Positions 1 to 64,000 of a DNA stretch of 64,000 nucleotides are shown piece by piece. Under the pieces are notes generated by a model. That model had not been told where the DNA came from, did not search any database, and saw only the letters and a list, made by a program, of their open reading frames with translations. The stretch comes from Helicobacter sp. MIT 99-5507. GTDB lineage: Bacteria; Campylobacterota; Campylobacteria; Campylobacterales; Helicobacteraceae. Position 1 is the stretch's first letter. Each line of letters opens with the position of its first letter. A program made the translations under genes and the position numbers. Location of the stretch: contig NZ_NXLO01000004.1 in NCBI RefSeq assembly GCF_003364295.1, positions 186,001 to 250,000 on the forward strand. The letters are read 5' to 3'.

Positions 1-967
1 TGGATTTAATGTATATGGTAATGGTTTTTCATTTGGATTAGGTGGTTGGGCTGCTATTCCTATTTATGAAAATACTAAGAAAAATGCAGATAATACTTAT
101 AAAGATATATTTGTATTAAGTGAAATATATTTTGGATATGATAGCAAGCCATTTGGAATAACACTTGGTAGATACGATACAAATCAAATGGGTTATGAGT
201 GGTTTAGTGGTCATAATGAAGGTGCTTCTATTAGATTTGGTGTTGGTAATTTTATGAATATATGGGCATTATATTCTTATGAACAAGCTTTCCAATTCCA
301 AAGAGTAAATAGAGAGACTTCAAGTCAAATCAATGCTTTATGGAATTATAAAAGACATGCAGGTAATAATCATTTAGCAGCAGGAGGTATTGATTTCTTT
401 TTTGGTGATGTATTTACTATATCTCCATATGCATATTTTGTAACAGATCAAATTGTTGCACCTGGTGTTACATTGGATTTATTACTAGGTAAAAAGACTG
501 ATTTATATTCTCAAACTCAATTTAAATATACATATATGGATGGTATTGGTAAATTAAAATCAATTAATTCAGGACAATTATTTTTAATCGATCAAGAGTT
601 TGGTTACAATTGGTTTAAATTAGGTGGTGGTTATTATAAAACTACAGGAAATGGTGTAGGACATTTATCTTCTTATGGTGATAGCAGTAGATTCTATGGT
701 GGTATGGTAGGTGCAAATTTCTACAATAAAGCTACAGCTCCATATTTTAATGGCAAACAATCTACTTGGTATGCTTTTATGGGTGCTAGACATAATATGT
801 TTAAGTTTGACTTATTGTATGCAAATGGTGGATACAAAGAGCTATCAGCATTATTATCACTTGTATTATTTAATCACTTAGAATTTGGTGCTGGATATAT
901 AGATTTAGCAAATATTGGAAACAATAAAAATAATTATGTAACTGGATTTATCAAAGCAATATGGTAA
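1..967 (+). CDS. Outer membrane porin-like beta-barrel protein, 5' partial
   Basis: The reading frame is open from the first base of the window, so the gene begins upstream and the first in-frame ATG at 188 is internal. About 320 residues are visible. They are rich in Gly, Tyr, Phe and Asn, with alternating polar and apolar residues typical of beta strands, and the chain ends in an aromatic residue (KAIW), the usual C-terminal signature of outer-membrane barrels. The motif GRYDTNQMGYEW resembles Helicobacter Hof-type or Campylobacter major porins. The likely role is diffusion of small solutes across the outer membrane. A strong hairpin follows the stop codon. Family membership is inferred from overall style; the signal peptide is outside the window. 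Confidence 0.6.
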   Translation, partial: GFNVYGNGFSFGLGGWAAIPIYENTKKNADNTYKDIFVLSEIYFGYDSKPFGITLGRYDTNQMGYEWFSGHNEGASIRFGVGNFMNIWALYSYEQAFQFQRVNRETSSQINALWNYKRHAGNNHLAAGGIDFFFGDVFTISPYAYFVTDQIVAPGVTLDLLLGKKTDLYSQTQFKYTYMDGIGKLKSINSGQLFLIDQEFGYNWFKLGGGYYKTTGNGVGHLSSYGDSSRFYGGMVGANFYNKATAPYFNGKQSTWYAFMGARHNMFKFDLLYANGGYKELSALLSLVLFNHLEFGAGYIDLANIGNNKNNYVTGFIKAIW

Positions 968-973
968 ATCAAA

Positions 974-999
974 CTAATAAAGGGTTATCCCTTTATTAG
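974..999. terminator. Bidirectional hairpin terminator between convergent genes
   Basis: Perfect inverted repeat: CTAATAAAGGG at 974-984, loop TTAT, CCCTTTATTAG at 989-999. It lies between the porin stop codon and the stop codon of the convergent cytochrome gene, so it can serve both directions. Confidence 0.75.
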
Positions 1000-1002
1000 C
1001 AT

Positions 1003-1329
1003 TTATTGTGGATTTAAAAAGATATATAGAGATACTACTTCAGATACGCTAAGATTATATTTTGGCATAAAACTCTTTCCAAGTTTCAATGCTTCTTCAA
1101 ACTTATCAAATGAGATACCTGTTATTTTTGGTGCTATTATTGGCTTTAATTTGCCATTTTGCTTGATATAACTTATTATTGTTCCTTCTCCATATTGTCC
1201 GTGACATTTAATACAGCCAATGCCTCTTGGATTCTTGTATAATGCTTTGCCATATTCATAAGGGCTTAAAAAATGATTACTATAAGCAATAGAACACAAT
1301 AATATTGATATTAAAAAAATCTTTTTCAT
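1003..1329 (-). CDS. Small periplasmic c-type cytochrome
   Basis: A 108-residue protein with a Sec signal peptide (MKKIFLISILLCSIAYS) and one haem-binding CIKCH motif at about residues 39-43. A methionine in the later segment KSFMPKY could be the sixth haem ligand. This is the size and layout of a single-domain class I cytochrome c working in periplasmic electron transfer. Its redox partner cannot be told from the context: the divergent neighbour is folD and the convergent one a porin. Start ATG is preceded by an AAGG-type ribosome site. Haem attachment is secure from the motif; the specific role is unknown. Confidence 0.8.
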   Translation of the reverse strand: MKKIFLISILLCSIAYSNHFLSPYEYGKALYKNPRGIGCIKCHGQYGEGTIISYIKQNGKLKPIIAPKITGISFDKFEEALKLGKSFMPKYNLSVSEVVSLYIFLNPQ

Positions 1330-1405
1330 TTTTTTACCTTTAGAATAAAATATAGTAATTCTAGTAAATATTATTCAAACATAAGTATTTAAATCTTTAT
1401 TTTAT

Positions 1406-1411
1406 TATAAT
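1406..1411 (+). promoter_or_regulatory. Candidate -10 box for the folD operon
   Basis: TATAAT at 1406-1411 lies about 28 bases before the folD start, in the AT-rich gap between divergent genes. No good -35 is seen, which is normal for sigma-70 promoters of Helicobacter and Campylobacter. Prediction only. Confidence 0.35.
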
Positions 1412-1439
1412 TACACTTTATTTTAAGCAAAGGCATTGT

Positions 1440-2294
1440 TTGAATATTTTAAATGGAAAGGCATATAGCCAAGAGATTGAAAAAGAATTATCTATAGAAG
1501 TCGCTAGATTAAAAGATTTTAATATTACCCCATGCTTATATGTGATTTTGGTAGGTAATGATCCTGCATCATTTAGCTATGTAACAATGAAAAACAAGGC
1601 ATGCAATAGAGTTGGTATAGAATCTAAGATAATTAGATTTGAAGAGAGCGTATCTCAAGATGAATTATTAAATGAAATATATAAATTAAATAATGATAAA
1701 AAAGTCAATGGAATCTTAGTGCAACTTCCACTTCCAAAGCATATTAATTCAAGTGCTATTTTAGAATCTATTGATATCAATAAAGATGTAGATGGCTTTC
1801 ACCCTTATAATATGGGTAGATTATTTTGTAATTTAGATTCTTTATTTCCTGCCACGCCTCTTGGGATTATGATGCTTTTAAATCATTATAATATAGATGT
1901 AAAAGGTAAAGATGTTGTGATTGTTGGTGCAAGCAATATAGTAGGCAAACCACTTTCATTATTGATGTTAAATGCTGGTGCTAGCGTATCTATATGTCAT
2001 ATATTAACAAAAGATGTCAAAAAATATACAAAAGATGCAGATATCGTCTGTGTTGGTGTTGGAAAAGTAAAACTGCTTAGCGATGATATGATAAAAGATG
2101 GTGCAATTATAATTGATATAGGTATTAATAAACTTGATGATGGAAGTATAGTTGGAGATGTTGATTTTAAAAATGTATCTATAAAAGCTTCTTATATTAC
2201 GCCAGTTCCTGGTGGTGTTGGACCTATGACAATTAGTGCATTGCTATCAAACACAATAAAAGCTACAAAATTGCAATATAAGGCTATTAAATGA
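1440..2294 (+). CDS. folD: Bifunctional methylenetetrahydrofolate dehydrogenase / methenyltetrahydrofolate cyclohydrolase FolD
   Basis: FolD interconverts 5,10-methylene-THF, 5,10-methenyl-THF and 10-formyl-THF in cytoplasmic one-carbon metabolism. The 284 residues match family length. Visible signatures: YVTMKNKA, holding the catalytic Lys region, GILVQLPLP, KDVDGFHPYNMG, the NADP-binding stretch VIVGASNIVGKP and the C-terminal PVPGGVGPMT. The start is a TTG at 1440, chosen because AAAGG at 1429-1433 sits six bases upstream and the protein then begins MNILNGKAYS as expected. The stop overlaps the lepB start (ATGA), so the two are translationally coupled; a folD-lepB pair is also what I recall from H. 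pylori. Confidence 0.96.
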   Translation: MNILNGKAYSQEIEKELSIEVARLKDFNITPCLYVILVGNDPASFSYVTMKNKACNRVGIESKIIRFEESVSQDELLNEIYKLNNDKKVNGILVQLPLPKHINSSAILESIDINKDVDGFHPYNMGRLFCNLDSLFPATPLGIMMLLNHYNIDVKGKDVVIVGASNIVGKPLSLLMLNAGASVSICHILTKDVKKYTKDADIVCVGVGKVKLLSDDMIKDGAIIIDIGINKLDDGSIVGDVDFKNVSIKASYITPVPGGVGPMTISALLSNTIKATKLQYKAIK

Positions 2295-3190
2295 ATTTCT
2301 TAAAGAATCTATATAGATTTTCTACTACTTGGACTGGCACAATTATTATTGTTTTGTTTGTTATATTTTTTATAGCACAAGCTTTTGTTATTCCAAGTAG
2401 ATCGATGGTAAATACTCTTTATGAAGGTGATTTTTTATTTGTTAAAAAATTTTCATATGGGATTCCAATTCCTAGAATCCCTTGGATTGAAGTGCCTATA
2501 TTGCCAGATTTTAATAAAAATGGACATATCATAGAAGGAAAGCGACCAAATAGAGGTGAGATTGTCATTTTTATTCCACCGCATATAGAAAAACAATATT
2601 TTGTAAAAAGGACTTTTGCGACAGGTGGTGATGAGGTTGTTATGGGTAAAGATGGGCTATATTTGCGTCCAAAAGAAGGTGATAACTTTATAAAAGAGAA
2701 TTTTCCAAATGCTATTACTAAAGATATTTTAGGCAGGACTTTTATCTATGATCCGTATTTAGATAAATATAAAGGTGTGCATTATGGAGATGAACCTACA
2801 GCTTATAAATTATTATTAGATATTGCAGATCATGGGGTAGGTGTAATGAGTAGAATACAAGAAAATGGTGAGACTTATTTTTATTATAAAGTTGAAGATG
2901 ATCATTTTTTTATGATTGGTGATAATAGAGATGGAAGTGAAGATTCTAGATTCTGGGGTTCTATATCGTATTCTGCGGTGATTGGCACACCTTGGTTTAT
3001 ATATCTTAGCCTAAATCTACCAAATAGTAATGAAGCAAAATTGCACCCAGATAATATATATAAGATTCGCTGGGAGAGAATGTTTAAAGGAATTGAAGGG
3101 ATAGAGAATCTTAGTGCTAAAAATATAGAAAATGATGCATTTAATACAGAAGAATTTAAAATGCAGGATTTTATAGAATCTAATCCATAG
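2291..3190 (+). CDS. lepB: Signal peptidase I (LepB)
   Basis: Membrane-bound serine protease that removes signal peptides from exported proteins. The 299 residues start with a transmembrane segment (about residues 14-30) followed by the catalytic-serine motif PSRSMVNTL, then the general-base lysine region (FVKRTFATGGDEV) and the conserved GDNRDGSEDSR box near the C-terminus. The spacing between these boxes is large, as in other Helicobacter and Campylobacter LepB proteins. It overlaps folD by four bases and is followed after nine bases by the M50 protease gene, all in one operon. Confidence 0.95.
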   Translation: MNFLKNLYRFSTTWTGTIIIVLFVIFFIAQAFVIPSRSMVNTLYEGDFLFVKKFSYGIPIPRIPWIEVPILPDFNKNGHIIEGKRPNRGEIVIFIPPHIEKQYFVKRTFATGGDEVVMGKDGLYLRPKEGDNFIKENFPNAITKDILGRTFIYDPYLDKYKGVHYGDEPTAYKLLLDIADHGVGVMSRIQENGETYFYYKVEDDHFFMIGDNRDGSEDSRFWGSISYSAVIGTPWFIYLSLNLPNSNEAKLHPDNIYKIRWERMFKGIEGIENLSAKNIENDAFNTEEFKMQDFIESNP

Positions 3191-3199
3191 GCTTTCAAT

Positions 3200-3856
3200 A
3201 TGAGTTACCTTAATATAACATCTGTGGTTATATCATTATGTGCGTTACTTGTGGCTATTATTGGTCATGAGATAATGCATGGTTTGGCTGCTTTGTATTA
3301 TGGCGATGATACTGCAAAAGTTGCTAAACGACTTAGTATAAATCCAATAAAACATATAGATTTAGTTGGTTCTATAATATTGCCTATTAGCTTAGTATTA
3401 TTACATGCTCCATTTATGTTTGGCTGGGCAAAGCCTGTGCCAGTAAATATTAGAGAAGTTATCAAAAATGGGGGCTATAATGCTGCTATAATAGTTTCTC
3501 TTGCAGGAATAATTTATAATTTTTTATTGGCTATTTGTGCATATTTATTGCTTAAAAGTGGAATAATATTTAAATATGACATAGAAGTTGTATATTATTT
3601 TTTAATAAATTTAATTATTATAAATATAATACTTGGTTTTTTCAATCTACTTCCTATTCCTCCGCTTGATGGCTCACAGGCACTTGGATACTTATCACTT
3701 AAATTTAATAATGATACTATTCCTATATTTTTTAATAAAATAGAGAGATTTGGTATTTTTATTTTGATTGGAATTTTACTAATTCCACCAGTTGCTAAAA
3801 TTATACTTTTACCACCTTTTCTTATTTCAAAATTTCTTTTAAAGGGGATTATGTGA
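3200..3856 (+). CDS. Site-2-protease-like M50 family membrane metalloprotease
   Basis: A 218-residue integral membrane protein. The zinc motif HEIMH (HEXXH) lies in the first transmembrane segment and the second ligand motif NLLPIPPLDGSQ is in the C-terminal half, so both halves of the M50 active site are intact. It is a short form with no PDZ domain, like the YwhC/Rip-type proteases that sit beside lepB in Helicobacter. The substrate is unknown; regulated intramembrane proteolysis is the family role. It overlaps the rpiB start. Confidence 0.88.
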   Translation: MSYLNITSVVISLCALLVAIIGHEIMHGLAALYYGDDTAKVAKRLSINPIKHIDLVGSIILPISLVLLHAPFMFGWAKPVPVNIREVIKNGGYNAAIIVSLAGIIYNFLLAICAYLLLKSGIIFKYDIEVVYYFLINLIIINIILGFFNLLPIPPLDGSQALGYLSLKFNNDTIPIFFNKIERFGIFILIGILLIPPVAKIILLPPFLISKFLLKGIM

Positions 3857-4293
3857 CTTGTGTTATTGGATGTGATCATGCGGGATTGAGATTGGCTTAT
3901 GAGGTAATTGATTTATTATCAAATATGGATAATGTAGATAAGATTGTTGAGATTATTCCACAAGATTCTACAAAAGTGGATTATCCAGATTTTGCAGCTT
4001 TGGTATGTAAAGAAGTAGCAAATAAGCAAGATCATTTTGGTATTTTGATATGTGGAAGTGGCATAGGTATGTCTATTTGTGCAAATAAGATAAGTGGCAT
4101 TAGAGCGGCTTTGTGTGTCAATGAATATATGGCTAGGTATGCACGATTACATAATGATGCAAATGTATTATGTCTTGGTGAACGTTTGATGGGCTTTGGT
4201 ATTGCAAGAGATGTAGTTAATATATTTTTAAATACAAAATTTGAAGCTGGTAGGCATAAACTTAGAGTTGATAAGGTAAATGCACTTCTTTAA
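3853..4293 (+). CDS. rpiB: Ribose-5-phosphate isomerase B
   Basis: Interconverts ribose-5-phosphate and ribulose-5-phosphate in the pentose phosphate pathway. The 146-residue RpiB/LacAB fold shows GCDHAGL at the N-terminus, the anion-hole segment ICGSGIGMSICANK with the catalytic Cys region, and RLHNDANVLCLGER. The start is a GTG at 3853 that overlaps the upstream stop codon, with AAAGGGG at 3841-3847 as ribosome site five bases away. Older annotations sometimes call this family galactose-6-phosphate isomerase; no lac-type genes are nearby, so RpiB is preferred. Confidence 0.94.
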   Translation: MTCVIGCDHAGLRLAYEVIDLLSNMDNVDKIVEIIPQDSTKVDYPDFAALVCKEVANKQDHFGILICGSGIGMSICANKISGIRAALCVNEYMARYARLHNDANVLCLGERLMGFGIARDVVNIFLNTKFEAGRHKLRVDKVNALL

Positions 4294-4328
4294 AACTAGA
4301 ATAGAAATTTTTATAAAAAAGGTTAATA

Positions 4329-5318
4329 ATGGATTCTAAAAAAGTAGTTTTTTCTGGTATTCAACCAACCGGAAACATACATTTAGGAAATTATTTGGGT
4401 GCTGTGAAAAATTGGGTTGATATGCAAGATATGTATGACAATATTTTTTGTATTGTAAATTCTCATGCAATCACAATAAAGCAGAATCCAAAAGAATTAA
4501 TCCAAAAGACACTAGATTTAGCTTGCATATTGATTGCTTGTGGAATAGATCCAAAAAAATCAAATCTATTTATTCAAAGCAAAATTGATTATCACCCAGC
4601 TTTAGCGTGGATTCTAGATTGTAATATTTTTATGGGTGATATGACTAGAATGACTCAATTTAAAGATAAATCAAATAAAAATCCAAAAAATATAAATGTC
4701 GGACTTTTTAATTATCCAGCATTAATGGCAGCTGATATTTTATTGTATCAAGTTGATTTAGTGCCTGTTGGAAGCGACCAAAAACAGCATATTGAACTTA
4801 CAAGAAATGTCGCTATGAAGTTTAATAGAGATTTTGGGGAATGCTTTAAAATACCAGAACCCCTTATACTAAAAGAAGGTGCTAGAGTGATGGGATTGGA
4901 TGATCCAACAACTAAAATGAGTAAAAGTGCAACAGGTAAAAATCACGCAATATTTTTATTAGATGAACCAGATGTGATTATATCAAAGATAAAAAAAGCA
5001 ACCACAGATTCTAACTCCAATATAGTTTTTGATGAAAACAGGGCGGGTGTTTATAATCTTTTGTGTATATATGAAGTATTGAGTAAAAAAAATAGAGCAA
5101 GTATAGAAGATGAATTTGCTAACAAGGGTTATGGTGTGTTTAAAAATGCGCTTGCAGAAATCATTATCGATACATTGCGTCCAATACAAACAAAATATAG
5201 AGAATTAAATAATGATAAAAAATATATACAAGAGATTCTGCAAAATGGCTTAGATTCTGTATTGCCAAGAGCAGAATCTACATATAATAAGGCTAAAGAA
5301 TTGATAGGTTTATTATAG
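4329..5318 (+). CDS. trpS: Tryptophanyl-tRNA synthetase
   Basis: Class I aminoacyl-tRNA synthetase charging tRNA-Trp in the cytoplasm. The 329 residues are full length. The HIGH-type motif appears as [11 protein letters not shown] after GIQPT, and the KMSKS loop as KMSKSATG near residue 200. Between them are [12 protein letters not shown] and PVGSDQKQH, typical of bacterial TrpRS. It sits inside the folD-lepB-rpiB / apt-dedA-pepA neighbourhood; as I recall, in H. pylori trpS lies instead near secG, so order differs locally here. The start ATG follows AAAAAGG. Confidence 0.97.
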
Positions 5319-5411
5319 TGTTGTAATAAAATTTACTTAAAAATTTATAGAGATTGTATTATATTTTGATAGAATCTAAGGAATATTTTACTCTCTAATT
5401 CAAGGAATACA

Positions 5412-5753
5412 ATGTCATCTGAAATAACGCACTGGTTCATACTAAGTGCATTTATATTATTTGTATTATTTATGGTAGTAAAAACTTTTTTTTATAAAAA
5501 TATTGCTCAAAGAGAAGAAAAAACTTCTGCATCTATTAAATTAACACTGCATGAAGCAGAGATCTTAATAAGAAAACATCAATTGCAATTACAAAGGGCA
5601 CTTGGAAATATAGATATTTTAACAGAAGAAATGAATACAATGAAAAATGAGATAAAAGTCTTAAAACAACGCAATTCTCAATATAAAATTGAAAGTGATA
5701 AATATAAAACAAAAATAAGAGATTTAGAGCAAAAAATAGAAGCTTTATTATAA
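5412..5753 (+). CDS. Small membrane-anchored coiled-coil protein of unknown function
   Basis: A 113-residue protein with one N-terminal transmembrane segment (about residues 9-28) and a charged heptad-like region to the end (EEMNTMKNEIKVLKQR, KTKIRDLEQKIEAL) that should form a coiled coil on one side of the membrane. No catalytic motif is seen. Start ATG has CAAGGAA upstream. It precedes apt by 15 bases; a small hypothetical gene is also found before apt in H. pylori as I recall, so it is probably a genuine conserved gene. A run of eight Ts at 5486-5493 lies in the coding sequence but the frame is intact. Confidence 0.7.
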   Translation: MSSEITHWFILSAFILFVLFMVVKTFFYKNIAQREEKTSASIKLTLHEAEILIRKHQLQLQRALGNIDILTEEMNTMKNEIKVLKQRNSQYKIESDKYKTKIRDLEQKIEALL

Positions 5754-5768
5754 GTTTAAAGGAAGTAT

Positions 5769-6311
5769 ATGAATCTAGAAATATTACAAAATGAGTTAAG
5801 TGGGACTATTAGAACCGTGCCTGATTTTCCAAAACCTGGCATTCAATTTAAAGATATAACAACTTTGATAAATAATGCAAAAGCATTCAATATGCTTATG
5901 GAATTTTTAGAAGAAAGATATAAAAAAAATGATTTAGATTTTATTGCTGGTATTGAGAGTAGAGGATTTATATTTGGTGCGGCTCTTGCTACTAGATTGA
6001 AAAAAGGTTTTGTTCCTATTAGAAAAAAAGGCAAGCTTCCATTTACTAGTGTTGCCGAAAAATATGTATTAGAATATGGATTTGATGAAGTTGAGATTCA
6101 TATTGATGCATTTAGGGATATACAAAAAGCAAAAGTATTGCTTATTGATGACTTGATAGCTACAGGTGGCACAGCAGAAGCTAGTGTAAAACTCATCAAT
6201 TCAATAGGTGGTAATTGTGTAGAAGCATGCTTTTTATTAAGGTTATTAGACTTTGATGCAGTTGATAAAATAAAACAATATACAAAAGTTTTTACTATTT
6301 TAGATATTTAA
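5769..6311 (+). CDS. apt: Adenine phosphoribosyltransferase
   Basis: Purine salvage enzyme making AMP from adenine and PRPP. The 180 residues include the N-terminal [18 protein letters not shown] typical of [17 protein letters not shown], and the PRPP-binding loop [14 protein letters not shown] at about residues 125-138. Ribosome site AAAGGAAG precedes the ATG. It is followed six bases later by the DedA gene in the same operon. Confidence 0.97.
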
Positions 6312-6317
6312 GATTGT

Positions 6318-6953
6318 ATGGGTATGGAAGCGTATATTATTGATTTATGGAATACTTATGTATCTGATTGGGGCTATCTTATACTTTTTTTATGGAGTAT
6401 ATTAGAAGGCGAATTAGGACTTATATTTGCAGGTCTTGCAGCACATACCGGGCATCTAAATGTATTTTTAGCTATTTTTATAGCTGGACTTGGTGGATTT
6501 GTAGGTGATCAGATATATTTTTATATTGGTAGATTTAATAAAGCATACATACAAAAGCGATTTAAAAATCAAAGACGAAAACTTGCCTTTGCTCATTTAT
6601 TATTACAAAAATATGGCTGGCCTATAATATTTATACAAAGATATATGTATGGTATGAGGACTGTTATACCAATTAGTATAGGACTTACTAGATATAGTGC
6701 ATTAAAATTTGCAATTATTAATCTTATCAGTGCTTGGGTTTGGGCTGCTGTAACTATCATCTTAGCATATATTTTTGGTGACTATATATTGCAGCTTTTA
6801 GAATGGTTTAAAAATAAACCATATATTTTTATTGCATTACTTATTGTTTTTGCTGGCGGGATATTTTATTATTTCGAGATTCAAACAAAAAAAGTAGATA
6901 AAAAAATAGAACAATTACAAAAAAGTTTAAAGGAGAAACCAAATGAGTCTTAA
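6318..6953 (+). CDS. DedA family inner membrane protein
   Basis: A 211-residue protein with about five hydrophobic segments. DedA/SNARE-associated family hallmarks are visible: the acidic ENLEG-like part (SILEGELGLIFAG), GDQIYFYIGRF, and the arginine-containing QRYMYGMRTVIPISIGLTR. Family members are linked to membrane homeostasis, with flippase-like transport of lipid carriers or phosphatidylethanolamine shown for some. ATG at 6318 or the in-frame ATG at 6324 could be the start. The end overlaps pepA by 11 bases. Confidence 0.85.
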   Translation: MGMEAYIIDLWNTYVSDWGYLILFLWSILEGELGLIFAGLAAHTGHLNVFLAIFIAGLGGFVGDQIYFYIGRFNKAYIQKRFKNQRRKLAFAHLLLQKYGWPIIFIQRYMYGMRTVIPISIGLTRYSALKFAIINLISAWVWAAVTIILAYIFGDYILQLLEWFKNKPYIFIALLIVFAGGIFYYFEIQTKKVDKKIEQLQKSLKEKPNES

Positions 6954-8361
6954 TATCAAATTTACAAAAGATGATGATGTTAAAAGTGATATAGAAATAG
7001 TATTTATTGATCAAAATTTATTTAAAAAACTTCCAAAATCTAAGACTAGTATTTTATCGCTACAAAGTTTTAGTGCTAAAGATGGAGAAGCAGTATTTTT
7101 ACAAAGTGATAAGATTCTGTATTATGGGACTATTTTAGATGATATAGATTCTATTCGTGAGGCTGCAGCAAAAGCGATTCGTATCGTAAAAAAATACGAT
7201 ATAAAATCACTAAAAATAAAAGGATTTGAAAATAGTGATTTTAATTATGCGTTATTTATTGGGATTTTACTTGGTGATTATGAATTTATCGATTATAAAA
7301 GCAAGATTACAAAAACAACTCTAACAGATATTTTTATCATTACAAAAAAAGATTATAAAAGTGAATTACATAAAGCGATGATAGTTGCAAATAGCACAAA
7401 TTTGGCAAGAAATATTGTAAATACTCCACCACAAGATTGCACTCCAATTGTATTAGCAGATATTGCAAAAAAAATAGCAAAAGATTTTATGTTAGATTAT
7501 AAAATTGGTGATGTAAAATTTTTACAAAAAGAAAAAATGGAGCTTATATTGTCTGTTGCTAGGGCAAGCACGCATGAGCCACGATTTATAGAGCTTATAT
7601 ATAAACCAAAAAAAACTAAAAAAAGAATAGTTTTAGTAGGAAAAGGGCTTACTTATGATAGTGGAGGACTTAGCCTAAAACCTGCTGATTATATGACTAC
7701 AATGAAAGCTGATAAAGGTGGGGGCTGTGCAGTGCTTGGTGTAATGCAAGCTATTGCAGGATTAAAGCCAGATATTGAAGTAGTCGGAATTATTGGTGCT
7801 ACAGAAAATATGATAGGCGGTAATGCTTATAAACCAGATGATATTCTAAGATCAAGAGAAGGTATAACAATAGAAGTTAAAAACACTGATGCAGAGGGTA
7901 GATTGGTGCTTGCTGATTGCTTATCTTATGCACAAGATTTAAAGCCAGATTTTATTATAGATTTAGCTACGCTAACAGGTGCTTGTGTAGTGGGACTTGG
8001 TGAATATACAAGCGGAATTATGGGCTATAACAAAAAATTAAATATAGAATTTGAAAAAGTCGCAAGTAAAAGTGGCGAGCTAACCGCTATATTGCCATTT
8101 AATAAGCACTTAGAAAAATTAATAGATTCTAAAAATGCTGATATATCAAATGTATCATCTACGCGTTATGGCGGTGCATTGACAGCAGGAATATTTTTAG
8201 GAAGATTTATAAGAGAAGAATATAAAGATAAGTGGATTCACTTAGATATTGCAGGACCGGCATTTGTAGAAAAAGAATGGGATGTTAATAGTTTTGGTGC
8301 AAGTGGTATTGGTGTAAGAAGTGTCATTGATTTTATCTTAAAGGTTGCAAATGGGGCTTAG
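6943..8361 (+). CDS. pepA: Leucyl (cytosol) aminopeptidase, M17 family
   Basis: Dizinc exopeptidase that removes N-terminal residues from peptides in the cytoplasm. The 472 residues have the variable N-terminal macro-like domain and the C-terminal catalytic domain. The metal-site segments GKGLTYDSGGLSLKP, KADKGGGCAVLG and the family signature NTDAEGRLVLAD are all present. AAAGGAG precedes the ATG, which lies inside the end of the DedA gene. It overlaps ychF. Confidence 0.96.
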   Translation: MSLNIKFTKDDDVKSDIEIVFIDQNLFKKLPKSKTSILSLQSFSAKDGEAVFLQSDKILYYGTILDDIDSIREAAAKAIRIVKKYDIKSLKIKGFENSDFNYALFIGILLGDYEFIDYKSKITKTTLTDIFIITKKDYKSELHKAMIVANSTNLARNIVNTPPQDCTPIVLADIAKKIAKDFMLDYKIGDVKFLQKEKMELILSVARASTHEPRFIELIYKPKKTKKRIVLVGKGLTYDSGGLSLKPADYMTTMKADKGGGCAVLGVMQAIAGLKPDIEVVGIIGATENMIGGNAYKPDDILRSREGITIEVKNTDAEGRLVLADCLSYAQDLKPDFIIDLATLTGACVVGLGEYTSGIMGYNKKLNIEFEKVASKSGELTAILPFNKHLEKLIDSKNADISNVSSTRYGGALTAGIFLGRFIREEYKDKWIHLDIAGPAFVEKEWDVNSFGASGIGVRSVIDFILKVANGA

Positions 8362-9442
8362 TGTAGGAATTATAGGATTGCCAAATGTTGGCAAATCAAC
8401 TACATTTAATGTACTTACAAAGACACAGAATGCACAAAGTGCTAATTATCCATTTTGCACTATCGAGCCAAATAAAGCTGTCGTTCCAGTGCCAGATTCT
8501 AGGCTAGGCGATATTGCAAAGATAATAAATCCACAAAAGATTCTGCATTCTGTAATTGAATTTGTTGATATTGCAGGGCTTGTAAAAGGTGCTTCAAAAG
8601 GCGAGGGCTTAGGAAATCAGTTTTTAGCAAATATCAAAGAAGCAGATGCACTTTTACATATTGTGCGTTGTTTTGAAGATTCTAATATCACGCATGTTGA
8701 AGGCAGAATAGATCCCATAAAAGATATAGAGATTATAGAGTTAGAATTGCTTTTTGCAGATTTGCAGACTTTGGAAAAAAGGATTGAGCGATTAAATCGT
8801 GCTTCAAAATCTAGCAAAGATTCTGCTAAATCTTTGCAAATGGCTTTAGCACTAAAAAAGCATTTAGAAGAAAATAAACCAATTAGAATCTTTGAAAATA
8901 AAGATGATGAAGAGTTTATAGCTCTAAATAAAGAGCTTAGATTTTTAAGTAACAAAGAGCTAATTTATGGTGCAAATGTAGATGAAAGTATGGATAATAA
9001 ATATTTAGATTCTCTTAAAGAATATGCTTCTAAGAATGCAAGTGAGGTTATTACAATTTGCTCAAAACTTGAGGAAGAGATGATTGAAATGAGCGATGAA
9101 GAGAGAGCAGAGTTTTTAGAGAGTATTGGTATAAAAGAAAATGGGCTAGAGCAAATTATAAAAACTAGCTTTAAGAAACTAAATCTTATAAGCTATTTTA
9201 CCGCTGGAGTAAAAGAAGTTCGCTCTTGGACTATTCCTGCTGGTGCTACTGCTCCACAAGCTGCTGGCGTGATACATAATGACTTTGAAAAAGGTTTTAT
9301 TAAAGCTGAAATAATTGCTTATGATGACTTTATTAAATATGGCGGAGAACAAAAATCAAAAGAAGCCGGAGCTATGAGAATAGAAGGTAAAGAATACATT
9401 ATGAAAGATGGCGATATAGCACATTTTAGGTTTAATGTATAA
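8351..9442 (+). CDS. ychF: Redox-regulated Obg-like ATPase YchF/OLA1
   Basis: Universally conserved TRAFAC-class P-loop ATPase that binds ribosomes. The 363 residues show Walker A GLPNVGKST, the switch region NYPFCTIEPN, the DxAG motif VDIAGLVKGASKGEGLG, a helical domain and a C-terminal TGS-like domain (SWTIPAGATAPQAAGVIH). The longer reading from a TTG at 8345 was rejected: AAGG at 8341-8344 is six bases from ATG 8351 but touches the TTG, and the family begins MGLSVGI. It overlaps the end of pepA by 11 bases. Confidence 0.95.
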   Translation: MGLSVGIIGLPNVGKSTTFNVLTKTQNAQSANYPFCTIEPNKAVVPVPDSRLGDIAKIINPQKILHSVIEFVDIAGLVKGASKGEGLGNQFLANIKEADALLHIVRCFEDSNITHVEGRIDPIKDIEIIELELLFADLQTLEKRIERLNRASKSSKDSAKSLQMALALKKHLEENKPIRIFENKDDEEFIALNKELRFLSNKELIYGANVDESMDNKYLDSLKEYASKNASEVITICSKLEEEMIEMSDEERAEFLESIGIKENGLEQIIKTSFKKLNLISYFTAGVKEVRSWTIPAGATAPQAAGVIHNDFEKGFIKAEIIAYDDFIKYGGEQKSKEAGAMRIEGKEYIMKDGDIAHFRFNV

Positions 9443-10008
9443 AAGTAGATTTTATATCGATATCGGCGCAAATGATGGTATAACCCTTAGTAATACATAT
9501 CTACTAGAAAAGCTCGGATGGAGAGGAATCTGCATAGAAGCAAATAAGGATATTTTCACTTTACTAAAGAAAATGCTATTGTTACAATGTAGCATTTACA
9601 GATAGCGATAAAGAAGTGCTATTTTTGAAAGTAAATGGTGAAAATAATATGCTAAGTGGAATAATAGAATCTGACCTAGAGAGCAAATTCTCACAAAATA
9701 ATCTCTACATAAAAAATAATCACAAAATAGATGATAGCGAAGTGGTAAAAGTCCAAGGAATGAGTTTTGATAGTGTTATGAAAAATCACAATATCGATAT
9801 TATTGATTATATATCTATTGATGTTGAAGGCAGGGAGCTAAAAATATTAGAGGCAATTGATTTTGAAAAATATAAAATTTTATTGCTTACGATAGAAAAC
9901 AATAATAAAAAAGATAGAACAATTAGAGATTTTATGCAATCTAGGGGATATAAATGTATAAAGAGATTGACCCAAGATGAAGTTTATGCGAGAGCAGATT
10001 CTTTGTAG
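9435..10008 (+). pseudogene. FkbM-type SAM methyltransferase remnant, frameshifted
   Basis: From an ATG at 9435, overlapping the ychF stop, the frame reads FYIDIGANDGITLSNTY and GWRGICIEANKDIF, the SAM-binding start of FkbM-family methyltransferases, and then hits a stop near 9605. The rest of the domain (NVAFTDSDKEVLFLK, IDYISIDVEGRELKIL, GYKCIKR) is in another frame down to 10008. The piece ENAIV at about 9569-9583 is in the third frame, so at least two single-base indels lie between about 9560 and 9590. No long homopolymer is at the breaks, so phase variation is unlikely. The N-terminus is also short for the family. Such enzymes usually methylate glycans or small molecules. Sequencing error is the main alternative. 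Confidence 0.75.
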
Positions 10009-10046
10009 AATCTATCTTTCATTTTGCCATCGTTATTTTTGTATTA

Positions 10047-10075
10047 TTGAAAATTGCTTTATTTTGTAGTAGAAT
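10047..10075 (+). promoter_or_regulatory. Promoter for secG-frr-pyrE
   Basis: TTGAAA at 10047-10052 and TAGAAT at 10070-10075 with a 17-base spacer, about 49 bases upstream of the secG ATG. The transcript leader would contain an inverted repeat built from AGAATCTT and AAGATTCT. Confidence 0.5.
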
Positions 10076-10123
10076 CTTAGATTTTCTTTTTAAAAAAGAT
10101 TCTATTAAATAAATGGAGTAGAT

Positions 10124-10489
10124 ATGACTAGTATCTTACTAATAACACAAATCATAATAGCAGTAATAATTACAATCGCAGTCCTTTTACAAAAGAGCTC
10201 TAGCATCGGTTTGGGCGTGTATAGTGGAAGCAATGAATCTTTATTTGGTGCAAAAGGTCCTGCTGGATTTATGGCAAAATTCACTATGATTATGGGATTG
10301 TTATTTATCATAAATACAATAGCACTTGGATGGGCATATTCAAAACAGATGAATAAATCAGTTTTAGATAGCACAAAAGTAGAATCTAGTGTGCCAAAAT
10401 TGCCTGCAAATAGTTTAGATTCTAATCCTTTAGGCTCTACTAAATCGCCATTTGATGCGCCATCAGCACCATTGTTGCCAAATAAATAA
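10124..10489 (+). CDS. secG: Preprotein translocase subunit SecG
   Basis: Small accessory subunit of the SecYEG translocon in the inner membrane. The 121 residues have two transmembrane segments (about 5-22 and 50-68) separated by the conserved [15 protein letters not shown] and [13 protein letters not shown] region, then a Ser/Pro/Lys-rich tail extending the usual length, as in Helicobacter. It starts the secG-frr-pyrE-RDD operon, the same order I recall from H. pylori. Confidence 0.94.
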
Positions 10490-10500
10490 GGAAAATTATT

Positions 10501-11058
10501 ATGTTAAATGATATTTATAATAGCACAAAAGCCAATATGCAAAAGAGTATTGATTCACTAAGAAGGGATTTTGGCACATTAAGAAGTGGTAAAGTCTCTA
10601 CAATGATATTAGATAATATTAAAATCGATTATTATGGCACACCTACTCCTCTTAATCAAGTTGGTTCTGTTATAGCAAAAGATGCAACTACTATAATTAT
10701 CACCCCTTGGGAGAAAAATCTATTAAAAGATATAGAAAGAGCGATATTAGAAGCTAATATTGGTGTAAATCCAAATAGTGATAGCGGTAGTGTAAAGCTA
10801 TTTTTCCCACCTATGACAAAAGAGCAAAGACAAGCAATCGCAAAAGATGCAAAAGCTATGGGCGAGAAAGCAAAGATTGCTATAAGAAATATTCGTCATG
10901 ATTCTAATAATTCAATTAAAAAAATTGAAAAAGATAAGGCTATTACAGAGGATGAAGGTAGAGCTGGTCTTGATGAAATACAAAAATATACTGATGAATT
11001 TGTAAAAACAATAGAAGAAATGGTAAAAAATAAAGAAGATGAAATATTAAAGGTCTGA
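10501..11058 (+). CDS. frr: Ribosome recycling factor
   Basis: Works with EF-G to split post-termination ribosomes. The 185 residues match the family throughout: [20 protein letters not shown] at the N-terminus, [14 protein letters not shown], the [10 protein letters not shown] segment and the C-terminal helix [11 protein letters not shown]. Start ATG follows AAGGAAAA. It lies 11 bases after secG and three bases before pyrE. Confidence 0.97.
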
Positions 11059-11061
11059 TTT

Positions 11062-11670
11062 ATGGATATCAAGAAATATTACCTAGATGCAAATGCGCTT
11101 TTGGAAGGACATTTTTTATTAAGTAGTGGCAATCACTCAAAGTATTATCTACAATCTGCTAAAGTCCTGGAGAATCCAAATGTAGCAGAGATTCTTGCAA
11201 TTGAATTAGCAAGAAAAATAAAAGAATATGGGATTAAAGTAGATTGTGTTTGTTCTCCTGCATTAGGTGGTATTTTGGCTGGATATGAGCTTGCTAGAGC
11301 ACTTGGTGTGAAATTTATTTTTACAGAAAGAGTAAATGGCAAAATGACTCTTAGACGCGGATTTAGCATAAGATATACTGATAAAGTAGTCATTTGTGAA
11401 GATATTATTACAACAGGTGGAAGTGCTTTAGAATCTGCTAGATGTATAGAAACTACAGGTGGTGAAGTAGTGGCTTTTGCTGCTCTTGCAAATAGAGGAT
11501 TTTGCAAAAGAGTAGATTCTACTTTGGAGAGAAAAGATGAATGCAAACTTCCATTTAATATTCCATTATTTGCATTAGATGATTTTGTATTTGATATATA
11601 TGATGAAAAATCCTGCCCTATGTGTGCAAGTGGTAGTGTAGCAATTAAGCCTGGAAGTCGTGGTAATTAG
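11062..11670 (+). CDS. pyrE: Orotate phosphoribosyltransferase
   Basis: Pyrimidine biosynthesis: converts orotate and PRPP to OMP. The 202 residues contain the N-terminal [16 protein letters not shown] substrate loop, [13 protein letters not shown], the catalytic-loop Lys region, and the PRPP-binding motif [16 protein letters not shown]. The C-terminal CPMCASG is found in the epsilonproteobacterial form. It is the third gene of the secG operon. Confidence 0.96.
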
Positions 11671-11685
11671 GCTCTAAATTTGTAG

Positions 11686-12132
11686 ATGAAAAATAATAAG
11701 GCACATAAGCAAATAGAATCTAATAGCATAATAAAAAAAATGTTTTTGATAGAGCGCATCAAGGCATTTATTACAGATATTTTTATGATATATATGCCTA
11801 TTTTATATATTGCTACTTATGGAATCTTAGGTTCCAAAGAGGCGTTTCAATCTAATCAATTAGTTATTCTTATTTGCTTTTTAGTGTATGCATTTATCAC
11901 TTCATTGCTATTTTTTTTAAAGTCTCAAACTCTTGGATATATGTATGCAGAGATTAAATTGGTTAGAGATGATGGTAAAAAAGTGGGCTTTTTTTTAGCA
12001 TTATTTAGATTTTTTGCATTTTGTTTTAGTATGAGTTTGTTATTTGGTTTTTTTATTCCATTTATGAATAAAAATAGACGCACATTTCATGATCTTGTAG
12101 CTAAAACAAATATCATTGAATGCAAAAAATAG
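11686..12132 (+). CDS. RDD family membrane protein
   Basis: A 148-residue membrane protein with about three transmembrane segments. The RDD-domain marks are the basic segment before the first helix (ERIKAFITDIFMI), the charged KLVRDDGKKVGFF loop and the terminal NRRTFHDLVAKT. RDD proteins are widespread; some take part in ion exchange, but most are uncharacterised. Its position after pyrE matches the H. pylori arrangement. Two eight-T runs occur in the coding sequence without breaking the frame. Confidence 0.8.
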   Translation: MKNNKAHKQIESNSIIKKMFLIERIKAFITDIFMIYMPILYIATYGILGSKEAFQSNQLVILICFLVYAFITSLLFFLKSQTLGYMYAEIKLVRDDGKKVGFFLALFRFFAFCFSMSLLFGFFIPFMNKNRRTFHDLVAKTNIIECKK

Positions 12133-12229
12133 AAATAATTTATAAAATAAGTGTAATAAAGTAAAGCATTATTAATTATTTTATACTCTAAACTGCTATT
12201 TTTTAAACTAAAATTTACTAATAAAAATA

Positions 12230-12235
12230 TACAAT
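12230..12235 (+). promoter_or_regulatory. Candidate -10 box for atpB
   Basis: TACAAT preceded by an A/T-rich stretch, about 38 bases before the atpB start, in the 140-base gap after the RDD gene. No convincing -35. Prediction only. Confidence 0.35.
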
Positions 12236-12273
12236 TTAGGCGTTTATATTTTTATTTATTACTGAGGGATTTG

Positions 12274-12957
12274 ATGGAAAACAGGCTTTTTACTTTTGCT
12301 AGTTTAATTAATGCAAATCATAATTTTATCATCGGATTTTATACTATTTTGACCGCAATTTTAGTTTTATTATTTGCTAGGTTGGCTACAAGAAAATTAG
12401 AGGTTGTGCCAAGTGGATTACAAAATGTCGCTGAAGTGTTTTTGAGTGGAATCTTATTTTTTGCAAAAGATGCAATAGGTGAAAAATTAGCAAGAAAATA
12501 TATACCACTTACAGCTACTATAGCATTGATTGTATTTACTGCAAATATTATAGGTATCATACCAGGTTTTGAAGCACCTAGTTCAAGCTGGAGCTTTACT
12601 CTAGTATTAGCACTTATTGTATTTTTTTATTATCATTTTGAAGGCATTAGAGAGCATGGTTTTATACATTATTTCGGGCATTTTATGGGACCTGTAAAAT
12701 GGCTTGCACCACTTATGTTTCCTGTTGAGATTATATCTCATTGCTCAAGAGTTGTATCGCTTTCATTTAGGCTTTTTGGAAATATAAAAGGTGATGATGT
12801 ATTTTTGCTTGTAATGTTAATGCTTGCTCCTTGGGTAGCACCACTTCCTGCATTTGCAATACTTACTTTTATGGCTTGTTTGCAAGCATTTATATTTATG
12901 ATACTTACTTATGTTTATTTAGCTGGAGCTTTAATAATAGATGAAGAACAGCATTAG
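12274..12957 (+). CDS. atpB: ATP synthase F0 subunit a
   Basis: Proton-channel subunit of the F1F0 ATP synthase in the inner membrane. The 227 residues carry several transmembrane helices and the essential-arginine helix [18 protein letters not shown], plus [20 protein letters not shown], very close to the H. pylori protein. ATG 12274 is preferred over the in-frame TTG at 12271 because GAGGG at 12264-12268 is then five bases away. As usual in this lineage atpB stands apart from the other ATP synthase genes. It overlaps the next small gene. Confidence 0.97.
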
Positions 12958-13258
12958 AAAAAGGTATTTTAAACCAAAATCATCTATAAAATCAGATAGT
13001 GTATTGTTATATAATATCTCATTTATTACTACATTAACAGAAATGCTTATTGGTGCGATACTTGGCATTGCATTATGTCTTGGTGTTATCTTTTCATTTT
13101 TCATTTTAAAAGGAAGTATTTTAGTTTCAGTAGTATTATTTTGTGTAATTATGATAATTGCAGTTTTTCTAGTATTTTTGTTTAAATATGTGTTTTTGTC
13201 TGTTATTTTGAAGACTAAAGAAATAGAAATTTTAGAAAAGATTTATTTAAAAACTTAA
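12941..13258 (+). CDS. Small two-helix membrane protein of unknown function
   Basis: A 105-residue protein with a basic N-terminus ([13 protein letters not shown]) and two long hydrophobic segments (about 35-57 and 62-85). It starts inside the atpB coding sequence (17-base overlap) and ends four bases before the ThiE-like gene, so it is probably co-translated with atpB. No motif was recognised. A role in ATP synthase assembly would be guesswork from position alone. Confidence 0.6.
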
Positions 13259-13262
13259 ATTT

Positions 13263-13796
13263 ATGAAGTTAGATAAATTTTTAATCACAAGTCATAAATT
13301 TTATAGTGATATAGATTCAAATATCTCATATGCTTATGATTGTGGTGTTTCAAAAATATATCTAAGAGAATTTGAGCTATCTAGATTCTATATTTTTTTG
13401 GAGATATGCCAAAAATTTAATATTTTATTATTTGTTAATTATATAGATAAACATAAAGAATGTATTTTAAAATATGCTCATGGTATTCATCTAAAAAGTA
13501 AAGATTTTACTCTAATAAATTTAATTCCTAGTGAAAAATTAGTATCATATAGTGCACATAATTTAAATGATGTAGATAAGGCTTATAATAAAGATATAGA
13601 CTTTATTTTTCTAAGCCCAGTATTTTTTGTAGCTGGAAAGAATAAGCCTCTTGGGATTGAGTATTTTTATAATTTACCTGATAAATATAAAAATAAGATT
13701 TATGCATTAGGTGGTATAGATTCTAATAATATTAGTATGTTTTATGATACTAATATTAGAGGTGTTGCCGGTATAAGAATGTTTTTAAAGGTTTAA
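13263..13796 (+). CDS. ThiE/TenI-like TIM-barrel protein (thiamine phosphate synthase family)
   Basis: A 177-residue protein with the features of the ThiE/TenI superfamily: SYSAHNLNDVDKA (equivalent of the family GxSxH segment), DFIFLSPVFF, KPLGIEYF and the phosphate-binding end YALGGIDSNN with GVAGIRMF. ThiE joins thiazole and pyrimidine phosphates; TenI isomerises the thiazole. It is shorter than classical ThiE (about 210) and lacks its clear N-terminal pyrimidine-binding part, so TenI or a divergent ThiE is possible. thiG lies 3 kb downstream, which supports a thiamine role. Confidence 0.7.
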   Translation: MKLDKFLITSHKFYSDIDSNISYAYDCGVSKIYLREFELSRFYIFLEICQKFNILLFVNYIDKHKECILKYAHGIHLKSKDFTLINLIPSEKLVSYSAHNLNDVDKAYNKDIDFIFLSPVFFVAGKNKPLGIEYFYNLPDKYKNKIYALGGIDSNNISMFYDTNIRGVAGIRMFLKV

Positions 13797-13797
13797 T

Positions 13798-14598
13798 ATG
13801 TTTAAAAAATTTTTGTATCTTTGTTTATTTTGTATAGTTGCAAATGCTAGATTTATTACTGAAACAGGATATAGATATAGTTTTTATCAATACGAAGAAC
13901 CTGGTCTTATGAAAATAAATGGCACGCTCCATGCTTTTTTTGCAAAATTAGCATATATTAGTGATTTTATAAGCACAGAAATGAATTATGCCCAATCATT
14001 TAATGCAAATTTAAAATACAATGGTTCTACACAAGGTGGGACGCCACTAGTAAATATTCCATCAGAAGATAATTTTTTTAATGCTGATTATAAAATTGGT
14101 GCGAGACTTGGACTCTATAATAATTATGAAGGTTTTGGATATCTTGGCATTGGATATAGATATTTAAACAATAGAATCTCTGGAAGTGGTGGGTATAGAA
14201 GAGAGCAGGTTTATTATTATGTTCCTGTAGGTTTTTATGCAAGCGATAGCATGTCCTCTCGTGGATTATTTGCAAGATATGGATTTGAATTTAGATATAT
14301 GTTTTTAGGCATCAATAAGACGCATATAGGTGATGCAATACAAGGTATTAATCCTAGTGTATTAGAGATGGAACAAAAACATGGACTTGGGTTTAGAACA
14401 CATTTTGGATTTGATTATATTATGATTAATGATTTTAAATTATTTACGCAGCTTAGTGCCGAATATTGGTATATAAGAGAATCTAGCGTAGGCATTACAA
14501 CTTACAAAGATAATAGCGGAAAGATAGTTCAACAATCTTGGGTGGAGCCTAGAAATAATACAGTTCAGTTTTCTATAGAAGTTGGATTAGGATTCTAA
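13798..14598 (+). CDS. Outer membrane beta-barrel protein
   Basis: A 266-residue protein with a signal peptide (MFKKFLYLCLFCIVANA, cleavage near residue 17) and beta-strand-like alternation, many Tyr and Gly residues, and a C-terminal Phe (VGLGF) as expected for BamA-inserted barrels. It fits the many small Helicobacter outer-membrane proteins, but I cannot assign a named family or substrate. It starts one base after the ThiE/TenI-like stop codon and is followed two bases later by the ZIP transporter, suggesting one transcript. Confidence 0.7.
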   Translation: MFKKFLYLCLFCIVANARFITETGYRYSFYQYEEPGLMKINGTLHAFFAKLAYISDFISTEMNYAQSFNANLKYNGSTQGGTPLVNIPSEDNFFNADYKIGARLGLYNNYEGFGYLGIGYRYLNNRISGSGGYRREQVYYYVPVGFYASDSMSSRGLFARYGFEFRYMFLGINKTHIGDAIQGINPSVLEMEQKHGLGFRTHFGFDYIMINDFKLFTQLSAEYWYIRESSVGITTYKDNSGKIVQQSWVEPRNNTVQFSIEVGLGF

Positions 14599-14600
14599 AT

Positions 14601-15434
14601 ATGCAAATTGATTTAATATCATTTTTGTATGCTTTTGGTCTTACTATTCTTGCTGGTATTAGCACTGCTTTTGGTGCATTTTTAGCATTTTTCAAAATGA
14701 AAGATGAAAGTAGGGTATTATCATTTGGTCTTGGATTTAGTGGTGGAGTGATGATTTATCTTAGTTTTGTTGAAATACTTCCAAAATCAATAGAGCATTT
14801 TTCAAGATCTTGTAGTGATACTTATTCAAATATATTTGGTGTGATTTGTTTTTTTGTTGGTATGTTGATAGCATTTGGTATTGATTTTTTAATACCAAAA
14901 GATGTGAATCCTCATGAATTAAAAAGCCAAAATGAAGTTTATTGCGAGTTGGCAAATAAGAAACAATATATTTCATCAAACAAACACATACAAAGAACCG
15001 CCATTTTTACTGCTATTGCAATTACTATTCATAATTTTCCAGAGGGATTTGCTACATTTGTATCTGCATTGGATAATTTTGTATTTGGTTTAAGTATTGC
15101 TATTGCTGTTGCAATCCACAATATTCCAGAAGGTTTGGCTGTATCGCTTCCTATTTACTATGCCACTGGAGATAAAAAACAGGCATTAAAACTTACATTA
15201 TTATCAGGTTTAGCCGAGCCATTAGGTGCTATTATAGGTTATTTTATGCTTGCTCCATTGTTGGGTGATTATACACTAGCTATTGGTTTTGGAATTATTG
15301 CTGGAATCATGGTATTTATCTCTATTGATAGCTTGCTTCCTGCATCAAAACTTAGCACAAAGGGGCATGAATCTGTTATTGGTGTGATGTTTGGTATGGT
15401 AATTATGGCAATTAGTCTTATTTTATTATCTTGA
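14601..15434 (+). CDS. zupT: ZIP family divalent metal transporter (ZupT-like)
   Basis: Inner-membrane importer of zinc and possibly iron or other divalent metals. The 277 residues have about eight transmembrane segments with the two metal-site helices HNFPEGFATF and HNIPEGLAVSLP, an exact match to the ZupT signature. A loop with acidic and histidine residues lies between helices 3 and 4. The family is broad in specificity, so the physiological metal is not settled by sequence. Confidence 0.9.
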   Translation: MQIDLISFLYAFGLTILAGISTAFGAFLAFFKMKDESRVLSFGLGFSGGVMIYLSFVEILPKSIEHFSRSCSDTYSNIFGVICFFVGMLIAFGIDFLIPKDVNPHELKSQNEVYCELANKKQYISSNKHIQRTAIFTAIAITIHNFPEGFATFVSALDNFVFGLSIAIAVAIHNIPEGLAVSLPIYYATGDKKQALKLTLLSGLAEPLGAIIGYFMLAPLLGDYTLAIGFGIIAGIMVFISIDSLLPASKLSTKGHESVIGVMFGMVIMAISLILLS

Positions 15435-15453
15435 ATTTTTAAAGGAGGTATTT

Positions 15454-16833
15454 ATGGATAATATTTACTTAGATACTAGAATCTTAGATAAAAATGCAAT
15501 AGATACATTTAGCTTAAATGAAGAGTTGTTGATAGAAAATGCAGCAAGTGGGCTTGAATCTTGTATTGACAAGCATGCAAGTGCTAATTCATTTATCATT
15601 ATAGTCGTTGGTAGTGGTAATAATGGCGCTGATGGACTTGCACTTGCTAGAAGATTGCATGGTAAATATAATGTAAAGATATATATGCCAAAAGAGCCAA
15701 AAAGTGAATTATCTCGTATTGAATTACAAAGATTAAAAAAATTAAATGCTAAATTTATAGATAAATTATTTTTATGTGATATTGTTATTGATTGTTTATT
15801 TGGTAGCGGTTTTGAGGGTGATTTGGATTTAGAATATCAAGAAATTATTTATAATATGAATAATATCGCAAGATTAAATATTGCTTGTGATATTCCAAGT
15901 GGTATAGATTCTATAGGTTTTATCTCTAGTGTTGCTTTTAAGGCTGATATTACTATTAGTATGGGGGCGTTAAAATTAGCCTATTTTAGCGATGTTGCAA
16001 AAGATTATATAGGTGAGATTGTAGAAGTAAATCTTGGAATTTCTAAAGCTTTATATGAACAAGATTCTAAATATAAGATTCTCCTCAAAAGTGATTTTAA
16101 TCCACCAAAAAGAAGATTACAAAATACACACAAAGGTGATTTTGGACATTGTTGTATTATTGCTGGTCAAAAAGAAGGTGCTAGTATTCTTAGTGCTCTT
16201 AGTGCTTTTGCATTTGGTAGCGGTTTGGTTAGTATTATTGGTGATGTAAAGAATCCACCATATCATATAATGAATTCTATAACATTACCAGATAACTGCA
16301 CTTCTATTGCCTTTGGAATGGGGCTTGGAGATAGAATTAATAAATACAATTTTGATTTTTTAGGTGAGATTCCAAGTGTCCTTGATGCTGATATGTTTTA
16401 TAGTCCTGATTTATTAGATATCTTAAATAAAGGAAATATAGTCCTTACTCCACACTTAAAAGAGTTTTCAGCACTTTTGAAAAACTCTCTTTTTGGTGAT
16501 TTTAATATAGATTATATAGCAAAGCATAAAATCCAGCTAACAGAAGAGTTTTCATATAAACATAAAAATGTAGTTTTACTTCTAAAAGGTGCAAATACGA
16601 TAATTGCACAAGGTGGGAATCTTTATATAAACAATTTTGGAAATAGCAATCTTTCAAAAGGTGGAAGTGGCGATATTTTAAGCGGCATGATAGCATCGCT
16701 ACTAAGTCAAAAATATTCATTGCTTGATGCGGCTATTACAGCATCACTTGCTCATTCTTTTGCCTCAAGAGCGATTAAGACAAGTTATGGATTAGAACCT
16801 CTTGATTTGATTGAGGAAATTAAGAAATTTTAA
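15454..16833 (+). CDS. nnrD: Bifunctional NAD(P)H-hydrate epimerase / ADP-dependent dehydratase
   Basis: Repairs hydrated NADH and NADPH. The 459 residues carry the N-terminal YjeF-N epimerase domain ([25 protein letters not shown]) and the C-terminal ribokinase-like dehydratase domain ([42 protein letters not shown]), so both activities look intact. The start is well supported: a near-consensus AAAGGAGGT is seven bases upstream of the ATG. The stop is ten bases from thiG. Confidence 0.94.
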
Positions 16834-16843
16834 GGAAATATTT

Positions 16844-17620
16844 ATGGATAAATTAATTATTGGCGGCATTGAATTTAGTTCAAGACTTATTGTTGGCAGT
16901 GGCAAGTATAAAGATTATAAAATAACAAGAGAAGCAACACTTGCAAGTAATGCAGATATGATAACTATTGCAGTAAGAAGAGTAAATATTACAGATAATA
17001 AAAGCGAAAATTTACTTGATTATTTCAAAGATACTAATATAAAATTTTTGCCAAATTCTGCTGGTTGCACTACTTGTAATGAGGCTGTTGGATTATTTAG
17101 GCTTGTTAGAGAGGCAACAGGAATAAATACAATAAAACTTGAAATCATAGGTGATACAAATAAAACTCTTTATCCAGATGTGCTAGAAACACTCAAGGCA
17201 TGTGAAATATTAAGTAAAGAAGGTTTTATTGTTTTTGCATATTCAAATGACGATCCAATCATGGCAAAAAAATTAGAAGATTCTGGAGCAAGTGCGGTTA
17301 TGCCACTTGCAGCTCCTATTGGTAGTGGGCTTGGAATCCAAAACAAATATAATATTATTTTTATCAAAGAAGCAATAAAAGTCCCTGTGATAGTTGATGC
17401 TGGGGTTGGTTGTGCAAGTGATGCAGCAATTGCAATGGAACTTGGTGCTGATGGAGTGCTAAGTAATTCTGCTATAGCTTTATCTTCAAATCCAATTTTG
17501 ATGGCAGAAGCTATGAGAGATGCAGTTATTGCAGGAAGAAAAAGTTATTTAGCAGGCAGGATTCCAAAAAAACCATATGCGACTGCTTCTTCACCTATTG
17601 ATGGACTTGTGCAGTTGTAG
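16844..17620 (+). CDS. thiG: Thiazole synthase ThiG
   Basis: Forms the thiazole phosphate of thiamine from deoxyxylulose-5-phosphate, dehydroglycine and ThiS thiocarboxylate. The 258-residue TIM barrel shows [14 protein letters not shown], the Schiff-base lysine segment [30 protein letters not shown] and [10 protein letters not shown]. The ATG at 16844 was chosen over an earlier in-frame TTG (16811) because AAGGA at 16832-16836 is seven bases upstream and the family begins near MDKLIIGG. No thiS, thiH or TPP riboswitch was seen here. Confidence 0.95.
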
Positions 17621-17624
17621 AATC

Positions 17625-17648
17625 TTCTTATAATTTTAATTATAAGAA
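17625..17648. promoter_or_regulatory. Perfect 11-bp-arm palindrome upstream of feoB (Fur-box-like operator or terminator)
   Basis: Arms TTCTTATAATT (17625-17635) and AATTATAAGAA (17638-17648) separated by TT. It lies just after the thiG stop and about 65 bases before feoB. The A/T-rich symmetric sequence resembles Helicobacter Fur boxes (TAATAATnATTATTA-like). With no T-run after it, it is a poor intrinsic terminator, but that role is not excluded. Confidence 0.4.
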
Positions 17649-17674
17649 TTAATTTTAATATAAGCAAATCCTAT

Positions 17675-17680
17675 TACAAT
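17675..17680 (+). promoter_or_regulatory. Candidate -10 box for feoB
   Basis: TACAAT about 33 bases before the feoB start and about 27 bases after the palindrome. No clear -35. Prediction only. Confidence 0.35.
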
Positions 17681-17713
17681 CTTAATTTTTAAATATTTTT
17701 GAGGTTTGTAATA

Positions 17714-19870
17714 GTGGATAAAGAAATAGTTATTGCTTTAGTTGGACAACCTAATGTTGGAAAAACTCTTCTTATCAATAAAATTAGTGGTTCAAATTTG
17801 CATGTTGGTAATTTTACTGGTGTAACAATAGAAAAAGCTGAAGCTTCATTAGAATACAAAAATCATAAGATTAGAATCATAGATTTACCAGGTACATATT
17901 CTATCAATGAGTATTCACAAGAAGAAAAAATCACAACTAATTTTTTATTGAATGAAAAATTTGATGTCATATTAAATGTGGTAGATTCTACAAATCTAGA
18001 GCGGAATCTATTTTTAAGCACACAATTAATGTATCTAAATAAAAAAATGATAATCGCACTAAATATGTATGATGAAGCAAAACAAGAAGGCATTATCATA
18101 GATTCTAAGCAATTATCAAATATATTTGGAGTAGAGAGTATATTAGTATCAGCCAAAGATGGTGAAAATATAAATTCATTGCTTGATAAGATAATTGATA
18201 TACATTCAAAGCCATTTTGCCCACCAAAAAGGATTTATGCTGATTTTATTGAAGAAGAAATAGAAAAAATATCTAAATTTTTTGTTCAAAATGATATTTC
18301 ACTAGATTCTCCAAGATATCTAGCTGTAAGTCTTTTATCTCAAGATAAAAAAATATACAAATTATTTCATGATAAACCTTTTTGGGTTGAATTAAATCTA
18401 CTTTTGCAAGATTCTATAAAAAGATTATATTTGCAAAGTGATGAAAAAAATATCAAATCGATATTTTTGAATGATGATTATTCATTTGCAAGAGGTGCTT
18501 GCAAGGAAGTATGCAAATTTAAAGCAAAAGATAAAGATAATATTACAAGTAAGATAGATTCTATATTGTTAAATAAATACATTGGAATCCCTATATTTTT
18601 ATTTCTTATGTGGTTGTTATTTAATCTCACATTCAATATAGGCTCATATCCTCAAGGTTGGATTGAAGATTCTTTTGCATGGCTTGGTGATATAGTAAAA
18701 GAAAACATACAAAATGATTTTTTAGCCTCTCTTATTTCAGATGGTATTATAGGCGGTGTTGGAACTGTGATTTCATTTTTGCCTCTTATTCTTATTTTGT
18801 TTTTGGGAATTGTTTTACTTGAGACTACGGGTTATATGGCTAGAGTATCATTTTTATTAGATGGATTTTTTCACAGATTTGGTTTGCATGGAAAGAGTTT
18901 TATTCCATTAGTTAGCGGCTTTGGGTGCTCTATCCCTGCATATATGAGCACTAGAGTGCTAAAAAATCATACTGACAAAATGATTACAATGTTTATTATC
19001 GGTTTTATTAGTTGTAGTGCTAGATTGCCTGTGTATGTTTTATTTGTTGGTGCTTTTTTTAGCGAGAAATATGCAGGAAATGTTCTTTTTGGAATATATA
19101 TCTTAGGCTTTATTGTTGGTTTGATATTTGCAAAGATTCTAAGATTGACAGCATTTAAGGGTGATGACGAACCATTTGTAATGGAGATGCCAAAATACAG
19201 AATCCCATCATTTGGGTTAGTATGTCGTTCGGTATGGAATAAGGGCTATTTTTATGTTAGAAAAGCAGGGACATTTATTTTTGCTGCTTCAGTCTTGATA
19301 TGGTTTGCATCGCAATATCCTATAAATCAAGATATAGTTCAACTATACGACAAAGAAATTGCACAAGTTCAAGAACAATATGAAGTGTTAATAAATGAAA
19401 ATACCAATAATGATACAGAGGCAAATTCATTACAAGAAGAAATAACAAAGCTAGAAAACACTAGAGATGCAGAATTACTTGAGCATAGTTATATGGGTAT
19501 TCTTGGCGAAAGTGTAGCACCTCTTTTTGCTCCACTTGGCTTTGATTGGAAACTTTCTATTTCACTTATAACAGGTATTGCTGCAAAAGAAGTTGTTGTA
19601 TCTACAATGGGTGTTTTATATGCTTTAGGTGAAGTAAGCGAAGATGACACAAAAGCATTAAGCGATGTTATAAAAACAAATATAACATTTCCTACCGCAG
19701 TAGGATTTATTTTGTTTGTTATGTTTTATATTCCTTGCTTTGCTGCAACAATAGTTTTCACAAAAGAGGCTAGAAGATCTATATATGCTTTATATTTATT
19801 TATATTTACCACAGCAGTTGCTTATATATTAGCATTTATAGGTCATGAAATAGCTAAGTTGCTAACTTAG
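17714..19870 (+). CDS. feoB: Ferrous iron transporter FeoB
   Basis: Inner-membrane Fe(II) importer. The 718 residues begin with a G domain: G1 GQPNVGKT, G2 with GNFTGVT, G3 DLPGTYS and the G4 NMYD. Next come a helical domain and the membrane part with Gate motifs (GFGCSIPAYM, ISCSARLPVYVL) and a conserved C-terminal FIPCFA-like segment. A GTG at 17714 is preferred, nine bases after GAGG and giving MDKEIVIALVG; a TTG at 17699 would add five residues. No feoA is nearby, as in H. pylori. The palindrome upstream suggests iron control. Confidence 0.96.
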   Translation: MDKEIVIALVGQPNVGKTLLINKISGSNLHVGNFTGVTIEKAEASLEYKNHKIRIIDLPGTYSINEYSQEEKITTNFLLNEKFDVILNVVDSTNLERNLFLSTQLMYLNKKMIIALNMYDEAKQEGIIIDSKQLSNIFGVESILVSAKDGENINSLLDKIIDIHSKPFCPPKRIYADFIEEEIEKISKFFVQNDISLDSPRYLAVSLLSQDKKIYKLFHDKPFWVELNLLLQDSIKRLYLQSDEKNIKSIFLNDDYSFARGACKEVCKFKAKDKDNITSKIDSILLNKYIGIPIFLFLMWLLFNLTFNIGSYPQGWIEDSFAWLGDIVKENIQNDFLASLISDGIIGGVGTVISFLPLILILFLGIVLLETTGYMARVSFLLDGFFHRFGLHGKSFIPLVSGFGCSIPAYMSTRVLKNHTDKMITMFIIGFISCSARLPVYVLFVGAFFSEKYAGNVLFGIYILGFIVGLIFAKILRLTAFKGDDEPFVMEMPKYRIPSFGLVCRSVWNKGYFYVRKAGTFIFAASVLIWFASQYPINQDIVQLYDKEIAQVQEQYEVLINENTNNDTEANSLQEEITKLENTRDAELLEHSYMGILGESVAPLFAPLGFDWKLSISLITGIAAKEVVVSTMGVLYALGEVSEDDTKALSDVIKTNITFPTAVGFILFVMFYIPCFAATIVFTKEARRSIYALYLFIFTTAVAYILAFIGHEIAKLLT

Positions 19871-19874
19871 CATA

Positions 19875-19903
19875 TTGACAATTGTAGCTTGTTTTAATAT
19901 AAT
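19875..19903 (+). promoter_or_regulatory. Consensus sigma-70 promoter of the tRNA operon
   Basis: TTGACA at 19875-19880 and TATAAT at 19898-19903, exact consensus at both boxes with the ideal 17-base spacer. It starts five bases after the feoB stop and about 52 bases ahead of tRNA-Pro, as expected for a strongly expressed stable RNA operon. Confidence 0.85.
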
Positions 19904-19961
19904 CGACATTTTTATTTGGTATACCTAACTTCTTTGTTTTTACCTAAAATGTTTAATTTTT

Positions 19962-20039
19962 CGGGGCGTAGCGCAGTCTGGTTAGCGCACTTGGTTTGGG
20001 ACCAAGGGGTCGAAGGTTCGAATCCTTTCGCCCCGACCA
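19962..20039 (+). tRNA. tRNA-Pro (TGG)
   Basis: Acceptor CGGGGCG pairs with CGCCCCG; the anticodon loop TTTGGGA carries TGG; T-loop TTCGAAT; the CCA end is encoded. 78 bases including CCA. First gene of a four-tRNA cluster. Confidence 0.96.
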
Positions 20040-20054
20040 TAATGGTAAAAGCAT

Positions 20055-20132
20055 GGTGAGTGTAGTTCAGTTGGTTAGAGCACCAGATTGTGGCTCTGGG
20101 GGTCGTGGGTTCGAATCCCATCACTCACCCCA
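20055..20132 (+). tRNA. tRNA-His (GTG)
   Basis: Acceptor GTGAGTG pairs with CACTCAC, with the extra 5' G(-1) opposite C73 that marks histidine tRNA. The anticodon is GTG, in ATTGTGG. Encoded CCA. Confidence 0.96.
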
Positions 20133-20137
20133 CATAA

Positions 20138-20214
20138 GCGTTCGTAGCTCAACTGGATAGAGCATCAGACTTCGGATCTGAGGGTTAGGGGTTCGAGTCC
20201 CTTCGGGCGTGCCA
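20138..20214 (+). tRNA. tRNA-Arg (TCG)
   Basis: Cloverleaf with D-stem GCTC/GAGC and anticodon loop CTTCGGA, reading TCG. Acceptor GCGTTCG pairs with CGGGCGT using several G-T pairs. Encoded CCA. It reads CGA and CGG-type arginine codons, depending on wobble modification. Confidence 0.94.
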
Positions 20215-20226
20215 TTAGTGTCTTTT

Positions 20227-20303
20227 GCGTTCGTAGCTCAGCTGGATAGAGCAACAGCCTTCTAAGCCGTAGGTCGCAGGTTCGAGTCCTGCCGAGCGTA
20301 CCA
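20227..20303 (+). tRNA. tRNA-Arg (TCT)
   Basis: Anticodon loop CTTCTAA gives TCT, reading the AGA/AGG codons that dominate arginine use here. The 5' half is almost identical to the preceding tRNA-Arg, which suggests tandem duplication and divergence. One A-C mismatch is seen in the anticodon stem. Encoded CCA. Confidence 0.95.
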
Positions 20304-20526
20304 CTAAATCTATCACTAAACTTATCATAAGTCAAATAACTAATTTTACTATTTCTAGATTCTTTTTAAATTTTTTCTTGATTTAGATTTAATAAATTTC
20401 TATCCTATAACAGAGGTTTTTATTATAGTTTTGTAAGAATCTAATATTTACTAAAAAGGCTATAAGCTTATTTTTTTATTGCTTGTGGATATGTAAAAGG
20501 ATGAGTAAGTAGGAAGTGTTGATTTG

Positions 20527-21129
20527 TTAAAAAGTAATATATGCAACACTATAAATAAACTTTAGTTTTCCACTATATAAAGTATTGCTAAAATGGCTTG
20601 AAGTATTTTCTTTCATTTTATCCAAAGCATAGAATCCAAGATTAAAAAGCTTTATCATAGCTTCCTTGTATGTCCAAATTTTATAAAATTCATTTAGCGG
20701 ATTTGCTGCGTTTTGCACTTGATGTTTTTCATAATCACTAAAACAAAAATCCAAGCAAGGATAAAAATTTCTATTTTTAACACACTCCAAATCTACACCC
20801 ACTCTAGTTAGGCTAATAGCCAAAATAGCATGATTTGCACTATGACTTATTGATTTGTATATAGTTTGAGTATTTAGATGTATATAATTTTTCTCAAATT
20901 CAAATATTAATGCTCGAGATATTTTAAATTCATTTTTGTTATCTAGATTTGGATTAGAATCTACTCTTAATTGATCATTTTTAGATAGATTCTCATATTT
21001 ATATTTATCAAGCATTTCATCGCTGCCAAAGAGCAATAAAATTTCATTTTGTTTTAGTATCAATCTATCTAAACTCTCAATAAAAACTATCTTAGGTTTT
21101 TTAAGTATTTTTAATAAAAAGATTCTCAT
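20527..21129 (-). CDS. 4'-phosphopantetheinyl transferase (Sfp-type) of the aryl polyene cluster
   Basis: Transfers phosphopantetheine from CoA to the serine of acyl carrier proteins. The 200 residues include the superfamily motifs SISHSANHA, GVDLE (near residue 110) and WTYKEAMIKL (near 150), whose Asp and Glu residues bind magnesium. It is the last gene of the leftward operon and overlaps the exporter gene by four bases. Its likely targets are the two cluster ACPs (30516-31020); the housekeeping AcpS should be elsewhere. Length is typical for compact Sfp types. Confidence 0.85.
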   Translation of the reverse strand: MRIFLLKILKKPKIVFIESLDRLILKQNEILLLFGSDEMLDKYKYENLSKNDQLRVDSNPNLDNKNEFKISRALIFEFEKNYIHLNTQTIYKSISHSANHAILAISLTRVGVDLECVKNRNFYPCLDFCFSDYEKHQVQNAANPLNEFYKIWTYKEAMIKLFNLGFYALDKMKENTSSHFSNTLYSGKLKFIYSVAYITF

Positions 21130-23351
21130 GTAGCTTTATAGCTTGCATACAAAAGTGCAAAATATGCTGATAAAAACATACATAAAGCAGTGCTAACACC
21201 AAAACCAAAAACTGCATAAGTATTGCTAAATCCAAGCATGCCAAAAGATATAATACTAGTCAAGCTAGCCAAAATTATGCCAAAATATCTCTCACGGATG
21301 CAGAGATTCTTATTTGTAGCAAATATCACATAATCCACTCCAATGGTGCTTGCTAGTATAAATCCAAATATTGTAAATATATTAAAGCTTACCCCAAAAA
21401 CAAGCAGTAAAATCACACTAAAATATGTAGCAGAGAGAATAATTCCAAGCATAATACAAGCTTTAATGAATTTAAAAAAATACAAAAATATCAAGAAAGC
21501 TAGAGTATATGCAATAATCTTTAGGATGATAGCGTATTCTTTGGCTTGAGTAAAATTGTTACTAATGCTTTGAACTAGATTAAAATAGCTAGCATCATAC
21601 TTAGCTAGAATCTCATCAAGATTATCAGGCAATACAACACTAGAATCTATAAAAACTAAATTTGTATTATTATCAAACATAAATTGTCTTAGTGGATTTT
21701 GTGCTGGATTGAACATATCATTAAATTTATCAAAAGATAGAATCTCTAAATTTGCAAAATCAACCAAAGATTTTTTTGCTAAATTTAAATCAATACCTAG
21801 ATTTGGGTAATTTTGCATTAAGTGAGAATCTTTTGAATATTTTATTAGCTTATTTTTAAGATTATTTTGTTCATCTTCACTAAGTAACACATTGCTAGCA
21901 CCATTATATTTGGTAATATTTAGATCATTTAAAAGGGATCTTTCTTTTTTAATCTTATCTTCATTTGCAGAGAATCCTATAGCAATAAAGCTATTTTGAG
22001 CCGAAGTTTTACTAATTTGTATAAATTTTTTCGTATCATTAAGCAGCTCTGCATTTAGTGATGAGTAGTTTCTAATATCATCTTTGAAATCTATCTTTGG
22101 CAAAATATGTATTAAAAATATAATTGATAATATAAAAATACAAGCAATAAAACCAAAAAAAGATCTTTTATACTTCAAAATAAAAAAGTTAAAAGCAATA
22201 AATTTATCAATAAACTTCTCAAAATATCTATGACTTTTAAAGCAGTGATTTTCTAAAACAATGGGAAGTAAAAAATATGTAGAAAAAAATGCACCAATCA
22301 AACTAAAAATAGATATTACTGCTATTTCTTTTAAAAAATTCATAGGGGCAAATATAAATAGAGCATATCCCAAAGTCGTGATAGATAATCCAATCAAAAA
22401 TATATATAAGAATCCTCTAATATCGCCTATTTTGATATGTCTATTTTGCACATAGCCTAAAAAATGCATAGCAAAATCTAAAATAAGTCCAATTAAACTA
22501 ATGCTAATAACAATACTAAATAAACTAATATAATCAAATATCAAAAAAGCACTACTAAGCCCACATAAAAAGCTAAAAATTATCACTATTATAAGTTTTG
22601 AGATTTTCCAGCTACTAAAAGCAAAAAATAGCAAAATAGAGATAAGTATCAAAGATAGAGTTCCCATAAAAACACTCTCAATATTACCCTCTTTGTTTGC
22701 AAATGCACCAAAAAGCTCACTGCTCATCACTAATAGTTCATCTTGAGATTCTAAAGCTTTTGCTTTAGAATCTGTATAAAAGCTAATTAAATCTGCGCTT
22801 TTAAAATTATCATTAATTGTTGCATATGCAAAATAATAATCCTTTCCTTCATAATTAGCCTTTAGTGTTTGAGTTTTTAAATCCAAAGTAAAATTACTAG
22901 GCATCAACAATGTAGAATATGAGCTAAAATTTAAAAAATCACTGCTAATAGTACGAAAGATAAATGGACTATATAGTCCCTGTGCATTTTCTAAAAAAAA
23001 CTCATCAGGATTATTTATAATCATATTATAGATTTTGGTATTTATTGTAGCTAAGCTAGATATCTTTAAATTTTCTAAAAATTTATCTGTAATATCTTGC
23101 TTTAGATGAAATTCTTTAAATAAATGATTCTCTTCAAAGGATTTGAGTAAATCTAAATTTGAGCTTAGAAACATAATTGTTTTTGATTCTCTTTTTTGTA
23201 TAGATTCTAGTATATAGGCATCTTTAGAATCTAAAGAAATAAGAGTATATACATCACTTTTAATCTTACCAAAAGAGATTAACACTATACAAAGCATCAG
23301 TATGCTTAATATAGTAAAGATTATATATATAGATTTTTTATTATTCATCAA
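21126..23351 (-). CDS. apeM: MMPL/RND-type exporter of the aryl polyene cluster (ApeM-like)
   Basis: A 741-residue integral membrane protein with one N-terminal helix, a large periplasmic domain, a bundle of about five helices, a second periplasmic domain and a second bundle, the duplicated layout of MMPL exporters. Segments such as GLILDFAMHFLG and STIGVDYVIFATNK match the conserved helix regions with acidic residues for proton coupling. In aryl polyene clusters this exporter pairs with a LolA-like protein, as here (four-base overlap), and is thought to move the polyene lipid across the inner membrane. Naming as ApeM rests on the neighbourhood. Confidence 0.82.
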   Translation of the reverse strand: MMNNKKSIYIIFTILSILMLCIVLISFGKIKSDVYTLISLDSKDAYILESIQKRESKTIMFLSSNLDLLKSFEENHLFKEFHLKQDITDKFLENLKISSLATINTKIYNMIINNPDEFFLENAQGLYSPFIFRTISSDFLNFSSYSTLLMPSNFTLDLKTQTLKANYEGKDYYFAYATINDNFKSADLISFYTDSKAKALESQDELLVMSSELFGAFANKEGNIESVFMGTLSLILISILLFFAFSSWKISKLIIVIIFSFLCGLSSAFLIFDYISLFSIVISISLIGLILDFAMHFLGYVQNRHIKIGDIRGFLYIFLIGLSITTLGYALFIFAPMNFLKEIAVISIFSLIGAFFSTYFLLPIVLENHCFKSHRYFEKFIDKFIAFNFFILKYKRSFFGFIACIFILSIIFLIHILPKIDFKDDIRNYSSLNAELLNDTKKFIQISKTSAQNSFIAIGFSANEDKIKKERSLLNDLNITKYNGASNVLLSEDEQNNLKNKLIKYSKDSHLMQNYPNLGIDLNLAKKSLVDFANLEILSFDKFNDMFNPAQNPLRQFMFDNNTNLVFIDSSVVLPDNLDEILAKYDASYFNLVQSISNNFTQAKEYAIILKIIAYTLAFLIFLYFFKFIKACIMLGIILSATYFSVILLLVFGVSFNIFTIFGFILASTIGVDYVIFATNKNLCIRERYFGIILASLTSIISFGMLGFSNTYAVFGFGVSTALCMFLSAYFALLYASYKAT

Positions 23352-23875
23352 TATTTTTTAAAATAGAATTTATTTATCGTTTGATCCCCATTTACCTCTT
23401 TTAAAATCATCTCTTGGATTCTATCTTTGCCACTTAGAGTGATTAGCGTAAAAATTTTTTTTAGCCATATATTTGTTGGTTTTAAATCTACTTTCCAATT
23501 ATTCTTATCTCCACTTAAAGATATATCAAATTCATTTTGTATCTCTTTAAAATTAAAGGTTATAAGACTTAAAATTAGCTCTTTATCATAATTTTTATCT
23601 AGTTTTTGCCATTGTTTTGTATGAATATCTTCTATATAGATTCCATCTTTGGTGATTTTAGATTTTTGTTGCACTGGCGATAAGATAGACCATATCAAAA
23701 TACCATTTTGTATTTCAAATTCACCACTACTTTTTAAAATTTGATTAAAATTGATTAGATGTTTTTCTTGGAGAAATTCTCCTTTTTGACTTTTTGAGTG
23801 AATCTCTTCTAAATATTTTAAATCAAAACTATATAAACAAGATATAAATAGTATAAAAAATAGAAAAAACCTCAT
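23348..23875 (-). CDS. apeL: LolA-like periplasmic carrier of the aryl polyene cluster (ApeL-like)
   Basis: A 175-residue protein with a signal peptide (MRFFLFFILFISCLYS) and the LolA-like fold pattern: KGEFLQEKHLINFN, SSGEFEIQNGILIWSI, then a run of amphipathic strands ending VNGDQTINKFYF. LolA proteins carry lipoproteins through the periplasm; the cluster version is believed to carry the hydrophobic polyene product. It opens the leftward operon and overlaps the exporter gene. Its start faces the halogenase-like gene across a 113-base divergent control region. Confidence 0.82.
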   Translation of the reverse strand: MRFFLFFILFISCLYSFDLKYLEEIHSKSQKGEFLQEKHLINFNQILKSSGEFEIQNGILIWSILSPVQQKSKITKDGIYIEDIHTKQWQKLDKNYDKELILSLITFNFKEIQNEFDISLSGDKNNWKVDLKPTNIWLKKIFTLITLSGKDRIQEMILKEVNGDQTINKFYFKKY

Positions 23876-23988
23876 TTAAAACCTTTTTAAAAGCAAATAG
23901 AATCTAAAAAATACTTTGTAATCCTATCAAATTTATGTTAGCATTACAAATTTTTATAGCTTAATATGATATTAAATAGGGATAAATT
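23876..23988. promoter_or_regulatory. Divergent promoter region of the aryl polyene cluster
   Basis: 113 bases between the leftward apeL and the rightward halogenase-like gene; it must hold promoters for both operons. On the plus strand TATGAT at 23965-23970 is a possible -10. No -35 or clear operator palindrome was found, and no regulator gene lies in the cluster. Confidence 0.4.
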
Positions 23989-25197
23989 ATGCGTTCTGTA
24001 GATGTATTAGTAATTGGTGCTGGACCTAGTGGAAGTATCGTTAGTGCTTTATTAAATAAACAGGGGATTGATGTTTTATGCGTAGAAAAAGAAAGATTCC
24101 CACGTTTTGTAATTGGTGAGAGTTTGTTGCCTAATTGTATGAATATTTTGCATGAGGCTGGATTCTTGGATGCTGTTGAAGCACATGGATTTCAATATAA
24201 AAATGGTGCTGCATTTAGCTTTAAAGATGAATATAGATATTTTGATTTTTGTGATAAATCTAGCACTGGATATGGCACGACTTTTCAAGTGCAAAGAGGT
24301 ATTTTTGATGAGATTTTAATCAATGAAGCGATAAAACAAGGCGTAGATGTATGCTTTGAGATTGCAGTAGAAGATCTTGAGTTTTTAGATGATTATGTAG
24401 AAGTAAAGCTAAGTAATGGCGATATAATAAGGGCTAAGTATATAGTTGATGCTAGCGGATATGGGCGTGTCTTGCCACGGAAGTTAAATTTAGAAGTGCC
24501 ATCTACATTAACTCCTAAAAAAGCTTATTTTACACATATTCAAGATAATATCAATGAACCTCTATATGATAGAAATAAGATTTTAATTACAACTCATCCA
24601 AATTTTAGAGATGTTTGGTTTTGGCTAATTCCATTTTCTAATGGACGATGTAGCATCGGGGTAGTAGGAGAAGAATCTAGAATTAATACAGGAGCTAGCG
24701 ATGAGGAAATACTAAAGCACCATGTATATCTAGCACCTATGTTAAATCGTCTTTTGGGCAATGCCCTTTGGGATACTCCTGTTAGAACTATTAGCTCATA
24801 TTCTAAAGATGTAAAACAACTATATGGAGATAGATATATTTTACTTGGAAATGCAAGTGAGTTTTTAGATCCTGTGTTTAGTTCCGGTGTCACTATAGCC
24901 ATGGTTTCAGCTAAGCTTGCAAGTGATGTTTTGGTTAAAATTTTAACCAATCAAAATGTAGATATGAAAAAAGAGTATGAAGAGCCACTGATGTTTGGTA
25001 TAAATAGCTTTAGAACATATGTAGAGGGTTGGTATGATGGTAAATTCCAAGATGTAATCTATACAAAAATAGAAAACCATAAAGTAAAAAGACAAATTTG
25101 CTCAATCTTAGCTGGATATGCTTGGGATAAAAATAACCCATATGCAACTCGCTCTGATGAAGCCTTAGATGTATTGGCTAAGTTTTGCAAAAAATAA
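23989..25197 (+). CDS. Flavin-dependent halogenase-like FAD oxidoreductase
   Basis: A 402-residue FAD enzyme. The Rossmann motif VIGAGPSGSIVSALL (residues 8-22) is followed by FVIGESLLP and by YKNGAAF, where K71 is in the place of the halogenase catalytic lysine. W210-F-W212-L-I-P matches the WxWxIP motif of flavin-dependent halogenases, and GNASEFLDPVFSSGV is the second FAD-contact region. Related enzymes occur with flexirubin- and xanthomonadin-type clusters, where the aryl head can be chlorinated or brominated. Geranylgeranyl-reductase-like oxidoreductases share the fold, so halogenation is inferred. It opens the rightward operon and overlaps the next gene. Confidence 0.75.
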   Translation: MRSVDVLVIGAGPSGSIVSALLNKQGIDVLCVEKERFPRFVIGESLLPNCMNILHEAGFLDAVEAHGFQYKNGAAFSFKDEYRYFDFCDKSSTGYGTTFQVQRGIFDEILINEAIKQGVDVCFEIAVEDLEFLDDYVEVKLSNGDIIRAKYIVDASGYGRVLPRKLNLEVPSTLTPKKAYFTHIQDNINEPLYDRNKILITTHPNFRDVWFWLIPFSNGRCSIGVVGEESRINTGASDEEILKHHVYLAPMLNRLLGNALWDTPVRTISSYSKDVKQLYGDRYILLGNASEFLDPVFSSGVTIAMVSAKLASDVLVKILTNQNVDMKKEYEEPLMFGINSFRTYVEGWYDGKFQDVIYTKIENHKVKRQICSILAGYAWDKNNPYATRSDEALDVLAKFCKK

Positions 25198-25535
25198 TAC
25201 TAATTTTATTTATAGGATTGTTTTTAGGGTGTGCTAAATATCAACTCTATGATATTGATTTTACCCAAAAGCATTTTAGCGTTGAGATTGATGGAGTAAT
25301 GCATATACTTTATATATCCAAAAATGATGGCTACAATTTTGCTATTTTTGATACTTTTGGAGTGCCAAAAGCAAATAAAGTGCTAAAAGATGGCGTATTT
25401 GAATCTACTAAATTTCTTCCTAGAGATAGCTTTTATGAGCTTTTATTTATTGAGAGTTTAGAGATGATAGATAAAGACATTAAACATAAAGACTTTGTTT
25501 TAAAAGATAAAAGAATTAAGATGGTAGAGCTTTGA
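25185..25535 (+). CDS. apeN: Small lipoprotein of the aryl polyene cluster (ApeN/DUF3261-like)
   Basis: A 116-residue protein with a lipoprotein signal: hydrophobic IILILFIGL followed by lipobox FLGC near residue 16. The body is a small strand-rich domain (FSVEIDGVMHILYIS, DGYNFAIFDTFG). Position and size match the DUF3261 lipoprotein of aryl polyene clusters, proposed to act in outer-membrane delivery. The only plausible start is a TTG at 25185 inside the preceding gene, with a weak ribosome site. The ApeN name is by position; sequence similarity was not tested. Confidence 0.6.
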   Translation: MQKIILILFIGLFLGCAKYQLYDIDFTQKHFSVEIDGVMHILYISKNDGYNFAIFDTFGVPKANKVLKDGVFESTKFLPRDSFYELLFIESLEMIDKDIKHKDFVLKDKRIKMVEL

Positions 25536-26686
25536 ATATATATATAAATGCTTATGATGGGGCTTGTAGCCTTGGAATCTCTAAAATACAGATAATGCAA
25601 AATATCTTTGCAAAGATTCCATCTATCACTAAAAATACAATCCAATCCAGAGATTTTATGGTTGGCAAAATAGAGAATTTACCAGATTTTGATAGAAATA
25701 TTAAAGAAGTTTATAATACGCGCACAAATCTGATTTTGCATCAAGTATTGCAGAATCTAAATGAGCCATTAGATAAACTATTTAAAAAATATAGCAAAGA
25801 TAGAATAGCAGTAGTTATAGGCACTACCACTGCTGGAGTAGAAGAAAATTATAAATCGATGCCAGATATTAGTCCAGACTTGTTTTATAGTAGAAATTCC
25901 CTATCAAATGCAAGTGAATTTATAAAAGAATATCTAGGGCTTAAATCTTTAGCTTTTGGAATCTCTTGTGCTTGCACATCTGGAGCTAAGGTATTTATAG
26001 AAGCTGCTAGACTTTTAGAATCCAATCTGTGTGATGCTGTTATTTGTGGTGGAGTTGATAGCCTAAATACTCTTACTATTTATGGATTTGATAGTCTAGA
26101 TATTTTAACCCCACCACAAGATAATGCAATACCATTTTCAAAAAACAGAAATGGTATAAATATCGCTGAGGGAGGAGCGCTATTTATACTTAGCAAAGAT
26201 AGATCTAATATCAAACTAAAAGGATTTTGCGCTAATAATGATGCATTTCACATCACTAAACCAAATGAAAATTTTATAGCACAAAAAAATGCTATTTTAT
26301 TAGCTCTTAAAATGGCAAATTTAGATTCAAGTGAGATTGATTACATTAACTTGCATGGCACAGGAACATATGCAAATGACAAAATGGAAGCAAATTTGAT
26401 AAATGATATATTTCCTCAAACTCCATGTAGTAGCACAAAAGGTGTTATGGGGCATACTTTGGGTGCTGCTGGAGCGCTAGAAGCTATGGTTTGTAGTGAA
26501 ATTCTAAACCAAAGTTCAATAAATAATCAAAGTCAATTACCACCGCATTATTATGATGAAGTATATGATTTAGATATTCCTAAAATTTGCCTAATTGAAG
26601 AAAAAATAAGTAAAAATATTAAAAATGCACTATCTCTCTCATTTGCATTTGGTGGAGATAATAGCGTTATTATATTAGGAGTTTAG
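25532..26686 (+). CDS. apeO: Beta-ketoacyl-ACP synthase, first cluster ketosynthase (ApeO-like)
   Basis: Condensing enzyme extending the polyene chain with malonyl units. The 384 residues show the full Cys-His-His triad: cysteine in ISCACTSGA, histidine in NLHGTGT, and STKGVMGHTLGAAG with lysine and histidine. The KS fold is complete (ICGGVDSL, FSKNRNGINIAEGG). The start is a TTG at 25532 that overlaps the lipoprotein stop. In characterised clusters one ketosynthase pairs with a chain-length factor and others help initiate; which role this one plays is not decided by sequence. Confidence 0.88.
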   Translation: MNIYINAYDGACSLGISKIQIMQNIFAKIPSITKNTIQSRDFMVGKIENLPDFDRNIKEVYNTRTNLILHQVLQNLNEPLDKLFKKYSKDRIAVVIGTTTAGVEENYKSMPDISPDLFYSRNSLSNASEFIKEYLGLKSLAFGISCACTSGAKVFIEAARLLESNLCDAVICGGVDSLNTLTIYGFDSLDILTPPQDNAIPFSKNRNGINIAEGGALFILSKDRSNIKLKGFCANNDAFHITKPNENFIAQKNAILLALKMANLDSSEIDYINLHGTGTYANDKMEANLINDIFPQTPCSSTKGVMGHTLGAAGALEAMVCSEILNQSSINNQSQLPPHYYDEVYDLDIPKICLIEEKISKNIKNALSLSFAFGGDNSVIILGV

Positions 26687-27127
26687 ATGTATGTAAGAGA
26701 GCTTATGCCTCATAGTGGAGATATGGTTTTAATAGATAGCATAGTAGAAAGACGAAATGATTTTATTAGCACCAAAACTATAATAAATAAAGATAATCCA
26801 TTTTTAGAAAATAATCTCTTTCCTGCATTTAATACTTTAGAGATAATGGCTCAAAGCTTAGTGGTATTTCGTGGTTTAAGTGATAAAAGCTCTAGTTTTA
26901 GACTTGGTTTTTTACTTGGGGCTAGAAAATTTGAGATATATAAGCCATATTTAAAAATCAAAGATGAGTTAATCACAAAAACTATCATTTCAGAAGATTT
27001 TAATGGAATGGGTGTATATGAGAGTTCTGTATTTGTAAATGATGAATTGGTAGCAAGTGCAAATATTAGTTTGTTTAATCCATCTAAAGAACAATTAGAT
27101 GAAATCTTAAAGGCAAGTAATGAATAA
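26687..27127 (+). CDS. apeP: Hotdog-fold 3-hydroxyacyl-ACP dehydratase (ApeP-like)
   Basis: A 146-residue hotdog protein beginning with LMPHSGDMVLIDSIVE, the signature of the aryl polyene dehydratase family in which the histidine is catalytic. It starts one base after the ketosynthase stop and overlaps the ketoreductase by eight bases. It would remove water from the 3-hydroxyacyl-ACP to give the conjugated double bonds. The cluster carries a second dehydratase domain fused to the AMP ligase; in characterised systems two such subunits (ApeI and ApeP) work together. Confidence 0.82.
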   Translation: MYVRELMPHSGDMVLIDSIVERRNDFISTKTIINKDNPFLENNLFPAFNTLEIMAQSLVVFRGLSDKSSSFRLGFLLGARKFEIYKPYLKIKDELITKTIISEDFNGMGVYESSVFVNDELVASANISLFNPSKEQLDEILKASNE

Positions 27128-27830
27128 ATCTGTATTAGTAACTGGCTCAAGCAGGGGAATTGGTCTTGGTATTGCAAGAAGATTGAAGGCAAATGGATAT
27201 GATGTAATTTTGCATGGTAAAAGCGATTCTAAGTCTTTAGAAAATGCAAAAAATGAGCTAAATTCAAAAGCGTTGATTTTTGATGTAGCAGATACAAATG
27301 AATGCAAAAGAGTGCTTGATGAGTTTGCTAATTCAAATCAAGCTCTATGGGGAATAGTATTAAACGCAGGAATCACAAATGATAATACTTTTGTAGGTTT
27401 AGAAGAAGATGATTGGAAGAATGTAATTAATGTGAATCTAAATAGCTTTTATAATGTATTAAAGCCACTTTTAATGCCAATTATTAGAAAAAAACAAGGT
27501 AGAATCGTAGTAATTAGCTCTGTATCTGGAATCATAGGCAATAGAGGTCAAAGTAATTATAGTGCATCAAAAGCAGGATTAATAGGAGCAGCAAAATCTT
27601 TAGCTATAGAGCTAGCTAGTCGCAATATAACCGTAAATGTAGTAGCACCAGGACTAATTGATACTGAGCTAACACAAGTAAGCATTCCGCTAGATGAAAT
27701 ATTAAAGTTAATTCCTGCTAAACGTAGTGGTAATGTAGATGAAGTAAGTGGGCTCGTAAATTTTTTATTAAGTGATGAGGCTAGTTATATTACAAAACAA
27801 GTTATTGGAGTAAATGGAGGATTGTGTTGA
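27120..27830 (+). CDS. apeQ: 3-ketoacyl-ACP reductase of the cluster (FabG/ApeQ-like)
   Basis: A 236-residue short-chain dehydrogenase. It has the NADP-binding TGSSRGIGLGIA, LNAGIT, the catalytic serine in ISSVSGIIGNRG, YSASKAG with the Tyr-Lys pair, and the C-terminal VIGVNGG. It reduces 3-ketoacyl-ACP before dehydration. It is clearly distinct from the housekeeping fabG at 36662, which is longer and sits among the primary fatty-acid genes. It is embedded between dehydratase and ketosynthase with overlaps on both sides. Confidence 0.9.
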   Translation: MNKSVLVTGSSRGIGLGIARRLKANGYDVILHGKSDSKSLENAKNELNSKALIFDVADTNECKRVLDEFANSNQALWGIVLNAGITNDNTFVGLEEDDWKNVINVNLNSFYNVLKPLLMPIIRKKQGRIVVISSVSGIIGNRGQSNYSASKAGLIGAAKSLAIELASRNITVNVVAPGLIDTELTQVSIPLDEILKLIPAKRSGNVDEVSGLVNFLLSDEASYITKQVIGVNGGLC

Positions 27831-29041
27831 GAGTATTTGTCGTAGGATATGGGATTGTAAGCACTTTTGGCAAAAGTTGGAGTGAATTTAGAAGTGCTTT
27901 GCTTAAAAAACAAAATGCTGTAAAATATATGCAAGAATGGGAAAAATATCAAGAATTGACCACATATTTGGCTGCACCAATTATAGATTACTCACATCCA
28001 AAAGAGTGGAGTAGAAAAGATTTAAGAAGCCTTGGAAGAGTATCGCAATATAGTGTTGAAGCAGCTGGACTTGCTTTGAAAATGGCTGGGCTTTTTGGAG
28101 ATGAGAGTATTAAGGATGGAAGAATGGGTGTTGCAAGCGGATCAAGCACTGGAAGCACTGATGCAATCATGCAGCTTGCAAAACTTATGTTTGCAGGAGA
28201 GAGTGATTGTAATGCAAACTCGTATATAAAATCTATGCCACACACAACAGCTGCAAATATTGCAATTTTTTATGGATTAAAAGGGCGTATGATACCTACA
28301 TCATCAGCTTGCACATCTGCATCCCATGCTATTGGGTATGCTTATGAAGCAATCAAATATGGCAAAATTCCAATTATGTTAGCAGGTGGTGCTGAAGAGC
28401 TTTGTCCTAGTGAGTGTTATGTATTTAATTCATTATATGCTACAAGTCAGAAAAACTCTACACCAAATCTAACTCCTAGTCCATTTGATATCAATCGTGA
28501 TGGGCTTGTTCTTGGTGAGGGAGCTTGTATGCTAGTATTAGAGGGAGAAGAAAGTATGATTAAAAGGGGAGCTAAACCTATTGCTGAAGTTGTAGGTTTT
28601 GGCTCAACTTGTGATGGGACTCATGTTGTAAAACCTGAAGCAAAAACTATGCAAAGTGCAATGAAATTAGCTCTAAAAGATGCCAATATCACTCCAGATA
28701 AGATAGGTTATATCAGTGCCCATGCTACAGCTACAAAATGGGGAGATATAGTAGAATCTCATGCTACAAATAATCTTTTTGGAGATAGGGTTGCTATTAG
28801 TTCATTAAAAAGTTATATTGGTCATACTCTTGGTGCTTGTGGAGCAATAGAGAGTGTAGCTAGTATTGAGATGATGAATGAAGGTTTGTTTGCCCCAACT
28901 ATCAATTTAGAAAATGTAGATAGTGAATGTGCAAAATTAGACTATTTAAAAGATTTTAAAGAAATAAATACAAACTATGTGATGAATAATAATTTTGCAT
29001 TTGGCGGTGTAAATACATCTTTAATCTTTAAAAAAGTATAG
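27827..29041 (+). CDS. apeR: Beta-ketoacyl-ACP synthase, second cluster ketosynthase (ApeR-like)
   Basis: A 404-residue FabF-like condensing enzyme with an intact triad: SSACTSASHA, SAHATATKWGD (ATAT replacing the usual GTST) and SLKSYIGHTLGACG. Other core segments are MLAGGAEEL and NRDGLVLGEGA. GGAGG at 27816-27820 fits a TTG start at 27827; a GTG one codon earlier is only three bases from it. With ApeO it makes two active ketosynthases in the cluster. A 64-base gap with its own AAGGAG ribosome site follows. Confidence 0.88.
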   Translation: MRVFVVGYGIVSTFGKSWSEFRSALLKKQNAVKYMQEWEKYQELTTYLAAPIIDYSHPKEWSRKDLRSLGRVSQYSVEAAGLALKMAGLFGDESIKDGRMGVASGSSTGSTDAIMQLAKLMFAGESDCNANSYIKSMPHTTAANIAIFYGLKGRMIPTSSACTSASHAIGYAYEAIKYGKIPIMLAGGAEELCPSECYVFNSLYATSQKNSTPNLTPSPFDINRDGLVLGEGACMLVLEGEESMIKRGAKPIAEVVGFGSTCDGTHVVKPEAKTMQSAMKLALKDANITPDKIGYISAHATATKWGDIVESHATNNLFGDRVAISSLKSYIGHTLGACGAIESVASIEMMNEGLFAPTINLENVDSECAKLDYLKDFKEINTNYVMNNNFAFGGVNTSLIFKKV

Positions 29042-29105
29042 ACAAATATAAAGATTTAGCTAGAATTGCACCTTTTAATCAAATATTTTTTAAGGAGAAT
29101 ATTAT

Positions 29106-29792
29106 TTGCAAATTGGAATTTCTAAAGTAAGTGCCATAATATCTCCTAATTTTATTTTACCTAGTGAATTTAGTCATTTAGAACATTACAAAAAAGAGTT
29201 TAATCTTAAATTTGGAGCTATGGAATTAAGGAGAATGCTGAATGCTTTAAAATGTGCATTAAACATAGTAGATTCTCTAAATATAGATAAAGAAATATTG
29301 CAAAATATACCCATAGTATTTAGTTCTTTTAGTGGAGAGAGTAATCATTGTGTTAAGTTGCTTAAAAATTTAAAAGAGGATTTTGTATCTCCTACAGCTT
29401 TTTCTTTATCTGTATTAAATGCTACACCTGCACAAATGGCTATATTTTATAAAAATCAAAATGAAATATCTAGTATTAGCTCTAAAAATAGCCTAGAATA
29501 TGGTCTTATTAATGCTATTATCAAACCAGATAAAAAAGTGCTTTTAATCAACTATGAAGAGATTTCGAATGATTTTGAGAATTTCTCATATTATGCTTTA
29601 GGAATGCTTTTAGATAAAGAATATAAAAAATGTGTTTGCACTCTTAATTTTTCTTCACAAGAGCCAAAAGATAATCATATTTATCAAAGCCCTTTTTTAC
29701 TTTTAAGCAATCTTATTGATGTGAAAAATCATTCTTGGAGCGTAGATTCAAATTTAAAATGGAATTGGACTATAAGCTGTGCAGATAGTTAG
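29106..29792 (+). CDS. apeC: Ketosynthase-like chain-length factor (ApeC-like)
   Basis: A 228-residue protein of the short ketosynthase-N-terminal-like type: ELRRMLNALKCALNIVD, IVFSSFSGESN, SPTAFSLSVLNATPAQMAIF and VLLINYEE. No catalytic cysteine or the two KS histidines are present, as expected for a chain-length factor that pairs with an active ketosynthase. In aryl polyene systems the ApeO-ApeC type heterodimer sets chain length. The start is TTG at 29106 after AAGGAGAATATTA. It overlaps the acyltransferase gene. Confidence 0.8.
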   Translation: MQIGISKVSAIISPNFILPSEFSHLEHYKKEFNLKFGAMELRRMLNALKCALNIVDSLNIDKEILQNIPIVFSSFSGESNHCVKLLKNLKEDFVSPTAFSLSVLNATPAQMAIFYKNQNEISSISSKNSLEYGLINAIIKPDKKVLLINYEEISNDFENFSYYALGMLLDKEYKKCVCTLNFSSQEPKDNHIYQSPFLLLSNLIDVKNHSWSVDSNLKWNWTISCADS

Positions 29793-30522
29793 AATCTTAC
29801 TTGCAGGTTTTTTATTTTCTTTATTTGGCTTGATATGTTTAGTAGGCAATATTGTATTTTTACCAATAATAATCCTAAGACTAAATAAATTTAAATTTTT
29901 TGAGAATCTTGCACGTGATTTGGTGTATTTATCTTGGAATTTTTTTATATTTTCTACTAAGATTCTTGGATATTTGGATTATGAATTTGAAAACTTTAAC
30001 AAGCTTGGTAAGGCTAGTCAATTAGTAATTGCCAATCATCCTTCTTTGCTAGATGTTGTTTTTATCTTATCAAAGGTTAAACGAATCAATTGTATAGTAA
30101 AAAATGATTTATCTAAAAATATATTTTTAAGCCCTGCTATTAAAGCATCTAACTATATATTAAACACAAAAGATGAATATCTTTTAAATAGAAGCTTAGA
30201 AGTTTTAAAAAATGGAGAGAGTTTGTTGGTATTTCCAGAAGGCACAAGAACAAAAGAAATAATCAAATTTCACAAAGCTCCATTTTATATTGCTATTCAT
30301 GGTGCAAGGGTTATTACACCAATATTTATTTATATGAATCCACGATCTTTACAAAAGGGAGCTAAATGGTATCAAACCCCAAAAACTAAGATAAAGTATA
30401 AGATCAAAATTAATAAAAATTTAGAAATAAGTGAATTTTTACATGATAAACCAAATTCAATTCGTGTAAAAGCACTATATCAAACTATGAATGAAATTTA
30501 TAAAAAGGAGATAATATGCTAA
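29779..30522 (+). CDS. apeD: PlsC-type acyltransferase (ApeD-like)
   Basis: A 247-residue membrane-associated acyltransferase with an N-terminal hydrophobic segment, the NHPSLLDV block (HX4D motif) and FPEGTRT, the two catalytic boxes of 1-acylglycerol-3-phosphate acyltransferases. In aryl polyene clusters this protein is thought to move the polyene acyl group onto a lipid acceptor. It overlaps the chain-length factor gene by 14 bases and the first ACP gene by seven. Confidence 0.83.
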   Translation: MQIVRILLAGFLFSLFGLICLVGNIVFLPIIILRLNKFKFFENLARDLVYLSWNFFIFSTKILGYLDYEFENFNKLGKASQLVIANHPSLLDVVFILSKVKRINCIVKNDLSKNIFLSPAIKASNYILNTKDEYLLNRSLEVLKNGESLLVFPEGTRTKEIIKFHKAPFYIAIHGARVITPIFIYMNPRSLQKGAKWYQTPKTKIKYKIKINKNLEISEFLHDKPNSIRVKALYQTMNEIYKKEIIC

Positions 30523-30767
30523 TTGATGAAGTTAAACAATTAATTATTACATCATTAAATCTACCAGATTTAAAACTAAGTGATATTGATGAAAACGCAC
30601 CACTTTTTAATGATGGCTTAGGACTTGATAGTGTCGATGCTCTAGAGCTTAGCCTAGCTATTAAAAAAGAGTATAATATAGAGCTAGATGCTAAAACAAT
30701 GGATTTAAAATCTATATTTTATAGTGTTAAAAGTTTAAGTGAATTTATAGCAGAACAAAGGAAATGA
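30516..30767 (+). CDS. apeE: Acyl carrier protein of the cluster (ApeE-like)
   Basis: An 83-residue carrier protein with the phosphopantetheine serine in GLGLDSVDALEL. Acidic helices and length are typical. It is one of two tandem ACPs; characterised aryl polyene systems also have two, ApeE and ApeF. One base separates it from the second ACP. A ribosome site AAAAGGAG precedes the ATG. Confidence 0.88.
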   Translation: MLIDEVKQLIITSLNLPDLKLSDIDENAPLFNDGLGLDSVDALELSLAIKKEYNIELDAKTMDLKSIFYSVKSLSEFIAEQRK

Positions 30768-30768
30768 T

Positions 30769-31020
30769 ATGACTAAAGAACAAATTTTTACTATGCTTCA
30801 AGAAGCTTTAATTGAGCTTTTTGAGATACCAAAAGATAAAATCACACTTGAAGCTAAAATATATGAGGATTTAGAAATTGATAGTATAGATGCAATCGAT
30901 ATGCTAGATTATATCAAGAAAAAAACAGGCTACAGAATGGATGCTGCCGACTTTAAAGAGATCAGAACTTTGGGTGATATTGTCAATGTTGTCTTTAAGA
31001 AATTATCCCAGATTTCTTAA
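30769..31020 (+). CDS. apeF: Second acyl carrier protein of the cluster (ApeF-like)
   Basis: An 83-residue ACP with the modified serine in LEIDSIDAIDML. The sequence is only distantly similar to its neighbour, so the two are not a recent duplicate and probably serve different steps, for example starter loading versus elongation. The end overlaps the next membrane protein gene. Confidence 0.88.
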   Translation: MTKEQIFTMLQEALIELFEIPKDKITLEAKIYEDLEIDSIDAIDMLDYIKKKTGYRMDAADFKEIRTLGDIVNVVFKKLSQIS

Positions 31021-31552
31021 AATATTTAATATTATATTAGTATGTATTGGGATTTGTTATCCCTTTTTGTTATTCCTATTCCCTGAAAATACATTTATTT
31101 TTATAGCTATGATAGGGATTTGTATATTGAGAGCTTTAAGTATTAATTCTTGGCAAAGATTGGCTTGGATTCTGCTTGGCTCTATATTTTTAATACATTT
31201 TTTAATAGGACTAAAAGATTTAATATATATATATCCAGTATTTATAAATATGCTTTTTTGCATAGTATTCTTACTATCACTAAATGGTGAGGCACTAATC
31301 ACGCAAATAGCAAAAAAACAAGCTCAAATAAGAGGAAAAGTATTAGATAACAAAGCTATAAAATATACTAGAAATTTAACTAAAATTTGGATTTTATTTT
31401 TTATTATAAATGGTTTGATATCATTGTGCCTTATATTTTTAGAAGATAAAGTGTATTGGATGATTTATTGTGGCGTAGTTAGCTATATTTTAATTGGAAT
31501 CTTATTTATAGCTGAGTTTTTATATAGAAAATTTATTTTACAGGTATCATAA
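30986..31552 (+). CDS. apeG: Inner membrane protein of the cluster (ApeG/COG4648-like)
   Basis: A 188-residue integral membrane protein with five or six hydrophobic segments and the conserved-looking LSINSWQRLAW, LYPVFIN-like YIYPVFINMLFC and KYTRNLTKIWILFF. The size and the position after the two ACPs match the COG4648 membrane protein of aryl polyene clusters, whose biochemical role is unclear. The ATG at 30986 is preferred (35-base overlap with the ACP gene); an ATG at 30941 would add 15 residues that read as a shadow of the ACP. Confidence 0.7.
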   Translation: MLSLRNYPRFLKIFNIILVCIGICYPFLLFLFPENTFIFIAMIGICILRALSINSWQRLAWILLGSIFLIHFLIGLKDLIYIYPVFINMLFCIVFLLSLNGEALITQIAKKQAQIRGKVLDNKAIKYTRNLTKIWILFFIINGLISLCLIFLEDKVYWMIYCGVVSYILIGILFIAEFLYRKFILQVS

Positions 31553-31567
31553 TGCAGGTATATTTTA

Positions 31568-33169
31568 ATGTTAAATAATTTTAATCCAAATTCATCTTTT
31601 ATTTTTAATGGTTCTAAAAAAAGCTTTGATAATTTTTTAAAAGATATATATAGTTTTTCTAAACATTTAAAATCACAATATATAGAAATCTTTACCAATA
31701 ATAGCTATCTTTTTATGGTTGCATTTTTTGGAGCTATTTTAAATAAAAGCAAACCTTATTTATTATCATATAATTTGCCAAGCAAGGATAGAGCATTTTT
31801 TGATGATGAATCTATAAGCAGTCTTTTGTCAGATTGTAGCGATTTTGATTCTACTTTGATGAAATTGGATTTAGATTCTGTATTTTTTATACAGACTTCA
31901 GGTAGCAGTGGAAATCATAAAAATATAGAAAAATCTATAAATCAAATGATTAAAGAGGCTACTTTTTTATCTAATCATTTTAATATCAAAAGCAATACTA
32001 CAATTTTATCAAGCATTTCACATCAACATTTATTTGGGCTTACATTTAAAATATTTGTAGCATTAAAAAGTGGAGTAAATATAGATTGTCAAACTCTAAA
32101 TTATCCTGAATTATTAAGTGCTAATATAGCAAATCTAGATTCTAAAAATCACAAAATTATACTTTTAAGCTCTCCTGTACTTCTTGATTCACTATCTAAG
32201 AAAAATAATATAGATGAATTTAATAAAATTACGACCATATTTACCGCTGGCTCTAAGCTAAATGAAAGCACAAGAGCGATTTTAAATAAGCTAATAAAAT
32301 CACAAATTATAGAGATTTATGGTAGTAGTGAGACTGGAGTGATTGCTAGTAATATAGATGGTGCATTTAGGGTATTTCCTGATGTTAAAATTAGCCATGA
32401 TGATAAATCGCGTCTTATTGTAAGATCACCATGGCAAGATTGTGAAGGTGGATTTTTATCTAATGATTGTGTAGAGATAGAAGGTGATAGATTAAAAATT
32501 ATTGGTCGCTATGATAGAATAATCAAACTTCATGATAAAAGACTTAATCTTGATGAGTTAGAGAATATCATTAAAAAAAGTCCAATTATAGAGGATGTAG
32601 CAATATCACAAGATGATAGATATAAAAGATTGGCTGCAATCTTAGTATTAAACAAAGATGGCAAGAATCTCTTTAGAAATAAAGGTAAAAAAGAAATAAT
32701 AAAGCAGATAAACACTCTAGTAACAAAAGAATATAATAGCAAATTAAGATACTTTTATATACGTTCAAAACTTCCTAAAAATACTAATGGTAAGCTCCCT
32801 AAAAATGCAGTTTTAGATTCTATAAATGCAAAAATAAAACCACAATTTAAGCTAGTCTCAAAAGATGCAAACTCATTAAAACTAAATGCATATATTGATG
32901 AGGGTTCTTTTTATTTTAGTGGACATTTTTTAGATTATCCATTAGTTCCTGGATTTATCCAGCTTGGTTTTGTTTTTAATGCGATAAAAGAGCATTTAGG
33001 ATTAGAATATGAGAATATAAAACATATTGAAACTATCAAATTTATGAATTTCTTACGTCCTTGTGATGAAGCCAGCCTAGAGATAAAAACTACAGAAAAT
33101 AAGCTATATTTTAAAATATTTGCAAATGATAAAGAGTGTTCTAATGGTCGCTTAAAGATTAATATTTAG
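31568..33169 (+). CDS. apeH: Fused acyl/aryl-AMP ligase and hotdog dehydratase (ApeH-ApeI fusion)
   Basis: A 533-residue two-domain protein. Residues 1 to about 420 are an adenylate-forming ligase: phosphate loop TSGSSGNHKN, IYGSSETG, GRYDRIIKL and the C-terminal lysine motif NTNGKLPKN. Residues about 430-533 are a FabA/FabZ-like hotdog domain: FYFSGHFLDYPLVPGF with the catalytic histidine, then KFMNFLRPCDEASLEIK. In the E. coli and Xenorhabdus aryl polyene clusters, as I recall, ApeH (ligase) and ApeI (dehydratase) are separate genes, so this is a fusion. The ligase would activate the aryl starter (4-hydroxybenzoate in known systems) for loading onto an ACP. Confidence 0.85.
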   Translation: MLNNFNPNSSFIFNGSKKSFDNFLKDIYSFSKHLKSQYIEIFTNNSYLFMVAFFGAILNKSKPYLLSYNLPSKDRAFFDDESISSLLSDCSDFDSTLMKLDLDSVFFIQTSGSSGNHKNIEKSINQMIKEATFLSNHFNIKSNTTILSSISHQHLFGLTFKIFVALKSGVNIDCQTLNYPELLSANIANLDSKNHKIILLSSPVLLDSLSKKNNIDEFNKITTIFTAGSKLNESTRAILNKLIKSQIIEIYGSSETGVIASNIDGAFRVFPDVKISHDDKSRLIVRSPWQDCEGGFLSNDCVEIEGDRLKIIGRYDRIIKLHDKRLNLDELENIIKKSPIIEDVAISQDDRYKRLAAILVLNKDGKNLFRNKGKKEIIKQINTLVTKEYNSKLRYFYIRSKLPKNTNGKLPKNAVLDSINAKIKPQFKLVSKDANSLKLNAYIDEGSFYFSGHFLDYPLVPGFIQLGFVFNAIKEHLGLEYENIKHIETIKFMNFLRPCDEASLEIKTTENKLYFKIFANDKECSNGRLKINI

Positions 33170-33176
33170 GATATAT

Positions 33177-33887
33177 ATGAAATTTGCATTTTTAATTCCA
33201 TTTTATAATCATCCTGAATCTATAGAAAAATTAGTAGATTATATATCAAAGTATAAAATAGATATTATCATCGTAGATGATGGTTCTAATGCAGACTCAA
33301 AAATAGTCTTAAATAACCTAAAAGATGTAAAGATTCTGACAAGAAAACACAATGGTGGCAAAGGTGCTGCTATTAAGAGTGGATTAAATTTGGCAAAAGA
33401 TCTTATGTATTCTCATATATTTCAAATTGATGCAGATATGCAACATGAATTAAGCAAAATTGATGATTTTATAACTTTATCTAAAAGCAATCCAAACTCA
33501 CTAATTTGTGCTAATCCCATATATGGTAAAGATGCACCAAAATCTAGATTGTATGGTAGAAAAATAACAAATTTTTGGGTGTATATAAATACTTTAGGTG
33601 GTAATTTAAAAGATACAATGTGTGGAATGAGAATCTATCCACTATATTTAATTTATCCTCTTTTAAAAGAGTGTAAAAGTAATAGAATGGATTTTGATAT
33701 AGATATTTTAATATTAGCTTACAAAAATATGATTGATTTTAAATGGATTGATGTAAGAATCAAATATGATAGTGATGGTGTATCGCATTTTAAAGCCCTA
33801 AGAGATAATATTTTAATTAGCAAAATGCATGCTAGGCATTTTTTTGGATTACCTAAATTTATATTTAATAAATACATAAAAGAATAA
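33177..33887 (+). CDS. apeJ: Family 2 glycosyltransferase of the cluster (ApeJ-like)
   Basis: A 236-residue GT-A fold enzyme with IIVDDGSN at the nucleotide-sugar site, the GGKGAAIKSGL segment and the metal-binding QIDADMQHE (DxD). The family uses nucleotide- or lipid-linked sugars; the acceptor here is presumably the polyene lipid or its head group. In some clusters the GT2 and acyltransferase domains form one protein; here they are two genes three bases apart. Confidence 0.82.
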   Translation: MKFAFLIPFYNHPESIEKLVDYISKYKIDIIIVDDGSNADSKIVLNNLKDVKILTRKHNGGKGAAIKSGLNLAKDLMYSHIFQIDADMQHELSKIDDFITLSKSNPNSLICANPIYGKDAPKSRLYGRKITNFWVYINTLGGNLKDTMCGMRIYPLYLIYPLLKECKSNRMDFDIDILILAYKNMIDFKWIDVRIKYDSDGVSHFKALRDNILISKMHARHFFGLPKFIFNKYIKE

Positions 33888-33889
33888 AT

Positions 33890-34846
33890 ATGACTAAAAA
33901 TTGGTGGCAAAAACAAGAGAAAGCTGGAATCTTTTGGCTAAATCTAACTATAACCTTAGTCGATTTGCTTCCTAAGTTTTTACTTTATACATTTGTATTT
34001 TTTGTAACTTTAATATATTTTTTAATCTCTAAAAATGAAAGATTGAAATTAAGAGAATTTTATAAACAAATTGCAATTTATACCAATCAAAAAAAAGCTG
34101 GATTCTTTAAAGAAAGTTTCATGATTTATCGTAATTTTTATGAATTTGGAATATCAATATGCGATAAAATTGCTGTTTGGAAAAATAAAATACAATATAA
34201 AGATTTAAATATAATAAATGTAGATACTTTAAATAAAGAATTAAAAGGTGGGCTTAAGGGTTCAATCTTGCTTACAAGCCACTATGGAAATATAGAAATA
34301 GCACGTGCTTTGTCAAATTCTTTTTCAAAGTTAAATATAGTGATTCTAGTTTATAAAAGTAATTCTAGTGCATTTTTGGATATGATAAATAAAATAAGCA
34401 AAAATAAACTAAAAATGATTTTTATAGATGATTTAGATTTTGCTACTATTTTAGAATTACAAAATATAGTAGAAAATGGTATGCATATAGGGATCATGGG
34501 AGATAGAGTCGCATTATCAAGTGATAAAAATATTAAGCTAGATTTTCTTGGCAAAAGTTGCTGTTTTTCTATGGGTGCTTATTTAATAGCAGGGATTTTA
34601 AAAACTAGAATCAATACTCTTTGGTGTGAGAGGATTGGTGGAAAATATCATATAGAAATAGAGCAAATCAGTCGTAGTGATGATAATAAAGATGGAGTAG
34701 TAAATCTAAAAAAAGATAGAGCAAAGAGTGTTATTTGGATAATGCAAGCATATATCAAATCTCTAGAAAAAAGAGTGATAAAAAATCCACAATTGTGGTT
34801 TAATTTTTATGATTATTGGAATCAAGATGTTAAAACGAAGATATGA
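33890..34846 (+). CDS. LpxL/HtrB-type lysophospholipid acyltransferase
   Basis: A 318-residue membrane-anchored protein with an N-terminal hydrophobic segment (about 20-45), the catalytic HX4E-type box LLTSHYGNIE near residue 130 and the later GIMGDRVAL and WFNFYDYW, all characteristic of the late lipid A acyltransferase family. Here it probably acylates the polyene-linked glycolipid rather than lipid A, given its place between glycosyltransferase and thioesterase. It overlaps the thioesterase gene by 20 bases. Confidence 0.8.
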   Translation: MTKNWWQKQEKAGIFWLNLTITLVDLLPKFLLYTFVFFVTLIYFLISKNERLKLREFYKQIAIYTNQKKAGFFKESFMIYRNFYEFGISICDKIAVWKNKIQYKDLNIINVDTLNKELKGGLKGSILLTSHYGNIEIARALSNSFSKLNIVILVYKSNSSAFLDMINKISKNKLKMIFIDDLDFATILELQNIVENGMHIGIMGDRVALSSDKNIKLDFLGKSCCFSMGAYLIAGILKTRINTLWCERIGGKYHIEIEQISRSDDNKDGVVNLKKDRAKSVIWIMQAYIKSLEKRVIKNPQLWFNFYDYWNQDVKTKI

Positions 34847-35234
34847 ATTTAGGGCTGAATTTTTTGATGCTGATCCTATGGGCATTATGTGGCATGGTAA
34901 TCATGTAAAGTATCTAGAAATGGCGCGTTGCAGACTCTTTGATGAGCTAGATTTTAACTATATCAAAATGAAAAATAATGGCTTTGCTCTACCTATTGTT
35001 AAAATTGATATAAAATATATTAATCCCATACATTTTAATGATGATTTTATAGTAGAAATAAGCCTACTAGATTGCGATATAACATTAAAGTTTTGTTATA
35101 TCATCTTAAGCAAAGATGGGATAAAAATCTCAAAAGCTAGCACAACTCAAGTAGCAGTAACATTGGACAATCAGACATTATATTCTATTCCAAATGAGCT
35201 AAAAACAGCCATATTAAAAGCTAAATCTTTATAA
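34827..35234 (+). CDS. apeK: Hotdog acyl thioesterase (ApeK-like, 4-hydroxybenzoyl-CoA thioesterase family)
   Basis: A 135-residue hotdog protein with the family motif EFFDADPMGIMWHGNHVKYLE, containing the catalytic Asp and the WHxxYxxxxE-like stretch. It could release stalled acyl chains or hydrolyse the finished product from ACP. The ATG at 34827 gives MLKRRYEF, typical of the family; an ATG at 34809 adds six residues without support. It is the last gene of the rightward cluster operon; the next 187 bases hold the prs promoter. Confidence 0.82.
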   Translation: MLKRRYEFRAEFFDADPMGIMWHGNHVKYLEMARCRLFDELDFNYIKMKNNGFALPIVKIDIKYINPIHFNDDFIVEISLLDCDITLKFCYIILSKDGIKISKASTTQVAVTLDNQTLYSIPNELKTAILKAKSL

Positions 35235-35365
35235 ATATAGATAGATTGTTATAGTTTTTAATTAAAGATTCTATGATTTTTAAAAAATGTAAGATATAGA
35301 TAAATTTATATATTATGATATTTCTTTTATATTCTTTTATTGCAACTTAAATTCGTAATTTATAA

Positions 35366-35393
35366 TTGTTTGTTAAATTAATTATCTTATAAT
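35366..35393 (+). promoter_or_regulatory. Promoter for prs
   Basis: TTGTTT at 35366-35371 and TATAAT at 35388-35393 with a 16-base spacer, 28 bases before the prs ATG. It lies in the 187-base gap after the aryl polyene operon, which shows nothing else. Confidence 0.5.
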
Positions 35394-35421
35394 TGTTAGA
35401 AAAATAAAAAGGTTTATGTTA

Positions 35422-36351
35422 ATGAGAGGATTTAAGATTTTTACAGGCTCTTCCCACCCAAGTTTTGCAAAGGAATTAGCAAGATATTTAGATATTATAT
35501 TATCTAATGCAGAAGTAAATAGATTTAGTGATGGTGAAATTAATGTCAAAATAAGCGAGAGTGTGCGAGGCAAGGATATTTATATCGTGCAACCGACTTG
35601 TTGCCCAGTCAATGATAGTTTAATGGAGCTTTTGATTATGGTTGATGCTTTTAGGCGAAGTAGTGCAGAAAATATCAATGCTGTTATTCCTTATTTTGGT
35701 TATGCAAGGCAAGATAGAAAAGCAGCCCCTAGAGTTCCAATCACTGCTAAACTTGTAGCAAATTTATTGCAGAGTGCAGGTGTAAATAGGGTTATTACTA
35801 TGGATTTACATGCAGGTCAGATTCAAGGTTTTTTTGATATTCCTGTTGATAATTTGTATGGCTCTATTGTTTTTTATGATTATATAAAATCAAAGAATCT
35901 AGTAAATCCAATCATTGCATCTCCAGATATAGGAGGCGTAGCAAGAGCAAGGCAGTTTGCAAATAAGCTTGGACTTGGGTTGATTATCGTTGATAAAAAA
36001 CGCGAAAGAGCCAATGAGAGTGAAGTTATGAATATCATAGGTGATGTAAATGGTAAAACCGTGATACTTGTAGATGATATCATTGATACAGCAGGCACTA
36101 TGGTAAAAGCTGCTGAAGTATTGAAAAAAAATGGAGCTATAGGTGTTATTGCCTTTGGCACGCATGCGGTATTTAGCGGAAATGCAGTAGAAAAAATAGA
36201 AAATGGAGCAATTGATGAAGTAGTGGTAACAAATTCTATACCATTTAACAATACTAGCTCAAAAATAAAAGTTTTAGGTGTCGAACCACTATTTGCAGAA
36301 GTTATACGCAGAATCCATCATAATGAGAGCGTGAATTCATTATTCTTATAA
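35422..36351 (+). CDS. prs: Ribose-phosphate pyrophosphokinase (PRPP synthetase)
   Basis: Makes PRPP from ribose-5-phosphate and ATP for nucleotide, His and Trp synthesis. The 309 residues show RFSDGEINVKI, the YFGYARQDRKAAPR flexible loop, MDLHAGQIQGFF, SPDIGGVARAR and the PRPP loop VILVDDIIDTAGTM. ATG 35422 is chosen over 35416 because the AAAAAGG ribosome site ends nine bases before it and Helicobacter Prs begins MRGFKIF. PRPP made here feeds apt and pyrE upstream in this window. Confidence 0.96.
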   Translation: MRGFKIFTGSSHPSFAKELARYLDIILSNAEVNRFSDGEINVKISESVRGKDIYIVQPTCCPVNDSLMELLIMVDAFRRSSAENINAVIPYFGYARQDRKAAPRVPITAKLVANLLQSAGVNRVITMDLHAGQIQGFFDIPVDNLYGSIVFYDYIKSKNLVNPIIASPDIGGVARARQFANKLGLGLIIVDKKRERANESEVMNIIGDVNGKTVILVDDIIDTAGTMVKAAEVLKKNGAIGVIAFGTHAVFSGNAVEKIENGAIDEVVVTNSIPFNNTSSKIKVLGVEPLFAEVIRRIHHNESVNSLFL

Positions 36352-36439
36352 TGTAATCATTGATACTTTGATTTTATTTTTATTGATTTTGTGTTAGTAT
36401 TGTAACTTTTAATCTTAACAAGAATGGTGGTGATGATAG

Positions 36440-36652
36440 ATGCCCGGAATTAAAATAAGAGAGAATGAAAGCTTTGATGAAGCATATAGAAGATTCAAAA
36501 AACAAGCTGATAGGAATCTTGTTGTAACCGAAAGTAGGGCTAGAAGATTCTTTGAATCTCAAACAGAAAAACGTAAAAAACAAAAAATAAATGCTAAGAA
36601 AAAAATGTTAAAACGTTTGTATGTTTTAAGACGTTATGAATCTAGGCTATAA
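36440..36652 (+). CDS. rpsU: 30S ribosomal protein S21
   Basis: A 70-residue basic protein beginning [20 protein letters not shown], followed by a Lys/Arg-rich C-terminal helix, diagnostic of S21. It precedes fabG by nine bases; rpsU next to the fatty-acid genes is also the H. pylori order as I recall it. Confidence 0.96.
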
Positions 36653-36661
36653 GGTTGTATT

Positions 36662-37405
36662 ATGAAATTTAGTGGTAAAAATGTTTTAGTTACTGGTGCC
36701 AGCAAAGGTATTGGTGCAGATATCGCTAGAGTTTTAGGTTCTTATGATTTAAAGGTTTGGATTAATTATAGAAGTAATCAAGATATTGCTTTAAAAGTAA
36801 AAGATGATATTGAAAGTAATGGCGGTAGTGCTGCTATCATTTCTTTTGATGTTTCAAAAGAGAGCGAATTCTTAGATGCGCTAAAAGTTATTATAGATTG
36901 TGATGGTGGGCTTAGTTACCTTGTTAATAATGCTGGAATCACAAATGACAAGCTAGCAATGAGAATGAAAAATGAAGAATTTTTAAATGTTATAGAATCT
37001 AATCTTCTTTCTACATTTATAGGGTGTAGGGAAGCACTAAAACTTATGTCTAAAAACAGGTTTGGCAGTGTAGTAAATATTTCATCAATTGTTGGCGAAC
37101 GTGGCAATGCAGGTCAGGCTAACTATGCTGCATCTAAAGGTGGAGTAATAGCAATGAGTAAATCTTTTGCATATGAGGGTGCTCCTCGTAATGTAAGATT
37201 TAATGTTATTACTCCAGGATTTATAGATACGGCGATGACAGCAAATCTAAAAGATGATATTAGAGATGCTTATGTCAAAAATATACCACTTGCTAGATTT
37301 GGTAGTGGTATTGATGTCGCTAATGCTGTAGCATTTTTACTTAGTGACAATTCTAGTTATATTACAGGTGAAGTATTAAGAGTAAATGGCGGTTTGTATA
37401 TGTAG
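36662..37405 (+). CDS. fabG: 3-oxoacyl-ACP reductase FabG (primary fatty-acid synthesis)
   Basis: Reduces 3-ketoacyl-ACP in the FAS II cycle. The 247 residues have TGASKGIG, NNAGIT, ISSIVGERGNAG with the catalytic serine, YAASKGG with Tyr and Lys, and EVLRVNGGLYM at the C-terminus. It heads the fabG-acpP-fabF-accA group. It is a paralogue of the cluster reductase at 27120 but clearly the housekeeping copy by context. Confidence 0.96.
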   Translation: MKFSGKNVLVTGASKGIGADIARVLGSYDLKVWINYRSNQDIALKVKDDIESNGGSAAIISFDVSKESEFLDALKVIIDCDGGLSYLVNNAGITNDKLAMRMKNEEFLNVIESNLLSTFIGCREALKLMSKNRFGSVVNISSIVGERGNAGQANYAASKGGVIAMSKSFAYEGAPRNVRFNVITPGFIDTAMTANLKDDIRDAYVKNIPLARFGSGIDVANAVAFLLSDNSSYITGEVLRVNGGLYM

Positions 37406-37425
37406 CAAATTGTTGTATTATTTTT

Positions 37426-37434
37426 TGCTACAAT
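37426..37434 (+). promoter_or_regulatory. Extended -10 promoter for acpP
   Basis: TGCTACAAT: a TGn extension plus TACAAT (37429-37434), 28 bases before the acpP start, in the 57-base gap after fabG. This could give acpP extra transcription. Confidence 0.45.
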
Positions 37435-37462
37435 TAATTTTTTATTTATAAAGGAGTTTATT

Positions 37463-37693
37463 ATGGCAGTTTTTGATGATGTAAAAGCAGTTATTGTTGA
37501 GCAATTAAGTGTTAATGAAGGCGAAGTGAAGCTAGAATCTAGATTTGTTGATGATTTAGGTGCAGATTCTCTTGATGTTGTAGAGTTGGTTATGGCATTA
37601 GAAGAAAAATTTGAAATCGAGATTCCAGATGAAGAAGCTGAAAAAATAGCAACAGTGAAAGATGTAGTAGATTATATAGAAAAGAAAAAATAA
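37463..37693 (+). CDS. acpP: Acyl carrier protein (primary)
   Basis: A 76-residue acidic protein with the phosphopantetheine site [13 protein letters not shown] and the terminal [12 protein letters not shown]. Ribosome site AAAGGAG. This is the housekeeping ACP for fatty-acid and lipid A synthesis, distinct from the two cluster ACPs at 30516-31020. Confidence 0.97.
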
Positions 37694-37718
37694 TTTTTCT
37701 AAAACTTTAGGAGATAAA

Positions 37719-38945
37719 ATGCGAAGGGTAGTTGTTACTGGTATTGGTATGATCAATTCTTTAGGATTAACTAGAGATAGTTCTTTTAAGGCTATTGTTG
37801 AAGGCAAATGTGGTATTAAAAAGATTTCTTCATTTGATACTGCTAATATGCCTGTTAGTATAGCTGGAGAGATAATTGATTTTGATCCTGCTGGTGTCAT
37901 GGATGCTAGAGAAGTAAAAAAAGCAGACAGATTTATACAATTAGCCCTTAAATCTTCAAAAGAAGCTATGGAAGATTCTGGTGTATTAGATGATAATACT
38001 ATCAATTATGAGAGATTTGGTATTAGTTCTGGATCTGGTATAGGCGGTCTAGGAAATATAGAAAAGAATTCTATAGCTTGTTTTGATAAAGGTCCAAGAA
38101 GGATAAATCCATTTTTCATACCTTCTGCATTGGTTAATATGCTAAGTGGATTTATCTCTATAGAATATAATCTAAAAGGTCCAAATTTAGCTAGTGTTAC
38201 AGCTTGTGCAGCTGGTAGCCATGCTATTATTGATGCTTATAAAACTATAGTTTTGGGTGGTGCTGATAGAATGCTTGCTGTTGGTGCAGAATCTGCGATT
38301 TGTCCTGTTGGTATAGGAGGATTTGCTGCTATGAAAGCATTAAGCACTAGAAATGATGATCCACAGATAGCAAGTAGACCATTTGATAACGATAGGGATG
38401 GTTTTGTTATGGGTGAAGGTGCGGCTACTCTTGTATTGGAAGATTATGAAATAGCAAGAGCTAGAGGAGCAAATATATATGCCGAGATTATTGGTTTTGG
38501 TGAAAGTGGTGATGCAAATCATATTACAACACCAGCTCCAAATGGTGAAGGTGCGTTCCGTGCTATGAAGGTTGCATTATCAATGGCTAATACTAAGATA
38601 GATTATATTAATGCACATGGAACAAGCACTAAATATAATGATTTGTATGAGACTATAGCTATTAAGAATCTATTTGGTGGCAAAGATAATACACCTCCTG
38701 TAAGCTCTACAAAAGGACAAATTGGTCATTGCCTAGGAGCTGCAGGTGCGTTAGAAGCTGCAATATCGATTCTATCTATGAAGCATTCAGTATTGCCACC
38801 AACTATTAATCAATTCACACGAGATCCTGAATGTGATTTAGACTATGTGCCAAATGTAGCTAGAGATGCAAATGTGCATTGTGTGATGAGCAATTCATTT
38901 GGATTTGGTGGAACAAACGCAGTATTAATCTTTAAAAAAATATAA
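37719..38945 (+). CDS. fabF: 3-oxoacyl-ACP synthase II FabF
   Basis: Elongating ketosynthase of FAS II. The 408 residues have cysteine in VTACAAGSHA, NAHGTSTKYND, STKGQIGHCLGAAG and the C-terminal NSFGFGGTNAV, giving the full Cys-His-His set. AGGAG precedes the ATG. It is 25 bases after acpP and three bases before accA. Confidence 0.96.
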   Translation: MRRVVVTGIGMINSLGLTRDSSFKAIVEGKCGIKKISSFDTANMPVSIAGEIIDFDPAGVMDAREVKKADRFIQLALKSSKEAMEDSGVLDDNTINYERFGISSGSGIGGLGNIEKNSIACFDKGPRRINPFFIPSALVNMLSGFISIEYNLKGPNLASVTACAAGSHAIIDAYKTIVLGGADRMLAVGAESAICPVGIGGFAAMKALSTRNDDPQIASRPFDNDRDGFVMGEGAATLVLEDYEIARARGANIYAEIIGFGESGDANHITTPAPNGEGAFRAMKVALSMANTKIDYINAHGTSTKYNDLYETIAIKNLFGGKDNTPPVSSTKGQIGHCLGAAGALEAAISILSMKHSVLPPTINQFTRDPECDLDYVPNVARDANVHCVMSNSFGFGGTNAVLIFKKI

Positions 38946-38948
38946 ACA

Positions 38949-39881
38949 ATGCTTACATATTTAGATTTTGAAAAAAACTTAAAAACAATTCAAGATGATA
39001 TAGAAGCTGCTATTATTCGTGGGGATGTGCATGCTAAAAAGATATTATCAAAAGAGTTAGAAAATGAAGTAAAGATTTTATACTCTAATCTAACTGATTA
39101 TCAAAAACTTCAATTAGCTCGCCATCCTGATAGACCATATTCTATGGACTACATTGATATTTTTTTAAGTGATGCTTATGAGATTCATGGTGATAGACAT
39201 TTTAAAGATGATATGGCAATAGTTTGTTTTCTTGGTAAGATTCAAGGGCAAACTACTATGGTAATTGCTGAGGAAAAAGGAAGAGGTACTAAAAATAAAA
39301 TTGCAAGAAATTTTGGTATGCCAAATCCAGAAGGCTACAGAAAAGCTCTAAGAGCAGCTAAACTTGCAGAAAAATTTAATATTCCTATATTGATGCTTGT
39401 TGATACTGCTGGTGCATACCCTGGACTTGGTGCTGAAGAAAGAGGGCAGAGTGAAGCAATAGCAAAAAACTTGCAAGAATTTAGCTCTATAAAAGTGCCA
39501 ACTATTGCTATTGTTATAGGTGAAGGTGGTAGTGGAGGCGCACTTGCTATTAGCGTGGCAGATAGACTTGCTATGATGGAATATTCGGTATTTAGTGTAA
39601 TTTCACCAGAGGGTTGTTCCGCGATACTTTGGGGCGATCCGCAAAAAGTTGAAAATGCAACAAAATCATTAAAAATTGTTCCAGAGTATTTATATCAAGC
39701 TAATTTGATTGATGCGATTATAAAAGAGCCTGTTGTTGGCGCCCATCGTGATAAAATAGGTGCATGTAATGCAATAGTTGATTATTATTTGACTTCTTTA
39801 GCTGAAATCAAAAAAGACAAAAATTTTGTTCTTTCTAGATATGAAAAGATTATTTCATATGGTGTTTTTACAGAATCTTAA
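38949..39881 (+). CDS. accA: Acetyl-CoA carboxylase carboxyltransferase subunit alpha
   Basis: Transfers CO2 from carboxybiotin to acetyl-CoA together with AccD, supplying malonyl-CoA. The 310 residues show [43 protein letters not shown] and [11 protein letters not shown], all family hallmarks. Its malonyl-CoA also feeds the aryl polyene cluster ending 3.7 kb upstream. The stop overlaps the start of the peptide-binding protein gene by one base. Confidence 0.96.
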
Positions 39882-41617
39882 TGACTAAATTTATTTTCAT
39901 ACTTTTTATTTCTTTTAGTTATATCTTTGCTTCAAGTTCTATTTCAATCGATGGCGATATAAAATATAAAAATCTAAAATATTTTGATTATGTCAATCCA
40001 AATGCCCCAAAAGGTGGGAAAGTTAAAACTTATGCTATTGGCACATTTGATACACTAAATCAATTTGTAATAAAGGGCAATAAAGCCGAAGGACTTGCTT
40101 TGCTTTATGATACGCTTATGGTGCAAAGTAAAGATGAGCCATTTAGTCAATATGGGCTTGTTGCAAGCGATATTGAAGTGGGAAATAAATATGTCATTTT
40201 TACAATCAACAAAAATGCTAAGTTTAATGATGGCGTGAAAATCAAACCAAGTGATGTGAAATTTAGCTTTGAAGTGCTTATGAAATATGGGAATCCACTC
40301 ATAAAGCAATATTATGTAGATGTAGATAGTGTAGAATTACTAGATAATAATAAGGTTTTATTTCATCTTAAAACAAATCAAAATAAAGAATTACCGCTTA
40401 TTTTAGGACAGCTAAGTGTTCTACCAGAACATTTTTATAAAGATATTGAATTTGATTCTAATCCTTTGCTTATTCCGCTTGGTAGCGGTCCTTATAGGAT
40501 TAAATCTTTTGAAGTTGGCAGAAATATCGTATATGAAAGAAATAAAGATTATTGGGCTTTAAATCACCCAACTCGCATTGGTCAATTTAATTTTGATGAA
40601 ATATCCTATATTTATTACAAAGATGAAAATGTCGCATTAGAGGCTTTTAAAAGCAAATCTTATGATTTTAGATTAGAAAATAGCGCAAAAGTATGGGCAA
40701 ATGGCTACAATGGAAAAGCAAAAAATGATGGTTTGTTAAAACAAGTATCTTTTAAACACTCTCTTCCTAGCGGAATGCAAGGATTTTTTTTAAATACAAA
40801 GAGAAGTTTTTTTGATGATATAAAAGTAAGAGAAGCATTATTGCAAGCATTTGATTTTGAGTGGAGCAATAAAAATCTCTTTTTTAATCAATACACAAGG
40901 ACAAGAAGTTTTTTTGATAATTCTATTTTTGCATCAAGTGGAATCCCAAGTGGCTTAGAACTTGAGATTCTAAAAAAATTAAAAGTAAAAGATGAGATTT
41001 TAGATTCTGCATTTTCTTTGCCTACATATAGCGATATGGAAGGTAAAAGAGATGCATTATTGTATGCACAGGCTTTGCTTAAATCGGCTGGATTTGAGAG
41101 TGTCAATCATAAATTATACAAAGATAATAAGCAATTTAAATTTGAGATTCTACTCGTATCAAAAGCAATGGAGAGGGTTACTCTGCCTTTTGTCAAAAAT
41201 CTAGAAATGCTTGGCATAGAAACAAGTGTTCGCACTATTGATGTTAGCAGCTACATAAATAGACTAAATAATTTTGATTATGATGTGATTGTAGCTGTCA
41301 TTCCACAATCTTTATTTCCTGGAAATGAGCAGAGATATTTTTGGAGCTCTAAAAGTGCTAATACAAATGGAAGTCAAAATTATGCAAGGATAGAATCTAA
41401 AGATATAGATTTTTTGGTTGAAAAAATCATCAATGCAAAAAGTAAAAATGAACAAATAGCGTATATAAGGGCTTTAGATAGAATCTTATTATGGGGATAT
41501 TATGTAATACCACATTTTTATTCTAATTCTTTTCGGGTTGCATATTGGGATAAATTTGGATATCCACAAAACTCGCCACCATATGATTTTGACATTTGGA
41601 CATGGTGGGTTAAGTGA
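39881..41617 (+). CDS. yejA: Peptide ABC transporter substrate-binding protein, YejA-like
   Basis: A 578-residue periplasmic solute-binding protein (family 5) with signal peptide [17 protein letters not shown]. The YejA mark FDYVNPNAPKGGKVK follows soon after, then ENGGPYRI-like LGSGPYRIKSF, YERNKDYWAL and FKSKSYDFRLE. It delivers oligopeptides, and in some bacteria microcin-like or antimicrobial peptides, to the YejBEF permease encoded directly downstream. The next gene overlaps it by four bases. Confidence 0.9.
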   Translation: MTKFIFILFISFSYIFASSSISIDGDIKYKNLKYFDYVNPNAPKGGKVKTYAIGTFDTLNQFVIKGNKAEGLALLYDTLMVQSKDEPFSQYGLVASDIEVGNKYVIFTINKNAKFNDGVKIKPSDVKFSFEVLMKYGNPLIKQYYVDVDSVELLDNNKVLFHLKTNQNKELPLILGQLSVLPEHFYKDIEFDSNPLLIPLGSGPYRIKSFEVGRNIVYERNKDYWALNHPTRIGQFNFDEISYIYYKDENVALEAFKSKSYDFRLENSAKVWANGYNGKAKNDGLLKQVSFKHSLPSGMQGFFLNTKRSFFDDIKVREALLQAFDFEWSNKNLFFNQYTRTRSFFDNSIFASSGIPSGLELEILKKLKVKDEILDSAFSLPTYSDMEGKRDALLYAQALLKSAGFESVNHKLYKDNKQFKFEILLVSKAMERVTLPFVKNLEMLGIETSVRTIDVSSYINRLNNFDYDVIVAVIPQSLFPGNEQRYFWSSKSANTNGSQNYARIESKDIDFLVEKIINAKSKNEQIAYIRALDRILLWGYYVIPHFYSNSFRVAYWDKFGYPQNSPPYDFDIWTWWVK

Positions 41618-42657
41618 TAAATTATTTATATAAGCGATTATTTTTATTATTACCTACATTATTTGGAATCATGTGTATTAATTTTATTATTATTCAGTTT
41701 TCTCCGGGCGGTCCAGTCGAACTTATGCTTGTAAAATATAATACTCTCTCCACAAATGAAACATATCAAAAAAATGATTTTTATAGAGGCAAAGAGGGAC
41801 TAAATGAGGATTTACTAAATGAAATAAAAGAGTTATATGGTTTTGATAAGCCACTTTTGACTAGATTTGTATCGATGATAAAAAGCTATGCTATGTTTGA
41901 TTTTGGTGAGAGTTTTTATAGAAAAGATAAAGTTATTGATATCATAAAAGAAAAACTTCCAGTATCAATTTCGCTTGGAATCTTTAGCACGATTTTAATA
42001 TATCTTATTTCAATTCCACTTGGTATAAAAAAAGCAATAAAAAATGGCTCAAGATTTGATACTATCTCTAGTATTTTTATTGTTTTTGCATATTCTATTC
42101 CATCATTTTTACTTGCAATTTTATTTATCATTCTTTTTTGTGGTGGGAATTATCTTAGTATTTTTCCATTACAAGGAATTGTAAGCGAGGACTTTGCAAC
42201 ACTTAGCCTAACTTCAAAGATATTAGATTATCTTTGGCATATTATACTGCCTGTGATTTGTATCACTATAGGAGGCATTGCTACTTTAAGCTTACTTGTA
42301 AAAAATTCTTTTTTAGATGAATTATCAAAGCAATATGTATTGATAGCTAAAACAAAAGGATTAAATGATAGACAAGTTATTTTTAGACATGTTTTTAGAA
42401 ATGCGATGTTGCTTGTAATCGCATCCTTTCCATCTGCAATTTTATCTATGTTTTTTACAGGTTCATTGATGATAGAAATTATATTTAGTCTTGATGGATT
42501 GGGATTGTTAGGGTATGAAGCAATTATAAATAGAGATTATCCAGTAATTTTTGCATCATTATATATTTTTACTTTACTTGGTCTTATTATGGGGATAATT
42601 AGTGATATTATCTATGTATTGGTTGATAGACGAATAGATTTTGAAAAGAGAGAATAA
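41614..42657 (+). CDS. yejB: Peptide ABC transporter permease, YejB-like
   Basis: A 347-residue inner-membrane permease with six hydrophobic segments. The N-terminal helix MINYLYKRLFLLLPTLFGI and FSPGGPVE are typical of DppB/OppB/YejB, and the EAA loop appears as IAKTKGLNDRQVIFRHVFRNA. Length and neighbourhood match YejB. It overlaps yejA by four bases and yejE by one. Confidence 0.9.
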   Translation: MINYLYKRLFLLLPTLFGIMCINFIIIQFSPGGPVELMLVKYNTLSTNETYQKNDFYRGKEGLNEDLLNEIKELYGFDKPLLTRFVSMIKSYAMFDFGESFYRKDKVIDIIKEKLPVSISLGIFSTILIYLISIPLGIKKAIKNGSRFDTISSIFIVFAYSIPSFLLAILFIILFCGGNYLSIFPLQGIVSEDFATLSLTSKILDYLWHIILPVICITIGGIATLSLLVKNSFLDELSKQYVLIAKTKGLNDRQVIFRHVFRNAMLLVIASFPSAILSMFFTGSLMIEIIFSLDGLGLLGYEAIINRDYPVIFASLYIFTLLGLIMGIISDIIYVLVDRRIDFEKRE

Positions 42658-43670
42658 TGAGAGATTTTATATATAAATTTAAAAAAAATAGACTTGCTTA
42701 TTATTCTTTTATACTATTATCTTTTATATTTATTTTTAGCTTATTTGCTGAATTTATCGCAAATGATAAGCCAATTTTTGTATATAAAGATTCTAGATTC
42801 TATTTTCCTATTTTTTATGATTATGCTGAAGTTGATTTTGGTGGGGAATTTTTAAATCACATAGATTATAGTGATCCATATTTTAAGGAATTGACAAAAG
42901 ATTCTATTGTTATTTTTCCACCTATTGCTTATAGTTATGATACTATCATCTATGATTTATCCTCTCCACCGCCTATCTCTCCAAATACTTCACATTTGCT
43001 TGGAAGCGATGATCAAGGTAGAGATTTGCTCTCTAGGCTTATTTATGGAGTTAGAATCTCGCTTTTATTTGGTTTTGCATCAAGTTTATTTAGTGTTTTG
43101 CTTGGAGTTTGTTTTGGTGCTGTTTGTGGATATTATGGCGGAAAAATCGATTTACTTACACAGAGATTTATAGAGATTTGGGCTTCTATTCCAATTTTAT
43201 TTTTAATTATTATATTATCAAGCTTTATTACACCTACATTTTTTATTGTTTTATTTTTTATTATTTTATTTTCTTGGATGGGGCTAGCATTGCTTGTTCG
43301 GGCTGAATTTTTAAGGATTAGAAATTTTGATTATATAAAAGCATCAAAGGCTTTAGGAGTGAGTGATTTTGGTATTATTTTTAGGCATATTTTGCCAAAT
43401 GCACTAATTTCTGTAACTACATATTTTCCATTTATTGTTGCAGGTTCTATTGCGACTTTGATATCACTTGATTTTTTAGGTTTTGGTTTGCCGCCAAATT
43501 ATGCATCTTTGGGTGAGATACTAAATCAAGGAAAAAACAATCTAAACTCTCCACATATTGGTATCATAGGATTTGTTGTATTAAGTATTATCTTATCTTT
43601 GCTTGTTTTTATTGGTGATGGTGTAAGAAATAGCATTGATAATAAAGATAGAGTGATTAAAGGCGATTAA
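42657..43670 (+). CDS. yejE: Peptide ABC transporter permease, YejE-like
   Basis: A 337-residue DppC/OppC-type permease: N-terminal helix, the LLGSDDQGRDLLSRLIYG motif common to the family, and the EAA loop KASKALGVSDFGIIFRHILPNA. The long periplasmic loop after the first helix is characteristic of YejE. Overlaps by one base with both neighbours, so all four transporter genes are translationally coupled. Confidence 0.9.
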   Translation: MRDFIYKFKKNRLAYYSFILLSFIFIFSLFAEFIANDKPIFVYKDSRFYFPIFYDYAEVDFGGEFLNHIDYSDPYFKELTKDSIVIFPPIAYSYDTIIYDLSSPPPISPNTSHLLGSDDQGRDLLSRLIYGVRISLLFGFASSLFSVLLGVCFGAVCGYYGGKIDLLTQRFIEIWASIPILFLIIILSSFITPTFFIVLFFIILFSWMGLALLVRAEFLRIRNFDYIKASKALGVSDFGIIFRHILPNALISVTTYFPFIVAGSIATLISLDFLGFGLPPNYASLGEILNQGKNNLNSPHIGIIGFVVLSIILSLLVFIGDGVRNSIDNKDRVIKGD

Positions 43671-45211
43671 TGGATAATATTTTAGAAATCAAAGATTTTA
43701 ATTTCACACTTTTTAATGGCTTTAAGTTACAAGAAATAAATTTTAATCTTAAACATGGTGAGATTTTTGGAATTATTGGTGAGAGTGGGAGTGGAAAAAC
43801 ACTTCTTTTGCAAAATATATTACAACTAATAAACAAAGATTGCATTAAAGATATAAGTGGAAGCATCATTTTTGATGGCAACAACCTTTTGGATTCTAAA
43901 GAGTTAGAAAAAATTCGTGGAAATTTGATTTCTTATATTCCACAAGAGCCACTTGTGGCATTAAATCCACTCCATACGATAAAAAAACAAATATTTGAGA
44001 TTATAAAAATACACAATCCTAAGATTTATTCTAAAACTTTACAAGAAAGAAGTTTAGAGCTTTTAGAGTTAGTTGGGCTAGATTCTAGCTTTTTAGATCG
44101 CTATCCTCATGAATTAAGCGGAGGACAAAGACAAAGAGTTTTAATTGCTATTGCTATTGCAAATAAGCCAAAGATAATTATTGCAGATGAGCCTACTACG
44201 GCACTTGATGCAAGCTTGCAAGTGCAGATTCTGGATTTGCTTATAAAATTGAGTATGAAATTTAACATCGCTATTATTTTAGTAACTCATAATATAAAAA
44301 TCGTATCTAAATACGCGCAGAATCTAATCGTATTTAAAGATGGTAAAATCGTAGAAAAAGGCGATAAATCTATACTTGTTTCACCAAAAAGTTTATATTT
44401 GCAAAATCTCATATCATCGCTAAAAATAAATAGATTAAAAAGCTATATTCAAGATGAAAAGATTCTAGAAGCAGAAAATCTAAGCACAAAATATATTGCA
44501 AAAAAGAGGATTCTAAGAAAAAATATCTATAAAGATATTTTGCTAAATATTAATTTTACTCTAAATAAAGGTGAGATTCTAGGTATAGTAGGGGAGAGTG
44601 GTAGTGGAAAAAGCACATTTTGTCTATCATTGATAAAGTTGATAGATTTTAGTGGAGATATTATTTTTGATGGTGTAAATTATAAAGATATTAGGGATTT
44701 TAGGAAATTTAGAAAAAATATACAAGTTATCTTTCAAGATCCATATTCGTCACTTAATCCGCGTCATAAAATAATAGATATCATTACAGAAGGACTAAAG
44801 ATTCATTATCCAAAGATTGATTTTTTAAAACAAGCTAGAGAATTTTTAGAGTTAGTTGGGCTAGATTCTAGCTTTTTAGATCGCTATCCTCATGAATTAA
44901 GCGGAGGACAAAGACAAAGAGTTGCAATAGCTAGGGCTTTGATTTTAAAGCCAAAGATTCTAATACTAGATGAACCAACAAGCGCCCTTGATAAAGTTAC
45001 ACAAAAACAAATATTAGAATTATTGCTTTCTTTGCAACAAAGATTCTCTTTAAGTTATATTTTTATCACTCATGATTTAGATATAGTTAGGTGTATTTGT
45101 GATAATGTAATAGTGCTACGAGATGGGCAAATTATTAATAGAGGCGATATTTGCATACTAAATAATCCAAAAAATCCATATACAAAATCATTAGTAGAAT
45201 CTATGTTATGA
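43670..45211 (+). CDS. yejF: Peptide ABC transporter ATPase with two nucleotide-binding domains, YejF-like
   Basis: A 513-residue protein made of two tandem ABC domains. Each has a Walker A (GESGSGKT near residue 40; GESGSGKS near 308), an ABC signature LSGGQRQR and a Walker B (IIADEPTTALD; LILDEPTSALD), followed by the switch histidine (VTHN, ITHD). This double-ATPase form is the rule for YejF. Unusually, the two signature regions are encoded by exactly identical 80-base DNA (residues about 131-157 and 392-418), listed separately as repeats. Confidence 0.93.
   Translation: MDNILEIKDFNFTLFNGFKLQEINFNLKHGEIFGIIGESGSGKTLLLQNILQLINKDCIKDISGSIIFDGNNLLDSKELEKIRGNLISYIPQEPLVALNPLHTIKKQIFEIIKIHNPKIYSKTLQERSLELLELVGLDSSFLDRYPHELSGGQRQRVLIAIAIANKPKIIIADEPTTALDASLQVQILDLLIKLSMKFNIAIILVTHNIKIVSKYAQNLIVFKDGKIVEKGDKSILVSPKSLYLQNLISSLKINRLKSYIQDEKILEAENLSTKYIAKKRILRKNIYKDILLNINFTLNKGEILGIVGESGSGKSTFCLSLIKLIDFSGDIIFDGVNYKDIRDFRKFRKNIQVIFQDPYSSLNPRHKIIDIITEGLKIHYPKIDFLKQAREFLELVGLDSSFLDRYPHELSGGQRQRVAIARALILKPKILILDEPTSALDKVTQKQILELLLSLQQRFSLSYIFITHDLDIVRCICDNVIVLRDGQIINRGDICILNNPKNPYTKSLVESML
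44061..44140 (+). repeat. 80-bp exact internal direct repeat, copy 1
   Basis: Identical at all 80 bases to 44844-44923 and in the same codon phase. It encodes the helical region before the ABC signature plus LSGGQRQRV of the first domain of yejF. The flanking DNA of the two domains is not alike, so recent gene conversion is likely. Confidence 0.9.
44844..44923 (+). repeat. 80-bp exact internal direct repeat, copy 2
   Basis: Second copy of the 44061-44140 sequence, 783 bases downstream and in frame, covering the signature region of the second ATPase domain of yejF. Recombination between the copies would delete 783 bases (261 codons) in frame. Confidence 0.9.
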
Positions 45212-45684
45212 GATTATTTATTTTTATAATAATGCTTAGCAATGCAGTTTTTGGTATAGATTATAAACTATTATTAAATAGTTATTCTAATCCAAATAGG
45301 CTTATTTTTAGACTTCCTAGTGGTGCATTTGAATGTTCTTTGCTTGGTGTGGCAGTGCCATTTTATGGAAATGATAATAAATGCCTAAATGATAACTTTA
45401 AAAAAATGAGTAATCTCTCCATTGGTTTTTTTCAAAACAATCTTGATTTAGAACAGCTTTATAGTGTAAGCATCAACAATGGATTTTGTTTGGTCAAATA
45501 TAAAAATTTAGATTTAAATCAAGAGATCATAAAAGCTGGCTATGGTGTGGTAAATAGAGCTGGTATAAAAGATTTTGAATTTCTAAATAAATTGCTTTAT
45601 TTACAGAATCTAGCTAGTGAAAATAGAGTTGGTTTGTGGAATAGTTTTTATGATGAGATGGAGTGTTTTAAGGATTCTTATTAA
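45208..45684 (+). CDS. Small exported protein resembling a degenerate staphylococcal-nuclease domain
   Basis: A 158-residue protein with a signal peptide (MRLFIFIIMLSNAVFG). The second half has the SNase-like pattern IIKAGYGVVNRAG followed by LYLQNLASENRVGLWNS, recalling the AAR...GLW end of thermonuclease-like domains, and CSLLGVAVPF is where the RLxGIDxPE motif would stand. The catalytic Arg, Asp and Glu residues are not recognisable, so nuclease activity is doubtful. It overlaps yejF by four bases. A 74-base gap with a promoter follows. The fold call is tentative. Confidence 0.55.
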   Translation: MRLFIFIIMLSNAVFGIDYKLLLNSYSNPNRLIFRLPSGAFECSLLGVAVPFYGNDNKCLNDNFKKMSNLSIGFFQNNLDLEQLYSVSINNGFCLVKYKNLDLNQEIIKAGYGVVNRAGIKDFEFLNKLLYLQNLASENRVGLWNSFYDEMECFKDSY

Positions 45685-45695
45685 ATGATGTTTTA

Positions 45696-45724
45696 TTGAC
45701 ATAAAAGCACGCTAATTGTAGAAT
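45696..45724 (+). promoter_or_regulatory. Promoter for the PPIase-fba-efp operon
   Basis: TTGACA at 45696-45701 and TAGAAT at 45719-45724 with an exact 17-base spacer, about 35 bases before the GTG start. Strong by sequence. Confidence 0.7.
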
Positions 45725-45758
45725 TTTCAACATTTTTAAAATATTTTAGGAGATAGAT

Positions 45759-46568
45759 GTGAATAAAATTTTATTAAGTTTAGGTTTGGCTGGAATGATA
45801 ATTGGCTCATTAAACGCAAAAGTTTATGCAATAGTAAATGGAGAAGAGATTACCGATAAGGATATGCTATTTTTACAACAAGCTATGCCTAATGTTGATT
45901 TTAGCTCACTTCCAAAAGAGATGCAAGATAAAGCTGTAGAGCAAGCAATCGAGCGTAAATTACTTACAATTGAAGCAAAAAAAGGCAAATTAGAAGACAC
46001 TAAAGAATATAAGGAAGCTTTAGAAGATTTCAAAGATACTATGGTTCTTGAATTATGGATGAGAAAAAAAGTAGATGATATTAAAGTTAGTGATGGTGAA
46101 ATCAATAAATATTATAATGATAATAAAGATAGATTGATTATGCCAGAGAGTGCTCATGCAAGACATATATTAGTTGAAAGTGAAAAAGAAGCAAAAGATA
46201 TTATAAAACAATTGAATGATGCAAAAGATAAGGTTGAGGATAAATTTATAGAATTAGCAAAAAAATATTCAAAAGATCCAAGTGCTGCAAATGGCGGTGA
46301 TTTAGGATTTTTTGCAAAAGATAAAATGGTTCCATCATTTTCTAAAGCTACTTTTGATTTAAAGGAAAATACATATACAAAAACACCTGTAAAAACTGAT
46401 TTTGGTTATCATATAATATTTTTAAAGACTAAAAAACCACAAAGTGTAATTAGCTATGAAGAGGCAAAGCCAAGATTAGAACAAGAATTAAAATTAATCA
46501 AATTTAGAGAAGAAGTATCAAAGATTGCTCAAGATCTTCGCAAAAAAGCTAAAGTAGAAATGAAATAA
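45759..46568 (+). CDS. Periplasmic parvulin-type peptidyl-prolyl isomerase, PEB4/HP0175-like
   Basis: A 269-residue exported chaperone-isomerase. It has a signal peptide to about residue 20, a SurA-like N-terminal helical part (YAIVNGEEITDKDM) and a PpiC domain: ESAHARHILVESEKEA, KKYSKDPSAANGGDLGFF and TDFGYHIIFLK. It helps fold outer-membrane proteins. The start is a GTG at 45759 with AGGAG six bases upstream. It is followed by fba and efp as I recall for H. pylori HP0175-HP0177. Confidence 0.92.
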   Translation: MNKILLSLGLAGMIIGSLNAKVYAIVNGEEITDKDMLFLQQAMPNVDFSSLPKEMQDKAVEQAIERKLLTIEAKKGKLEDTKEYKEALEDFKDTMVLELWMRKKVDDIKVSDGEINKYYNDNKDRLIMPESAHARHILVESEKEAKDIIKQLNDAKDKVEDKFIELAKKYSKDPSAANGGDLGFFAKDKMVPSFSKATFDLKENTYTKTPVKTDFGYHIIFLKTKKPQSVISYEEAKPRLEQELKLIKFREEVSKIAQDLRKKAKVEMK

Positions 46569-46577
46569 AGGTCAAAT

Positions 46578-47501
46578 ATGTTAGTTACTGGTAATGAGAT
46601 TCTCAAAAAGGCTCATAAGGAATATTATGGTGTAGGTGCTTTCAACTTTGTAAATTATGAGATGCTTAGTGCTATTTTTGAAGCTGCAAATGAGGCAAAT
46701 TCTCCTATCATTGTTCAAGCAAGTGAAGGTGCAATCAAATATCTAGGTATCGATATGGCTGTTGGAATGGTAAAGATACTTTCTAAAAAGTATCCTCATA
46801 TACCAGTAGCACTTCATTTAGATCATGGAACTACATTTGAATCTTGCAAAGCTGCTGTTGATGCTGGTTTTACTTCTGTTATGATTGATGCTTCTCATCA
46901 TCCATTTGAAGAGAATCTAAGTGAAACTTCAAAGGTTGTTAAAATGGCACATGCTAAAGGTGTTAGTGTTGAAGCAGAACTTGGGCGATTGATGGGAATT
47001 GAGGATAATATTTCTGTGAGTGAAAAAGATGCAGTTTTAGTAAATCCAAAAGAAGCAGAGCAGTTTGTAAAAGAATCTGGAGTTGATTTTTTAGCACCTG
47101 CTATTGGGACAAGTCATGGTGCTTTTAAGTTTAAAGGTGAACCAAAACTAGATTTTGAACGTTTGCAAGAAGTAAAGAGGCTTACAAATATTCCTTTGGT
47201 GCTTCATGGTGCAAGTGCTATCCCTGATTATGTTAAAGATTCATTTCTATCAAGTGGTGGTGATTTGAAAGGTTCAAAAGGTGTGCCTTTTTCATTTCTT
47301 CAAGAATCTATAAAAGGTGGAATAAACAAGGTCAATACTGATACAGATTTAAGGATTGCATTTATTGCTGAAGTTCGCAAGGTGGCAAATGATGATAATA
47401 CTCAATTTGATTTAAGAAAGTTTTTCACACCAGGAAAAGAGGCAATCAAAAAGCTAATAATAGAGCGAATGAATATCCTAGGAAGTAGCAATAAAATATA
47501 A
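46578..47501 (+). CDS. fba: Class II fructose-bisphosphate aldolase
   Basis: Zinc-dependent aldolase for glycolysis and gluconeogenesis. The 307 residues show the first zinc-site segment ALHLDHGTTFE, MIDASHHPFEENL, EAELGRLMG and the later LVLHGASAIPDYV, with NKVNTDTDLR at the phosphate site. Length matches the Helicobacter enzyme. It lies ten bases after the isomerase gene and ten before efp. Confidence 0.96.
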   Translation: MLVTGNEILKKAHKEYYGVGAFNFVNYEMLSAIFEAANEANSPIIVQASEGAIKYLGIDMAVGMVKILSKKYPHIPVALHLDHGTTFESCKAAVDAGFTSVMIDASHHPFEENLSETSKVVKMAHAKGVSVEAELGRLMGIEDNISVSEKDAVLVNPKEAEQFVKESGVDFLAPAIGTSHGAFKFKGEPKLDFERLQEVKRLTNIPLVLHGASAIPDYVKDSFLSSGGDLKGSKGVPFSFLQESIKGGINKVNTDTDLRIAFIAEVRKVANDDNTQFDLRKFFTPGKEAIKKLIIERMNILGSSNKI

Positions 47502-47510
47502 GGAGAAATA

Positions 47511-48074
47511 ATGGCAATAGGTATGGGTGAGCTAAAAAAAGGTTTAAAAATTGAAATTGATGGTATTCCATATAGAATTGTTGAATATCAACATGTAAAG
47601 CCTGGCAAAGGTCCTGCATTTGTTAGAGCAAAAATTAAATCATTTTTAGATGGTAAAGTGATAGAAAAAACTTTTCATGCTGGCGATAAATGTGAAGAGC
47701 CAAATATTGAAGAAAAAGCTATGCAATATTTATACCACGATGGCGATCATTTTCAATTTATGGATAATGAAACTTATGAGCAAATAGGCTTAATCAACGA
47801 TCAAGTCGGCGATGTAGCAAAATGGATGAAAGAAGGCATAAATGTTTCTATTTTGTTTCATAATAACAAGGCAATATCTGTTGATGTGCCTCAAGTAGTA
47901 GAACTAAAGATAGTAGAAACTCCACCAAATTTTAAAGGTGATACATCATCTTCTGGTAAAAAGCCTGCTACGTTAGAGACAGGTGCAGTTGTGCAAATTC
48001 CTTTTCATATTTTAGAAGGTGAAGTAATTAGAATAAATACAGAGACTGGAGAATATTTAGAGAAGGTAAAATAA
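47511..48074 (+). CDS. efp: Elongation factor P
   Basis: Relieves ribosome stalling at consecutive prolines. The 187 residues include the three-barrel fold, with K34-region [16 protein letters not shown] (the modifiable lysine) and the C-terminal signature segment [13 protein letters not shown]. No epmA/epmB modification genes are nearby. It ends at a strong hairpin. Confidence 0.97.
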
Positions 48075-48094
48075 ACCTTTATCTAAAAATATAT

Positions 48095-48125
48095 ATTTTA
48101 GATTCTATAAAATAGAATCTAAAAT
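48095..48125. terminator. Hairpin terminator after efp
   Basis: Fourteen-base perfect arms ATTTTAGATTCTAT (48095-48108) and ATAGAATCTAAAAT (48112-48125) around an AAA loop, between the convergent efp and selD genes. The stem contains AGATTCT/AGAATCT, the heptamer frequent in this genome. Confidence 0.65.
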
Positions 48126-48205
48126 GAGTTTATAATAAAATATATAAATAAAATCACTTAGAATCTTGCATTTTTATCATTTGATCTTTGATAACATCAA
48201 ATAAT

Positions 48206-49222
48206 TTATTTTAAATATATATCAAATTCTTTTTTTTCTATACATTCTGCGATAATGCTAGAATCTATTCCTTCATTATTTAGAATCTTATTTAATTCAT
48301 TTGCATTTTTATAATCCAAAGCTATCAAAAGCCCACCAGAAGTTTGTGCGTCATAATAGATAATATCATTTATATTTGTATTATTTTTTATTCTAGATTC
48401 TAAAGAAGATTTGTTTTTATGACTGCCACCAGGGATAATTCCAGATTCTGAAAAATGAAGCACTTTGTCAAATAACTTTACATTATCTAAATATAGATTG
48501 ATTGAAATCTCTTTATTTGTCATTTCTAACATATGTCCAAGTAGTCCAAATCCTGTTACATCACTTGCAGCATGAATCTCAAATCTTTTTGCAAAATCCA
48601 TTGCATAGTTATTTAGCGTGAGCATTGATTTTACTACATCAAGATTTTTATTAAAATTTAGTGCTCCATTTTTCATCGCTGTAGTTAAGATTCCACTTCC
48701 AATGGGCTTTGTAAGTATGATTTTATCGCCAATTTGTGCAGTATTATTTCTATAATAGATATTATCAAAGATGCCACCTGTTATACTAAGCCCAAATTTT
48801 TGTTCATTGTCATTTATGCTATGTCCGCCAATTAGAGGGCATTTGCATTCTATTAGTTTATTTAGAGCTCCTTGCAAGATTTCATTTGCTTCATTTGTAT
48901 TTATATGAGTTTTATCCCACATAAAAATACTCATAGCACTAAGTGCTTTGGCACCTTTTGCAAATACATCACTAAGTGAATTTGCAGCTGCAATTTGCCC
49001 ATAGATAAATGGATCATCAACAATTGGTGTAATAAAATCTAGACTTTGTGCTAGTAAAATATCACCTACTTTTATGATTCCACAATCATCATTATCTTTG
49101 AAATCAATTAATAGTTGGCTATATTGTGGTTGATTTAAGCCTTTTGTGATTTGTCTTAGGTCTTCCAGACCTACTTTTGCAGCTCAACCAGCACAACTAA
49201 CAAATTGAGTAATCTTTTTCAA
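48206..49222 (-). CDS. selD: Selenide, water dikinase SelD, a selenocysteine-containing protein (in-frame TGA)
   Basis: Makes selenophosphate from selenide and ATP for selenocysteine and selenouridine. Read on the minus strand from TTG 49222 the protein is 338 residues: QFVSCAG-U13-AAKVG, LLIDFKDNDDCGIIKVGD, FITPIVDDPFIYGQIAAANSLSDVFAKGAK, then the rest of the AIRS-like domains (GHSINDNEQKFGLS, SDVTGFGLLGHMLEM, TSGGLLIAL). The TGA at 49186-49184 falls exactly at the catalytic Cys/Sec position and both sides are in one frame, so this is selenocysteine, not a nonsense mutation. An ATG at 48934 would give a protein without the active site. AAGGA at 49231-49235 supports the TTG start. selA, selB and selC are not in the window. 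Confidence 0.92.
49158..49172 (-). promoter_or_regulatory. selD: SECIS-like hairpin downstream of the selD TGA
   Basis: On the coding (minus) strand AGGTCT and AGACCT form a six-base perfect stem around GGA, beginning 11 bases after the TGA. A short hairpin with guanines in the loop at this distance is what bacterial SelB recognises. It encodes part of VGLEDL, so it is inside the coding sequence. Confidence 0.7.
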
Positions 49223-49296
49223 AACAATTTTCCTTACTAAAATTGAATAATTATAGCTATTTTGCTTTAATTTAGAAAAATATTTTAGGAGCATTT

Positions 49297-50634
49297 ATGG
49301 TAGAGCGATATGCAAGAGAAGAAATGAAAAGATTATGGGATAAAGAGGCGAAATTTTCCTATTGGCTTGAAGTAGAAAAATCAGTAGTTCGTGGATGGAA
49401 TGAGCTTGGATTAATAAGTGATGATGAATGCAGCAAAATAGTAGAAAATGCAAAATTTAATATAGATGAGATGGAGGAGATAGAAAAAATTACAAAGCAT
49501 GATTTGATAGCATTTACTACTTCAGTGGCAAATTCTTTGGGTGAAGAAAATCGTTGGTTTCATTATGGAATCACAAGTAGTGATACGATAGATACGGCTG
49601 TTGCATTGCAGATTCGAGATAGTTTATTATTAATTATTGATGATGCAGAATTATTACTATCAAAGCTACAAGAAAAAGCTTTTTATTATAAAGACACTCT
49701 TATGGTAGGAAGAAGCCATGGGATTCATGGTGAGCCTACTACTTTTGGGCTTGTTATTAGTATTTGGTATGATGAAATAAAAGTGCAAATACAAAGTTTA
49801 AAATCACTCTTAGATATAGTTTGTATTGGAAAAATTAGTGGTGCTATGGGAAATATGGCTCATTCACCGATAGAATTAGAAGAATTTGTATGCAGAGATT
49901 TGGGGCTTGGGGTAGCTAAAATTAGCAATCAAGTAATACAAAGAGATAGATATGCAAGATTATTTAGTGAAATTGCATTGCTAGCAAGCAGCTGTGAAAA
50001 AATCGCAGTTGCAATTAGGCATTTTCAAAGGACGGAAGTCTATGAGTGTGAAGAATATTTTAGTAGCGGGCAAAAAGGTAGTAGCGCTATGCCTCACAAG
50101 CGAAATCCTGTTCTTAGTGAAAATATAACAGGGCTTTGCAGAATCTTGCGTTCATATGTGATTCCTGCGATGGAAAATGTAGCATTATGGCATGAAAGAG
50201 ATATTAGTCATAGCTCTGTTGAACGATTTATATTACCAGATGCTTTTATCACACTAGATTTTATGTTAAATCGTTTAAGCAATTTGATAGAAAATCTCGT
50301 TGTTTATGAAAAAAATATGCTAAAAAATCTAAATTTAACAGGTGGTTTGGTATTTTCACAAAGGATTCTATTAGAATTGCCAAAAAAAGGCATAAGTAGA
50401 GAAAATGCTTATAAAATTGTGCAAAGAAATGCAATGAAAGTATGGCAAGATTTGCAAAATGGCAAAAGTGCTCTAAATGATAAAAATGAGAGTTTATATC
50501 TTCAATATTTATTACAAGATAGTGAGCTAGCAAATCATTTAAGTGAGAGTGAAATAAGAGAATGTTTTGATTATGAATATTATAAAAAGAATGTAGATAA
50601 GATTTTTAAACGCGTATTTGAAGGTAAATTTTAA
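49297..50634 (+). CDS. purB: Adenylosuccinate lyase
   Basis: Catalyses two steps of purine synthesis (SAICAR and adenylosuccinate cleavage). The 445 residues show MVERYAREEMKRLWD, HDLIAFTTSV, HYGITSSDTIDT, GRSHGIHGEPTTFG and the superfamily signature GSSAMPHKRNP. TTTTAGGAGC precedes the ATG. It is transcribed alone, divergent from selD and convergent with tgt. Confidence 0.96.
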   Translation: MVERYAREEMKRLWDKEAKFSYWLEVEKSVVRGWNELGLISDDECSKIVENAKFNIDEMEEIEKITKHDLIAFTTSVANSLGEENRWFHYGITSSDTIDTAVALQIRDSLLLIIDDAELLLSKLQEKAFYYKDTLMVGRSHGIHGEPTTFGLVISIWYDEIKVQIQSLKSLLDIVCIGKISGAMGNMAHSPIELEEFVCRDLGLGVAKISNQVIQRDRYARLFSEIALLASSCEKIAVAIRHFQRTEVYECEEYFSSGQKGSSAMPHKRNPVLSENITGLCRILRSYVIPAMENVALWHERDISHSSVERFILPDAFITLDFMLNRLSNLIENLVVYEKNMLKNLNLTGGLVFSQRILLELPKKGISRENAYKIVQRNAMKVWQDLQNGKSALNDKNESLYLQYLLQDSELANHLSESEIRECFDYEYYKKNVDKIFKRVFEGKF

Positions 50635-50666
50635 AAATATTTTAGAATAAATCTTGGAGCGAAATT

Positions 50667-51785
50667 TTAGGCAAGATTTGCTAGCATTTCTTTTCTCCAT
50701 GATAGAAAGCAATTATTCATGATTGCTTCTCTTGCAAGTCTTGTTATCTCTAAATAAAAATATAAATTATGAATACTTGCAAGCCTAATATATAATGTCT
50801 CATTTGCCCTATATAAATGATTTAAATAGCCTTTAGAGAAATTTTTGCAAGTATAGCATTTGCAGTTTTCATCAATTGGGCTGCAATCTTCTTTTAGGTT
50901 TGCATTTTTGATACTCAATCTTCCAAATCTAGTAAATATCGTCCCATTTCTTGCATTTCTAGTTGGCATTACGCAATCAAACATATCAACCCCTCTATAA
51001 ATCCCTTCTATCAAATCCTCTGGAGTTCCAACACCCATTAAATATCTAGGCTTAGATTCTGGCATAAGATTTGTAGTAATTTCAATCGTATCATACATAG
51101 CATTTTTTTCTTCACCAACAGCAAGTCCACCTATTGCAAATCCATCAAAAGCACAATTTTGATACATTGTATTTACTAATTCATTTGCAGATATAGTTCT
51201 TGCTTCTTTATCTACCCCACCTTGAATGATTGCAAAGATTTTATTATTTGGGTGAGATTCTTTTTTGTAATAATGATGTTTTATTGATCTTTTTGCCCAA
51301 ACACTAGTTCTTTTTATGGATTCTAAAATTCTATCTTTTGTATTTGGCAGTGCTATTAAATCATCTAAAATCATCATAATATTACTATTTAGATTGTATT
51401 GTATATCTAATACACTCTCTGGTGTGAAAAAATGCCTACTTCCATCAATATGACTTTTAAATAAGATTCCATCTTCATTTGGTTTGCCACCTAAGCTAAA
51501 AGCTTGGAATCCTCCACTATCTGTAAGAAAACTACCATTAAATCCGCTAAATTTATGTAATCCGCCCATATTTTTTATGACTTTATCTCCAGGGCGTAAA
51601 TATAAATGATATGTATTTGCAAGTATTATCTTTGAGTGAATATTTTCTATATCATTAAAATCAAGCCCTTTTACACATGCTTGTGTGCCAACAGGCATAA
51701 ATACAGGTGTTTGAATGACATTATTATTTAGTGTTAAGATTCCAGCCCTTGCTTTATTATCTTTTGCTTCTAGTTTCCAAATCAT
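50667..51785 (-). CDS. tgt: tRNA-guanine(34) transglycosylase
   Basis: Inserts the queuosine precursor preQ1 at the wobble base of GUN tRNAs. The 372 residues include [28 protein letters not shown] with the catalytic Asp, [10 protein letters not shown]-like [11 protein letters not shown], the nucleophile region [17 protein letters not shown] and the zinc site CKCYTCKNF with a later histidine. It is convergent with purB and divergent from the RCK gene, with no other queuosine genes here. Confidence 0.97.
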
Positions 51786-51860
51786 TTTATAATTATAGCC
51801 ATGATTTTTATTACTTAGCTAAAATATGTTTTTTAAAAGTATTTTTTCTAAAGGTGGTTA

Positions 51861-53285
51861 ATGAAACAAGTTTTAATTATTGCAGATGGCAAAATTGCTA
51901 AAATTTTTATAGAATCTTTGCTTGAAAAATATTTTAGTAACAACTATTATATTATCATCTCCAATGATATAGAAATAACTTCTTTAAAATTTTCATCATC
52001 ATTTAAAGTATATAACTTTGACCCATTAGCAAGTTCTAGACTAAAGCCTTTTATTGCAAATAGTTTATATGATGTTTTTGTGATAATGCAAGATAAAGAT
52101 GAACGAGATGAAGTTTGTTCTATCATTAGAAAAATCAACAAAGATATACCAATCATTATTTCATGTGAATCCAAATCGCAAGTAAAGCAAGATTTGCTAG
52201 ATGATCCAAATCTAAATACTATATCTACTAGTTTTATTACAGCACGGGCACTTATTGGTAAGATTCCAAATATTCCAAGCATTGCTAGAGGTTTTGGGCT
52301 AAATAAGGGTGAGATTATGCAAATTAATATTCCATTTGGAAGTGCATATTCATATATTAGCATTGGTTCAATCCAACAAAAAGGATGGCGGATTGTAGGA
52401 ATTTATAGAAAAAATAGTTTTATAATTACCAACAAAGCAACAATAATCCAGCCAAATGACAGCTTGCTTGTTATAGGCGATCCAATGGTATTAAATAATA
52501 TTTATAAAAAAATGATTGCAAATACAGGTAATTTCCCAGCACCTTTTGGAATTGATATTTATGTTTATATTGATTTTAAATTTTATTCACAAAAAGAGAT
52601 TGATGATATTATATTAGATTCTCTTTGGATACATAAAAAAATAAAAAATGAAAAATTGATAATTAATATTTTAAACCCAAGCAATATAAAAAGATTAGTT
52701 GATATTAAAGCAATACAGCAAGATGGAGTAATTATAAATATTGATTATAATCAAAAAAATATTTCTCAAAAAATAGAAGAAGATTCTGCCAATAAAATAG
52801 GCTTGATTATGGTTGCCCCTAGTGTATTTAAAAGAAATAAAAATCGCAGGATTTTGTATAAAGCAAATTCTCCAATTTTAAAAATTGGCAAAAATACCAG
52901 ACTTAGTGAATTAGAAACTACATTGATATTTTGTTCTCAAAACTCTAAACATGTGCAAAATATCTCGTATTCACTGATTGATTTTGCATCACAGCTTAAA
53001 TTGGATATCAAGTTATATGAATTTCAATTAGATGAAGATTATAATGCAAAAATTGCTACTTATTATCAAAATATAGGAAGATTGCTTAATAAACGTATTA
53101 CAATAGAACATACAAGCAATAAAAATCCTATTTTTTGGCTTCACCGAAGTGATGAAAAGTTGATACAATTTATCCCGCTTGAAATTGATTTATTGCAACG
53201 AAGAATCTTTTGGTTGCTAAATAAAAATGCTGATTATTTATCACTAAATATAGATAAAAATCCACAGATATTAATGCCAATGTAG
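51861..53285 (+). CDS. RCK/TrkA-like nucleotide-binding domain protein (COG3400 type)
   Basis: A 474-residue cytoplasmic protein beginning with a Rossmann-like segment (KQVLIIADGKIAKIF), followed by a TrkA-N-like region and a TrkA-C (RCK_C) domain (MQINIPFGSAYSYISIGS, GWRIVGIYRKN, PNDSLLVIGDPMVL). The C-terminal half is specific to Campylobacterota and has no motif I know. RCK domains gate potassium channels or transporters; no channel gene is adjacent except the MscS-type channel 1.1 kb downstream. The position between tgt and aroB matches H. pylori. Confidence 0.7.
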   Translation: MKQVLIIADGKIAKIFIESLLEKYFSNNYYIIISNDIEITSLKFSSSFKVYNFDPLASSRLKPFIANSLYDVFVIMQDKDERDEVCSIIRKINKDIPIIISCESKSQVKQDLLDDPNLNTISTSFITARALIGKIPNIPSIARGFGLNKGEIMQINIPFGSAYSYISIGSIQQKGWRIVGIYRKNSFIITNKATIIQPNDSLLVIGDPMVLNNIYKKMIANTGNFPAPFGIDIYVYIDFKFYSQKEIDDIILDSLWIHKKIKNEKLIINILNPSNIKRLVDIKAIQQDGVIINIDYNQKNISQKIEEDSANKIGLIMVAPSVFKRNKNRRILYKANSPILKIGKNTRLSELETTLIFCSQNSKHVQNISYSLIDFASQLKLDIKLYEFQLDEDYNAKIATYYQNIGRLLNKRITIEHTSNKNPIFWLHRSDEKLIQFIPLEIDLLQRRIFWLLNKNADYLSLNIDKNPQILMPM

Positions 53286-53363
53286 GCATTTCAAAAATAT
53301 GTGAGATTTTTAAGAAAAAAGTCGTAGAATCCAAAAATTGATATTAATACAAAGTTGTGGTAA

Positions 53364-54407
53364 ATGGCAGAAATCATACATCTAAAAACAGATTCTAATT
53401 CCTATGATATAATCATTGATTCTTTAAAAAAAATAGATTTGGATAAATACAGCAAGATTCTAATTGTTACAAATCCATGTGTAAGTGCATTGCACATTAG
53501 TAAATTGTTATCTTGTTTTAATCACAAATATACTTTTATTTGCACATTAAAAGATGGTGAGCAATACAAGAATCTTGCAAGTATAGAATCTATCTTAGAA
53601 AATGCTTTTATACATAAACTTGATAGAAAATCATTAATCATTTCATTTGGTGGCGGTGTGATTAGTGATATGAGTGGATTTGCTGCATCGATTTATCAAA
53701 GAGGTATTGATTTTATTTCTATTCCTACTACGCTTTTAGCACAAGTTGATGCTAGTGTAGGTGGGAAAACAGGTATAAATAATTCATTTGGCAAGAATCT
53801 AATAGGAACATTTTATCAACCAAAATCAGTATATATTGATATAGATTTTTTATCTACATTGCCAAAACGAGAGTTTAATGCTGGGATTAGCGAGATTATA
53901 AAAATGGCTGTTTGTTTTGATAGAGATTTTTTTATTTGGTTAGAGAGTGCTGATTTGATCAATAATAAAAAAGATTTAGAATATGCTATTTTTAAAAGTG
54001 TATCAATAAAGGCAGATATTGTTTGTAAAGATGAAAAAGAAAATGGTATTCGTGCAGGACTAAATTATGGACATACATTTGGGCATGTAATTGAATTGCT
54101 TGGGAATTACTCTTTATATTTACATGGAGAAAGTGTAGGTATGGGAATGTGTAAGGCAAATAATCTTGCTGTATTACTTAATAAATTGGATATAAAAGAT
54201 TCTATTAGAATCTCAAATTTGCTCAAAAAATATCAAATTCCTACAGAATATAAAATACAGGATTTAAATGATTTTTATGATAGATTATTTTTAGATAAAA
54301 AAAGTCAAAATAATAATTTAAGATTTATATTGCCAAATGATATTGGAGATATGGAAATCATTACAAATCCACCAAAAGAGTTGTTGTTTGAAGCTATGAG
54401 TATTTAA
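53364..54407 (+). CDS. aroB: 3-dehydroquinate synthase
   Basis: Second step of the shikimate pathway. The 347 residues have KDGEQYKN, the NAD-binding FGGGVISDMSGFAAS, TTLLAQVDASVGGKTGIN and the metal ligands in NYGHTFGHVIE and HGESVGMG. Chorismate made downstream of this step is the probable source of any 4-hydroxybenzoate starter for the polyene cluster. Confidence 0.96.
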   Translation: MAEIIHLKTDSNSYDIIIDSLKKIDLDKYSKILIVTNPCVSALHISKLLSCFNHKYTFICTLKDGEQYKNLASIESILENAFIHKLDRKSLIISFGGGVISDMSGFAASIYQRGIDFISIPTTLLAQVDASVGGKTGINNSFGKNLIGTFYQPKSVYIDIDFLSTLPKREFNAGISEIIKMAVCFDRDFFIWLESADLINNKKDLEYAIFKSVSIKADIVCKDEKENGIRAGLNYGHTFGHVIELLGNYSLYLHGESVGMGMCKANNLAVLLNKLDIKDSIRISNLLKKYQIPTEYKIQDLNDFYDRLFLDKKSQNNNLRFILPNDIGDMEIITNPPKELLFEAMSI

Positions 54408-54422
54408 TTTTTAGGTATTTAA

Positions 54423-55988
54423 GTGATTAGAATTTTTATTATTTGTTTATTTTTTGATCTAGCATTTGGTTATATTGCAGATAAAGATAATTATATGCAA
54501 AGTCAATATTATAATGAGCTTGATTTAATTAATCGCTACATTAAAGATAATCCTTGGATATTAAAATATAAAAATTATAACGAATACAATTCCGCATACA
54601 ACGAAATGATTGATATTGAAAAAAAAATAGAATCCTTAAAAAAGCTTCCATCTACAAAACAAATACAAAATGAAATACATTCCTTAGAACAAAAATATTA
54701 TACAATCAAGCGTCAAGAAGAATTACTTCATAATTATAAAAATGAACCATACAAGGATTTGATTACTCCACAAAGTGGGCTAGAGATTCCAAATATTACT
54801 AATCCTTTTTTAATTACAGCTGGATTTTCATATATAAAAAATCTAAAAGCTCAAATCGAAGTTATTGATAATAATCTATCAATCTTAGATGTTCTGCTTG
54901 ATAAATTGCATAGAAAAGTAGAAATATTAGAAACAATAAAAGATGCAAATGAATTAAAAGAAACAAAAAAAACACTCTTAGAGCTAGAATCTACAAGCAA
55001 GATTCTAAATGTCTATGTAGATATTTTTAAGAAAAATGCAAATAATGATATTCAAAAAGTTCAGCAAGAAATAAAAAGTGAATTTTTAAAACTTCTTTAT
55101 ATTGCAGTGGCGATTGCAGCTATCGTGCTTATTGCCTTTATTGTAAAATTGATTTTAAAAATCTATGTCCAACGAAGCGAAAGCACAAAAACTTACACAA
55201 TAAACAAGCTTGTAAATTTTATAAATCTTAGCATTATTGTGTTTATTTTAGTTTTTGCATATATAGAAAATGTCACATATATCGTTGCAATCATTGGTTT
55301 TGTATCTGCTGGTCTTGCTATTGCTATGAAAGATTGGTTTATGTCTTGTCTTGGATATTTAGTAATTGTTGGCGGTGGAAGTATAAAGTCTGGAGATAGG
55401 ATTCGCGTAGTAAAAGATAATACCACTTATGTAGGCGATGTTATTGATATATCAATGCTTAGAATCACAATTTATGAAGATGTCACATATACATCTTATG
55501 CAGAAAATAGACGTGCAGGTAGGATTATATTTATTCCAAATAATTTTATTTTTACAACGATGATTTCAAATTATTCTCATTCTGGAATGAAGACGGTTTG
55601 GGATGGTATAGATATCACTATCACATTTAATAGCAATTATAAAAAAGCACTTATTCTTGCAAGTGATATTGCTAAAAAATATTCCAATGGATATACACAA
55701 ACTGCTAGAAAACAGCTAAATAAATTAAAAATTGAATATTCCATACGAGATTTAAATGTTGAACCTAGAGTATTTAGTTTTATTGTGCCAAATGGAATTA
55801 GAATTTCAATTTGGTTTCAAACAAATTGTTATGCAACTTTGATGCTAAATAGTGTAATTTCTGGAGCAATAATTGAGGCATTTAATAAAGAAGATGATAT
55901 TGAAATATCATATCCAACAACAACAGTGATTTCAAAAGATAAAAACTTAGCAGTTGGTGCAGGAGTAAATAATGAAGGTCTTTTTTAA
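54423..55988 (+). CDS. MscS-type mechanosensitive ion channel
   Basis: A 521-residue protein with an N-terminal signal or anchor, a long coiled-coil periplasmic region (about 50-200: IEKKIESLKKLP, KETKKTLLELES), then membrane helices and the MscS pore helix and beta domain (IIGFVSAGLAIAMKD, LVIVGGGSIKSGDRIRV, FIPNNFIFTTMISNYSH). Such channels release solutes on osmotic downshock. The start is GTG 54423. It overlaps mtaB by 17 bases. Confidence 0.9.
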   Translation: MIRIFIICLFFDLAFGYIADKDNYMQSQYYNELDLINRYIKDNPWILKYKNYNEYNSAYNEMIDIEKKIESLKKLPSTKQIQNEIHSLEQKYYTIKRQEELLHNYKNEPYKDLITPQSGLEIPNITNPFLITAGFSYIKNLKAQIEVIDNNLSILDVLLDKLHRKVEILETIKDANELKETKKTLLELESTSKILNVYVDIFKKNANNDIQKVQQEIKSEFLKLLYIAVAIAAIVLIAFIVKLILKIYVQRSESTKTYTINKLVNFINLSIIVFILVFAYIENVTYIVAIIGFVSAGLAIAMKDWFMSCLGYLVIVGGGSIKSGDRIRVVKDNTTYVGDVIDISMLRITIYEDVTYTSYAENRRAGRIIFIPNNFIFTTMISNYSHSGMKTVWDGIDITITFNSNYKKALILASDIAKKYSNGYTQTARKQLNKLKIEYSIRDLNVEPRVFSFIVPNGIRISIWFQTNCYATLMLNSVISGAIIEAFNKEDDIEISYPTTTVISKDKNLAVGAGVNNEGLF

Positions 55989-57207
55989 GACATTTGGTTG
56001 CAGGACAAATATATTTGATACACAAGTAATGATTGAGAATTTGCAATCATTTTTGCTTGTAAATAATGAAGCTGAAGCAGATATCATTGTGATTAATTCT
56101 TGCACCGTTACAAATGGTGCTGATAAGGATGTAAAAGATTATATTTCAAAAATCCAAAAGTTGAATAAAAAGATATTTTTTACAGGTTGTGCTTTAAATA
56201 GTGTGGGAAAAATTGCATTTGATAATGAAAAGATATTTGGCGCATTTGGTCATAGTAGCAAGGAAAATATAGAAAGTTTGCTAAAAAAGCCAAAACGATT
56301 TTTTATAGAAAATGATTTATCTCACAAAGATTCTACTATTGTTGGTGATTTTGCAAATAAAATAAGAGGATTTATAAAAGTGCAAGAAGGTTGCAATTTC
56401 AAATGTTCTTATTGCATTATTCCACAAGTGCGGGGAAAATCAAGGAGTTATGATAGGGATAAAATATTATCTCAAGTGCAAAAATTAGTAGATAATGGAG
56501 TAAGTGAGATAGTGCTAAGCGGGACAAATCTAGGCAGCTATGGCAAGGAAGATAAATACACTTTAGCACAATTAATAATTGATATTTCAAAAATATCTGG
56601 CATAAAGCGGATACGATTAGGTAGCCTAGAGCCTTCCCAAATTAAAGATGATTTTTTAGAGATTCTAGATTCTAAGTTTTTGGAGAGACATTTGCATATC
56701 GCATTGCAACATACAAATGATATTATGTTAAAAGCTATGAATAGAATAAATAGATTTGATAAAGATTTAAAATTATTTGAAAGTATAGCAGATAAAGGTT
56801 TTGCACTTGGTAGTGATTTTATCGTAGGATTCCCAGGAGAGAGTGAAGAAATATTTGATGATATGATAAAAAAAATAGAAATGCTTCCTTTGACACATAT
56901 CCATGCTTTTATATATTCTCCTCGCAATAATACAATGGCAGCAAAACTAAAAATAGATGTTTCTAAAGGTATGGCAAAAGAGAGATTGCATAAAATAAAA
57001 GATATTATTTCATCAAAAAATAAAGCTTTTAGAGAAAATAAAATGCCACTTGATGTTTTAGTTGAAAGCAAAAAGGGTGATTTTTATTATGGATTAGATC
57101 AGTTTTATAATAGAATTAGGATTAAAAGTGACAAATCTTTATATTCTAAATGGATTGTAATTGATGATTACAAGATAGAACAGGATATCAACTATGCAGA
57201 AATCTAA
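55972..57207 (+). CDS. mtaB: tRNA (N6-threonylcarbamoyladenosine(37)-C2)-methylthiotransferase MtaB-like
   Basis: Radical-SAM enzyme that adds a methylthio group to t6A37 of tRNA. The 411 residues have the N-terminal UPF0004 domain (KTFGCRTNIFDTQ, NSCTVTNGADKD), the radical SAM cluster motif CNFKCSYCIIP and GFPGESEE. Six cluster-binding cysteines are present or nearly so: FGC, SC, GC and the CX3CX2C. MiaB is the closest alternative, but MtaB is favoured by the start KVFFKTFGCRTN. Confidence 0.88.
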   Translation: MKVFFKTFGCRTNIFDTQVMIENLQSFLLVNNEAEADIIVINSCTVTNGADKDVKDYISKIQKLNKKIFFTGCALNSVGKIAFDNEKIFGAFGHSSKENIESLLKKPKRFFIENDLSHKDSTIVGDFANKIRGFIKVQEGCNFKCSYCIIPQVRGKSRSYDRDKILSQVQKLVDNGVSEIVLSGTNLGSYGKEDKYTLAQLIIDISKISGIKRIRLGSLEPSQIKDDFLEILDSKFLERHLHIALQHTNDIMLKAMNRINRFDKDLKLFESIADKGFALGSDFIVGFPGESEEIFDDMIKKIEMLPLTHIHAFIYSPRNNTMAAKLKIDVSKGMAKERLHKIKDIISSKNKAFRENKMPLDVLVESKKGDFYYGLDQFYNRIRIKSDKSLYSKWIVIDDYKIEQDINYAEI

Positions 57208-58870
57208 AAACTTAGTCATTATTATTGTTGGACTTATTTTAATTGTTTTGCTTGGAGGGATTTTATTTACTCGTGATAACAATATCTTAATAACCAATGA
57301 TGAGCTAAATAATATTCTCTTAACAAAAGAAATCCAAAAAGTATCTATTGATGATAGTTATTTATATATTATCACGGATTCTAATGCTTATAAAATTGCA
57401 AAAGATTTAGTGGATTTAAAAAGTCTAGATAGCATCGCAATTGAAGTAAAAAAACCATTTATGTTTGATAGAATCTTAGCTAGTCTTGGTGTTTTTGTCA
57501 TTTTATTGCTTGGTTTTGCAGTATTACTTAGTGCTATAACAAGAACATTTAAAAAGCCTAAACCAAAGGAAGCAGCAAAAGAAACTCAAATCCAAACATC
57601 AAATCAAATCAATATAGAATCTAATTTTAATAAAGTATCAAATATCAAAAATATAAAATTTGATGATATTGCAGGAATAAAAGAAGTAAAAGATGATTTA
57701 TTTGAAATCATTGACTATATAAAGAATCCAAAAAAATATCAAGATATGGGAATCCATCTTCCAAAAGGCATTTTACTTGTTGGACCGCCGGGTGTAGGTA
57801 AAACAATGATAGCAAAAGCAATAGCAAATGAAGCAAATGTCCCATTTTTTTATCAAAGTGGTTCATCTTTTGCACAAATTTATGTAGGAATGGGTGCAAA
57901 ACGCGTAAGAGAGCTATTTTTTGTAGCAAAAGCAAGTGCTCCAAGTATCATTTTTATTGATGAAATTGATGCAGTTGGTAAAGCTAGAGGTGAAAATAGA
58001 AATGATGAGAGAGAAACTACACTAAATCAGCTTTTAACAGAAATGGATGGCTTTGAAGATAGTAGTGGAGTTATTGTTGTTGGTGCTACAAATAGGATAG
58101 AAGTGCTAGATTCTGCTTTGCTTAGAGCAGGTAGATTTGATAGAAGGCTTTATATTGATTTACCAGATTTTGATGAAAGAAAGAAAATCATTGAACTTTA
58201 TCTAAAAGATAAAGAGCATAAAGTTGATATAGATGAGATAGCAAGGCAAAGTGTTGGTTTTAGCGGTGCCGCTATCGCTTCGCTTGTAAATGAAGCCTCA
58301 CTCAATGCTTTAAGAAAAAATTCTAAAGTCATTGAAAATGATGATTTTTATTTATCTCACTCAAAAATTGAAAGTGGAATAAAAAAACAGCTAAGTTTTA
58401 GCGAGGAAGAAAAACAAGTCCTATCCCTTTATCAAGCTGCAAAAGCTATTAGTGCATATTGGTGTGATATTGACTTTGATAAGATTACTTTGCTTGGGGA
58501 TGGTATCAAAAAAAATGATAAAAATATATTATCAAAAAGTGATTTAACAAATATGATAAAAGTTGCATTAAGCGGTAGCGTAGTGCTAGAAATGAATATG
58601 GGAGAATCTTATACAAATTGCAAAGACGATATAAGGATTGCAAAACAAATTGCATTTGAGATGAGTCAAGATTATGCGATGATGGGTAGAATAATGGCAG
58701 ATTCTAGTGATGTAGAATCTGAATTGCAAAATATAAAAAGTGAATTGCAAATATTTTTTAATAGTGCAAAAGGGATTTTAAGAGAAGTTCAAGCCATACT
58801 GCTAAAAAATGAAAAAATCACAAAAGAAGAATTAAGGGAAATATTAAAAGAAGGCATATTTATTGAGTGA
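57194..58870 (+). CDS. FtsH-like membrane AAA ATPase lacking the HEXXH protease motif
   Basis: A 558-residue protein with two N-terminal membrane helices (about 8-27 and 93-113) and an FtsH-type AAA domain: Walker A GPPGVGKT, Walker B IIFIDEIDA, and RAGRFDR. The C-terminal domain aligns with the M41 peptidase, but where FtsH has HEAGH this protein has Y413-Q-A-A-K417 and no other HEXXH occurs. It is therefore probably a chaperone-like pseudoprotease. It is shorter than genuine FtsH (about 630-650), which should be elsewhere. It overlaps mtaB by 14 bases and the hydrolase gene by eight. Confidence 0.88.
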   Translation: MQKSKNLVIIIVGLILIVLLGGILFTRDNNILITNDELNNILLTKEIQKVSIDDSYLYIITDSNAYKIAKDLVDLKSLDSIAIEVKKPFMFDRILASLGVFVILLLGFAVLLSAITRTFKKPKPKEAAKETQIQTSNQINIESNFNKVSNIKNIKFDDIAGIKEVKDDLFEIIDYIKNPKKYQDMGIHLPKGILLVGPPGVGKTMIAKAIANEANVPFFYQSGSSFAQIYVGMGAKRVRELFFVAKASAPSIIFIDEIDAVGKARGENRNDERETTLNQLLTEMDGFEDSSGVIVVGATNRIEVLDSALLRAGRFDRRLYIDLPDFDERKKIIELYLKDKEHKVDIDEIARQSVGFSGAAIASLVNEASLNALRKNSKVIENDDFYLSHSKIESGIKKQLSFSEEEKQVLSLYQAAKAISAYWCDIDFDKITLLGDGIKKNDKNILSKSDLTNMIKVALSGSVVLEMNMGESYTNCKDDIRIAKQIAFEMSQDYAMMGRIMADSSDVESELQNIKSELQIFFNSAKGILREVQAILLKNEKITKEELREILKEGIFIE

Positions 58871-59390
58871 GTTTTTTGGAGGATTTGCATTGAAAGATGA
58901 TTTGAATCTATTTGCAAATCTTTTAGATAGCTTTGAAATAACACTAAATCAATATGATGTTTGCGGCTTTGGCTATGGCTCTAAGAGAGCGTTAGATTAT
59001 GTGCTAAATTGCAATAGTCGCATAAATAGACTCATATTATTATCACCTGCTTTTTTTAACAATAAAGATTCTGCTTTTTTGGATTCTCAAATAGAATATT
59101 TTAGTAAAAATAAAGAGCTTTATTTAAAGCATTTTTATGAAAATATTGGATTTGATGGATTGTATAGATTTAATAGTGATGTCTCTGTGAGAGATTTAAG
59201 GGCTTTTTTTGAATTTAGTTTCAATGAAGTTGATTTATTTAGAATTTGCAATAGAGGCATTAAGATTATAGTTTTTTTAGGTGGCAAAGATAAAATCATA
59301 GATTCTACTAATGCTATGGAGTTTTTTAAAAATTTTGGTATTGTTTATTTTATAAAAGAAGCAAATCATTTATTAAGGATAGAAAAATGA
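58863..59390 (+). CDS. Small alpha/beta-hydrolase, BioV-like candidate pimeloyl-ACP methyl ester esterase
   Basis: A 175-residue compact hydrolase-like protein. The nucleophile-elbow region reads CGFGYGSKRALDYV, and the acid and histidine of a triad can be placed at FLGGKDKIID and EANHLLRI. At the usual serine of GxSxG there is a glycine, with a serine two residues on, so the nucleophile is atypical or shifted. Helicobacter uses a short BioV esterase in biotin synthesis that is limited to this lineage, and size and position (after the ftsH-like gene) are compatible. The function is inference; an unrelated esterase is possible. Confidence 0.5.
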   Translation: MSEFFGGFALKDDLNLFANLLDSFEITLNQYDVCGFGYGSKRALDYVLNCNSRINRLILLSPAFFNNKDSAFLDSQIEYFSKNKELYLKHFYENIGFDGLYRFNSDVSVRDLRAFFEFSFNEVDLFRICNRGIKIIVFLGGKDKIIDSTNAMEFFKNFGIVYFIKEANHLLRIEK

Positions 59391-60175
59391 ATATTGACCT
59401 ACATAATCATACAAAAAGATGCAATCACGCTATTGGTGAAAGCTATGAATACATAGAATCTGCAATTAATTGCAATACTGATATATTTGGATTTGCCTGC
59501 CATGCACCTATGAAATTTGATGAAAAATATCGTATGCAATTTTGTGAGATAGATGACTATATCAAAGAGGTAAAAGATTTAAGAGAGCAATATAGAGATA
59601 AAATTGATATTAAAGTTGGATTTGAAGTTGATTATATCAATAAAAAAGAATATTTGATAGAAAAAAAAGTATTAGATTCTAGTGTGGATTATTTGATTGG
59701 TTCGGTGCATTTTTTGAATAATTGGGGTTTTGATAATGAAGAATTTATCGGTATCTATAAAAGTATAAATATCAATGATGCGTGGATTGAATACCTAGAA
59801 TCTATTTCAAATATGGCTCAAAGTGGGCTTTTTGATATTGTCGGACATTTTGATTTATTTAAGATTTTTAATAATCCTCCAAGCAAGAATCTAAAAAATA
59901 ATATCATCAAAACCTTAGAATCTATCAAAGATAATAATATGGTGCTTGAGATAAACTCTGCTGGATTTAGGAAAAATATAGGCGAGATGTATCCAAGCAA
60001 GGAGATTTTAGAGCTTGTATTTACGCTAGATATTCCTATTACATTTAGCAGTGATGCACATAATCCAAATCAAGTTGGCTTTAAAAGAGATGAATGTAAG
60101 GCTATTGCAAAAGATATAGGATTTAAAAAAGTTGCAAGTTTTAAAGATAGAAAAATAGAATTTTATGATTTCTAA
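59387..60175 (+). CDS. PHP-domain histidinol-phosphatase (HisJ-type)
   Basis: A 262-residue PHP-family phosphoesterase: metal ligands in DLHNHTKRCNHA, CHAPMKFDEKYR, GFEVDYIN, GHFDLFK and SSDAHNPNQVGF. This layout matches HisJ-type histidinol-phosphate phosphatase. H. pylori lacks the histidine pathway but other Helicobacter species have it, so a biosynthetic role is possible; no other his gene is in the window. It overlaps the preceding gene by four bases and ends inside a strong hairpin. Confidence 0.82.
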   Translation: MNIDLHNHTKRCNHAIGESYEYIESAINCNTDIFGFACHAPMKFDEKYRMQFCEIDDYIKEVKDLREQYRDKIDIKVGFEVDYINKKEYLIEKKVLDSSVDYLIGSVHFLNNWGFDNEEFIGIYKSININDAWIEYLESISNMAQSGLFDIVGHFDLFKIFNNPPSKNLKNNIIKTLESIKDNNMVLEINSAGFRKNIGEMYPSKEILELVFTLDIPITFSSDAHNPNQVGFKRDECKAIAKDIGFKKVASFKDRKIEFYDF

Positions 60176-60206
60176 GTCGCCAAAAAAATTTGGAGGCGAC
60201 TTAGAA
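60170..60206. terminator. Bidirectional terminator between convergent genes
   Basis: Twelve-base perfect arms TTCTAAGTCGCC (60170-60181) and GGCGACTTAGAA (60195-60206). It includes the stop codon of the phosphatase gene and lies four bases past the prepilin stop. GC-rich for this genome, so stable. Confidence 0.85.
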
Positions 60207-60209
60207 GTC

Positions 60210-60737
60210 TTAGAATTTCACTGCTCCAGTTGTAGCAAGTGGGATAATTCTATTTGAACCACTTGGATAAGATTCTTTTAGAGATTTACAGAATGTTCCC
60301 CCATTATTACCTCCAGTAGTAGTTGCAGATATTCGGTTTGGATCAAATGTTAGGTTTCCTGTAGTTGTATCTAAAATAATTATAGCCCCACATCCGCCAG
60401 TTTGCGCTCCTTGAGCATTTTGTACATTTCCAAGTGGCTCGATTCCTTTAGTATTACTACCATTTACGGTCCATCTACCTCGATCAAGTCCTCCTGTATC
60501 TATCATCCAATCACCCCATGAACTAAATCCAGTAGGAGTTGATGCTGTAGGGTCTAGATTTTCTGCAAAAACTCTTGCAGGGATTGCTTTTAATACAGAA
60601 GCAATATCACTTCTTGCCATTGCCACTTGTGCATCTGTCCTTGTTGTTACGAATCTAGGCACAGCAACAGCAGCAAGCACACCTAAAATAACGATAACAA
60701 ATACTAACTCAATCATTGAAAAACCATTTCTTTTCAT
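60210..60737 (-). CDS. Type IV prepilin / type II secretion pseudopilin-like protein
   Basis: A 175-residue protein with a textbook class III signal: MKRNG then FSMIELVFVIVILGVLAAV, where cleavage follows the glycine and Glu5 is kept. The remainder is a Gly/Thr-rich globular domain with two cysteines (GGCGAIIILD, GTFCKSL) that may form a disulfide. No pilus assembly ATPase, prepilin peptidase or secretin gene is in the window, and H. pylori has no type IV pili, so its machinery is unclear; a competence or secretion pseudopilin is possible. A ten-base T run (A run on this strand) lies 64-73 bases upstream of its start. Confidence 0.88.
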   Translation of the reverse strand: MKRNGFSMIELVFVIVILGVLAAVAVPRFVTTRTDAQVAMARSDIASVLKAIPARVFAENLDPTASTPTGFSSWGDWMIDTGGLDRGRWTVNGSNTKGIEPLGNVQNAQGAQTGGCGAIIILDTTTGNLTFDPNRISATTTGGNNGGTFCKSLKESYPSGSNRIIPLATTGAVKF

Positions 60738-60800
60738 TTTCTTTCCTTTTTAAAAAGATTTCTTAAATCCATTAGGATAAAAGTTAATGAAATTTAAACA

Positions 60801-60810
60801 TTTTTTTTTT
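60801..60810. repeat. T10/A10 homopolymer upstream of the prepilin gene
   Basis: Ten Ts on the plus strand in the 104-base gap between frdB and the prepilin gene. On the prepilin strand it is an A run 64-73 bases before the ATG, a position where length changes could alter promoter strength. Confidence 0.8.
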
Positions 60811-60841
60811 GAATATTTCCTTAAAGCCTAAAATATAATGC

Positions 60842-61570
60842 CTATTTGAATGCTTGAGAGACCATTTTTCTTCTCAAATATGCAATCTTACTTTGCAATG
60901 GTAGCTCTTTTGGGCAGAAATCTTGACATGCCATTAAAGACATACAGCCAAATACACCATCATCATTACCAATTAATTCATAGAAATCTTCATCGCTTCT
61001 ATTATCGTGAGGATCTAACATAAATCTTGCAACTCTATTTAATCCAGCAGCACCTACAAAATCATCTCTCATTAATTTCGTAGCACACCCTGCCACACAA
61101 CAACCGCATTCAATACATCTATCAAGCTCAAATACCTCATCTGCAACACTAGGCTCGATTGGTTCTTCTAGTTTTGATATATCATGTTCTTTATTTGAGT
61201 GAATCCAGCCTTCAACTCTTTTTGTCATTCCCTCAAACCATATACCAGTATTTACAGATAAATCTTTTATGAGTTTAAATGCAGGAAGTGGAGCTAGAGT
61301 GATTATTCCATCTTCATAGTCTTTTGTTAGTGTTCTGCAAGCAAGTTTTGGTTGTCCATTTATCATCATGGCACAACTACCGCAGATTCCAGCTCTACAT
61401 ACAAAGTCAAAGCTCAAATTTGCATCTTGATTCTCTCTAATCATAGTCAATGCGATAAATATAGTCATAGAATCTGTTTCTTCTAGTTTATATTCCTTGA
61501 AATGTGGTTTATAAACTGCACTTTGAGGATCGTATTTTAATGCTCTTATTGTAATTATTCTCCCACTCAT
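60842..61570 (-). CDS. frdB: Fumarate reductase iron-sulfur subunit FrdB
   Basis: Carries electrons from the quinone site in FrdC to FAD in FrdA. The 242 residues have all three cluster motifs: [2Fe-2S] [12 protein letters not shown] with a later Cys, [4Fe-4S] [11 protein letters not shown], and [3Fe-4S] [12 protein letters not shown]. Overlaps frdA by four bases; order frdC-frdA-frdB as in the epsilonproteobacterial menaquinol:fumarate reductase. Confidence 0.97.
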
Positions 61571-63540
61571 TTGTCATCTCCTAATCTTTGATTTTTAGCT
61601 TTATAGTGTGGTTGTAATTCAAAATACATCAATGCATTTTGGATTTCATATCTATCCTTGTTAGCTGCTTGCAATTCTTGTGTGATTTTATCTACTTCTG
61701 CTTGACGCACTGCACTTTTTGGATTTTCTATTATATTTCCTTTTGCACCATATCCTCTATATCCTGGTGGAATTTCCATCTTATCTATATCTAAGTCTTC
61801 GTATTCTATTGTTGGTGCATTGTCATTTTTATCTTTCCATGATGCAAGTGTTCGTTTTAGCCAATCTTTATCATCTCTTTTTGGGTAGTCTTCTCTAGTA
61901 TGTGCCCCACGACTTTCTGTCCTATTTAGAGCACCTTTTGCTACACATAGTGCAATTTTAAGCATTTTAGGCACTCTATATGCTTCTTCTAATTCTGGAT
62001 TGCAATGCATATGTTTATTTGAGATCCCTATATTTTTACTTCTTTTATATAGCTCTACTAATTCATCATACGCTTCTTGAAGCATCTTTCCTTCTCTAAA
62101 GATTCCAACTTTATCATCCATTATTTTTCGCATTGCATTTTTAATTTCAAATACATTTTCATTACCATTTGAATTTATGATATCTTCTAAATATTTTTGC
62201 TCTTCATTGATGAATTTTTCTATTGTATTTGTTTTTATATCCATTGTTTTACTTGCACAATAATCACTAAAATAATCACCAATAATCATACCTGATACAA
62301 CAGCTTCGCTTACAGAGTTTCCACCCAGTCTATTAAAGCCATGTAAATCCCAGCATGATGATTCGCCTGCTGCAAATAAGCCTTTTAAGTTTGTATGTCC
62401 TTGATAATCTGTCCTAATACCACCCATAGAATAATGCTGCATCGGTCTAACTGGTGCCCATTGTTTTGTGACATCAATACCTGCAAAAATCTTACAAATA
62501 TCATATACATCTCGTAGATTTTTGTGTATGTGAGATTCCCCAAGTATAGATATATCTAGCCATATATGATCACCATAAGGAGATTTTGCACCTTTACCTT
62601 TTCTTATGTGTTCTACCATTCTTCTACTTACAACATCTCTACTTGCTAGATCTTTTTTCTCTGGCTCATAATCTGGCATAAATCTATAACCATCTGCATC
62701 TCTTAATACTCCGCCATCGCCTCTACAACCTTCAGTAAGTAAGATTCCACTTGGCACAAGTGGAGTAGGGTGGAATTGCACAGCTTCCATATTTCCAAGT
62801 TTTGCAATACCTGTTTCTAATGCTATTGCAGCACCTACACCATTACATATCACAGCATTTGTAGTGTTTTGATAGATTCTGCCATATCCACCTGTTGCTA
62901 TCATAGTCCCTTTTGCAATATATGCTGATAGCTCGCCAGTGATCAAATCTCTAACTATTGCTCCATAGCATACGCCATCTTCATAAATGATTTTTATAGC
63001 TTCTTTTCTGTCTCTTATATCAACATTATTTTTTATTGCTTCATTTGCAACTGCATACAACATTGAGTGTCCTGTAGCATCTGCAGTATAACAAGTTCTC
63101 CATTTTTTTGTTCCGCCAAAATCTCTTGAATGAATATATCCATGTCTAAAATCTTCTTCTTCAATGATTGTTTTTTGCGCATTTATGATAGCTTCTCTTT
63201 TTCCTTTTTGGATTCTACTCCAAGATACACCCCAAGTAGCAAGCTCTCTAATGGCTTTTGGTGCTGTTGTAACAAACATTCTAGCTACATTTTGATCACA
63301 ACCCCAATCGCTTCCTTTTACTGTATCCATAAAGTGTAAGTCTTCATTATCACCATCACTCATTTTTGAATTTCCAAGACTAGCTTGCATACCACCTTGT
63401 GCAGCAGCAGAGTGACTTCTTTTTACTGGCATAAGACTTAAGACAATTGTATTTAATCCTCTTTTTTTGCACTCTATTGAAGATCTAAGTCCTGCTAATC
63501 CACCACCAATAATTAGTGCATCACAATATACTATATTCAT
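61567..63540 (-). CDS. frdA: Fumarate reductase flavoprotein subunit FrdA
   Basis: Reduces fumarate to succinate in anaerobic or microaerobic respiration. The 657 residues show the FAD-binding [12 protein letters not shown], the FAD-linking histidine segment [11 protein letters not shown], the substrate loop [17 protein letters not shown] and the C-terminal [16 protein letters not shown]. Its length is that of the long Wolinella/Helicobacter type. Overlaps on both sides show translational coupling within frdCAB. Confidence 0.98.
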
Positions 63541-64000
63541 TTATTCCCCCTAATTTCTTTATCTCCCATTTCATGAACCATCATATAATTAATATCTTTT
63601 TCTAAATTTAATCCATTTTTAATATATGCAGCATATGTTGCTAATCCTAGAATAATAAAAAATACGCTTAGAGCTATTTTTAGATTTCTAAGTCTTTTTA
63701 ATGTGATTTCTGGTGTTTTTGCTTCAAACCATCCCCATTTAACTGCAAGTCTATACAATCCAATAGAACCATGCAATTCCACTGCAAATAATAATATTAG
63801 ATATAGAATCCAAAAATGTTGATGAACAAATCTAAATGATGACCCAATGGAGCCTATTGTTTGAGGTTGAGTCATGACTATATATAAATGCACGCTTCCT
63901 AAGAAAAACATTGCAAAACCTGTATATGCTTGTATCACCCAAAGTGTTGTATCACTATGTCTAAGACTATCTTTGTGTGCTTTAAGCCTAATGTATTGTC
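63537..64000 (-). CDS. frdC: Fumarate reductase cytochrome b subunit FrdC, 5' partial
   Basis: C-terminal part of the dihaem membrane subunit that oxidises menaquinol. The frame is open to the window edge ([34 protein letters not shown]), and the visible segment has three hydrophobic stretches plus conserved [18 protein letters not shown]. The first in-frame ATG at 63938 is internal; about 100 residues of the usual 255 are missing. It overlaps frdA by four bases. Confidence 0.95.

Follow-up and report, generated by a model that had tools for sequence, protein, structure and literature searches.

We found that the selD gene of Helicobacter sp. MIT 99-5507 almost certainly encodes a selenoprotein, in which UGA codon 13 would be decoded as selenocysteine (Sec) by SelB together with a hairpin in the mRNA; Sec insertion and enzyme activity are what we infer from the DNA. 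The gene lies in the window, i.e., the whole 64,000-nucleotide stretch analyzed, and the following features, all on the minus strand, were assigned to it:

48206..49222, minus strand: selD, selenide water dikinase (selenophosphate synthetase), with a TTG start, a TAA stop at 48208-48206, and an in-frame TGA predicted to be read as Sec.
49231..49235, minus strand: AAGGA, a probable ribosome binding site by its sequence, separated from the TTG start by an 8 nt spacer.
49184..49186, minus strand: TGA codon 13, the predicted selenocysteine, in the context SCAG-U-AAKVG.
49158..49172, minus strand: the putative SECIS hairpin AGGTCT-GGA-AGACCT, with stem arms at 49172-49167 and 49163-49158 and the loop GGA at 49166-49164.
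48206..48934, minus strand: the truncated ORF of 242 aa, starting at ATG 48934, that a standard gene call with no recoding would report.

The minus-strand frame 49222-48206 corresponded to a full-length SelD of 338 aa with a single in-frame TGA, at codon 13. The initial annotation had placed this TGA at 49186-49184, with both sides read in one frame and at the site where SelD has Cys or Sec, and this was confirmed by a match to the selD equivalog profile TIGR00476 (305.4 bits against a cut-off of 125, E = 4.1e-91) that covered residues 4-305, on both flanks of the TGA. The N- and C-terminal AIRS domains were both matched (PF00586 and PF02769). The catalytic Cys or Sec of SelD has an essential Lys three residues later. 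When GUAAK was aligned to GCGCK of E. coli SelD (3u0o), U13 fell on Cys17 with no gaps and K16 on K20; in the 2yye chain, the residue opposite U13 was the Cys of GCAAKVG. The frame is beyond chance, since the TIGR00476 match spans the TGA, the TGA is conserved in relatives, and the hairpin that follows is both conserved and covarying.

Conservation of the TGA was analyzed by searching for SelD in 121 genomes of the same family, Helicobacteraceae. SelD was present in most genera, and nearly all the genes were flagged with one internal TGA. The codon at the Sec position was read directly in 81 of these genes, being TGA in 80 and TGT (Cys) in one. The TGT-containing selD (L068, genome G120) keeps a perfect SECIS stem, GGTCC-GGG-GGACC, and its genome has both selA and tRNA-Sec, suggesting that Sec was replaced by Cys recently. 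Some other selD matches were split: in G038 (L095) the pieces overlap slightly and are read in different frames, possibly because of a frameshift or an error in assembly, and those in G093 (L093) and G090 (L094) are split by an insertion. In genus g2 (genomes G020-G033), SelA is kept and SelD was not found, and G023 also gave a tRNA-Sec match, a pattern similar to that of the H. pylori lineage, in which SelA has been described as an orphan.

The hairpin of 6-7 bp begins 11 nt after the TGA, exactly where the initial annotation had located the AGGTCT/AGACCT stem, and its 3-nt GGA loop, which begins 17 nt after the TGA, opens with an invariant G. Over 77 distinct sequences, the six pairs were standard in 97.8%, three pairs were changed on both sides (15 cells), and the closing pair covaried. 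None of 500 shuffles matched the observed pairing or covariation, and as a control, pairing dropped to 17-59% when the partner was slid by 1-3 columns. Moreover, RNAalifold recovered the same stem unprompted. The codons after the TGA were strongly skewed, indicating a constraint at the RNA level. All 81 genes had CTG or CCG as the loop codon (CTG in 64/64 with Leu and CCG in 17/17 with Pro), against a background elsewhere in these genes of 5% of Leu codons and 10.5% of Pro codons, respectively; in the window, CTG accounts for 1.4% of Leu codons. After the TGA, Gly was encoded by GGT in 79/79 (20% background) and Asp by GAC in 53/81 (14% background). Glu was encoded by GAG in 8/8 cases after CCG and by GAA in 42/51 after CTG, and this synonymous choice preserves the closing pair as C-G or U-A.

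The hairpin region, for which a covariance-model search had been proposed in the initial annotation, was then matched with a model built from 25 sequences, none of them from the genus of this genome. This held-out model hit 49186-49149 with 62.5 bits and E = 6.8e-21 (91.5 kb searched), and its next matches in the window had E = 0.59 and above. Genome-wide, selD was the top match of the SelD-trained SECIS model, followed by matches of E = 0.016 and above that spanned only 12-47 bases. This model did not reach the hairpins of two other genes described below, fdhA and ybdD; its specificity is thus too high for a full inventory of SECIS elements. The Rfam matches near selD were chance matches only, and no Rfam family covers the hairpin. 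The fold energy of the single sequence was not significant (z = -1.36), and the case for a SECIS element therefore rests on comparison. On that comparison, we take the hairpin after the selD TGA to be a bacterial SECIS element.

The selA, selB, and selC genes expected by the initial annotation were all present in the genome (1.53 Mb, 99.97% complete). Profile matches were 509.6 bits for selA (TIGR00474) and 283.8 bits for selB (TIGR00475):

G000:C1 (L019:8362-11521): selA-selB, overlapping head to tail.

The tRNA-Sec gene (selC), with anticodon TCA, lies just upstream of selA-selB on the opposite strand, in a divergent orientation, and the three genes form one cluster. Its score of 47.8 bits was just over the 47-bit cut-off, and ARAGORN also called the gene, with anticodon TCA. 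The genome contains mnmH (tRNA 2-selenouridine synthase) as well, and thus selenophosphate probably also serves tRNA selenouridine via MnmH.

Three other readings of the TGA were weighed against Sec insertion. It is highly improbable that the UGA is a real stop and that a shorter SelD begins downstream, at ATG 48934. An ORF finder does give this 242-aa ORF (48206-48934), but its product would have neither the catalytic residue nor the conserved GLEDL segment, and about half of the N-terminal AIRS domain (45-148) would be missing. As the initial annotation had pointed out, 96 codons including the active site are lost from it, and these upstream codons are conserved as protein in relatives; moreover, the constrained SECIS element comes after the UGA. 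Equally improbable is that the UGA is read by near-cognate read-through or has been reassigned to Trp. We found no support for either, and TGA ends 8 of the 38 window ORFs longer than 250 codons, indicating that it is an ordinary stop here; other SelDs have Cys at the Sec position, and the genome contains a full Sec system. The least probable reading is a sequencing error, named as one possible refutation in the initial annotation, or a pseudogene broken by a stop: a lone in-frame stop near the 5' end would fit it, but the TGA stands in 80/81 independent genomes, the protein is constrained on either side of it, and conservation in about 80 genomes refutes this reading.

Decoding of the UGA as Sec agrees with other genes of this genome, in which further selenoproteins had been predicted. 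The gene for the formate dehydrogenase alpha subunit (fdhA) carries a TGA within its reading frame that falls on the Sec site, U177 (HQARI-U-HSPTV). A second gene, of the DUF466/YbdD family, adjoins a gene labeled cstA-like from its sequence and is a third selenoprotein candidate, with a putative C-terminal Sec:

G000:C4:67499-67675, L105:1447-1680: DUF466/YbdD gene, ending in ...SSKC-TGA-TAA (Cys-TGA-TAA).

The hairpin GGTAA-AGTT-TTACC lies 3' of its TGA, and C-terminal Sec in DUF466/YbdD has been published for H. hepaticus. In genera g3 and g4, ybdD ends in Cys-Cys in 12/12 of the relatives whose gene was read; family searches found no selA or true selD in these genera, and the Cys-Cys endings provide a natural control for the C-terminal Sec. 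The ybdD genes of two Sec-using genomes (L110 in G066 and L112 in G064) also end in Cys-Cys and retain the hairpin after the stop codon (TCGCAAGGTTTGCGA and TCGCAAGGTCTGCGA), apparently as fossil SECIS elements after Sec-to-Cys reversion. A SelW/Rdx gene was not found by the targeted family search of the genome. As selenoproteins were sought by targeted family searches only, further ones may exist.

From these elements, SelA would make Sec-tRNA-Sec from Ser-tRNA-Sec and selenophosphate, and SelB carrying Sec-tRNA-Sec would bind the hairpin that closely follows UGA codon 13 and deliver Sec at this codon. This would yield a selenophosphate synthetase of 338 residues that uses Sec as its catalytic nucleophile and whose product would supply Sec synthesis for FdhA, the DUF466/YbdD protein, and SelD itself, as well as MnmH-dependent tRNA selenouridine. 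Because full-length SelD requires SelD's own product, the selenium pathway of Helicobacteraceae might conceivably reinforce itself and work like an on/off switch in which a lack of selenium yields truncated SelD; we regard this idea as rather unlikely.

The sequence around the Sec site was also compared with known SelDs. The protein of PDB 2yye/2zod shares the GxAAKVG active-site context and matched with 201 bits over the full length; it is more distant in sequence, and its crystal chain has Cys at the Sec site. The native protein has Sec there. E. coli SelD (3u0o) belongs to the same family but has Cys in a CxC motif, with no recoding. A survey of epsilonproteobacterial selenoproteins (PMC4607533) counts SelD among the selenoproteins as well as in the Sec machinery. 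The SECIS elements it describes are 5/6-bp hairpins in which a loop guanosine is invariant, and it also reports Fdh and SelW genes that contain TGA, along with DUF466 with C-terminal Sec; a selenophosphate synthase had also been predicted in H. hepaticus (PMC1242214). The hairpin found here, with a UGA-to-loop distance of 17 nt and G as the first base of its 3-nt loop, fits the SECIS description of the survey, and catalytic Sec, SECIS type, SelA/B/C, and the FdhA and DUF466 selenoproteins are all common to both, the only difference being the species.

Collectively, Sec-SelD is already well established among Helicobacter and Campylobacter relatives and is the norm in Helicobacteraceae, and the picture of selenium use in this family is unchanged by this selD. 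The annotation of one gene is corrected, its N-terminal part and active site being otherwise missing; the clean covariation set provides a family-wide record of the SelD SECIS; and a complete Sec system is confirmed in Helicobacter sp. MIT 99-5507.
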